A stretch of 34,454 nt of DNA from a virus, in the IMG/VR virus record IMGVR_UViG_3300030107_002858, positions 1 to 34,454 of that record. The stretch is one strand, 5' to 3'. Of the stretch, positions 1 to 34,454 are shown piece by piece (the first letter of the stretch is position 1; every line of letters begins with the position of its first letter). The notes beneath the pieces were generated by a model. That model was given only the letters and a program-made list of their open reading frames with translations. It searched no databases and was not told where the DNA came from. The translations under genes were made by a program, and so were the position numbers.

Positions 1-304
1 CTTTAAATCTTTGCGGTTCTGATTCTTCCGTAAGAACCAATTCTTCAGGAACATAATTCATTGCGTCATAGGACGGGTACTGTGCATCGCACAGAATTAA
101 ATTTCCATCAGGATCATTAGTAACTAAGTTCTCATTTTCATAAGACCTTCTTGCTTCAACACAACCGGGAATATTTACAACAGGAAATCCCATAGGCAAA
201 GCCACAGGGACATTGGGGGTATCAATTGTCGGAGCATTAATGATATAAGTTCTAACTGGCTCAATTTGAATAGAGTTGTTTCCTATTCTTGGAATCTCTG
301 TCAA
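1..304 (-). CDS. Conserved phage hypothetical protein, 3' end beyond window, probable TTG start
   Basis: The minus strand stays open for about 101 codons from a TTG at 304 to the window edge. An in-frame TAG lies two codons before the TTG, so the gene cannot begin much earlier. The only in-frame ATG lies deep inside the protein. The TTG overlaps the TGA of the upstream gene (TTGA), which suggests translational coupling. The protein is proline- and valine-rich, with stretches such as EPVRTYIINAPTIDTP, FPVVNIPGCVEARR and DAQYPSYDAMNYVPEEL. From memory it resembles a hypothetical protein often found beside a small membrane protein in marine cyanophages; this is recollection, not a search. Function is unknown. 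The membrane-protein neighbour and the position after the tail fibres would fit a virion or host-envelope role, which is inference. Confidence 0.62.
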   Translation of the reverse strand, partial: MTEIPRIGNNSIQIEPVRTYIINAPTIDTPNVPVALPMGFPVVNIPGCVEARRSYENENLVTNDPDGNLILCDAQYPSYDAMNYVPEELVLTEESEPQRFK

Positions 305-540
305 AATCTAGGCAAAGAAAATCCAGCACTTCCAGCAGCTTTAGGTTTAGCAGTAGGAAGAACAGGACCCGATAAACTAGGCATCTTGATTGATCCCATT
401 ACTTTCTCTGTGATTTTATCTTGAAGCATTTTCTGATTGTCTTCGTTTGTAATCCAGAGATACCCAAAGACACCGCCTCCTGTAATTGCAGCGACAAGCA
501 CGAAGGAGACTACACTGATAATGTTTAAAACTTTTTGCAT
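301..540 (-). CDS. Small single-pass membrane protein
   Basis: A 79-residue protein with an N-terminal hydrophobic segment at about residues 5-30 (NIISVVSFVLVAAITGGGVF, then GYLW), followed by a charged helix with DKITEKVMG and a Pro/Gly/Ala-rich tail ending in SLPRF. The segment lacks a clear signal-peptidase site, so a membrane anchor is more likely than secretion. The ATG lacks a strong Shine-Dalgarno sequence. The next gene starts inside its stop codon, so the two are probably made together. Its size and single helix allow a holin or spanin-type role, but no lysis motif is seen and no endolysin lies nearby. I therefore leave the function open. Confidence 0.7.
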   Translation of the reverse strand: MQKVLNIISVVSFVLVAAITGGGVFGYLWITNEDNQKMLQDKITEKVMGSIKMPSLSGPVLPTAKPKAAGSAGFSLPRF

Positions 541-584
541 GATAAGAGAAGCAATTTTAAAGGCTCTTGCTCACACTAGCCTAA

Positions 585-779
585 TTATGTTTGTGGGGCT
601 TCTTCCGCTGTTACCTCTATATTCCCTGTTACAGGCTCGGCAGCTTCCTTCGCAAACTGGATACCACCTTGAAGTTGGAGAATCTCGGCAGTTGTTTGAT
701 TAAGGGCAGTTTCTAGTTGGGTTTTGTATGCAGTCTTTTCTTTGAGAGAATCTTCCCACTTCTTTAATTGATCTGACAT
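585..779 (-). CDS. Small coiled-coil phage protein
   Basis: A 64-residue acidic protein. Residues 1-45 are strongly helical with heptad-like spacing (LKKWEDSLKEK, LETALNQTTAEILQLQG), followed by a flexible Glu/Thr/Pro tail ending in EEAPQT. Small coiled-coil proteins of this kind occur beside tail-fibre genes in many marine phages, but I cannot assign a family. It sits between the tail-fibre assembly-like gene and the small membrane protein on the same strand. The upstream gap contains a short hairpin. A virion accessory or fibre-assembly role is only a guess. Confidence 0.7.
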   Translation of the reverse strand: MSDQLKKWEDSLKEKTAYKTQLETALNQTTAEILQLQGGIQFAKEAAEPVTGNIEVTAEEAPQT

Positions 780-805
780 TTTTAATTAATGAATATGTTG
801 AAATT

Positions 806-823
806 GTAGCCCTAAACGGCTAC
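806..823 (-). terminator. Short GC hairpin between two late genes, possible weak terminator or processing site
   Basis: A perfect 6-bp stem, GTAGCC/GGCTAC, encloses a 6-base loop in the gap between the genes ending at 844 and starting at 779. On the minus strand only a short, mixed AATTTC follows, so it lacks the U-run of a strong intrinsic terminator. It may attenuate transcription or protect mRNA ends. Confidence 0.35.
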
Positions 824-843
824 TTGTAAAATGGCGGGTTTCT

Positions 844-1182
844 TTAATCAGATTCAACCCAAGAAGGAATGTCCGCAATAGTAGTACCACCTGTAATAGT
901 CTTAGGATATTTATCTTTAATCTCTTGAATATCTGCTTTCCAAGCATCCACACCACTATGAAAGATCTTGTCTAGTTGATCTTCCTTAGAAGGATATTCT
1001 TTTTCACGAAGTTCAGAATAAGATTCAGTGAAAACATCTGCCCCCTCTACTATTCCTGTACCTTGTTCCTTTACATCTAGAATGAACTGTTGATAATCTC
1101 TATTATCAGGATTTTTTGGGATATAAATATCTACATCCGTCTTGTGAATAATTTGATCGTTGATAATTTTATACATTTTCAT
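844..1182 (-). CDS. Tail-fibre assembly / XkdW-like small protein
   Basis: A 112-residue protein. I chose the ATG at 1182 because it overlaps the TGA of the large tail-fibre gene in the ATGA configuration; a TTG start 24 bases further up would also be open. The C-terminal third carries YPSKEDQLDKIFHSGVDAWK followed by IQEIKDKYPK. This resembles the 'YPs..dQLD...hgG...wk..I..vKdkYP' signature found in XkdW-like and tail-fibre-assembly proteins of many phages. The N-terminal half (MYKIINDQIIHKTDVDIYIP) is less conserved in type. Its place directly after the longest fibre gene agrees with a fibre chaperone or fibre-bound accessory protein. The family assignment comes from the motif only. Confidence 0.68.
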   Translation of the reverse strand: MKMYKIINDQIIHKTDVDIYIPKNPDNRDYQQFILDVKEQGTGIVEGADVFTESYSELREKEYPSKEDQLDKIFHSGVDAWKADIQEIKDKYPKTITGGTTIADIPSWVESD

Positions 1183-4100
1183 AACTCTGCATCCATAGTT
1201 ATCCAACCATTACCATGCGCCCAGCCGTCAGTATGCCTGACTGAATATTGTGATCCCCCTCCACCAGTAGTAGAAACTCTGTAACTCACATTCCCCATTG
1301 AACCCGGATGTAGCGTACCACTAGATCCACCATTATCAACACCAGTTACAGTTAATCCATTAATAGTAAAACCACCAGCCATACTTACACTCAAAGTTGA
1401 ACAAGTGCCACCTTTAGCGACAGAGGGTTCCGTTCTCATCCCCGCAGGAATTGGATGCTCCCACCATCTATGGTTGGTAGCAGAACCTTCAATATATATT
1501 CTTTCTTGTGACGTTGGATGATACACAGCAAAATAGCGTTGGCATAAAGCTAATTGCTCTCCATGAGTTTTATGTTGAAACGGTGAGGCGACGGCTCCCA
1601 CTTCAAACTGAACACCTGTCATCTCAAATGTTGCATTATTTGTTGTCCACCAAGTCGAAGTTTGATCTGGTGTTCTTAATGATGAATTATATGTAGCCCA
1701 TTGATTTTGTGTCATGGAACCTGTCCAAGATGTTCCCATGAAAGCACTAAACCTCATCAACATTCCAATGCCATTATCATTATCAAAAGTAGGACCGCTG
1801 CCCGGAATTACTTTGGTTACTTTTGTCCAAGTATTAGCCGATAAAGCACCAGTATTAAAAGAATATAATTTATCAGTACTATCAAAGGTTAATAAGAAAC
1901 CATGAAACGTTTGAGCAACACTAGATTTCACCCAAAAAGATAATGTTATATAACTATTAGATGAAGTGTAATCCCAACCACAAGTTGCTAAATCTTGTGA
2001 TTCTAGTTTATGGTCTATATACGCATAATCAGAAGCACCAGCACCACCAGTTTGATTGCCGTTAGTTATATGAAAAGAATGTCTAAATCCTTCCTCCCAT
2101 GGTCCGGTGTCACTAGAAGTTAATACGTGTTGTGCTTGAGTTGGCATTTCATTTTCTCCACCATAGCTAAATGCAAATCTATCAACTGTATGAAAACCAT
2201 CGTTTGTTGATGAAGTACCTCTCTGGGCAATTTGCATATCTCCATTAATTATCAAATTTTTCTTAGAGGAATTGCCACTGTGCCAGACTTCATATTGAGC
2301 TGAAGAACCTACATATAAAGCACCATTCCCTTTGAGGTCTAATTTCTTTGTCCAGCTAGAACCACCATCACCTGAATGTGCAATTCCAAATAAACCTTCA
2401 TAATCATCACTAGCATTAACATCACCTAAAACTAATGCTTGATTGGTCGTTCCTTGTTCATTAATCATGACAGCAGCGTTGTTATGTTGCCAATCAAAGC
2501 CATAACCATCGGCTGTAGCCTGTGTCAGCCTTAACCAATTATCATTTGAAACGTCACCAACTCTTAAGTATGTATCTTCTAAAGTTAGATGATCAGTAAG
2601 AGTTAATTTGCCACTAGCAGTATCATCAGCATCCGATCTTAAAAACGAGCCAGATCCAATTCCATCTACAGTATCAGCATCAAGTCCTGAACCTGATCCA
2701 TCATTGCCTGAGTTCCAAACAGTGTAATCTGTCGTTCCGACTCGCCATATAAGTCCACTAGCACCATCATCTATTTTTAATTGATCACCTGATTCTTCAT
2801 TGACAAGTGTTAAATATCCAGAAGTATTCCACTGAATATAAGCTTTACCCGATGATCCTTCTCTGAACTGAACGTAAGGGCTACTTGACCCTTGAAGATT
2901 TATCTTTGCATCACTTGAGTTATCAATATTTAATGGATATGGATTGCTATAAGTAAGAGTTAATTGTCCTGAAGCTGTATCATCAGTATCCGATCTTAAG
3001 AACGAACTAGAATCAATACCATCTAATGTTGCTGCATTCCCACCGTCTGCCGAAGTTATATATCCAGCACCGTTAGTGATTGCGTTGTTATTAAGTGATA
3101 TGTTTGCCGATCCATCAAAAGAAACTCCAGCGATTGTTCGGGCTGTCGCCAATGCGGTTGCGGTGGCTGCGTTACCAGTACACGAACCAGAAGATCCTGT
3201 TGTGTTTTGGTTAAGTGTTGCAACCCTAGCTGCTGCAATTGTTCCTGAACTTATATTGCTTGCATTTAAAGAAGTTAAATTTGCACCACTTCCATAAATA
3301 TTATCTCCATAAATATTTGTCCAGCGTGTACCATTCGATCCTAAGTCATAAGTACTGTCGGAAAGAGGCATCACATTACTTCTAGCCGTAACAACTGCGT
3401 CAGCCGTACCTATTCTTAATTGAGAGTTTCCATGATCTCTCCATATAAAGTTCGCTACGGAATCTGTAGAATCTTTAACAATAAAATCAGCACCATCAAC
3501 TCTGAAAGTAGTAGCACCCATATCTGTGCCATCTTTTCTTGCTGCTGCCGTGTTTAACGCTGCAAGATCAACTCCATCAACTGTTCCTGTAACTGCAATA
3601 TTTCCTGTTACATCAACGCCACTTGAGCTTGTACTTAGTTTTACATTTCCATTATGTGCTAACTCTACTTGTCCATCTTTAACGACTCTTAATTGAGTAA
3701 TTAGACTTGAAACATTACCGCCAGTAGCATGAATATTAAAATCATCTCCTGTTGGTGTAAATGTTTTTAATTCTAGTGCATTAGTTGTTGGGTTATATAC
3801 AAAACCAGCACCATCAGCAACACTTCTAAGAAGTAGGCTACTGGCATGTGACCCGTCATCAGTACTAACTGCTTCTATTGCTGCTTCTGCTGCATATATT
3901 GATAAACCACCACCTGAACTTCCTCTGCCATACGTGTATGTATTAGGAGTTCCTGTTACGGCTGCGTGACCTTGTGCGGTTATACCTGCGGTTGTAGATA
4001 TAGTTTGATTGCCAAAAGCAGGAGAGATCTTTGTTCCTGCTATCGCTGCACTTGCGTTGATATTTGCGTTATCAATAGCTCCGCTATCAATTGTCCAAGT

Positions 4101-4301
4101 TGCTCCAGATGAGCTAACAGTTATATCCCCTTTATCTCCATCCGATACACCACTTGATGCACCGATTTCAGTAATATTTCCAGCATCGTTTTTTGTGAAT
4201 AACGTTCCATTATCTGTTCTTAAAGCAACTTCCCCTACAGAAAGATCAGAACTGCCGGGATCTGAACCGCTTCCTCTTTTGAGTTTAATTGTGTTAGCCA
4301 T
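1179..4301 (-). CDS. Large tail fibre / adhesin protein with CBM-like C-terminal domain
   Basis: A 1040-residue fibre protein. A GGAGGT Shine-Dalgarno at 4309-4314 sits 7 bases before the ATG. The N-terminus, MANTIKLKRGSGSDP, resembles the neighbouring fibre gene and probably attaches it to the virion. A Ser/Thr/Gly/Asn-rich beta-structured shaft follows. It contains two FLRSDxDDTASGxLTLT repeats, each preceded by a DGI(D/G)S-type turn, with about 120 residues between them. From roughly residue 690, NLIINGDMQIAQRG, a later VDRF and ATFEMTGVQFEVGAVASPF...LALCQRYF mark a beta-sandwich, carbohydrate-binding-like domain seen in many marine phage fibres. A Gly/Ser-rich tip ends the protein. The likely role is receptor recognition; the receptor cannot be read from the sequence. 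Confidence 0.88.
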   Translation of the reverse strand: MANTIKLKRGSGSDPGSSDLSVGEVALRTDNGTLFTKNDAGNITEIGASSGVSDGDKGDITVSSSGATWTIDSGAIDNANINASAAIAGTKISPAFGNQTISTTAGITAQGHAAVTGTPNTYTYGRGSSGGGLSIYAAEAAIEAVSTDDGSHASSLLLRSVADGAGFVYNPTTNALELKTFTPTGDDFNIHATGGNVSSLITQLRVVKDGQVELAHNGNVKLSTSSSGVDVTGNIAVTGTVDGVDLAALNTAAARKDGTDMGATTFRVDGADFIVKDSTDSVANFIWRDHGNSQLRIGTADAVVTARSNVMPLSDSTYDLGSNGTRWTNIYGDNIYGSGANLTSLNASNISSGTIAAARVATLNQNTTGSSGSCTGNAATATALATARTIAGVSFDGSANISLNNNAITNGAGYITSADGGNAATLDGIDSSSFLRSDTDDTASGQLTLTYSNPYPLNIDNSSDAKINLQGSSSPYVQFREGSSGKAYIQWNTSGYLTLVNEESGDQLKIDDGASGLIWRVGTTDYTVWNSGNDGSGSGLDADTVDGIGSGSFLRSDADDTASGKLTLTDHLTLEDTYLRVGDVSNDNWLRLTQATADGYGFDWQHNNAAVMINEQGTTNQALVLGDVNASDDYEGLFGIAHSGDGGSSWTKKLDLKGNGALYVGSSAQYEVWHSGNSSKKNLIINGDMQIAQRGTSSTNDGFHTVDRFAFSYGGENEMPTQAQHVLTSSDTGPWEEGFRHSFHITNGNQTGGAGASDYAYIDHKLESQDLATCGWDYTSSNSYITLSFWVKSSVAQTFHGFLLTFDSTDKLYSFNTGALSANTWTKVTKVIPGSGPTFDNDNGIGMLMRFSAFMGTSWTGSMTQNQWATYNSSLRTPDQTSTWWTTNNATFEMTGVQFEVGAVASPFQHKTHGEQLALCQRYFAVYHPTSQERIYIEGSATNHRWWEHPIPAGMRTEPSVAKGGTCSTLSVSMAGGFTINGLTVTGVDNGGSSGTLHPGSMGNVSYRVSTTGGGGSQYSVRHTDGWAHGNGWITMDAEL

Positions 4302-4330
4302 TTGACCTACCTCCTATGTAGTTAGTTTAG

Positions 4331-5593
4331 TTAGTAGGTTCCTCCGTCTATATCGAATCCAGAAGTCGAACCATCCTCAAGATAAGTTACAAGATCAGAT
4401 AGAGCTACCTGTTTCATCGTCCCTGCATCGTTGCAAAGGAAGCGATCAGCAGAAGCTAAAGTTGTAGAAGTGGCAGAGGTTCCACCATCTATAAGATTCA
4501 GTTCGGCAGTCGTTACTGTTGCACCATCAAGTATTCCTATTTCTGTTGAAGTTAAAGCGGCTAAAGCGGCAGCACCTCCTGATTGACAAGAACTAAGGGT
4601 GTTTAAGTCAGCCGCAAAAGCAACTACGTCTGAACCGATGGCCACTCCAAGGGCCGTTCTTGCAGCACTGGCTGAAGTTGCTCCTGTTCCTCCATCTCCT
4701 ACAGCAAGCGTTCCAGTAATTGAACTTGCATCTAATTTGACCGCTAATTCTCCTGATTCAATAACAACACCGCCGTTACTTTTAAGATCGGTTGAAATTG
4801 TATTGCCTGATTTCTGAAGACCATCGCCAGCAGTGATTTGTCCTGCACCTGAGAACTGAGCAAAAGTAAGGTTATTTGTCCCTACTACTGCACTTCCCTT
4901 ATCAGAAGTACAAACCCAACCATTTTCGGCGTTGGTTGTTCCTTCTTCAATAAATGTGAAATTTCCTGCTGCATCCTCGCCAGCAGCCATATCATCGGCC
5001 CTTGTCCAACTTCCACCACTTACGACTTTATAAATACCGTTCTGACTTGCTGTTGATTGCCCTGCTACAAGAACACGATCATTAGCAGATAAAGAAACGC
5101 CATCAATAGTTTGGGTTCCGCTTAAAGTTATGTTTGAAGTAGAAACAACAACACAAGAATCTTTAATGTCTAATCCTTGAGCAACTCCGTCTACATAACC
5201 TTTATTGGCAGCATCATTATCAGCAGTACAATCAGCAAGGTTGGTGATCTTCTGACTGTTTAGAGAAACAGCACCATCAGGAACTGTAAATTCATTTAAC
5301 TTTAATAAATCAGCAGCAACTAAAGCTCTGAAAGTAGGAGCAGCAGCTGAACCACTTGCAGGGCCAACAAGGACTGTATTTGCTGTTCTTGTATCCGTTT
5401 TATTAAAGAACGCTCCAGATCCACCAACGGTAATAATTGAACTTGCAGAAGGTGGAGTTGAACCGTTATCACCAAAACCGTAATAAAGTTTTAGATCACT
5501 TTCATTAAACGCTAATTCTGAAGGGAAGAGACTGGACGGTGCTCCATCAGCTCCACTAGCGGCTCTTTTCTTAATCCTGATCGTGTTAGCCAC
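4331..5593 (-). CDS. Tail fibre-like protein, GTG start
   Basis: A 420-residue protein. The GTG start is supported by GGAGGT at 5602-5607, spaced 8 bases away. The N-terminus MANTIRIKKRAASGADG is a sister of the larger fibre's N-terminus and continues with PSELAFNESDLKLYYGFGD. The middle carries QKITNLADCTADNDAANKGY followed by LSGTQTIDGVSLSANDRVLV, then NGIYKVVSGGSWTRADDM. This domain is common in T4-like and marine phage fibre or baseplate proteins. The C-terminal part has repeats built from LTSTEIGILDGATVTTAELN, and the protein ends in DGGTY. It is probably a structural fibre or fibre-adaptor subunit assembled with its neighbours. Confidence 0.83.
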   Translation of the reverse strand: MANTIRIKKRAASGADGAPSSLFPSELAFNESDLKLYYGFGDNGSTPPSASSIITVGGSGAFFNKTDTRTANTVLVGPASGSAAAPTFRALVAADLLKLNEFTVPDGAVSLNSQKITNLADCTADNDAANKGYVDGVAQGLDIKDSCVVVSTSNITLSGTQTIDGVSLSANDRVLVAGQSTASQNGIYKVVSGGSWTRADDMAAGEDAAGNFTFIEEGTTNAENGWVCTSDKGSAVVGTNNLTFAQFSGAGQITAGDGLQKSGNTISTDLKSNGGVVIESGELAVKLDASSITGTLAVGDGGTGATSASAARTALGVAIGSDVVAFAADLNTLSSCQSGGAAALAALTSTEIGILDGATVTTAELNLIDGGTSATSTTLASADRFLCNDAGTMKQVALSDLVTYLEDGSTSGFDIDGGTY

Positions 5594-5832
5594 TAGAAGT
5601 TACCTCCGTTAGTTAAAGTGTCGGTTGTCCATGTGCTGTCTGCTTTATAGCTTGAAGCACTACTATCATAATAAATGATACTTTTATTTACCCTGTTTGG
5701 GTCGCTTAACCCTGTTCCACTTGTAGAGAAAGATGGACCTTGTGGACCTTGAGTCGCTACTTCTATGACTGAACTATTGTCCTCGTCAATAGTTACCGTG
5801 TTTTTATTGGTCGTGATATTTACTGTGGTCAT
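5593..5832 (-). CDS. Small virion-like protein with short collagen-like motif
   Basis: A 79-residue protein, start overlapping the upstream stop (ATGA) and ending one base into the next gene. Residues 1-27 form a Thr/Asn/Val-rich beta segment, then TQGPQGPS, a minimal Gly-X-Y stretch typical of hinge segments in phage fibres, then a Ser/Tyr-rich tail ending in TNGGNF. It is compactly embedded between fibre-type genes, so a fibre connector or decoration role is likely, though I know of no defined family. Confidence 0.68.
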   Translation of the reverse strand: MTTVNITTNKNTVTIDEDNSSVIEVATQGPQGPSFSTSGTGLSDPNRVNKSIIYYDSSASSYKADSTWTTDTLTNGGNF

Positions 5833-6170
5833 GCTGTATAACCCTCAGACATATAGATAGTACCCTCTAGCCAGTATTCTTTCAGCCCTGATGGATTTGT
5901 TAAAAGCAAATCCCACTTATATTCGTCAGCCGTAAAGGTAGTTGTCTGAGTATCAGTAACGCTCCAAGTGAAAGCACCTCCAGACGCACTTGTTACGGAA
6001 ACAGTTGCATCCGCAGCCTTAGAAGTTCTGCCTGAATCCCAAATTTGTGAGGCTAGTGTATAGCCACCTAAATTAATTGCAGCATTGCTTGAATCTTTCA
6101 ACGTTACAGAGACACTGTGATCTGATCTCCGTTGGATCGTCATGTCATACGTTCCCGGTGCTATTGCCAT
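5829..6170 (-). CDS. Baseplate/fibre-associated beta-sandwich protein
   Basis: A 113-residue protein with an alternating beta-strand pattern. MTIQRRSDHSVSVTLKDSSN and INLGGYTLASQIWDS resemble the N-terminal domain of BppU-like and other phage baseplate-upper proteins, where a short Ig-like sandwich docks fibres to the tail. TFTADEYKWDLLLTNPSG and YWLEGTIYMSEG finish the fold. It lies in the fibre operon with a four-base overlap to the next gene. The domain call rests on pattern resemblance, so the exact family is uncertain, but a structural tail role is well supported by context. Confidence 0.65.
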   Translation of the reverse strand: MAIAPGTYDMTIQRRSDHSVSVTLKDSSNAAINLGGYTLASQIWDSGRTSKAADATVSVTSASGGAFTWSVTDTQTTTFTADEYKWDLLLTNPSGLKEYWLEGTIYMSEGYTA

Positions 6171-6197
6171 AAGCTTGTTGCCTTTGGCTTTAGTATA

Positions 6198-6746
6198 TCA
6201 AGACTCGATTGGTTTTAGTCTGTAACCAAAACTAAACCGATCACAATTGCTTCCTGCACAATGCCAAAAATAAGGCCTTTCATTTGAAACAGCAAAACGT
6301 CTGACAGTTAAACCTTTATCGTCATAGTCAGTGATGACTTTACCTCCTTCTAAATATCTAAAAAATGACTCACCTTGCTCAGAAGCGTATGTAATATAAA
6401 CCCTCTCCTCTGGCATTTTGTAATTTGTATGCCATCCCATAAACCCTGTAGGTGGATAATAAAAATGTCCAGAAATATAAATAGCTTTGTCAGCATAGAT
6501 TTCTTTTAAAAAATGCAGAAGTTTACCAGATATTTCTGCTGAGAATCTATGTATATTTTTCTGTTCTGCTACGTTGATTTTTTCGTTGAGAACAGAATTT
6601 AATGCTTTTTCTGAAAGATAATCTTTCCAGTTCTCTTGCGGTCTTTTACCTACTCTTTTAGCCTGTAGTTTTATGTCTTGAATATACGGTTCTATTACTT
6701 TTTTAAGTTTACTTTTAACAGAGGTAGAGTAATTTTCTTTAAGCAT
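6198..6746 (-). CDS. Probable 2-oxoglutarate/Fe(II)-dependent oxygenase-like protein
   Basis: A 182-residue protein. After a Lys-rich helical N-terminal half (to about residue 85) comes a double-stranded beta-helix-like core. ISGHFYYPPTGFMGWHTN gives H106 and N108 in place of the usual HxD. SFFRY follows at 127-131, and PYFWHCAGSNCDRFSFGYR gives the distal His162 with Arg170 and Arg176 as candidate 2-oxoglutarate ligands. Proteins with the GFMGWHTN...FFRY...WHC...R pattern are common in marine phages and are usually labelled 2OG-Fe(II) oxygenases. It overlaps the upstream gene by 8 bases within the tail-fibre cluster, so hydroxylation of a fibre protein is a natural hypothesis. A role in DNA modification is possible but less well placed. 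Activity is uncertain because the metal-binding Asp is Asn. Confidence 0.68.
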   Translation of the reverse strand: MLKENYSTSVKSKLKKVIEPYIQDIKLQAKRVGKRPQENWKDYLSEKALNSVLNEKINVAEQKNIHRFSAEISGKLLHFLKEIYADKAIYISGHFYYPPTGFMGWHTNYKMPEERVYITYASEQGESFFRYLEGGKVITDYDDKGLTVRRFAVSNERPYFWHCAGSNCDRFSFGYRLKPIES

Positions 6747-7239
6747 TAATTTTATCTTCGTATTTTAAATTATAATCAATTGCCATAATATCAGGAACAT
6801 AATCTTGTAAATCAGCAGCCTTTGTATATTTTGATAGGTCAACAGTCAAGCAAGCTTTTAATGCAGTGATGTCAGCCTCTATCTCAGATACTACAGATGT
6901 TTTACTATTTGCAGCAGCCTTGGTTTTTAAGTAATCAAGTGTAGTAACTAAGTAATCTCTTAAAGGTTTAATGTCCTCTAGTAAAGAAGCCATTATTGCC
7001 TGATAATCAACTACAACTTTAGTCGGTTTTGTGTAATCGTCAAAACTACAATATAAGATCTCGTTGTACTTAATCCGTTCATCTTCATCAGTCATACTAT
7101 CTGTTATATCGGGAGCCGACAAGTAAGCAGCCCCTTCAGGAATTACATCCATTTCTATTAATTCGGCTGGAGTTTTATCCGAAATAATTGTTGCAAGCTT
7201 AGTTGTGCTTTTATCGTAGTTGTAGAAAATAGTTGTCAT
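6739..7239 (-). CDS. Hypothetical tail-fibre accessory protein
   Basis: A 166-residue protein. The ATG at 7239 shares one base with the stop of the upstream fibre gene (TGATG); a TTG 21 bases earlier is less convincing. The N-terminal part, IFYNYDKSTTKLATIISDKT followed by an IEMDVIPEGAAYL segment, looks like a small alpha/beta domain of the tail-fibre-assembly type. A mostly helical C-terminal half follows, with VVDYQAIMASLLEDIKPLRD and DYLKTKAAANSKTSVVSEIE. I do not recognise a named family. The position immediately after a fibre gene, as with the fibre/assembly pair at 844-4301, suggests a chaperone or a bound accessory subunit. Confidence 0.7.
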   Translation of the reverse strand: MTTIFYNYDKSTTKLATIISDKTPAELIEMDVIPEGAAYLSAPDITDSMTDEDERIKYNEILYCSFDDYTKPTKVVVDYQAIMASLLEDIKPLRDYLVTTLDYLKTKAAANSKTSVVSEIEADITALKACLTVDLSKYTKAADLQDYVPDIMAIDYNLKYEDKINA

Positions 7240-8429
7240 CAGGAGAAATAAGCAACACAAATGTAATCTGGATCTACTGCAATTCTTTTATAACTAAAAG
7301 CTCTATCTCCATCATCACTAGAAGCCATGACAACTGAACTATCAAACTTATAAGCGTTAAGAGTGAATGAAGCTGTACTCCTCCCCCCCACATAACAAAC
7401 CCTAAAATTATCACCTAAGCCTGCATTGTTTGGATCTGAACCGTTTCCTGTTGTCCAAGAATTAACTCCGTGAGAACCACTTTCATCAATATTTCCAATA
7501 ATAACGCAATAATTTGAATTACCTGTTCTGATACCTGAATCAATCGTAATTGTATAAGTTCCTGTTCCTGTCCTTGATACGGTTAAATTATTTGCTCGGA
7601 TTGAACTTCCGTTCCCTCCATTAAAAGCTATAAAACCTTTTGCATTTAAAGTTGTTGTTGACTGTGCTTGCCAACTTAAATTTCCTGATCCATCTGTTCT
7701 TAAAAATTCTCCTGAAGAACCATCATTCGTAGGAAGAGTTAAAGTGTAGTCAGTGGTAGAATTGTTGGCTTTGATCTGAGCATAATTAGAATGCACCGAA
7801 TTGTATAAACGCAAAGCCATTCCTGATTTAATATTTAGACCATCACTATTGAAATAAGCTCTTTCTGTCCCTCCAGTCGTTATAGCTAAAGTATCTGCTG
7901 CTGATCTGTATAACCCTAAATTAGTATCAGACGAAAAACTAAGTGCTGGATCAGAGGCGGATCCGTTTGTTCCTCTCAGTGGAAGCTTTGGTTCACTTGC
8001 TGAAGCTGTAAAAGTATGAGCATCCGTATTTCCTGCTCTTATATCTAATTCATTTGTCGCTCCCCAATAGATTCCTGTATCAGTATCCGCTGCATTTCTA
8101 ATCGGCAACGATGAACTTGACCCCGCCGGAAAACCAATATTTCCAGTAAAGGTTGGACTCGCTGCTGTTGCATGACCTAAGTTAGTTGCGATATTTCCGA
8201 GCGTTGTATAATTCGCCGCCGTTGTTCCTGATCCTGTTTTAACTTTTAAAGTGTCTGGGTTTGTACTCGTATCTATCCAGAGTTGCCCCGTTGCAGATCC
8301 AGCCGCAGGAGGTGGCGTTGATCCTGAACTTGTACTATAAAGATCTTCTAAGTTTTCATTGATGTCAGCCCTTACGTTCGCTCCTGTGGAGTTAGGTATC
8401 GGGTAATTTCCAACAGAAGTTTGTGCCAT
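7239..8429 (-). CDS. Tail fibre protein
   Basis: A 396-residue fibre protein. N-terminal residues 1-60 (MAQTSVGNYPIPNSTGANVR, then a Ser/Pro linker and GQLWIDTSTNPDTLKVKTG) are typical of marine phage fibres that attach to the tail tip. The shaft has two imperfect copies of a unit built around NAADTDTGIYW...ELDIRAGNT and SFSSDTNLGLYR...LAITTGG. It then has TLTLPTNDGSSGEFLRTDGS, a segment also common in such fibres. The C-terminal 130 residues form a Gly/Asn/Ser-rich beta domain containing NYCVIIGNIDESGSHG and FSYKRIAVDPDYICVAYFS. It starts four bases after the gpJ-like gene, matching the usual host-specificity order. Confidence 0.83.
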   Translation of the reverse strand: MAQTSVGNYPIPNSTGANVRADINENLEDLYSTSSGSTPPPAAGSATGQLWIDTSTNPDTLKVKTGSGTTAANYTTLGNIATNLGHATAASPTFTGNIGFPAGSSSSLPIRNAADTDTGIYWGATNELDIRAGNTDAHTFTASASEPKLPLRGTNGSASDPALSFSSDTNLGLYRSAADTLAITTGGTERAYFNSDGLNIKSGMALRLYNSVHSNYAQIKANNSTTDYTLTLPTNDGSSGEFLRTDGSGNLSWQAQSTTTLNAKGFIAFNGGNGSSIRANNLTVSRTGTGTYTITIDSGIRTGNSNYCVIIGNIDESGSHGVNSWTTGNGSDPNNAGLGDNFRVCYVGGRSTASFTLNAYKFDSSVVMASSDDGDRAFSYKRIAVDPDYICVAYFS

Positions 8430-8432
8430 TAG

Positions 8433-11400
8433 TTAAGATTTCCCATATCCTGTTGCCGTCCAAGTAAATGCTCTTGCTTGTCGGGCGTTGCTTGCATTGT
8501 AGATGGAGATCGTAAAATTAGTAGCACTTGTCGAAGCAATTGTGTAATAGTCTCCCGTTGTCGTTGCACTAAAGTTGATCCCAATAGCTGGAGTTGCCGC
8601 AAATTTCTTCCCAAAAGTAACTGTTAAATCTCCACTATTTGAAGTTGTTCCACTTCCTGATTCAGTACGTCTTCCCATCATTGGTTGAACCCTTAACTGA
8701 TCGACTGCTATTTGTTCTAAATTCCCACCTGTTGTAAATTCAGCTTTTAATTCATATTTCCTACAACTAATTTGTGCATTATTATAAATCCGCCAAGTAG
8801 TCCAATCACTGTTCGAAGGACTTGCTACTTGAGTCGTCCGAACATAAAGTTTCACATCACAATTAGATGGGGCTGTTCCGTCAATACTTGTCTGATTATC
8901 CCAATCGTCCCAAGTATCAACAAAATCCGCATAAGGGAAGAAAGATCTAGCTCTTAAAGTGCTATCAAGTCGAATCGAGTAAACATCACCTAAATCAATC
9001 GGATTATTTTGAAATAAATAAGTCCCTGATGTTTCCAACGTTGCATTACCCCCTGAACTTCCACCATCAGCAGCCATTAATAACTCCCCACTTGTCACAG
9101 TTAGATTTGTTTTTGTTCCGGGGAAAGTGTCATCTTCCTGCTGAAGAGTTAATAGCTCCATGTCGTCAAGGTCAGGCATTGTAAATTCAATGCCTGCATA
9201 TCCGACACTCTCGTTTCCAGAAGCGTCTACGAACTTCATTAAATATGTTCCACTTTTCAGCGTGCAATACGCTTCTTTCGCTGTTCCTGTTAAGTCGCTA
9301 TGAATACTTGTAGCTGTTGCCCAAGTTACGTTTGATAAATTAGGAGAATGTCTAAGCCTTACCAATCCTCCAACAGTCACGTCAAGATCTGTTGATTGAA
9401 CCCAACTTAATCTTGCAAGTCCATTAGAAGGAATCATTGAAAAACCTGTCGGATCTGCTGGCGGTGCAGATTTTCCGGGCAAAGCTTTTTCAAAAGTAAC
9501 AATCTGACTTCCTTTTCCTAAAGTATTGTAAGCCTGAACTTGTATATATATAGTTCCTTCTCTTACGTTTTTAATAGTCGCAGCAGGTGTTGAAGTTGTT
9601 ATCACTTCCCAGTTATCGTTATCTATCCTGTAGCTAATTCTGTATTCTGCAACATTTACTTTGTCATGTTGAAAGTCAAAATCAAATCCAACAAAGACAC
9701 CTTGACCTTCGGAATATAAGAACTGATCTCCTCTTGCGTTTGTGATCGGATTAGGAGCAAGAGTTAAATTACTAATATCTCTAAGAACAACATCTGTGCC
9801 TGAATCAACAGCACTGTAAATACTTGAATTGTATTCAAGAGCAGTAACACTAAAAGCTGTCCTATCTGTGTTCTCAGAAACAGAAATAATTCTATATTGC
9901 TGAGATAAAACATCTGAAGTTTGAATCAACCAAAGATTAGGACTTGTGGGAGCTTGTGAGAAATTACCACTAATATTAATTGTCGTACCGCTAATGCTAG
10001 AAATAGTTTTTGTCTCTACTAAACCTGTCGGCATAATGACTGATAAAGTAGGACTTAATCCTAAATTTATGTTTGATAAATTTTTAGAATCATCTGCAAC
10101 AATTGCACTTGTAGTAGCAGAACTAATACGACCCGATCTTCTTTCCCCTGCTTTTAATTCGTCTGCAATATCAATAACCATTCCGGGTCTTAAAACTAAT
10201 CCTGAATCAATGCCAACAGAAAAAGTACAAGTTTGAGTTAATAGCTGCTCACTTTTTAAAAGCCAGCGCCCCATCCTATGAGCTTGTCCTTGTGAATAAC
10301 AACCAAGTGCTTTTACTTGTTTCTCAATTACGCCGTATTTAGCAATTGCGTCAGCATCTTCTACATATTCAAACTGTACCTCACCCAAAGCGGCATAATC
10401 CTGCCAAGCAACAGAACAAGTAGTATGTCTTACTTTTTGAGACGAACCTTGGTAATCAAAAATACCTTCCACTACATTTGAATTTCCAATAATATATTGA
10501 CTATCTTGAGGAGCATCTTGAACCATCACAAGACTTCCTGCTCCGTAATAACTTATTCCTCTAAACAAAGAGGTCATTTGTCTTATTACATTATAAACTT
10601 CATCTCTAGAATTAATTAAAAGATTGCAGAGCATACGAGGCTCTTGGCCTCCTTTCATATCAGAAACAAGTTCATTGCAATATTTACTTATCGTGTAGAA
10701 ATCCCATTTATCTAATGTGCTTTCAGGAAGAGATACACCATAACGAGTGTTAATTAACAAATCATATAAACACCATGCAGGATCAGCGCACCAAGTAGCA
10801 GCCTGAAAAGATCCATTCCAAATTCCACTATAAGTTAATCTTCCAATTTGAGCCTCACCAACTCCTGCACTCGTTGAAGTTATGACTGTTGCATTGCTTG
10901 GGATCTTTACTTTAATTCCTCTAATCTTATATTTTCTGGCTGGAATATTAGAAAAAGAGCGACTATCAAAACGAAGATAAGCAAGGGCTGAGTTTGGATA
11001 CCTAAATTTTTCATCAATGATTTTTGTGTAACTATTCCACCAAGTCTGAGAACTTTCTCTTGCATTTCCATCATCAGCACTAAGACGAACAACTTTTATA
11101 TCAACTGGAAAAGCACCCGTCAAAGGAAAAACATAATCTCTTAGATATGTATTACTTGACTTACCTGAAATCGTGTCTGTCTTAACGGCGTTATATCCAC
11201 CGCCGTTATATTGAACATCAATTCTAATCTGAACGGAATGACCAACAATATCTCCATCGTCTTTTACTTTTCTAAGAATCGGAATTTTCAATGTGACCCG
11301 AACTCTGTCTGTCGTTGCTGTTGTTATTTGACGAGTTACAGGAGTTGAATTTGTTATTTGTGACCCAACAGAAACTTCTGACTCATTCCCTGTCAAATCA

Positions 11401-11660
11401 GCAATATAAGCTTGATCCTGTGTTCCTGTTTTTGTCGTAACTGAATACCCTTCAAAGTTGTCATTACCTGAAGCATCTTGTACTGGAGTTCCATCAAGAT
11501 AAATAGATTTATTACCATCATCTAATCCTTGAATAGGACCTTCCGAAAGAAGATCTAATACTTTTGCATATTGAATAGACTGAAGTGAATCATCAGCTTC
11601 CGTAGGAGGACCACCACCTCCTCCTTTATTGCCGCCACCTGCTCCTCTAATTTCAGTCAT
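8433..11660 (-). CDS. Tail tip attachment / host-specificity protein (lambda gpJ-like)
   Basis: A 1075-residue central tail-tip protein. The Gly-rich N-terminus (GAGGGNKGGGGG) leads into SLQSIQYAKVLDLLSEGPIQ, the classic start of gpJ homologues, then IYLDGTPVQ. The middle holds the tail-hub core, with RYGVSLPESTLDKWDFYTIS, MLCNLLINSRDEVYNVIRQM and YGAGSLVMVQDAP. Fibronectin-III-like beta domains follow at about residues 690-850, for example FQHDKVNVAEYRISYRIDND. The C-terminal ~250 residues are a beta-rich receptor-binding part ending in RAFTWTATGYGKS. It sits directly after the gpI-like gene, in lambda order, and is shorter at the distal end than some homologues. In lambda this protein contacts the receptor and organises the tip. 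Confidence 0.92.
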   Translation of the reverse strand: MTEIRGAGGGNKGGGGGPPTEADDSLQSIQYAKVLDLLSEGPIQGLDDGNKSIYLDGTPVQDASGNDNFEGYSVTTKTGTQDQAYIADLTGNESEVSVGSQITNSTPVTRQITTATTDRVRVTLKIPILRKVKDDGDIVGHSVQIRIDVQYNGGGYNAVKTDTISGKSSNTYLRDYVFPLTGAFPVDIKVVRLSADDGNARESSQTWWNSYTKIIDEKFRYPNSALAYLRFDSRSFSNIPARKYKIRGIKVKIPSNATVITSTSAGVGEAQIGRLTYSGIWNGSFQAATWCADPAWCLYDLLINTRYGVSLPESTLDKWDFYTISKYCNELVSDMKGGQEPRMLCNLLINSRDEVYNVIRQMTSLFRGISYYGAGSLVMVQDAPQDSQYIIGNSNVVEGIFDYQGSSQKVRHTTCSVAWQDYAALGEVQFEYVEDADAIAKYGVIEKQVKALGCYSQGQAHRMGRWLLKSEQLLTQTCTFSVGIDSGLVLRPGMVIDIADELKAGERRSGRISSATTSAIVADDSKNLSNINLGLSPTLSVIMPTGLVETKTISSISGTTINISGNFSQAPTSPNLWLIQTSDVLSQQYRIISVSENTDRTAFSVTALEYNSSIYSAVDSGTDVVLRDISNLTLAPNPITNARGDQFLYSEGQGVFVGFDFDFQHDKVNVAEYRISYRIDNDNWEVITTSTPAATIKNVREGTIYIQVQAYNTLGKGSQIVTFEKALPGKSAPPADPTGFSMIPSNGLARLSWVQSTDLDVTVGGLVRLRHSPNLSNVTWATATSIHSDLTGTAKEAYCTLKSGTYLMKFVDASGNESVGYAGIEFTMPDLDDMELLTLQQEDDTFPGTKTNLTVTSGELLMAADGGSSGGNATLETSGTYLFQNNPIDLGDVYSIRLDSTLRARSFFPYADFVDTWDDWDNQTSIDGTAPSNCDVKLYVRTTQVASPSNSDWTTWRIYNNAQISCRKYELKAEFTTGGNLEQIAVDQLRVQPMMGRRTESGSGTTSNSGDLTVTFGKKFAATPAIGINFSATTTGDYYTIASTSATNFTISIYNASNARQARAFTWTATGYGKS

Positions 11661-12314
11661 TTAAATAACCTGATCTACATCTAAACCAGAACTTATAACA
11701 GAACTTCCTACAAATAATCTTCCATAAGCAATTGGGATAGCTGTCCCCACTTGGGCTGTATTGGTAACTCCACTAAAACTATAATTTTGTAATTTGTTTG
11801 CTTGTTTCATATCTAAATCAGGTGGAGGAGGAGACAACATTTGACCAATACCACTGAAAAGTAAACCTAAACCAATCATCCCCAACATTTTTGAACCTGC
11901 TCCAGCCCATATTGCTTTACCTGCTAATGCTCCACCAAGACCTGCTCCTGTTCCTCCAGCAAATAAAGCAGACCCTCCAAAAGTAACGAAAGAAAGACCA
12001 ATTAAAGCTACTCCTAAAACAATTGTTCCAAAACCTCTTCCTGCTCCCATTATTACTGGAGTTATCGAAAAGACTTCTCGATCACTCCAAGGCAAAAGCA
12101 ATGTGTCAATTTCAGATTCAGGAATTGTTTCCCTACCCAATTGAACTTTGTATCCAACTCCATGTTGTTCGCTTTCAATCATCCACTTAGCTAAACCTTT
12201 AAAATTAACCGTTAAGGCTCGAATCGCTTCAGCGGGGGTGTTTACGTCAAGCTCAAAAGTCCCTTGCCCCCCTAATTGTTTTTTTAATTCACCGTAGACT
12301 TTAACGACTTTCAT
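11661..12314 (-). CDS. Tail assembly protein I-like (lambda gpI family)
   Basis: A 217-residue protein. Residues 1-95 form a ubiquitin-like domain (VVKVYGELKKQLGGQGTFEL, AIRALTVNFKGLAKWMIESE) as in lambda gpI. A long Gly/Ala-rich hydrophobic region follows at about 92-160 (GFGTIVLGVALIGLSFVTFG, AGSKMLGMIGLGLLFSGIGQ), then SPPPPDLDMKQANKLQNYSF and a C-terminal AIPIAYGRLFVGS segment typical of the family. It overlaps the gpK-like gene by 14 bases and ends one base before the gpJ-like gene, preserving the lambda L-K-I-J order. The family acts in tail-tip initiator assembly and may not remain in the virion. Confidence 0.88.
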   Translation of the reverse strand: MKVVKVYGELKKQLGGQGTFELDVNTPAEAIRALTVNFKGLAKWMIESEQHGVGYKVQLGRETIPESEIDTLLLPWSDREVFSITPVIMGAGRGFGTIVLGVALIGLSFVTFGGSALFAGGTGAGLGGALAGKAIWAGAGSKMLGMIGLGLLFSGIGQMLSPPPPDLDMKQANKLQNYSFSGVTNTAQVGTAIPIAYGRLFVGSSVISSGLDVDQVI

Positions 12315-13014
12315 GCTTTAAGACCTTTGCCGTTACCTTTTGATAATAGCCTCCATACACATCTCTAGAAGATAATCTTCCTTGAACGTGATGAAGAACA
12401 ATACCATCGCCTAAATAAATTCCAGCATGATTAGGAACTGGACTTTCTAATTGCATTAAAAACAAATCACCATAAGCAATCTGTTCTAAAGTTGTTTCTT
12501 TAAATCCTTCCTTTGCAAAATTATCTAAATACATATTTTCACCCTTCTCCCACCACTGATCTCTTCTGTTGTAATCATTTAATTGAACACCAAATTCTCT
12601 TTTATAAAAGTCTCTAACTAAAGAATAACAATCAATTAAACCGTGAGAAAACTTTCTTCCAACATAAGGAAGTTCATATCCTTTAGGAGAATATTCTCCC
12701 CATTCTTCAGTGATAGGATTAACAATAAACCAAGGTAAGCCAGAAGCCTCACAAGCAACAACATCAGCCGAACTGGGAGTAGGCTTAGTAGTCGGATGAC
12801 TGTGTATGACTGCTATTACCTCACCTTTCTTTTCAGCTTTCAAATAATCTTCAGGGTCTAAAACAAAATATTCATCAGGAGTTTCAGCGATGTTCTTACA
12901 TTTAAAATATCTATTCTTACCTTTTACAACATGAACTAACCCCACAGATTCAATAGGATGAGTTTCTTTAGCATGAGCTAATGCTTGTTCTTTTATTTCA
13001 GAAGTTAAATTCAT
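12301..13014 (-). CDS. Tail assembly/peptidoglycan hydrolase protein K-like (MPN + NlpC/P60)
   Basis: A 237-residue two-domain protein. The N-terminal MPN/JAMM domain (about 5-100) has the zinc-site pattern H71-S-H73-x10-D84, in AVIHSHPTTKPTPSSAD, with Glu22 as candidate catalytic acid. The C-terminal NlpC/P60 domain (about 120-235) has the nucleophile region HGLIDCYSLVRDFY (C129), the histidine in VPNHAGIYLGDG (H196) and a further polar site near LHHV (H208-209). Both active sites look intact. Lambda gpK has the same fusion. It acts at the tail tip, probably processing the tip complex and cleaving murein during entry. The ATG overlaps the upstream stop as ATGA. Confidence 0.92.
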   Translation of the reverse strand: MNLTSEIKEQALAHAKETHPIESVGLVHVVKGKNRYFKCKNIAETPDEYFVLDPEDYLKAEKKGEVIAVIHSHPTTKPTPSSADVVACEASGLPWFIVNPITEEWGEYSPKGYELPYVGRKFSHGLIDCYSLVRDFYKREFGVQLNDYNRRDQWWEKGENMYLDNFAKEGFKETTLEQIAYGDLFLMQLESPVPNHAGIYLGDGIVLHHVQGRLSSRDVYGGYYQKVTAKVLKHESR

Positions 13015-13904
13015 CCAGTCCTACCTGCTGAGGGGAAAGAGCCAAAAGGTAAAGGATTATTATCACCAAATCTTAACTTACAAGATCCCACTCGTTTGCC
13101 GCAACGATCATTCGCCAAAACAGATTCAACATTATCATTAGCATCCCAATAATTAGATCCTGTGTAACCACATTCACTTGAACGATACGCCCATTGACAT
13201 ATATTCCCAATCATCTGACGTTTCGGAATTTTTATATTAGGTAAATCTAACTTACTTGCTAATTCAAATTGAACAGCATTTCTATTTTCTGATGACTTTC
13301 TATCTATATACCAAATTTCCATAGGCCATTGAGCATTAGGGTCTGCAGCTGATTCACCATCAAGATATTTTTTAAGTGTTCTTATTCTCCTAACTTCTGC
13401 TCCTGTCAAATCATTTCCTGCTGTAGTTGCATTAACAACAATTAACAAGGCAGTCATTGTATTATCTGTATTTGAAATAGTTAAAGTAGGTCTTGGTAAT
13501 TGTCCTGTAGAAGAATATTCAAAGCCATCAGCCTGAATAGGTTGTCTTGAATATTGATTTCCATCCCAAACTATATTTCCATTTATGCTTGCATTACACC
13601 CATTATGAAATCTGTAAATATCTGTCGAACCATGCAAATCACTAGATAAATGAACACTCCAAAGCTCAATAATTGCACTTGGGGCTAATTTTGAAAGTTC
13701 TTCGTAAACACTACTAATTGCAGTCCATACAACATTATTATCCGTAACTGTTGAGCCAATATCTGTAGGCCAAATAGGCTCGGAACCTGAAGATGTTCCT
13801 GCTGTTGTGCATCTAAAAAACAGACCAGTAATTTGATCTGAAGTCGCTCTCCTTACATCACCAAGACTAAAAGATGTACTAGCTGCCCATGCTGAAACTG
13901 CCAT
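13011..13904 (-). CDS. Minor tail protein L-like with extra N-terminal domain and Fe-S cysteines
   Basis: A 297-residue gpL homologue. The gpL core begins near residue 66 with LSKLAPSAIIELWSVHL. It includes FHNGCNASINGNIVWDGNQY and VRRIRTLKKYLDGE, and ends with four cysteines at 236, 245, 268 and 275 (ICQWAYRSSECGYTG, DRCGKRVGSCKLRFG). Their 9/23/7 spacing matches my recollection of the lambda gpL [4Fe-4S] ligands. Residues 1-65 are an added small beta domain (SFSLGDVRRATSDQITGLFF, EPIWPTDIGSTVTDNNVVW), a type found in diverse virion proteins and not part of classical gpL. The protein bridges the tail tube and tip complex. Confidence 0.9.
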   Translation of the reverse strand: MAVSAWAASTSFSLGDVRRATSDQITGLFFRCTTAGTSSGSEPIWPTDIGSTVTDNNVVWTAISSVYEELSKLAPSAIIELWSVHLSSDLHGSTDIYRFHNGCNASINGNIVWDGNQYSRQPIQADGFEYSSTGQLPRPTLTISNTDNTMTALLIVVNATTAGNDLTGAEVRRIRTLKKYLDGESAADPNAQWPMEIWYIDRKSSENRNAVQFELASKLDLPNIKIPKRQMIGNICQWAYRSSECGYTGSNYWDANDNVESVLANDRCGKRVGSCKLRFGDNNPLPFGSFPSAGRTG

Positions 13905-13907
13905 TTC

Positions 13908-14246
13908 TTACGGCTCCGCTACTTGTTCAAAGGTCGCATTAATTGAAGCCCTGTTTAGATAATTAATAGTTTTCCTCCACGATTTACAAATATAAGTACC
14001 ACTTGATTCTCCAGCAGGAGTAAAAGTAAAAGATTCACTGCCTCCTCTCGCATCTAAAAAAGTTTCGATAGTGTCAGCATTTGATTCACTTAAATTATTC
14101 CAAGATAAGTCATATCTTTTTAGATTTTGATTGAGACCAAAAACTAAACGACTTGAATATCCATCTCCATATTTTGTCTCTAAGAAGTTAGGATTACTAT
14201 TTTTAACCTGTCCATAACTCGGAGTAATTGAAGGGAAGTTTGCCAT
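13908..14246 (-). CDS. Minor tail protein M-like
   Basis: A 112-residue protein of the lambda gpM type. It begins MANFPSITPSYGQVKNSNPN, followed by ETKYGDGYSSRLVFGLNQNL, the typical 'sf.pSyG...~~~p.v....fGdGY~qR...G.N' opening of the family. LSWNNLSESNADTIETFLDA and ESFTFTPAGESSGTYICKSW then match the standard lambda gpM body, ending with ASINATFEQVAEP. The length agrees with lambda gpM. It lies between the tape measure and gpL-like genes, exactly the H-M-L order, and functions in capping the tape-measure end within the tail tip. Confidence 0.9.
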   Translation of the reverse strand: MANFPSITPSYGQVKNSNPNFLETKYGDGYSSRLVFGLNQNLKRYDLSWNNLSESNADTIETFLDARGGSESFTFTPAGESSGTYICKSWRKTINYLNRASINATFEQVAEP

Positions 14247-14250
14247 AAAA

Positions 14251-15939
14251 TTAAGCAGCTAATAAACCGCCCGGTCTTTTTTGACGTACAAGTTCTGCTT
14301 GTATCGCTTGACCTAGCATATTACCAAGAGCAGCAGCTTGACCGTCATCACCTTCCGCTGAACTTCCTGAAGCATCAACATTAACAACAATAGAGGTAGA
14401 GCCTCCACCCATCTGATTATTAGGAACTATTCGCCCTGATGAATTAGGAACGAACATTTCAGGACCACGCTCACCAACTAAATAAGGTTTATCTTTTCCA
14501 ACAGGACCACCAGCAGCCTTTTTCCCAAATCCAAGAGCAGGAGCCATCCACGGGAACATTCCTGAAAGACCAGCACTAATTCCATATTGAATCAATGCCC
14601 TACTAATATTTCTAAAGACACTGGAAGCAACTTCTCCTAATGTTTTAGTTCCTTCCACTGCACCCATAATTGCATCAACTAAGCCATCTCTAACCGTTAC
14701 AATTATTCCGTCAAACATCTTCTGCAATTCATCTGATGTTTCAGTCAAATTAGTAACACCTGTATTAACTTCATTAATAGAGGTATCTAAGTCATTGACT
14801 TGCTCATTTATCTTGCCAAAACCATTGTCTCTTATTTCATTAATTTTATCTCTTAAATTGTCTATCGTATTTGAAAGCAAAATCATTTGATCTAGTTGCG
14901 TATCTGTTAAATTATTTGCTCCAAGCCTGTTTAACTTAAAACTGATATTACTAATCCTGTTTAATTGTTGTTCAAGTTTCTTCGCATCTCCTTCTGATTG
15001 TACAAAAGTAGTATCTAAAGCTTGCACAGATTCAAGCATTTGATCTATAGCATCACTTTTTAATCCACTTGAAAGGGAAATATTTGCTAGTTGTATCTTT
15101 TTAAAACTTTGTCCAATAGCAGCATCTCCCATCAACCTAAACGTTTCATTCCAAACACCTAAGACATCATTCAACATGTCTAACATTTTTTTGATTGCTG
15201 GACTCAAAGTTTCACCTATAAATCGAGCCATAGTCTCAATATTGTCAATAGCAGTACTCCATTTACCATTTAATGTGTCAGATTGACTTATTGCTCCTTC
15301 AAAATATTGACCATTCGCATCAGTTAGTTTCCTTAAAGCTACTTCAACCATTTGTGAACTGATTTGACCTTTACGCATTGCTGCAGCAAATTCGTCTCCT
15401 TGTAAACCAGTTATTTCTTTTAAGACGGTTGTTATGTCAACTCCTCTTTCTAATAACTGTATATTTTCTTCCATTGTCAACTTGCCTTTACTTTGTATCT
15501 TTCCGTAAGCCCTAGCAATTCCATTTAAATCTGAACCTGTTGCTCCAGCAATATCTCCAAGACGTTTTGTTGTGGCAACAATTTTATCTGTTTCAACTCC
15601 AAATGCTTTTAGTTGTTTTGCTGTTGTAATTAATTCAGAACTTGTAAAGGGAGTTAAGGCTCCAAATTCTTGTATTTCTCTAATTATTTGCCCAGTTTTT
15701 TCTAATGAGCCAGTTAATACTTCTAAACTTCTTCTTTGTGTCTCTAATTCCGCAGTTTTAACAACAATAAAACGAGCAGTTTGGAAAAGACCAACAGCAG
15801 TAAAGACACCGAGAGCGGCTTTCCTAAGCCTACCCATTGCTCCTTCTGTTCCTTTAGCTGCACGAGAGATCCTATTCAGAGGCCTTATAGCGCCTGAAGC
15901 ATCAACACCAACTTTTACAACTGAAAGGGCTTGAGACAA
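14251..15939 (-). CDS. Tape measure protein, TTG start
   Basis: A 562-residue protein. A TTG at 15939 is the only reasonable start: an in-frame TGA lies three codons before it and the next in-frame Met is at residue 35. The N-terminal TMP domain has FQTARFIVVKTAELETQRRS and ALTPFTSSELITTAKQLKAF, then LTMEENIQLLERGVDI. A helical, coiled-coil-like central part spans about 240-400. A hydrophobic patch follows at about 460 (SAGLSGMFPWMAPALGFG). The C-terminus GGPVGKDKPYLVGERGPEMF is a hallmark of phage tape measures. Tape length sets tail length; at about 1.5 angstrom per residue a tail near 80-85 nm is expected, an inference from length only. Confidence 0.92.
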   Translation of the reverse strand: MSQALSVVKVGVDASGAIRPLNRISRAAKGTEGAMGRLRKAALGVFTAVGLFQTARFIVVKTAELETQRRSLEVLTGSLEKTGQIIREIQEFGALTPFTSSELITTAKQLKAFGVETDKIVATTKRLGDIAGATGSDLNGIARAYGKIQSKGKLTMEENIQLLERGVDITTVLKEITGLQGDEFAAAMRKGQISSQMVEVALRKLTDANGQYFEGAISQSDTLNGKWSTAIDNIETMARFIGETLSPAIKKMLDMLNDVLGVWNETFRLMGDAAIGQSFKKIQLANISLSSGLKSDAIDQMLESVQALDTTFVQSEGDAKKLEQQLNRISNISFKLNRLGANNLTDTQLDQMILLSNTIDNLRDKINEIRDNGFGKINEQVNDLDTSINEVNTGVTNLTETSDELQKMFDGIIVTVRDGLVDAIMGAVEGTKTLGEVASSVFRNISRALIQYGISAGLSGMFPWMAPALGFGKKAAGGPVGKDKPYLVGERGPEMFVPNSSGRIVPNNQMGGGSTSIVVNVDASGSSAEGDDGQAAALGNMLGQAIQAELVRQKRPGGLLAA

Positions 15940-15963
15940 AACTTTTCAATTACTACAAATAGT

Positions 15964-16143
15964 TTACCTTCCTCTCTTAGATTTTTCCATTTCTGCCTTT
16001 TCTCTTTCTGCTTTTAATTCGTAATAAGAAGACCAATAAATAAATTCAGCATCAGTCAACTCACTTCTTAAACGATTAACAGTCATCCCTAATTCGGAGG
16101 CTAAAAAAAACTCAAAGTAAAGTTCATTATCCTCCGTCAGTCT
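15964..16143 (-). CDS. Tail assembly chaperone T extension, expressed by -1 frameshift as GT fusion
   Basis: The gap between the G-like gene and the tape measure holds an open frame in the -1 phase relative to G. It runs from the slippery A7 run at 16143-16149 to TAA at 15964-15966 and lacks a start codon of its own. It encodes about 59 residues including LYFEFFLASELGMTVNRLRS, then LTDAEFIYWSSYYELKAERE and a Lys/Arg-rich end. That strongly resembles lambda gpT-type extensions (short helical, ELGMTV...LT..EF..W..YY). A slip at A-AAA-AAA would give a fusion of about 176 residues. In lambda the GT fusion binds the tape measure and recruits tail-tube subunits. Too short for an ordinary gene call and easily missed. 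Confidence 0.86.
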   Translation of the reverse strand, partial: RLTEDNELYFEFFLASELGMTVNRLRSELTDAEFIYWSSYYELKAEREKAEMEKSKRGR

Positions 16144-16493
16144 TTTTTTGATTCTTCTATATTTGGATCTTCCAAATCAAACAAAAATAACTCAAGTTGA
16201 TTTAAAACTTTTTCAGGCAATTCTCTTTGAAGTTTTGAAATATCTCCTTGAGAAAAAGCTTTCGTACCATCTTCAAGCTCAGCCATCTGAACAAGAAATT
16301 GAGTACTTAGCTTTAAAGCATCTTGAGTACCAACAGCACCCATAGCTCTAGTCCGTTCAGATCTTGTTACTGGCTTAAAGTAAAGATCAATAATTTTTGA
16401 CCCATCTTCTTTTTTGACAGTAAATTTTCTACGTTGCTGAAGATCAAACGCACCAGCCAAAAGATCGACGGTGCGCTGCTTGTTTGCACTCAT
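16137..16493 (-). CDS. Tail assembly chaperone G-like
   Basis: A 118-residue protein with the body RRKFTVKKEDGSKIIDLYFK, VTRSERTRAMGAVG, LVQMAELEDGTKAFSQGDIS and LNQLELFLFDLE, ending in an acidic DPNIEESKKD. This is the G half of the tail-chaperone G/GT pair. It lies between the tail-tube gene and the tape measure as in lambda-like phages. Seven consecutive A residues occur four codons before the TGA, providing a -1 slip into the T frame. The unshifted product would be the more abundant form. It acts only during tail assembly, coating the tape measure, and is not expected in finished virions. Confidence 0.87.
   Translation of the reverse strand: MSANKQRTVDLLAGAFDLQQRRKFTVKKEDGSKIIDLYFKPVTRSERTRAMGAVGTQDALKLSTQFLVQMAELEDGTKAFSQGDISKLQRELPEKVLNQLELFLFDLEDPNIEESKKD
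16143..16149 (-). promoter_or_regulatory. Programmed -1 ribosomal frameshift slippery site
   Basis: On the minus strand the zero frame reads TCA AAA AAA GAC TGA, so the heptamer A-AAA-AAA fits the X-XXY-YYZ rule. A -1 slip reads AGA CTG ACG and continues for 59 codons into a gpT-like extension. A GGAGG just downstream of the G stop precedes an ATG in another frame that closes within eight codons, so T is not separately initiated there. Confidence 0.83.
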
Positions 16494-16520
16494 TAATTGT
16501 AATAGAAATACTTCTCTATC

Positions 16521-16937
16521 TTACGCTGCGCTCGTAATAGCGCCACTTGTTTGAAAATTACAAGTGATAACAGTTAATTCACCAACAGAAGTAGCGGTAC
16601 TCATGCCTGTAATGATTCCAGCAAAAGACCATTTCTTTGAACCTGAAGTGTCAATATAAAGCTCGAATTGAGCATCAGCAGCATCTTCGGTTACAAGAAC
16701 TTCGTCTAATAAGTTTTTTGTTTCATTCCCTGAAGCTGCTGAATAATTAAATTCCACAGTACCAGTACCAGAAATCAAAGATCCAACAAAAGCTCTTGAT
16801 GTATCACCTTGAGCAGTAGTATCCAAGATGTCTTTAGTTACATCCAAACTCCAAGAAGTTGTCTGTGCTACTGCTTCAGTTGTTCCAGCAGAGTTCTTGA
16901 ATTTTACAGAACCCTCTTCTCCTCTATAAAGAGCCAT
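16521..16937 (-). CDS. Major tail (tube) protein
   Basis: A 138-residue protein beginning MALYRGEEGSVKFKNSAGTT, with TTSWSLDVTKDILDTTAQGD, FVGSLISGTGTVEFNYSA and WSFAGIITGMSTATSVGELT. This 'SWSLD...D.t..gd..r.fv.gl..gtg' layout is typical of short siphovirus tail-tube proteins. The context is decisive: tail terminator upstream, G/GT chaperones and tape measure downstream. It should polymerise into the helical tail tube. It is shorter than lambda gpV and lacks a recognisable C-terminal Ig-like domain. Confidence 0.87.
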   Translation of the reverse strand: MALYRGEEGSVKFKNSAGTTEAVAQTTSWSLDVTKDILDTTAQGDTSRAFVGSLISGTGTVEFNYSAASGNETKNLLDEVLVTEDAADAQFELYIDTSGSKKWSFAGIITGMSTATSVGELTVITCNFQTSGAITSAA

Positions 16938-16965
16938 TTGATTTAAAAGGAATAATGGTTAGAGT

Positions 16966-17103
16966 TTAGCCCTTATCGGACTTTACTTCAGTCTTTTTTG
17001 ATTTGTTCTCTAAATATTGCTGACAGCGAGGATCCCAAAGAGCAGGATTGCGTTTCCCTTTCACTGCTTCTATTGCGTCAAGTTGTTCTTCGGAAAGAGC
17101 CAT
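16966..17103 (-). CDS. Small Lys-rich protein between tail terminator and tail tube genes
   Basis: An ATG at 17101-17103 opens a 45-codon frame ending in TAA at 16966-16968. It begins three bases after the stop of the tail-terminator gene. The product starts MALSEEQLDAIEAVKGKRNP, then ALWDPRCQQYLENK and a Lys-rich tail. The ALWDPRC segment is a compact, specific-looking motif, and the codon usage fits the surroundings. No other frame covers this otherwise empty 170-base gap, so I consider it a real small gene. I know of no function; a tail assembly or tail-tube accessory is suggested by position only. Confidence 0.66.
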   Translation of the reverse strand: MALSEEQLDAIEAVKGKRNPALWDPRCQQYLENKSKKTEVKSDKG

Positions 17104-17106
17104 TAC

Positions 17107-17535
17107 TTAAAGTTCCTCAATTACTTCAAATGTTACATTGATCTGAGTCTGAAAATAGGCATCGACAGTTACGTTGGTAATAACTTCGGGTCCATTCACA
17201 GGATCAAAATAAACACCAGAGACTACTACTCGATTATATAGATCTCTGATTTTTTTACAAATAGCCAAGTTGTCAGCAGGACCAATACCTTTTGGTGAAT
17301 AAATATTGAACGTAACAGCACCCGTAATCCTGTTGCTTGAATCAGTAGTCCCTCCTAATGTCAAATAATCATTAGTTGAGAAGTCAACCTGACATTGACA
17401 CCAAGACGAGTTAGTGGGTGGAGTGTAGTTTGTATTATGAAAAACGATAGGAACAGGAGGAGTGGAGCCTGAAAGTTCAGTTAATAATCTTTTTTCAATC
17501 GTTCCTCTAACTGCGTTTAAATCTGTAGCTGCCAT
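17107..17535 (-). CDS. Tail terminator-like protein (gpU / DUF4128-type)
   Basis: A 142-residue protein. TDLNAVRGTIEKRLLTELSG forms the opening helix, then PIVFHNTNYTPPTNSSWCQC, and VTFNIYSPKGIGPADNLAIC with the helix KKIRDLYNRV. It ends INVTFEVIEEL. This alpha/beta layout (helix, then 'pv.~~N~~~~p....W', then 'G....~~a~~~~i~~lf') is that of DUF4128/tail-terminator proteins related to lambda gpU. The location upstream of the tube gene and downstream of the neck protein agrees. It would cap the tail tube and join the tail to the head connector. Confidence 0.82.
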   Translation of the reverse strand: MAATDLNAVRGTIEKRLLTELSGSTPPVPIVFHNTNYTPPTNSSWCQCQVDFSTNDYLTLGGTTDSSNRITGAVTFNIYSPKGIGPADNLAICKKIRDLYNRVVVSGVYFDPVNGPEVITNVTVDAYFQTQINVTFEVIEEL

Positions 17536-17536
17536 T

Positions 17537-17974
17537 TTAAGTCCTCACGATTCGAGCCCAATTTATCTTGACACGTTTCGCTTCAATCAATGCAATTCTT
17601 TGAATCCACCCGCTAGTCAATCCCCATTTGCTTCGATAAACTCCGCCCCAAGATGGAGGTAAATTAGTTCCTGCAGCTACAGGTTCGGTGTAAGGAAGAT
17701 TGCTATGAATCCAGTAAGTATGACCAATCTTTTCTTTTCCATAATTAATTCGATCAATCTTCGGAACTCCCATTCCTACAGGACCAATACCAAATCCACC
17801 GTCAGCACTATCTTGACCGACCTGCCAAGACATACGAAAGCGACCAGTATCTACAGGTGACTTGAGCTTGATCTTTCTATCTAAAGTTAAAACTGTTTCT
17901 CGAATCAACTCATTAACCGTTGCTTTGCAATGATCTCCTATTCCTCCTTTTCCTGCTATTGGTATTCTTTTCAT
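17537..17974 (-). CDS. Neck / minor tail protein (HK97 gp10-like, lambda gpZ-type)
   Basis: A 145-residue protein with DRKIKLKSPVDTGRFRMSWQ, the signature 'SPVDTGrfR.Sw' of the HK97-gp10-like family, followed by a Gly-rich GFGIGPVGMGVPK, and HTYWIHSNLPYTEPVAAGTN containing the typical 'N..pYa~~vE.G~s' equivalent. A C-terminal helix ends RVKINWARIVRT. It overlaps the preceding connector gene as ATGA. The family joins the head connector and tail in siphoviruses. Confidence 0.85.
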   Translation of the reverse strand: MKRIPIAGKGGIGDHCKATVNELIRETVLTLDRKIKLKSPVDTGRFRMSWQVGQDSADGGFGIGPVGMGVPKIDRINYGKEKIGHTYWIHSNLPYTEPVAAGTNLPPSWGGVYRSKWGLTSGWIQRIALIEAKRVKINWARIVRT

Positions 17975-18333
17975 CCGTGTAGATAAAGAATGTGTTTCAA
18001 TTTTACTCCTGCTTGTTCTGTTGTCTCAACTCTAGTTATTTGATATTCTCGGCCACCTTCAATAACAACATCTGCAGTGGTTGGTGTTGAAGATAAATCA
18101 GCCGCAGAAATAGTGCATTTTCTATCTCCTGCTTGAACAAGATCACTAACTTCTCTTATATTTACATTCTCAAAAACACCTTTTAAGGAAGTGTCAGTCT
18201 TTGTATTTCTTACAGTTCCTTTATCTGCATTGTAAGTCTGAGCAACTTTCCGTCTGTAAGTGATAGAAGTCCCAATTCCGGGGATTTCCGCTACTTTTTT
18301 AACTGCTTTATTTAATGCGTTAGCAAAACTCAT
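17971..18333 (-). CDS. Head-tail joining / head closure-like protein
   Basis: A 120-residue protein, mostly beta after a short helical start (FANALNKAVKKVAEIPGIGT). It has SITYRRKVAQTYNADKGTVR, TDTSLKGVFENVNIREV, LVQAGDRKCTISAADL and the closing VIEGGREYQITRVETTEQAG followed by KHILYLHG. The 'v~~GD~k~~~~a.dl......D~v...g..y~I~~v' organisation is common in phage head closure/stopper proteins. The neighbours (adaptor above, gp10-like neck protein below) support the assignment. The ATG shares one base with the upstream stop. Confidence 0.72.
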   Translation of the reverse strand: MSFANALNKAVKKVAEIPGIGTSITYRRKVAQTYNADKGTVRNTKTDTSLKGVFENVNIREVSDLVQAGDRKCTISAADLSSTPTTADVVIEGGREYQITRVETTEQAGVKLKHILYLHG

Positions 18334-18572
18334 TAGATCCTATAAGCAATAAGTGAGCCTGCACTTGTCTGAGTAATGCTGGTAAAAACTCCTTCAATTT
18401 CTACATTTGCTTTTAATGCAATTCCAGAAACGGTTGAAGATCCATTCTTTGTGACGTTTGGAGAAACCAAAGTAACAGTTGAATCTGTCAAGCAAGTGAT
18501 CTTTCCAAATCGCCCAGTATGAGCGTTTGTGTCTGTAATGATGAGTGCTGCTGGGTAGTTTGTCATTCCCAT
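18333..18572 (-). CDS. Small beta-rich structural protein of the head-tail region
   Basis: A 79-residue protein beginning MGMTNYPAALIITDTNAHTG; initiation at Met1 or Met3 is possible. The rest is beta-patterned and Thr/Ser-rich (KITCLTDSTVTLVSPNVTKN, IALKANVEIEGVFTSITQTS) and ends SLIAYRI. Small beta proteins with 'a~liit~~~~htG~f..I~~l~d...l~~~' layout are frequent beside the head-tail connector in marine phages and may decorate the capsid or neck. I cannot give a named family. It is separated from the upstream gene by two bases and overlaps the next by one. Confidence 0.66.
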   Translation of the reverse strand: MGMTNYPAALIITDTNAHTGRFGKITCLTDSTVTLVSPNVTKNGSSTVSGIALKANVEIEGVFTSITQTSAGSLIAYRI

Positions 18573-18574
18573 AG

Positions 18575-19135
18575 TTAGCTCCTTTTTACTGCAATGTTTC
18601 CGGGTCCACTAATTCTAAGCCCTGTGAAGTATCTTTCAAACATTGGAGGAACCCGATCAGCTCCAACTGCTCCAGAAAATACAGGTTCAACAGCAATACC
18701 ACCAACACCAACTCTTCTATAATCTTCCAATCCTGATAAGCCAAGACCTGATTTATTGTTATTTAAATAAGCCGCTAATACTGCTTGTGCTTTTTTGATC
18801 TGATCAGGTATTTCTGTGTCTGTAAAATAGTCAGTCGTAATACGAAATGGAAAACCAACAGTATAAGTATTGATATAAGTATCAGGTTTTCTTACTCCAG
18901 TCCGAGGCCATTGCATCGCTTGAGTATCTGTAGCTCTTGCACCTAAAAATCTCTCCCGATCAATACGCTGAGCAGAAGTATATAAGGCTCTGTTTTTCTG
19001 ATCTGTGGTAGCTGACGCCCAAGCAACTACATCTTCATCTTCAATCAACCCATCAATTAATGATTGAGCATCAGTCAGTGTCAGGTAGCTGTTTGCGTTC
19101 GCTGCTCCCGCTGTCGCTACTATCGAGATTGCCAT
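18575..19135 (-). CDS. Head-tail adaptor-like protein (DnaT-like/Ad1 type)
   Basis: The ATG at 19135 gives 186 residues starting MAISIVATAGAANANSYLTL; a TTG further up would add 25 unlikely residues. The start is typical of the phage head-tail adaptor family that databases call 'DnaT-like ssDNA-binding', with NSYLTLTDAQSLIDG, then a hydrophobic helix, ALYTSAQRIDRERFLG and QAMQWPRTGVRKPD. Later, EIPDQIKKAQAVLAAYLNNN supplies the long C-terminal helix. Despite the database label it sits in the connector cluster, so a structural ring between portal and head closure protein is more likely than DNA replication. Confidence 0.82.
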   Translation of the reverse strand: MAISIVATAGAANANSYLTLTDAQSLIDGLIEDEDVVAWASATTDQKNRALYTSAQRIDRERFLGARATDTQAMQWPRTGVRKPDTYINTYTVGFPFRITTDYFTDTEIPDQIKKAQAVLAAYLNNNKSGLGLSGLEDYRRVGVGGIAVEPVFSGAVGADRVPPMFERYFTGLRISGPGNIAVKRS

Positions 19136-19259
19136 AAGTTTTAGGCTTTGGTTTTGTCTTGCGTTTACGTTTTGCTTTAGGAGCCTCAACAGGAATAGAG
19201 GCAACTGCAACAGCAGCCGCCTCCCTTTCCTTCGCTCGCCTAAATGCGAACATTCCCAT
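19071..19259 (-). CDS. Small Lys/Ala-rich protein overlapping the adaptor gene
   Basis: A 62-residue protein starting at an ATG that shares a base with the upstream TGA (TGATG). It reads MGMFAFRRAKEREAAAVAVA, then a Pro/Lys-rich basic segment (KAKRKRKTKPKPKT) and a Ser-rich end. It overlaps the start of the adaptor gene by 65 bases in another frame. Short 'MFAFRRAKEREA' proteins between capsid/decoration and adaptor genes are, from memory, common in marine phage genomes, where they may play the part of lambda gpFI. The basic segment could bind DNA or the capsid interior, which is inference. Confidence 0.62.
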   Translation of the reverse strand: MGMFAFRRAKEREAAAVAVASIPVEAPKAKRKRKTKPKPKTYGNLDSSDSGSSERKQLPDTD

Positions 19260-19624
19260 CAGCTAGATGCACCCTTTAAGAGTACAAAGTTGATGACAGC
19301 AGCTTCACTTAAAGAACCGCCAGAAACATTTCCAACAGTGACTTTAAAAGAACCAGCAGCTACAGCAGAAACATTGACGTTGTAAGCCCCAGCAGTTCCT
19401 GTTGCTCCAAGAAGAGCATAAGGACAATCTGTTGCCGCTACTCGGTCATTGTTTACTTGAAATGTAACTTCTGCTCCATCAGCTAGAGCAGCATTGTTCA
19501 TTGTGATCTGCCCTGACTCTGCGTTTAGAGTGACAGCAGTTCCTTTGTTTGTTGCTTGAGTAACTGTTCCGCCAGTAGTAGGACCAATTGCCTTACCAGC
19601 AGTTACTTCGAATTGAGATGGCAT
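19259..19624 (-). CDS. Capsid decoration-like protein
   Basis: A 121-residue beta-rich protein. KAIGPTTGGTVTQATNKGTA, VTLNAESGQITMNNAALADG, EVTFQVNNDRVAATD and AYNVNVSAVAAGSFKVTVGN are hallmarks of a small protein found after the major capsid gene in many phages. It ends NFVLLKGASS. The immediate neighbour upstream is the major capsid gene (12-base gap). It probably decorates the capsid surface, though direct proof for this family is limited and some databases leave it uncharacterised. Confidence 0.78.
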   Translation of the reverse strand: MPSQFEVTAGKAIGPTTGGTVTQATNKGTAVTLNAESGQITMNNAALADGAEVTFQVNNDRVAATDCPYALLGATGTAGAYNVNVSAVAAGSFKVTVGNVSGGSLSEAAVINFVLLKGASS

Positions 19625-19636
19625 TAGTTTTTACCT

Positions 19637-20662
19637 CTAATCCTGAGCGGAAACATTGGTCGCTCTCACGATACCGATGTTCTTTTGCTCGTAGACCTTC
19701 GACCAGTTGGCTACGGTTTCAAGTTGAGCACGAGTTGGGTTTGTTGTTGTAACAGCCCACTTTGTACCAACAGGATGATATGTGTAGTGGAGATCAACAG
19801 CCATTGCGTCTGATTTAGCAAGGATGTCTCTATCTGTCTCAGTTGTTAAACCTGCTTGCTCTCCAGAAGCGATTGCACCTGCTGTAAAGAAGTAAGTTGA
19901 ATATTCAGTAGAAGCACCAGAGCCAGTAGTCGCCACATCATCAGAAACGATAACTCTTAATCCGCAATAAGTTGGAACAGCACCGTTACTACCATAAGCA
20001 GCAACAATTGAACCACCAGATGCAGTTGCACCAGCATTAGTGTCGCCAGCTACAACATAGTCAACTAACTTGCGCTCAACTAAATCGTAGTAAACCTTTG
20101 AGTGCATACAAACAGCAGTAAGCTGATCGCCTGCATCTCCAAGAATTGATTTGGCTTTTGCTACATGTTTAGGACTTAATCCTGTAGGAGTATCGCCGCT
20201 TTCTGAATCAATGCAGTTAGCAAACAAAGCTGAGTTGCTATCGTTTGCATTGATTGAACCAAAAACTCCAGACAATACTGAAAGCAAGTCTTTTTGTCTT
20301 TGGTTGGCAATGTAAGCACCAACTTTTGCACCAATCGCAGCCATTGGATCAGAACCAGCAGCTAAAGCAGCTAAGTCTCTTGCTTCCCAAGCTCGACCTC
20401 TATGAAGAATGACAGAAATCTGCTTGTCAGCTTGAATCTTGCCCGGTGTCAAAGAAGTGCTGTCACTCAGTACTTCAAAATCTCCAGAAAGGTTTGCTTT
20501 CCAGAAGGGAACATTAACGAAATCACCACCTTCGGTTGCATTAAGCTCAGCCATTGGTTGAACCACACCGCTTGCCAAAAAGGCGTCACGCTGAGTCGTT
20601 TGTTCAATCAAATACGGCGTAAAGACCTCAGGAATGATTACGTCCGACCTTACGGTGGCCAT
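19637..20662 (-). CDS. Major capsid protein
   Basis: A 341-residue protein starting MATVRSDVIIPEVFTPYLIE. The N-terminal arm (QRDAFLASGVVQPMAELNAT, GDFVNVPFWKANLSGDFEVL) and the helix HRGRAWEARDLAALAAGSDP, then VGAYIANQRQKDLLSVLSGVF, match the HK97-fold coat family of siphoviruses that lack a cleaved delta domain. VCMHSKVYYDLVERKLVDYV and YCGLRVIVSDDVATTG belong to the A-domain. Its place after the scaffold gene and before a decoration-like gene supports the call. It is expected to be the most abundant late product. Confidence 0.9.
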   Translation of the reverse strand: MATVRSDVIIPEVFTPYLIEQTTQRDAFLASGVVQPMAELNATEGGDFVNVPFWKANLSGDFEVLSDSTSLTPGKIQADKQISVILHRGRAWEARDLAALAAGSDPMAAIGAKVGAYIANQRQKDLLSVLSGVFGSINANDSNSALFANCIDSESGDTPTGLSPKHVAKAKSILGDAGDQLTAVCMHSKVYYDLVERKLVDYVVAGDTNAGATASGGSIVAAYGSNGAVPTYCGLRVIVSDDVATTGSGASTEYSTYFFTAGAIASGEQAGLTTETDRDILAKSDAMAVDLHYTYHPVGTKWAVTTTNPTRAQLETVANWSKVYEQKNIGIVRATNVSAQD

Positions 20663-20692
20663 AAAAATTACCAGAAATTAGTTTTACGATGT

Positions 20693-20723
20693 GGGTCACA
20701 AACCCTTACGGCTCAGCACAGCC
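20693..20723 (-). other. Two small hairpins in the scaffold-capsid intergenic gap
   Basis: GGGT-CACAA-ACCC (20693-20705) and GGCT-CAGCAC-AGCC (20710-20723) are adjacent 4-bp GC stems in the 79-base gap before the major capsid gene. They could stabilise or tune the capsid mRNA. No U-run follows, so they are not convincing terminators. Confidence 0.22.
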
Positions 20724-20741
20724 TTGCCTTATGACAATATA

Positions 20742-21422
20742 TTAGCGTTTAACTGAGTTTTTCAAGCGATCATATAAATCTTTGTCAGTTCTATACAGTC
20801 TCATTTGTTCTGTGATGTTAAAAGTTTCAGCAGCAAATGGATTTTTTGTTCCAGCAGGAACCTCCGATCCGCCTGATCTTCCAGCAGGAGCACCACTGCC
20901 TTTAGGTTTAGGTTGTTTTAAAATATATTCAGGCAATTTACTCTTAGCCCAGTCAGAGACAGGAGTTCTTTCGTAACCATCAACGACAACAGGAACACCG
21001 TTATCTACTTCAATCTTATCTTTAGGTAAAAAGTTATTTAAAACAAGATTAGGATCATGGACTATTTCCGATAACGCTTGAACAGCAGGAGAAACTAATT
21101 CCAATTCACGAACTTTAGCTTCAAGATCTGCAATCTTTTTTTCTTTTTCAGAAGATCTTTCACGATACTGCTCTTCTAATTTTGTTCGAGCTTCTGTGTA
21201 CTTCCCTTGTTTTTCAAGTTCAACCTGTTCAGCATTATTTTTAAAATCAATCAACGCTTGAACATCAACATCTGCAGGAACAGCTTTTGCTGCCTCTTTT
21301 GCTTTTTTGTATTCATCTATAAGCTCAGCGTTTTTTTTACGCATTGCTTCTACTTCAGCTTTAAGATTCTCTTTTTCGGAATCAACAGCTTGCTCCACAG
21401 GAGCAGTTGTTTCGTCAGGCAT
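20742..21422 (-). CDS. Scaffold-like capsid assembly protein
   Basis: A 226-residue, highly charged protein. Residues 14-115 are a long helix/coiled coil rich in Glu, Lys and Ala (DSEKENLKAEVEAMRKKNAE, ARTKLEEQYRERSSEKEKKI, DLEAKVRELEL). A Pro/Gly linker (KPKGSGAPAGRSGGSEVPAG) follows, then a basic C-terminal helix (MRLYRTDKDLYDRLKNSVKR), the usual capsid-binding end of scaffold proteins. It lies directly before the major capsid gene. It would guide procapsid assembly and then leave or be degraded. Confidence 0.85.
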   Translation of the reverse strand: MPDETTAPVEQAVDSEKENLKAEVEAMRKKNAELIDEYKKAKEAAKAVPADVDVQALIDFKNNAEQVELEKQGKYTEARTKLEEQYRERSSEKEKKIADLEAKVRELELVSPAVQALSEIVHDPNLVLNNFLPKDKIEVDNGVPVVVDGYERTPVSDWAKSKLPEYILKQPKPKGSGAPAGRSGGSEVPAGTKNPFAAETFNITEQMRLYRTDKDLYDRLKNSVKR

Positions 21423-21472
21423 AAAAACCCACAGGGTATTTAAGTATCTTAACGATATAACTTTTTTTTGCC

Positions 21473-22699
21473 TTAATCAAGTAGACGAGGATACCGAGCC
21501 TCTAATTGTTTCAAAGTTAATTCTGATCCATCTTTCCTTACGATTTTTCTTAAAGCAGATTGTGGTCCTTCTTTTTTTGACAGTTTAACAAAATACTGAG
21601 ACTTCCATTTACCAAAAACTTCAGCTTGAACCGCTTTTGGTTGTTTCGCCAACCAATCTGCATAATTCATATTATCTGGGACTTGTTTTCCTGTTTGTTT
21701 TAATCCCCATTTTGCAGATCTATCACCTGCCTCTGGTTTTTCAAGACCTCTCTTCTCATACCATGAATCAGGAATGATCGGGACAGTAGTTGATCTACAG
21801 TTGAAATGTTGAGGAGGAGTTGGTCCTTTCCCATATTCAAACTCTTGTCCATCCAATCTGCCGCAAATCGCACTTGTCTTTGAATCTAAAGTCGCCACAT
21901 ATCGGTACATTTCTGTCATGTCTCTATTTGCTTCATAAACTTTCTGACTGGCAGCGTTTGATACTTGGTTGATGCTTGTCCTGACTATTGTCATCACTTG
22001 ATTATTTGCCATCCTTGTTACTTCTCCACCTGCTTGAGCTATTTGCCTCGCACTTCCAGCTTGTCCAAAATGTAATCTTCCTTTCAACTGACGAGCTATT
22101 TCTTGAGTTGTATCCCCAGTTAATAGTCCATTTCTTACCGTTTTTTGAAATAAGTCCGCTTGTGCTGTAGCTAAACCTCGAAAAGCTTTCTCTACAGTTT
22201 GACCGTTTGGCAAAGTTATAACTGCTCCATCTCCTGCAGTTAAATTAAAAGTCGGTTGAGGTAGTCCTTCTTTAATTGTTTTTTCTAATTCACCCGGAAG
22301 AGCAAAAATATTAAGTTTAGTTGGATCAGTAGTTACAACAGATTTAGCAAACTGTGGACTTATCTCTACTGTCCTGACAGCAGAACGAGCATTTCTAGGT
22401 ACTAGCTTTTTCAATTCATCTGCAACAAAAGTTGACTGCAATTGAGCCAGTCCTTGCAATTCTGCTGCTGTTACGTTCGCACTATCAACAGCCCAAGTCC
22501 CTAAGCTTTCCTGCACTTGAGCTAAAATTGTTCTTAATCGAGCAGCAGTATGTGGTGCTGTTACATCATCAATAGTCGCTAAACGTGCAGTTATATCGAG
22601 AATGATCTCGTTATAAGAAGTAATTAGTTTTTTAGAAACACTGTTGCTGTAACGATTTAGGTCAATAGCATTTCTGTAAAAAGCTTCGGACGTTCCCAT
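21473..22699 (-). CDS. Head morphogenesis protein (Mu gpF / SPP1 gp7-like)
   Basis: A 408-residue protein. A long helical N-terminal half precedes the minor-head domain at about residues 185-310: VRNGLLTGDTTQEIARQLKG, VMTIVRTSINQVSNAASQKV, MYRYVATLDSKTSAICGRLD and GPTPPQHFNCRSTTVPI. C279 and C301 hold the usual 'D..C....G...p..~p~H~nCRc' arrangement, here with Ser after CR where Cys is common. The gene follows the portal by three bases, the classical position. In relatives it is a minor capsid protein involved in head assembly and early DNA ejection. Confidence 0.88.
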   Translation of the reverse strand: MGTSEAFYRNAIDLNRYSNSVSKKLITSYNEIILDITARLATIDDVTAPHTAARLRTILAQVQESLGTWAVDSANVTAAELQGLAQLQSTFVADELKKLVPRNARSAVRTVEISPQFAKSVVTTDPTKLNIFALPGELEKTIKEGLPQPTFNLTAGDGAVITLPNGQTVEKAFRGLATAQADLFQKTVRNGLLTGDTTQEIARQLKGRLHFGQAGSARQIAQAGGEVTRMANNQVMTIVRTSINQVSNAASQKVYEANRDMTEMYRYVATLDSKTSAICGRLDGQEFEYGKGPTPPQHFNCRSTTVPIIPDSWYEKRGLEKPEAGDRSAKWGLKQTGKQVPDNMNYADWLAKQPKAVQAEVFGKWKSQYFVKLSKKEGPQSALRKIVRKDGSELTLKQLEARYPRLLD

Positions 22700-22702
22700 T
22701 CA

Positions 22703-24148
22703 TCAGGCAGCAAGATTACTTTCATCTTCAGGTTCCGCAGATTCTTCAGGCATGTTTTTTCTTTCAGGAATCTCGGGTGCTTCCATTTCAATTAAACCAC
22801 CAGCTTGAGTTGCTTCAATCTCTTCCTCTATCTCGAACTCATCTCCCAAAACTTCCCCTTCATGCAATTGCTTCAATAATGTTTCTTGTGTAATTGTTCC
22901 AGCAGTATATAAAGCAAGCAAGCTTTGAATCTCAGTCGGATCAAGTCTTGAAGCTAAGAAATCTCTATTAACAAAACTACTACCTGCTTCATTGCTCCCC
23001 AGATAACGAGCATGATATTGGAGTGAGTTGTCAATCATGTCTTGCATTTGCTGTGCCACTACCTGCATTGTTGAATCTCCTTGGCTTCGGTCTATTTTTT
23101 TTGCTTCTGCAGTTTCTGCGGATAGCTTTTGCCCTAGAACTGCTGCCAATCCGAGTTCATTGATTTGTGCTTCTAATTGTTCAAGTCTGTCAAACTGAGC
23201 TTTGTAACTTGTGCCTTTGCTTTCTATGTATTCGGCACGACCTTCAGCAGGAAAAGCAATCGCTTCACCCGGTCCTGCACTAACTTCTTCTGCAGATTGA
23301 GGGAACCCGAAGAAAGCAAGCATCGGTACGGCTGAAATATGTAACTGATTATCTAAGTCGCTTTGAATCTGATAAGTCTTTAAATTCAACTCAGCAATAT
23401 CTTCCATCGGAGGTCGAGACTCCATTAAATTTATTCGGTTTGCATAAGCAACAGAAAAAGGAATCTCATCGAGACTTGTTGATCCTTCCTCCCATAATTG
23501 ATAGTTCCCATCCGAATCTTTCCTATGTATTTCAAAATTGCCCGGTGTCAGTAAACGGACTTGCTCAACTTGCTTTTCACCATAAAGTCCATCTGGCTCA
23601 AAAACTTTTTCAAGCAATCGAATCTGAACAAATTTTTGCTGACCATCAATCAATTCTGTTCTCCAACCTAAGATTTCTCGAGGGGTATAAGTAACCCAAT
23701 ATGGACGTCCATTTGTTCCAGCAGCAGGAGCATCAACTAAAACTCCTACGTGCCCATAACGAATCATCTTCCTAGCACTTTCGTAAGTCCAGACATTAAG
23801 ATCATTCCCCTGAAGGTCTACATCAAACAACTGTTCTCGAATAACATCAGCAACATCATTCAAACGAACTGGCTTTCTCGTCAACATTCCAGCCAACATT
23901 CTCTCAAGACGCTGGTAATAAGGAGGACAAGAACTTCTTGCTAATCGGTTGTCATAACTTTCATCTAATTCTCTAGGTTCTTGAGGCAGGTATCTTCGAT
24001 GCTTGCTTCTAATTTCATAACTACCACCAAGCAAATCTTCTATCAATATCCAGTGAGGCTCTTGTGCAAACCACTGACTGTTCGGATCATTTATTTCCGC
24101 ATTTGCAGACGCTCTTTCTCTGTTGTAATGATTGTACCCGCTATACAC
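22703..24148 (-). CDS. Portal protein (DUF4055-type), GTG start
   Basis: A 481-residue protein. The GTG is preceded by GAGGT at a 6-base spacing. Recognisable segments are HRRYLPQEPRELDESYDNRL, YQRLERMLAGMLTRKPVRLN, MIRYGHVGVLVDAPAAGTNG and YTPREILGWRTELIDGQQKF. Further on come LNLKTYQIQSDLDNQLHISA and LEAQINELGLAAVLGQKLSA. This is the DUF4055 portal pattern. It has an acidic, Glu/Pro-rich C-terminus ending ESNLAA. It forms the dodecameric ring through which DNA is packaged and ejected, and follows the terminase as expected. Confidence 0.9.
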   Translation of the reverse strand: MYSGYNHYNRERASANAEINDPNSQWFAQEPHWILIEDLLGGSYEIRSKHRRYLPQEPRELDESYDNRLARSSCPPYYQRLERMLAGMLTRKPVRLNDVADVIREQLFDVDLQGNDLNVWTYESARKMIRYGHVGVLVDAPAAGTNGRPYWVTYTPREILGWRTELIDGQQKFVQIRLLEKVFEPDGLYGEKQVEQVRLLTPGNFEIHRKDSDGNYQLWEEGSTSLDEIPFSVAYANRINLMESRPPMEDIAELNLKTYQIQSDLDNQLHISAVPMLAFFGFPQSAEEVSAGPGEAIAFPAEGRAEYIESKGTSYKAQFDRLEQLEAQINELGLAAVLGQKLSAETAEAKKIDRSQGDSTMQVVAQQMQDMIDNSLQYHARYLGSNEAGSSFVNRDFLASRLDPTEIQSLLALYTAGTITQETLLKQLHEGEVLGDEFEIEEEIEATQAGGLIEMEAPEIPERKNMPEESAEPEDESNLAA

Positions 24149-24185
24149 TTTTAAACCTCACAAGTTGCATGTAAACAGTTTAGTC

Positions 24186-25529
24186 TTAATACAGCCTAAT
24201 ACCTGTTCCTTTTCCTGCGTTTAAATGAAGTGGGTTAAATAATCGCCAAGTAATATATCCGATAGCGTCATTCATGTGGTCATAGCCAGCATCTTTGTCT
24301 GGTTCACCTTTTTCGGTATAAGACTGAAGTTCTAAACATTCAATCAATCTCTTAGCTTTTTTATTAATTTTTAAACGGACAAGACCTTTTCCATCTTCCA
24401 ATAATCGCTGAACTGAGTTCACTCGATCTCTTACTGGAGGATTTGAAGCTGGGGATTCATTTTGAAATCCGTAACTTTGCAGTATTTGGATGTCGGTCTT
24501 AGAAGCGTTTGTACTTCTGTTTCCTCCTGACGCATCAGGATAAGCATAGATCTTTTGATGTGGGTATCTTCGTTTGATTTCCTGTGCCAAAGAATCTGTG
24601 TCATGTGATCCACTCACCTCGTCAATAACTAAAAGTTCATCTCCCAAAGCGACTGCTATCACCGCACTCATATTCCCAATATTGAAGTCGATTCCTATCC
24701 TGAGTGGTTCTTCACGGAAATCACGGTCATCATGGACAACATGGACTTCTCTGGAAAATCGGTCATAAACCTGACCTGTGGTGATATTGCAGAACTCTCC
24801 ATTCAGATAAGCCTGAAGTAATCCAGAGTCATAGTTTTCTTCGAGTCTCGTGATGAAATCCGCTGGTAGATGTGGGTTGTCATAAGAACGCATCTTGATG
24901 AGTTTTCTATCCGTTCTTTGTTTTGCCTCATCTGTTCCGAACGTGTTCCACATCCAACGAAATCCTTCAGGTGTAGAAGCAACTCCAAACTGTCTTTGAT
25001 TTCCAGATCTCAAACGAGCAAGGATTCTGGGGAAAGCTCGATCTGCTATTGATGGAGATACTGTGTCTATCTCATCAGCCAATACCCAAGCAAGGTTCAG
25101 ACCAATTATTCGACCCCAGTTCTCAAATGATCGGCAAAGAATCTTTGTTTCTCCATTTGGAAGATGGAGAATATATTCAGGGAGTGGAGACTGTCTTGAG
25201 GTGTATGGAATTTCATACTTCTCAAGGAACATTTCAAAGTCCGTCTGCCAGATGTCTCGAATTAATGGACCTGTTGGTTCCATGACGCAGCCAGTAAATC
25301 CTTGATTTGCAATAGCAAGTTGCACTGCTTTCGCACATAAACTTCTAGTCTTGCCTGCTCCGTAACCAGCCGAAAGTCCAATAATCTGAGTCGTTGTATC
25401 TTCAACAAAAGACAGTTGCCCCGGATGTAGATCGGCTTGAATCTTTTGGAAAATATCGTCAGCGTTTAGAGAATCGCTTGAAGAAAGATTTGAAAGGATT
25501 GTGCCTTCCTTCGTGTCTAATATACTCAC
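24186..25529 (-). CDS. terL: Terminase large subunit
   Basis: A 447-residue packaging motor. The ATPase half has Walker A at residues 53-61 (SAGYGAGKT), Walker B with catalytic acid at 147-155 (AWVLADEID) and a coupling-type motif GVASTPEGF near 182-190. The RNase H-like nuclease half has candidate metal ligands D281 (RIGIDFNIG), D332 (YPDASGG) and D421 (YDHMNDAIGY). All appear intact. The GTG start overlaps the small-subunit stop as GTGA. It pumps DNA into the procapsid and cuts it. The packaging strategy (cos or headful) cannot be told from this sequence. Confidence 0.95.
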   Translation of the reverse strand: MSILDTKEGTILSNLSSSDSLNADDIFQKIQADLHPGQLSFVEDTTTQIIGLSAGYGAGKTRSLCAKAVQLAIANQGFTGCVMEPTGPLIRDIWQTDFEMFLEKYEIPYTSRQSPLPEYILHLPNGETKILCRSFENWGRIIGLNLAWVLADEIDTVSPSIADRAFPRILARLRSGNQRQFGVASTPEGFRWMWNTFGTDEAKQRTDRKLIKMRSYDNPHLPADFITRLEENYDSGLLQAYLNGEFCNITTGQVYDRFSREVHVVHDDRDFREEPLRIGIDFNIGNMSAVIAVALGDELLVIDEVSGSHDTDSLAQEIKRRYPHQKIYAYPDASGGNRSTNASKTDIQILQSYGFQNESPASNPPVRDRVNSVQRLLEDGKGLVRLKINKKAKRLIECLELQSYTEKGEPDKDAGYDHMNDAIGYITWRLFNPLHLNAGKGTGIRLY

Positions 25530-25852
25530 GATTCAAAGATTCCTGCAATTTTTGCCATTGAATTAATGGCACCTAGAGCAACATGAGGCTGATTATTTCG
25601 TCTTGCATCTTGAGCTAACGTTGATAATTGTGATAAAACATCAGCAGTAAATTGCCTGCGGTCTATGTCCCAATCAACTGCTATCACTTGGTTTGCTTGG
25701 GATATGTACTCATCAACTTGTCTAGGTTTCACCCCCCACTCTCTTACACCATAAGCAACAATCTCAGAACGACTAGCGTTTCTGGCTTTGAGTGCAGCGA
25801 CTTTACGAACACGCCACTCAACCTCTTTTTTTGTTGAGCGTTTAGCTGGCAT
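25526..25852 (-). CDS. terS: Terminase small subunit-like protein
   Basis: A 108-residue protein. A basic N-terminal helix (PAKRSTKKEVEWRVRKVAAL) precedes a helix-turn-helix-like region at about 25-55 (ASRSEIVAYGVREWGVKPRQ, VDEYISQANQ), then an oligomerisation helix (FTADVLSQLSTLAQDARRNN) and the end HVALGAINSMAKIAGIFES, which closely follows the terminal pattern of many small terminase subunits. It overlaps TerL by four bases and shares one base with the glycosyltransferase stop. It should recognise the packaging site on phage DNA. Confidence 0.83.
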   Translation of the reverse strand: MPAKRSTKKEVEWRVRKVAALKARNASRSEIVAYGVREWGVKPRQVDEYISQANQVIAVDWDIDRRQFTADVLSQLSTLAQDARRNNQPHVALGAINSMAKIAGIFES

Positions 25853-26679
25853 TAGGAACAGTCCTTAAGTTCAAATTTAAAACTCTTGGGAACGTAATCA
25901 GGATCTTTCTTAAGCGGTATGTCTTTAAACATAGTCCAATTATTTTTAATATGAAAATGAGGCCTCCCGTATTTGTTTACTAATTCAACAATACCCGGCC
26001 ACTTTGCTTGAAGTGTTCTTGAACCATAAGCACGAGAATCTAAGTTTTGATAAACAGTAGAGTTTCCACCTTTGACGCTCATAGTAAGCATCTTTTCTTG
26101 AGTAATAAAAGTCGTCCCGATAGTGCAAAGTTTATGAGAAAGAGTTTGCAGACATAAATCAACATCTTCATTCCATGGACCTCTCCAAGTGAACGGTAAG
26201 TCGTTGGATAAATTCATGCAGGAGTAGACATGAATATTTTTTCGGTAAGGAACGTTGCAGATACGACCATTGCACTGCCAAGAATAATACGGACCATATA
26301 TTCCAACATTTGTCCATTGGTCGCAAAACTCCTCACACATTCTTATCCCCAGACCCGGTTCTATCTTTCTTCTTATCTTCCCGTTGAAATGACAAAAGAA
26401 TCTGATATTGTCATCCATCTGCCAGTGTCTTTTATGACCTTGAGCTTTTGAGTGCTCATGTATAAAAACACGAGGAGGAAAAGACGTACCGTTATTTAAG
26501 AACGGCAGCTTAAGCATATATTGTTCAAACCCAGCTTTGAGATATAGCTCCCACTGAGACTCATCTACGACAAGATAAAATGGAATACCCCTTTCTTTAA
26601 AATGTTTCGGGAGATGATTTGAATCGGATCTTCCATGAGAAGGAATATAAATCGGATATTTAGGTAAGATTTTATCCAC
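25852..26679 (-). CDS. TAGT-like (TET-associated) glycosyltransferase
   Basis: From a GTG at 26679 this is 275 residues. In-frame ATGs at 26715 and 26733 exist but would overlap the radical SAM gene by 44 or 62 bases and lie before the domain start. The family signature is clear: YPIYIPSHGRSDSN (9-21), IPFYLVVDESQWELYLKAGF (32-51), HKRHWQMDDNIRFF (82-95) with the DD nucleotide-sugar/metal motif at 89-90, and GPWNEDVDLCLQTL (167-180) with E171/D172. YGRPHFHIKNNW lies near the C-terminus. TAGTs were defined beside TET/JBP dioxygenases and predicted to glycosylate oxidised pyrimidines in phage DNA. No TET gene is in this window, so the acceptor is unknown. Coupled to the packaging genes. Confidence 0.82.
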   Translation of the reverse strand: MDKILPKYPIYIPSHGRSDSNHLPKHFKERGIPFYLVVDESQWELYLKAGFEQYMLKLPFLNNGTSFPPRVFIHEHSKAQGHKRHWQMDDNIRFFCHFNGKIRRKIEPGLGIRMCEEFCDQWTNVGIYGPYYSWQCNGRICNVPYRKNIHVYSCMNLSNDLPFTWRGPWNEDVDLCLQTLSHKLCTIGTTFITQEKMLTMSVKGGNSTVYQNLDSRAYGSRTLQAKWPGIVELVNKYGRPHFHIKNNWTMFKDIPLKKDPDYVPKSFKFELKDCS

Positions 26680-27637
26680 AGTTATGAAGGCAGTTACGAC
26701 AGGCAGGAATCTCATCCCACTTATCTTCGGCATGAGCTGCTCGCAGCTTTTGCATAGAGGGAGCCGACCATGCCTCTTTTAAAGACATAGTTGAAACGTT
26801 TCCAATTACTAATTGTTTGCCGTATAGCTTACAGCAGGGGAGAATATCTCCTTCGCTATCTACTACTAGCTGTTTATTGGGAAAACTGCAAGGGGAAGGT
26901 CTTTCGTTGCTTACAAGAGTTAACCCAGTATCTTTCCCCGGAACTTCATTCATCGTCTGAAAAGTTATTACGTCCACTATGTCTTTCCATTGCTTTTCAA
27001 ATAAATCGGCCTCATGGATATTGATTTTATTTTTAAGAAAACTAACCCTCACTTTTGGAAATGTGAGGCCTAGTTGGTTTCGCTCGAGAACTAAAGACTT
27101 AACGTTCTCAACCACTTTTTTATATAGACCGTTCCTTCTTTGTTTGGAATAAGTTTCCTCTGTAGCTGCGTCAATACTGCAAAAGATTTTAGTAACTCCT
27201 GAATGAAGTAATTTCGTTCTTCGATCTTTAGTTAAAAGTGATCCGTTGGTAACAAAGTAAACGTTGAGAATCCCTTTGCTTTTAGCGTACTCAATCGCTT
27301 CCTCTAAGTCTTTCCTTAACAGTGGCTCATTAATGTAGTTCAATTTTATTGAGCGAGTCCCCAAAGAAGAAGCCTCGTCAATTAAAGATTTGTACTTTGA
27401 TAATTCCAAACTTTCTCGAATCCTGCCTCCTCCACTGCCATGAATACAAAACGGACAAGCCATATTGCAAGAACCGTTTAGTTCAAAATCAACCTGAACA
27501 GGAGCATCAGGAATTTTCTGAAACGATTCAGCATCTTTTTGGTCGTTTATGTAGTCATCCCAAGCGATTGGATCTGATTCAGGCGGCTTTTCGTAAAGAG
27601 CCTGAACGTTTTTTATATCAAAGAAGGAATCACTCAC
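26672..27637 (-). CDS. Radical SAM enzyme with SPASM-like C-terminus
   Basis: A 321-residue enzyme. The GTG start overlaps the ParB-like stop by 8 bases. The radical SAM [4Fe-4S] motif CxxxCxxC is C57/C61/C64 (GSCNMACPFC). Core TIM-barrel features follow: SIKLNYINEPLLRKDLEEAI (glycine-poor SAM-binding strand), NVYFVTNGSLLT, IFCSIDAATEETYSK. The C-terminal cysteines at 250, 268, 269, 313, 316 and 320 (SPCSFPNK, DILPCCKLYG, CRNCLHNCG) fit an auxiliary Fe-S (SPASM/twitch) domain, as in many modifying enzymes. The substrate is unknown. Genetic coupling to the TAGT gene suggests base or sugar modification. Peptide modification is an alternative, but no precursor-like peptide is adjacent. Confidence 0.86.
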   Translation of the reverse strand: MSDSFFDIKNVQALYEKPPESDPIAWDDYINDQKDAESFQKIPDAPVQVDFELNGSCNMACPFCIHGSGGGRIRESLELSKYKSLIDEASSLGTRSIKLNYINEPLLRKDLEEAIEYAKSKGILNVYFVTNGSLLTKDRRTKLLHSGVTKIFCSIDAATEETYSKQRRNGLYKKVVENVKSLVLERNQLGLTFPKVRVSFLKNKINIHEADLFEKQWKDIVDVITFQTMNEVPGKDTGLTLVSNERPSPCSFPNKQLVVDSEGDILPCCKLYGKQLVIGNVSTMSLKEAWSAPSMQKLRAAHAEDKWDEIPACRNCLHNCG

Positions 27638-28664
27638 TTTCTGTTAGTTGATATTCGAGATGGGCATGTTTTTCTTTTTCTTTAAAAGGCCACCAGATAA
27701 ATTTAGTTTTTTCAGTTAGTTGGGCTCCTATTGTTTTAGCAAAATCTTGCCTATCATTCTCTGTCTCAAAGTTTATTACAAGTTTTATCGCAGGCTTCAA
27801 CGGATCAAAGTCTAAGTAATCCCCCCAACCACCTTCATCTTTAACCGCATTCAACTCAGCTTTAGATCTTGAAACCAATAATAAGTTCTCTAACTTTTGT
27901 TTGTCATATCCAGTTCCTAATAAGTCGTCTTCCACTAAAAGCTCCTTTAATATCTCACTCATTTCTCGCATATTGCTTTCAGCTAAATGTGAGACTTCAT
28001 TATCTGCGGTGAGAAGTTTTAACGCTTTCGGATGATTTGGTGAGAGGTTCGTCCTCAATATTGGAACAGAAGATAAACCTAAAGAGATCGCAGCCTCAAC
28101 AACTCCATGTCCTGCAAGAATCGTATAATCATTAGCAACTAAAATATTCCTGTAAATACCATTCTCTTCTATTGATTTCTTTAGATGTTCTAACTGTTCT
28201 GGAGGATGTGACTTGTAGTTTCTTGGGTGTGGTTTTATTTTATCAATAGCAATCTGTTGTGCTTTTGTTTCTAAAAAGGTTGTCTGATCGAGTAAAGAAT
28301 TAAGCTCCAAACCAGCGTCAAAGCCTTGAAGTTCGTTTAATTCATGTAGCAAATTATCTTGATCCCATTCGGATTGTTCTGATATTTTATTATCTGCAAT
28401 TATATATGCTTTCTTTTCTTCACTTGAAAGATTGCTAACAACTCTGACAGGAACTTTTTCTAAACCTAATATCTTTGCTGCTTCGTAGCGACCATGTCCT
28501 GCAAGGATTGTGAACTTGTCAGTACAAACAATAGGTTGAGTAAAACCAAACTTTTCAATTGACGCAGCGAGGGCTTTTACCTGATGGTCAGGGTGCTTTC
28601 GAGAATTGTATTTATAAGGCTTCAATGAAGAGATGAGGATTTCTTCAGATTGAACCAAAGACAT
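27630..28664 (-). CDS. Tandem ParB/Srx-domain protein
   Basis: A 344-residue protein with two ParB-like N-terminal domains. The first (about 5-115) has LKPYKYNSRKHPDHQVKALA and AGHGRYEAAKILGLEKVPV (55-73), ending AYIIADNKI. The second (about 136-230) repeats the plan: IKPHPRNYKSHPPEQLEHLK, AGHGVVEAAISLGLSSVPI (184-202) and KLLTADNEV. The second copy loses the Arg after HG. A C-terminal domain (290-332: KPAIKLVINFETENDR, then TKFIWWPFKEKEK) is like that of phage ParB-like proteins near methylases and terminases. ParB domains bind or hydrolyse CTP, and some phage forms are nucleases. It opens the late operon divergently from the early arm. Confidence 0.85.
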   Translation of the reverse strand: MSLVQSEEILISSLKPYKYNSRKHPDHQVKALAASIEKFGFTQPIVCTDKFTILAGHGRYEAAKILGLEKVPVRVVSNLSSEEKKAYIIADNKISEQSEWDQDNLLHELNELQGFDAGLELNSLLDQTTFLETKAQQIAIDKIKPHPRNYKSHPPEQLEHLKKSIEENGIYRNILVANDYTILAGHGVVEAAISLGLSSVPILRTNLSPNHPKALKLLTADNEVSHLAESNMREMSEILKELLVEDDLLGTGYDKQKLENLLLVSRSKAELNAVKDEGGWGDYLDFDPLKPAIKLVINFETENDRQDFAKTIGAQLTEKTKFIWWPFKEKEKHAHLEYQLTESE

Positions 28665-28701
28665 AAGAAGTAATTAACTAAAAAAAGTTTACTGGCTTTG
28701 G

Positions 28702-28730
28702 TTGCATAATGCTATTAATTGTATTATAAT
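28702..28730 (+). promoter_or_regulatory. Sigma70-like early promoter (divergent intergenic region)
   Basis: TTGCAT, a 17-base spacer and a perfect TATAAT, with the -10 ending 22 bases before the ATG at 28753. The spacer end and flanks (ATTGTATTATAATTAAT) recur at 33730-33758, and in weaker form at the two promoters between, pointing to a shared phage promoter type. Confidence 0.8.
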
Positions 28731-28734
28731 TAAT
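28714..28734. promoter_or_regulatory. Inverted repeat overlapping the -10 element, possible operator
   Basis: ATTAATT and AATTAAT form a perfect 7-bp inverted repeat around GTATTAT, centred on the -10 region between the divergent arms. A TATAAT can also be read on the minus strand within it. A dimeric regulator such as the RHH-like protein or the ParB-like protein could bind here; this is inference, and AT-rich chance symmetry is possible. Confidence 0.42.
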
Positions 28735-28752
28735 TTAATTGGACTTAAACAA

Positions 28753-28968
28753 ATGACTCAAACAAAAATCAGAAGAAATCTTGCAAAAGATCCTTACAGC
28801 AAACTTGAACTAAAAATCAGAAATAAAAAGATGCAATACATCGCTGATCATTACCAAGAAAATGGTGACTGGATGGCTCTTGTTGAAGACATGGTTGACG
28901 AGTTTGAAGCTGGCGGTTCACTAACTAATCTCTTCAGAGGAATAAAGGAATACATGGAGGATCGCTAA
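28753..28968 (+). CDS. Small charged early protein
   Basis: A 71-residue protein, first gene of the rightward arm. It begins with MTQTK, an opening shared in kind with the products starting at 29680 and 33783, each behind a similar promoter. The body is basic and helical ([40 protein letters not shown]) with an acidic C-terminal half ([20 protein letters not shown]). The final helix could be a dimerisation or DNA-binding element. I do not recognise a family. Its position directly after the divergent promoter suggests early expression and perhaps a regulatory or host-takeover role. Confidence 0.72.
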
Positions 28969-28970
28969 AA

Positions 28971-29327
28971 ATGCGTTGCCCAGAATGCGGTAAAAAATCT
29001 CTTCATTGCTCTTCAGTCAAAGAAACAAGAACAGATGAAAAAGGATTCACAGTAAGACGTAGGAGAGAATGTATCTTCTGCAAACACAGATGGACAACTT
29101 TTGAAAGAGCAGAAGAATTTAGTTTTCTTGAACGCAGAAGAAAACTAAGCAATCATCAAATCAGAGCTATTTACGACTCAAAAGATATATTCTGCTCCCA
29201 CGAATTAGCATCTTTATTTGGTATTCACGTTTCAACTGTTCGAGATATAAAGAGACCATCAGACACTTATAAAAAAATTATTAACGCTACGAATCCCATT
29301 ACTTTTTTTGAAAACTATGGATCTTAA
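28971..29327 (+). CDS. NrdR-like zinc-ribbon protein with HTH-like C-terminus
   Basis: A 118-residue protein. Residues 1-48 match the zinc ribbon of the ribonucleotide reductase repressor Nrd[11 protein letters not shown] (C3, C6), [20 protein letters not shown] (C34, C37). NrdR continues with an ATP-cone, but this protein has a helix-turn-helix-like region instead: [34 protein letters not shown], where the pattern suggests site-specific DNA binding. It ends [11 protein letters not shown]. It may recognise NrdR-box-like DNA or act as a general phage regulator. It starts two bases after the previous gene and overlaps the next. Confidence 0.78.
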
Positions 29328-29631
29328 ATACACCTACAAACATCTTGACGATAAAGAGGTAAAAAGATTAGAGAAATGGCTTGAAGAAAGTAAAGAACCA
29401 GAGAATAGTGGCTGGATACCGTGGTTCAAAATTTTAACACCTTCAAATGATCCTAATTATGGTAGAAGAAAAGCGATAGATGAATCAAGAGTCGCTTCTG
29501 CACAAAGATACGCTAGAGAATCAAGGCTCGGAAAGAGCAGTAGATCTAGATACGGAAGTAAAAAGAGAGAAGTTACTCAGGTTAGTCGAAAGAAATTACA
29601 AGAGCAAGAAAGAAATAAAAGAATTGGTTGA
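29317..29631 (+). CDS. Small basic hypothetical protein
   Basis: A 104-residue protein from the ATG at 29317, overlapping the previous gene by 11 bases; a TTG at 29308 would add three residues. The N-terminal part is helical and charged ([20 protein letters not shown]), followed by [20 protein letters not shown]. The C-terminal 45 residues are very basic ([33 protein letters not shown]), compatible with nucleic-acid binding. No known family recognised. The next gene has its own promoter inside the end of this gene. Confidence 0.68.
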
Positions 29632-29656
29632 CATATCTATTTAATCGTAATACAAT
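29628..29656 (+). promoter_or_regulatory. Sigma70-like promoter before the DUF932 gene
   Basis: A perfect TTGACA at 29628 (inside the end of the previous gene), 17-base spacer and TACAAT, ending 23 bases before the ATG at 29680. Its TTAATCGTAATACAATTAA core also has inverted TTAAT/ATTAA arms, similar to the motif at 28714. Confidence 0.82.
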
Positions 29657-29679
29657 TAATAGGTAAACAACTTTTACAG

Positions 29680-30597
29680 ATGACTCAATTAACAAAAGCT
29701 GACCACAAATTATTCAGAGGTACAGCAGCCGAAGTTCACTCTTGGATGAGTAACAAAGACATCTTGAAATCTATCGGATGTGACTTTGAAGTGGAACGTG
29801 TTCCGCATCATTACAAAGCTATTACTTTCCCTGAAGTTCAACTTTGGCATAGGTCTGACAACCAAGGATTATTGGGAGTTTTCGGTTCAAGAAGACAATG
29901 TATCCAGCCTGAAACTTTCATTCAGTACTTCAGAGATTTCTGTGATGCGAGTCAAAAAGAAATCAATCTCGATCTTGTTGGTTCTCTTGATGGTGGAAAA
30001 ACTTTCTACATGGCATCAAAACTTACCAACAATCAAAACACTGAACTTGAAAATGTTGGAGACAAAACTGATAGTTGGTTAGTCGTAACTGATTACTACG
30101 GAGAATCAAGAGCTCCTAAAGTAATGGTTCTTTTTAACGAACTTGTCTGCACCAACGGAATGACAAAACAAATCAGTCAACGCTTCAGAGCTTTTTCACA
30201 CTTAAAAGAAATGAAGTTTGATGATGTTGCTCCTGTTCTTGAATCTGCTTTAACTCAATCAAAAGTTTATTCAGATGTAAAGGACAAGTTGATTCATACA
30301 CCTATCTCAATGGATTCTGCAAAGGAAGCACTTCGTACCTTCTTTAATGATCCATCAGGTGACTCCTCAAAAGTAAAAATCCTTGAAGACATCTATCAAA
30401 ATAAATTGATTGGTGGCGAATTGGAAACCAGAAATGGAACTGCTTGGGGTTTGATGTCTGCGGCGACTCAACACAGCAGCCACAGTCGTGCTGGAAACGG
30501 TGAAAGAACTCTACGATCACAACTTGATGGGAGCAGAGGTTATTTCAACACTCGCTTTATGAATTTCCTTGAATCTCAATTCTTGGTGACAGCTTAA
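29680..30597 (+). CDS. DUF932 (phage/plasmid-like) protein
   Basis: A 305-residue protein starting MTQLTKADHKLFRGTAAEVH. Core segments GLLGVFGSRRQCIQPETFIQ, LDLVGSLDGGKTFYMASKLT, SWLVVTDYYGESRAPKVMVL and FNELVCTNGMTKQISQRFRA follow the DUF932/TIGR03299 layout. The 'g~~~~~y~~iqp.~~~~~~~~l' opening and 'aGsl.~G~~~w~~~~l' equivalent are present, with the 'vCtNGm' block following. A C-terminal part contains NGTAWGLMSAATQHSSHSRA. DUF932 is common in phages and plasmids near replication and recombination genes, but its biochemical activity is not established. It has its own promoter, and its stop overlaps the methyltransferase start by one base. Confidence 0.85.
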   Translation: MTQLTKADHKLFRGTAAEVHSWMSNKDILKSIGCDFEVERVPHHYKAITFPEVQLWHRSDNQGLLGVFGSRRQCIQPETFIQYFRDFCDASQKEINLDLVGSLDGGKTFYMASKLTNNQNTELENVGDKTDSWLVVTDYYGESRAPKVMVLFNELVCTNGMTKQISQRFRAFSHLKEMKFDDVAPVLESALTQSKVYSDVKDKLIHTPISMDSAKEALRTFFNDPSGDSSKVKILEDIYQNKLIGGELETRNGTAWGLMSAATQHSSHSRAGNGERTLRSQLDGSRGYFNTRFMNFLESQFLVTA

Positions 30598-31445
30598 TGA
30601 ATATCAAAACGATCAACGACCTAACGGCTCTTCCAAGCCGTTCAGGTCTTGGTTATTTTTGTTATTTATTAGATCAATCAGGAATTACTGAATCTAACAA
30701 GATAACAAATGTAGCCCACCACACTATGGCTTTGTTGAAGTCTCAAGGAAAGAAAGGACTCAAGGCACATCGAGACTTAATTGAATTAGAAGAACGTTGG
30801 TACCAGTCTTTAAGAATAAAAAAACAACCTGATTACTCAGTTTATAATGAAAAGATATACCTAGCAGAAGTCTGGTGCTGTTGGGACTTTTACGCTAAAA
30901 AATATATTAAAGACATTCTGACTCCTAAACTTGTACCTGAAAAAGGAATAAAACAATATATAGATAGAATGGGTGTTATTTTAGACTTAGGAAATGGTAT
31001 TGGATTCTCAACAGCTGCCTTTAAACAACATTTTCCAAAGCATCTAGTAATAGGAACTAACGTTCAAGATTCTTATCAATGGACTTTAAACGTTTTACTA
31101 TCTAAAAATTATAATTATGAATTACTGGACCCAGACGCTTTAGAAAAGAACAGAATTTATCCAGTTGAGTTAACTTTTGCAAGTGAATATTTTGAGCATT
31201 TTGAGAAACCAGTAGAACATTTATCTTATATATTGGAGAAAAGTAAAACGAAAATCTTAGTTGCAGCAAACGCTTTTGGAGCAGATAGCTGCGGACATTT
31301 TGATTCATATATCCACAAAGGTAAGTCATACGACTCCAAAGCGATAGGACGCATCTTTGGGAAAGAATTAAAAGAAAATGGATACAGGAAAATTAAAACA
31401 AAGCTTTGGAACTCAAGACCTTCAATATGGATAAAGGATGGTTGA
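30597..31445 (+). CDS. SAM-dependent methyltransferase-like protein
   Basis: A 282-residue protein. A helical N-terminal domain (about 1-120: LPSRSGLGYFCYLLDQSG, LAEVWCCWDFYAKKYIKDIL) precedes a class I Rossmann methyltransferase core. Motif I is VILDLGNGIGFSTA (127-140), an acidic/positioned strand follows near VIGTNVQD (151-158), and a motif IV-like FASEYFEHFEKPVEHL (194-209) resembles the 'evlEHl' block. The end includes SCGHFDSYIHKGKSYDSKAI. It lacks the PCQ or DPPY motifs of DNA cytosine or adenine methyltransferases, so the substrate is unknown: small molecule, nucleotide, RNA or a modified base. Its stop lies four bases beyond the next promoter's first base. Confidence 0.76.
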   Translation: MNIKTINDLTALPSRSGLGYFCYLLDQSGITESNKITNVAHHTMALLKSQGKKGLKAHRDLIELEERWYQSLRIKKQPDYSVYNEKIYLAEVWCCWDFYAKKYIKDILTPKLVPEKGIKQYIDRMGVILDLGNGIGFSTAAFKQHFPKHLVIGTNVQDSYQWTLNVLLSKNYNYELLDPDALEKNRIYPVELTFASEYFEHFEKPVEHLSYILEKSKTKILVAANAFGADSCGHFDSYIHKGKSYDSKAIGRIFGKELKENGYRKIKTKLWNSRPSIWIKDG

Positions 31446-31469
31446 CTCCTTCTTTTATTGTATTATCAT
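31442..31469 (+). promoter_or_regulatory. Sigma70-like promoter before the RHH-like gene
   Basis: TTGACT at 31442, a 16-base spacer ending ATTGTAT, then TATCAT at 31464-31469, ending 20 bases before the ATG at 31490. ATTGTATTAT is identical to the core of the promoters at 28702 and 33730. Its -35 overlaps the end of the methyltransferase gene. Confidence 0.7.
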
Positions 31470-31489
31470 TAAATACGCTCAAACCAAAC

Positions 31490-31678
31490 ATGGCTAGACG
31501 ACCTAAAGGATCTGTTCTTAGAACTGTCGTGATCCAATCAAAAATTACACCCAAAGTCTCAGACGCTTTAACTGATTTATCAAAAGCTTCTGGATCAACT
31601 GTCAGTACAACTGTTCAAGAAATGATTGAAAAGTCTTTATTTGAGCAAGGATTTATAACTGAAGATGATCGACTTTGA
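31490..31678 (+). CDS. Ribbon-helix-helix-like small regulator
   Basis: The ATG at 31490 follows the promoter and gives 62 residues starting MARRPKGSVLRTVVIQSKIT; the frame is open further upstream, but those codons overlap the previous gene and the promoter. The sequence alternates as a short strand (TVVIQSKITPKV) followed by two helices (VSDALTDLSKASG, STVSTTVQEMIEKSLFEQGF), the Arc/MetJ ribbon-helix-helix plan. Such proteins bind operators as dimers and often repress their own promoter. The ATTAATT...AATTAAT site at 28714 is a plausible target, by inference only. Confidence 0.7.
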   Translation: MARRPKGSVLRTVVIQSKITPKVSDALTDLSKASGSTVSTTVQEMIEKSLFEQGFITEDDRL

Positions 31679-32066
31679 AAAAGAAAGAAGAGCCTACGAA
31701 ATGCTGAAATGGGTTCCGTATTCTTTTCCTGCTGATTTTTGCTGGGAACGAGCAGCACTAGGAGAATACTCAAAAGCTCAAAAAGAAAGAAGTGACAAGG
31801 CTTTAGAGGAATTTGAAAAAGAAAATCCCTATCAATCAAGCCCTGAATTATCGGCCTTTAGAGAACTTGAGAAACTAGGCGTCTACACACAATCTGATTA
31901 TTATTCACCCCTGAAAGCCGCTAATGAGTTCTACACAAAAAGACTCGAACAATACAAACGAAACCGAGTCGGAAATCCTTCAAGAAGATCTGTCACGCCT
32001 AAACCAGATAGATGGATACGCAAGGAAAGTCGTCTCAGTCGAACCAGACACGAACCGACAGATTGA
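31665..32066 (+). CDS. Hypothetical early protein overlapping the RepA-like gene
   Basis: A 133-residue protein from the ATG at 31665, overlapping the RHH-like gene by 14 bases. The front part is convincing protein sequence: ERRAYEMLKWVPYSFPADFC, WERAALGEYSKAQKERSDKA, FRELEKLGVYTQSDYYSPLK and AANEFYTKRLEQYKRN. The last ~45 codons are basic and simple (RRSVTPKPDRWIRKESRLSR) and overlap the next gene's first 143 bases in another frame. The dense aromatic/Glu composition suggests a real helical protein. I do not know its family. Either this gene's end or the ATPase gene's beginning may in fact be shorter than the open frames. Confidence 0.64.
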   Translation: MIDFEKERRAYEMLKWVPYSFPADFCWERAALGEYSKAQKERSDKALEEFEKENPYQSSPELSAFRELEKLGVYTQSDYYSPLKAANEFYTKRLEQYKRNRVGNPSRRSVTPKPDRWIRKESRLSRTRHEPTD

Positions 32067-33492
32067 ATTATTAAAAGAGTTCGCTACAAGAGATTTATCT
32101 TTCTCAATAGGAAATTCTTTTGCTTTTAAAATTCTCTCAAAAGCAAATGGTCGACAAGTTGGAATCCCTGATCCCATAAGCAACGAAATAGAAATAGACG
32201 TAACTGAAGATGCAATGATCTGGGGAGATGTCTTGATGTATCAATCTTGGAATCTGATCTCAGCATTACCTAAAGTGGGGAAGTCGGCCTTGGTGATGGG
32301 GATCGCAGGAGCCGTATTTAAAGGGGAGTCAAGTTTTCTAGGACTTCCCATAAAAAATAAATTCGATCATCTGATAATTGTCGGGAACGATCAAAACTAC
32401 AAACAATGGGGGAAACTTTTTCTTAGAGAAGGTCTGTGCGAAAGATCTGAAAACAACAAGATAAGAATCAACCCAAGAATTGCACTTTGGGCACAAGGGA
32501 CTGGGATTCAATTAAATGAGGAAGGAATCGAGCGAATAGTGAAAGAATGTGAGAAACGTCCAAACGCTTTAATTCTGATCGACACTTTAAGGTCAGTTAC
32601 ATCTCAAATGGGGCTAGACGAGAACAAGACTGAGATTCAAGCACCCATCCGAAGAATCCAAGACGCAACCGCTGATCTTGGTGTTACTGGTGTTTTCCTA
32701 CACCACACCACAAAATCAGTTGGAGGCGGAAATGCTGTTATCGCATCCAGTGGTAGTGCTGCCATCCCTGCGGCTTTTGACCAAACTATTTTGATGAATT
32801 GGCTAAAGCCCTCAATAGATCAAACAACCCAAACAGATAAAAGGATTTCTATTAGTTGTATGGGTCGAGGTGTTTCTTCAATGTTGGTTGCTGAGATCGC
32901 AGACGGGTACTGGGTTTCACATGGAGATGGAGATGCTGCAGTCTTGGCTGAGCGAATTGCTGAGATCGAGGATAATTTACAAGGGAGGCAAGGGGACGCT
33001 TATGACCATGTTTGCCAACTGTGGGAAAATAACGTGCATACAAGCACAACGGAACTTGCTAATCATTTAAACTTATCAACCCAAAAAGCACTCAGGTGTT
33101 TAAAAGGATTGGAAAGAAAAGGATTAATAAAACAAGACGGCTGCGTTGAAACTCACGAGAAAGGAAGACCAACAGCCTTATTCCGACCCTCACGTGGGGA
33201 TATAAATACTGGGTATTTAAACAATTCAAATGATTTTAATGAGAATAAAATTAATAAAATACATAAAACCCCCGATTTAAGTACTCCCCCGAAGGTGTCA
33301 GTTCCTCGATTAACGAAAGTCGAGCGACTTCTAAAAGATGGAACATGGCAACGAGGATGGTTTGTTAAGGATGGGTCGAATCCTCATTCTGTCGTAATAG
33401 AAAAACTGGGCAATTCAAACTTAAGCATCAGTGATTTGAGATGGGAAATGGACGTCCGTGAAGCTGAGTCCTTTGCGGAGGAATTGTTCTGA
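31924..33492 (+). CDS. RepA/AAA_25-type hexameric ATPase with winged-helix domain
   Basis: A 522-residue protein. The RecA-fold ATPase core has Walker A at 114-122 (ALPKVGKSA), a strand with acidic end LIIVGNDQNYKQWGK (150-164), Walker B NALILIDTLRS (214-224) and the sensor-like GVFLHHTTKSVGGG (256-269) with FDQTILMNW. This is the RepA/AAA_25 hexameric-helicase pattern common in phage replication. A winged-helix region lies at about 357-405 (DHVCQLWENN, STTELANHLNLSTQKALRCL, KGLIKQDG). After an Asn/Lys-rich linker a small domain follows at 460-522. A primase or helicase-loader role is possible, but no primase motif is seen. N-terminal ~95 residues are poorly conserved in type. Confidence 0.85.
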   Translation: MSSTQKDSNNTNETESEILQEDLSRLNQIDGYARKVVSVEPDTNRQIELLKEFATRDLSFSIGNSFAFKILSKANGRQVGIPDPISNEIEIDVTEDAMIWGDVLMYQSWNLISALPKVGKSALVMGIAGAVFKGESSFLGLPIKNKFDHLIIVGNDQNYKQWGKLFLREGLCERSENNKIRINPRIALWAQGTGIQLNEEGIERIVKECEKRPNALILIDTLRSVTSQMGLDENKTEIQAPIRRIQDATADLGVTGVFLHHTTKSVGGGNAVIASSGSAAIPAAFDQTILMNWLKPSIDQTTQTDKRISISCMGRGVSSMLVAEIADGYWVSHGDGDAAVLAERIAEIEDNLQGRQGDAYDHVCQLWENNVHTSTTELANHLNLSTQKALRCLKGLERKGLIKQDGCVETHEKGRPTALFRPSRGDINTGYLNNSNDFNENKINKIHKTPDLSTPPKVSVPRLTKVERLLKDGTWQRGWFVKDGSNPHSVVIEKLGNSNLSISDLRWEMDVREAESFAEELF

Positions 33493-33710
33493 TGGCCAAT
33501 ATCAAGTGGATGCCTTTAAAACAATTAATAGCAAGTGGGGAAATTAGTTATCCAAAAACTTGCCATCATTGTGCTAAATCAATGTACGAATCTTTAGATG
33601 ATGCTCTGAAGGTTTGTAAATTAATGGCTAGTAAAGGATCGAGAAAAGCACAAGTTTATCGATGCAAAAAACACCCAGATCGAGGATGGCACCTGACTTC
33701 TAACTTCTAA
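33492..33710 (+). CDS. Small putative zinc-binding protein
   Basis: A 72-residue protein whose ATG shares a base with the stop of the ATPase gene. It has PKTCHHCAKSMYESLDDALK (C24, C27) and YRCKKHPDRGWHLTSNF (C58, H61, H67), a likely treble-clef or zinc-ribbon pair around a helix. The 'yrCk~h.~~gWHlt' ending is common in small phage proteins annotated as zinc fingers. Co-translation with the ATPase suggests an accessory role in replication or nucleic-acid binding. The partner is unknown. Confidence 0.78.
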   Translation: MANIKWMPLKQLIASGEISYPKTCHHCAKSMYESLDDALKVCKLMASKGSRKAQVYRCKKHPDRGWHLTSNF

Positions 33711-33729
33711 ATTCTTTTTGATTAAATGG

Positions 33730-33758
33730 TTTACAAGTGCTAATAATTGTATTATAAT
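33730..33758 (+). promoter_or_regulatory. Sigma70-like promoter, near-copy of the 28702 promoter
   Basis: TTTACA, a 17-base spacer and TATAAT, followed by AACAAAAGGGAAATG at the gene start. The run TAATTGTATTATAATTAAT matches the 28702 promoter almost base for base. The last bases before the ATG supply an AAGGG-type Shine-Dalgarno. Confidence 0.82.
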
Positions 33759-33782
33759 TAATACATACCAAACAAAAGGGAA

Positions 33783-33977
33783 ATGACTCAAACAACAACT
33801 TCAAAATTCCGCCCAACTCACTTCATTACTAGAACGATGACTCCTGTCCAAATCATTGGATACGACAAAGGAACTTTAATTCAAGTAATGGATGAAAACG
33901 AAAGAGATTGCTGGGTCGAATGGGCAGACGTTCATTCAAACGGCAGAAGAGTTGTTCCTGTTTCAACCATCCTTTAA
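33783..33977 (+). CDS. Small early protein
   Basis: A 64-residue protein beginning MTQTTTSKFRPTHFITRTMT, then PVQIIGYDKGTLIQVMDENE, RDCWVEWADVHSNGRRVVPV and STIL. The alternating hydrophobic pattern fits a small five-stranded beta barrel or SH3-like fold (IIGYDKGTLIQVMDE...CWVEWADV), but there is no named family I recognise. It follows its own strong promoter, and its opening MTQT repeats that of the 28753 product. Probably an abundant early protein. Confidence 0.7.
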   Translation: MTQTTTSKFRPTHFITRTMTPVQIIGYDKGTLIQVMDENERDCWVEWADVHSNGRRVVPVSTIL

Positions 33978-33994
33978 CTTATCCCCTTAATAAA

Positions 33995-34231
33995 ATGACT
34001 TGCATTGTTGAATCAGAACTAAATCGCCACCTCGAACAGCTTGATATTCAAGCAAGAGAGGAAAAGCATAAAGAAGAAAATCCTTCTTATTACTGGATCA
34101 TCGCTACTAAGGAAAGTTGGACTGATTACGCTTATTCAGAGGATCAGAAAAACGAAATGATTAAAGACGCAAAAGAAAACGGTCTTACTTATTCCTGCAC
34201 AAAGCACATTGAAGGTGAATCTTATGCTTAA
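33995..34231 (+). CDS. Small charged early protein
   Basis: From the ATG at 33995 this is 78 residues: MTCIVESELNRHLEQLDIQA, REEKHKEENPSYYWIIATKE, SWTDYAYSEDQKNEMIKDAK and a GESYA end. The frame is open 29 codons further up, but those codons overlap the previous gene. The N-terminal half looks helical and the middle carries an aromatic strand. I do not recognise a family. It overlaps the following nuclease gene by 8 bases, which suggests coupled translation and a shared role in DNA metabolism. Confidence 0.7.
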   Translation: MTCIVESELNRHLEQLDIQAREEKHKEENPSYYWIIATKESWTDYAYSEDQKNEMIKDAKENGLTYSCTKHIEGESYA

Positions 34232-34454
34232 AAAACTTCCGATCCTTTTTGAAGAAGAATCTCACAGGTATTGCTGGGAACCGACTAAAACTTGGATGAC
34301 AGATTCAGTTACTAGCGTGACTGGATTCGATATGCCAGCAAAGAAACGTGCAGCAATTGAGGCTCAAAAACATAAATGGGCTCCTCGTGGAACGGCTGTT
34401 CATCTTGCTTTAGAAAGAAGATTGAAACAGTCAGTAGATGATTTTATGGAGACA
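34224..34454 (+). CDS. PD-(D/E)XK-type exonuclease-like protein, N-terminal part, runs off window
   Basis: An ATG at 34224 starts a frame that is open to the last base (77 codons). It encodes MLKKLPILFEEESHRYCWEP, VTSVTGFDMPAKKRA and WAPRGTAVHLALERRLKQSV. The 'h~Y......~~sVT~~...' opening and the RGTAVHLALE block are typical of RecB-/Cas4-like PD-(D/E)XK nucleases of phages, where the His contributes to the first active-site motif. The Asp-Glu-x-Lys motif would lie beyond the window. A role in recombination or host DNA degradation is expected. Incomplete at the right edge. Confidence 0.75.
   Translation, partial: MLKKLPILFEEESHRYCWEPTKTWMTDSVTSVTGFDMPAKKRAAIEAQKHKWAPRGTAVHLALERRLKQSVDDFMET

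Follow-up and report, generated by a model that had tools for sequence, protein, structure and literature searches.

The window, which is the whole 34,454-nt stretch of viral DNA and provides all positions given here, carries five overlapping genes on its minus strand. They encode a tandem ParB-like protein of 344 residues (27630-28664), a 321-residue radical SAM enzyme with one SPASM/twitch auxiliary-cluster domain (26672-27637), a TAGT glycosyltransferase (25852-26679), a small putative TerS (25526-25852) and the terminase large subunit TerL (24186-25529; Pfam Terminase_6N/6C, PHROG 2). The overlaps reported in an earlier sequence-only reading are present as described: 8 bases between the ParB and radical SAM genes, 8 between the radical SAM and TAGT genes, 1 between TAGT and the small ORF and 4 between the latter and TerL. 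The second of these depends on a GTG start for TAGT at 26679, the first ATG, at 26733, giving 62 bases. This GTG is the right start, since in the related locus L005 TAGT begins at the matching codon, likewise with an 8-base overlap. The small ORF has no Pfam match and belongs to PHROG 34910, of unknown function; its TerS label comes from position alone, and it is conserved as the gene following TAGT in lineage I. The earlier reading named the three upstream families correctly and was right to place a cassette of tandem ParB, radical SAM and TAGT genes before the terminase genes, but its boundaries omit a likely fourth component, a class I SAM methyltransferase of small-molecule type on the plus strand (30597-31445).

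The ParB-like protein contains two ParB_N stretches (PF02195, E = 2e-19), at residues 7-119 (about 28308-28646) and 137-224 (about 27993-28256), and a small C-terminal domain. It matches PHROG 620 (1.8e-77), PHROG 498, a DNA methyltransferase family (2.3e-67), and the PADLOC model MTase_II (4.7e-41); PF02195 and the last two matches assign it to the methyltransferase-associated ParB_N type. ParB-TAGT pairs are common, with ParB adjoining TAGT in 66 of the 75 TAGT loci examined, and a ParBc protein is often found with the DNA carboxymethyltransferase CmoX (PMC12783734). As a usual partner of phage DNA modifiers, the ParB-like protein would probably contribute DNA access or site choice.

The glycosyltransferase covers positions 1-203 of the 205 in the TAGT profile PF20691 (E = 1e-25; 91.3 bits against a cut-off of 27.5) and matches PHROG 842, beta-glucosyl-HMC-alpha-glucosyltransferase (2.6e-29). 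Residues R35, Y64, R88, D107, D108, D190, G222 and G223 are invariant in 25 sequences, and the conserved DD lies at 26410-26415; aligned all together, the TAGT sequences varied too much to allow a degenerate scan. The best matches of the AF2 model (pLDDT 86.9) are GT-A enzymes, so that a GT-A fold is found together with the acidic motif. In VIA-align comparisons polypeptide GalNAc-transferases come first (Z about 14), and GT-A enzymes of many specificities score similarly. The TAGT family includes the enzyme by which T-even phages attach a second glucose to their DNA (PMC13216743).

In the radical SAM enzyme, the Radical_SAM (PF04055, 3.6e-14) and SPASM (PF13186, 1.1e-14) profiles both score above cut-off. 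The CxxxCxxC motif is formed by C57, C61 and C64 (27446-27469), and the auxiliary cysteines C250, C268, C313 and C316 lie in a domain encoded at 26690-26890. All seven cysteines are invariant in 34 sequences, thus providing the SAM cluster and auxiliary ligands of a SPASM/twitch enzyme. The best PDB profile match is BtrN (E = 1e-20), the 2-deoxy-scyllo-inosamine dehydrogenase of butirosin synthesis, followed by MoaA and, lower, by the cytosylglucuronate decarboxylase BlsE. Cysteines C169, C187, C232 and C235 of BtrN align with C250, C268, C313 and C316, which makes BtrN, with its one auxiliary [4Fe-4S] site, the nearest solved sequence relative with common auxiliary ligands. The two enzymes are only about 20% identical, and BtrN works in antibiotic synthesis, where it oxidises an alcohol group on a free aminocyclitol and has no TAGT or ParB partners. 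A BtrN-type two-electron oxidation of a sugar-like alcohol is a candidate reaction for the phage enzyme. Structure and profile searches, which the earlier reading had named as its check, leave the glycosyltransferase in TAGT, whereas the radical SAM model (AF2, pLDDT 91.5) matches the RiPP maturases SkfB and SuiB about as well as BlsE, BtrN and MoaA (Z 20-23). As a pointer to the substrate, the fold search favoured no single enzyme class.

The analysis found 64 viral loci with related radical SAM genes, which form 29 clusters at a 90% identity level and nearly always adjoin ParB and TAGT. Among the 15 loci with 2 kb on both sides, profiles detect both partners in 12, and a thirteenth carries a TAGT fused to a methyltransferase. 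At least three gene orders occur in the viral loci, and along the radical SAM tree the order switches several times while the linkage stays. Since the cassette is kept together in dozens of viral contigs, and dN/dS values of 0.02-0.08 indicate strongly purifying selection on its genes, the grouping is not due to chance; the three genes do behave as the single functional module that had been proposed. Its best conserved piece is the radical SAM enzyme, TAGT diverging to 15-19% identity. Several lineages have the cassette immediately before TerS/TerL or a different terminase, with its internal order reshuffled. A search for the radical SAM gene among cultured phages yielded nothing beyond two weak matches in metagenomic records, and thus no isolate to name.

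The cellular relatives of the radical SAM enzyme, 33-42% identical to it and sharing 35 invariant columns with the phage enzymes, sit inside glycan clusters and serve surface glycans. In all five genomes with upstream sequence they directly follow a gene of the glucose-1-phosphate cytidylyltransferase type (in L107, TIGR02623 with 379 bits against a cut-off of 300). Among 28 phage records, the sugar nucleotidylyltransferase profile PF00483 gave a single weak partial match (G029); the phages do not carry the cytidylyltransferase of the cellular relatives, and the sugar nucleotide would therefore differ. GalE scores above cut-off in all three longer relatives of the window phage (G001, G003 and G004), where it may supply or interconvert the donor; it was found neither in the window record nor in the other long radical SAM phage records examined.

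The window methyltransferase is 42% identical (E = 2e-56) to the one within the L081 cassette. Its family is fused to TAGT in L083 and stands beside ParB/TAGT in L018-L020, L023, L025, L082, L100 and L161. Loci with radical SAM, ParB and TAGT genes often include a methyltransferase; in the window the homologue lies in a divergent operon, and it is a probable fourth component of the cassette.

We give about even chances to the reading that the phage uses the cassette for glycosylation, most likely of its own DNA, with a sugar that a BtrN-like radical SAM enzyme alters. TAGT is predicted to take the sugar from a nucleotide-sugar donor and place it on a hydroxylated base, or on a sugar that the base already carries. 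Judging from BtrN, from the glycan clusters of its cellular relatives, from the nucleotide-sugar enzymes recruited by other ParB-TAGT pairs and from GalE in the three longer relatives, the radical SAM enzyme seems to tailor sugars and not to oxidise bases, though the tied fold matches, the missing cytidylyltransferase and the lack of GalE in the window and other long records weigh against this. Most likely it would carry out a C-H oxidation or an epimerisation, either on the nucleotide sugar or on the sugar once linked to DNA. The methyltransferase, an optional part, would probably methylate the sugar. We infer from these relationships DNA as the acceptor, a sugar as the radical SAM substrate, the methylation target, the order of steps and a protection from restriction or CRISPR. 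DNA, already favoured in the sequence-only reading, is the most likely target because the known T-even TAGT glucosylates DNA and ParB proteins of this type elsewhere adjoin DNA-modifying enzymes or form fusions with them.

That reading had also suggested that the radical SAM enzyme may make the acceptor. It could do so, for example, by O2-free oxidation of the thymine methyl group or of cytosine C5, with TAGT then adding the sugar and the enzyme standing in for TET/JBP. The strong conservation of the radical SAM enzyme beside a more diverged TAGT is consistent with such a role, as is the outcome of the genome search for TET/JBP and 5-hmC synthesis, which revealed no replacement source of hydroxyl. 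Searches of 28 records detected neither a thymidylate-synthase-type (dCMP) hydroxymethylase, whose control was positive in 9 genomes, nor a C5 methylase; among the 45 and 63 proteins of long relatives that were scanned with Pfam there was likewise no TET, hydroxymethylase or C5 methylase. Part of the genome may be missing from the window record, but the three longer relatives have no dCMP hydroxymethylase either. TET was found in none of 26 cassette records; this absence rests on Pfam scans, since in the control with PF12851 a set of 289 alphaproteobacterial genomes produced a single match, below threshold, and the records may be incomplete. No enzyme making a hydroxylated base was found in the cassette phages, which weighs against the DNA glycosylation reading. 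However, such enzymes are equally missing from 40 TAGT records outside the cassette (0 thymidylate synthase, 0 TET and 2 C5 methylases above cut-off), and their absence is therefore uninformative on the radical SAM role. Nor is there support for the idea that a set without TET is unusual: none appears in the 66 TAGT-region records tested, by the search whose control stayed below threshold, and a solitary TAGT occurs in 288 of the 753 phages that encode such glycosyltransferases (PMC13216743). With ParB-TAGT phages that have no radical SAM gene equally devoid of an acceptor enzyme, and with cellular relatives in sugar clusters and BtrN as closest solved sequence relative pointing to sugar tailoring, we consider acceptor synthesis by the radical SAM enzyme unlikely. 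Its full version, in which the O2-independent enzyme replaces TET/JBP by placing a hydroxyl on a base in DNA or in a nucleotide, TAGT glycosylates it and ParB picks the sites, appears quite unlikely.

The tailored sugar might instead be attached to a phage protein with a structural or packaging role, or to a host surface glycan, in keeping with the GalNAc-transferase matches of TAGT, the position of the cassette before packaging and head genes, the surface glycans served by the cellular relatives and the lack of a visible base-acceptor enzyme. As the scores hardly separate GT-A enzymes of different specificity, ParB adjoins most TAGT genes and belongs to a type found with DNA modifiers (PMC12783734), and the biochemically known TAGT acts on DNA (PMC13216743), we regard a non-DNA target as unlikely. 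The linkage to terminase, maintained despite internal reshuffling, and a TAGT that Vibrio phage 1.076.O carries with a portal gene on one side and head morphogenesis genes on the other would fit a modification that marks DNA for packaging, for instance at a pac site, rather than protecting it. Yet other TAGT genes are remote from packaging functions: that of Vibrio phage henriette 12B8 is placed in a replication region, and several loci have theirs close to DNA polymerase B. A kept position can reflect common descent, and a packaging mark is very improbable. The timing of modification to packaging that the sequence-only reading suggested may fit the conserved place before the terminase genes, but phage gene order is widely conserved in any case. 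A radical SAM enzyme unconnected with the glycosyltransferase product, either a viperin-like nucleotide enzyme, as a PADLOC pVip match (E = 6.6e-15) might suggest, or a peptide maturase, given the RiPP maturases among its top structural neighbours, is scarcely credible: NCBIfam maturase and viperin models score far below cut-off, the steady partners are ParB and TAGT, and the enzyme carries an auxiliary-cluster domain, which viperins are not known to have.

The T-even TAGT (T6 beta-glucosyl-HMC-alpha-glucosyltransferase), also a phage DNA modifier, shares the Pfam family, the GT-A fold and the conserved acidic motif. Its acceptor, alpha-glucosyl-5hmC, is made by dCMP hydroxymethylase and an alpha-glucosyltransferase, neither of which was found in the cassette phages, and we know of no radical SAM or ParB partner in the T-even operon. 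Iyer, Aravind and colleagues reportedly predicted a TET/JBP-TAGT pathway for phages, which likewise joins TAGT with accessory genes; in contrast, no TET/JBP was found here, and a radical SAM enzyme of sugar-cluster kinship need not play the TET role. The Mosigvirus arabinosylation cluster resembles the cassette in grouping a DNA glycosyltransferase with special-sugar genes, but its acceptor comes from a thymidylate-synthase-type 5-hodCMP synthase and its sugar enzymes are an isomerase, an epimerase, a kinase and an NTP-transferase, not a radical SAM enzyme (PMC13390438). The CmoA-CmoX-CmoY system for 5-carboxymethylcytosine, another phage DNA hypermodification module often found with a ParBc protein, works by carboxymethyl transfer and amide ligation, without TAGT or radical SAM enzymes (PMC12783734).

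Glycosylation of their DNA is one of the main ways in which phages resist restriction and CRISPR, and for most solitary TAGTs no chemistry is known. The cassette adds a widespread module of uncultured phages in which the sugar is seemingly rebuilt by a radical enzyme, of a kind not previously linked to phage DNA sugar-tagging, and sometimes methylated; it could represent a novel means by which phage DNA escapes recognition by bacterial defences, and it forms a concrete, expressible four-gene set. Sister modules use epimerases, dehydrogenases and phosphomannomutases: an SDR, UDP-glucose dehydrogenase or phosphomannomutase gene, in some cases overlapping TAGT, is present in 23 of the 75 other TAGT loci. 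This points to a general plan with a ParB and TAGT core and a variable sugar-tailoring partner. A Fisher test (p = 0.003) would make sugar enzymes rarer beside the radical SAM cassette than beside other TAGT genes, a result that we set aside because the records are related, their flanks are unequal and locus L100 has both, in the order ParB-radical SAM-methyltransferase-TAGT-SDR.

The window, an entire IMG/VR virus record of 34,454 bases, holds a lambda-like tailed phage genome with packaging, head and tail genes on the minus strand. On this strand, three gene products match tandem ParB_N (28664..27630), Radical_SAM plus SPASM (27637..26672) and the glycosyltransferase family TAGT (26679..25852; 91 bits, cut-off 27.5), and the terminase gene product matches Terminase_6N/6C. 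The sequence-only reading had thus named the families correctly, and its overlaps of 8, 8, 1 and 4 bases, joining the three genes head to tail into the terminase genes, were borne out. The TAGT start at GTG 26679 yields an 8-base overlap; the relative L005 starts at the matching codon, with the same overlap. On the plus strand, a DUF932 protein (29680-30597) is one whose position as a neighbour is conserved across several of the lineages with the cassette, and a small protein (28971-29327) carries an NrdR-type zinc ribbon (PF22811, 5.9e-12) followed only by a weak HTH-like match.

IMG/VR scans with the radical SAM protein and with a profile returned 33 and 62 loci, which pool to 64 loci in 29 clusters at 90% identity. 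Of the 15 loci flanked by 2 kb or more on each side, 12 have both ParB and TAGT beside the radical SAM gene, and a thirteenth encodes a TAGT-methyltransferase fusion of 650 aa (TAGT E=2e-31). Gene orders were ParB-radical SAM-TAGT, ParB-TAGT-radical SAM and radical SAM-ParB-TAGT; several also contain a methyltransferase, either as an insertion or as a fusion. The two commonest orders need 6 and 5 changes on the radical SAM tree. Linkage kept through such reshuffling strongly suggests joint function; the cassette is a module, as had been proposed, rather than a chance neighbourhood. Between the window and locus L003, dN/dS is 0.02-0.03 for radical SAM, 0.04-0.08 for TAGT and 0.03-0.06 for ParB. 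A terminase gene follows the cassette in several lineages. In one locus (L104, 1332-6966, plus strand), neither ParB nor TAGT accompanies the radical SAM gene (51% identical), which is preceded by genes for an AMP-binding enzyme and two more SPASM radical SAM proteins. In another (L105, 5950-7191, plus strand), a protein of this radical SAM family is fused to a C-terminal Acb2/Tad1 hairpin domain (PF24729, E=3.8e-12) of the kind found in anti-CBASS and anti-Thoeris proteins; a ParB gene directly follows and no TAGT is nearby.

A TAGT profile scan gave at least 595 relatives, and we analysed the neighbourhoods of 75 of the best loci among them, all lying outside the present cassette, with a radical SAM match in one. 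In this best-scoring set, 66 of the 75 have a same-strand ParB gene no more than 300 bases from TAGT, and a nucleotide-sugar enzyme (SDR, UDP-glucose dehydrogenase or phosphomannomutase) is present in 23, several overlapping TAGT. In L100, a single operon reads ParB-radical SAM-methyltransferase-TAGT-SDR. GalE (381-383 bits, cut-off 262) occurs in three 37-41 kb records of the window's lineage, G001, G003 and G004, the G001 cassette being 97-99% identical to the window's; the window record, which is shorter, has no copy. Sugar-tailoring enzymes have thus been recruited to ParB-TAGT modules again and again, a role into which the radical SAM enzyme fits. In some phages, tandem TAGT genes beside ParB (L016, 734-2520; L050, 9995-12112; L054, 1545-3192; all plus strand) suggest that two sugars are added one after the other.

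Among proteins of solved structure, the one closest to the radical SAM enzyme by sequence profile is BtrN (E about 1e-20), an aminocyclitol dehydrogenase; MoaA comes next and, lower, BlsE, whose substrate is a sugar nucleoside. The auxiliary-cluster cysteines 169, 187, 232 and 235 of BtrN align with 250, 268, 313 and 316 of the phage enzyme. Its AF2 model (pLDDT 91.5) has a typical SPASM/twitch fold; since RiPP maturases, BlsE, BtrN and MoaA about tie in the fold search, fold alone does not tell the substrate. Phage and cellular enzymes share 35 invariant columns, including K98, the NYINEP motif, R167, N206, F213 and W217. The closest cellular relatives (33-42% identity; Aenigmatarchaeota, Pelagibacter-type, Rickettsiales, Prochlorococcus) lie within surface-glycan clusters with glycosyltransferases, DegT, a sugar transferase and UDP-GlcNAc 2-epimerase. 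A glucose-1-phosphate cytidylyltransferase homologue stands directly upstream in all five with upstream sequence, its frame broken in L109; against TIGR02623 (cut-off 300), the L107 copy scores 379 bits, and those of L110 (243) and L111 (231) fall below. A radical SAM gene, whether of this family or another, is also reported beside rfbF on a Brachyspira plasmid (PMC4267127). Gene context, unlike fold, points to a sugar as the probable substrate.

The locus is better read as a phage glycosylation cassette that probably acts on DNA and whose BtrN-like radical SAM enzyme would rework the sugar; in the open-access literature searched, we found no description of any radical SAM enzyme in phage DNA glycosylation. 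The sequence-only reading had instead proposed that this enzyme may make the acceptor which TAGT decorates. Neither a thymidylate-synthase-type hydroxymethylase nor a C5 methylase was detected in 28 records with working controls, nor TET in any record examined, where its positive control gave no signal; Pfam scans of long relatives found none of the three. The 40 TAGT records outside the cassette likewise contain no thymidylate synthase and 2 C5 methylases over cut-off, so this absence lends the proposal no support. Krischvirus SAP offers a precedent of glucosylated phage cytosines without known acceptor genes (PMC13390438).

We infer that DNA is the target, although no acceptor enzyme was found and the nearest structural matches of TAGT include protein glycosyltransferases. 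In favour, the T-even enzyme that adds a second glucose to DNA belongs to the TAGT family (PMC13216743), and the window's ParB is of a type that has matches among methyltransferase-fused forms and is a frequent companion of CmoX (PMC12783734). A further ParB gene upstream of a QueC/FolE group in G026, a record with a ParB-TAGT-radical SAM cassette, also counts for DNA. There (L214, 16076-19200, plus strand), ParB, a DpdA-like protein, QueC, a small unknown protein and GTP cyclohydrolase I stand in a row, probably a group for 7-deazaguanine modification of DNA that has a ParB to itself; we presume the DpdA-like assignment from an LLDSGAF motif, with no Pfam match.

The probable, optional fourth component, a methyltransferase, is also encoded in the window, in the divergent operon (30597-31445), and is 42% identical (E=2e-56) to that inside the L081 cassette. 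Other members of its family are fused to TAGT in L083 and stand beside TAGT and an SDR in L161. In Pfam, this family matches general methyltransferase domains of the small-molecule type rather than DNA methylases.
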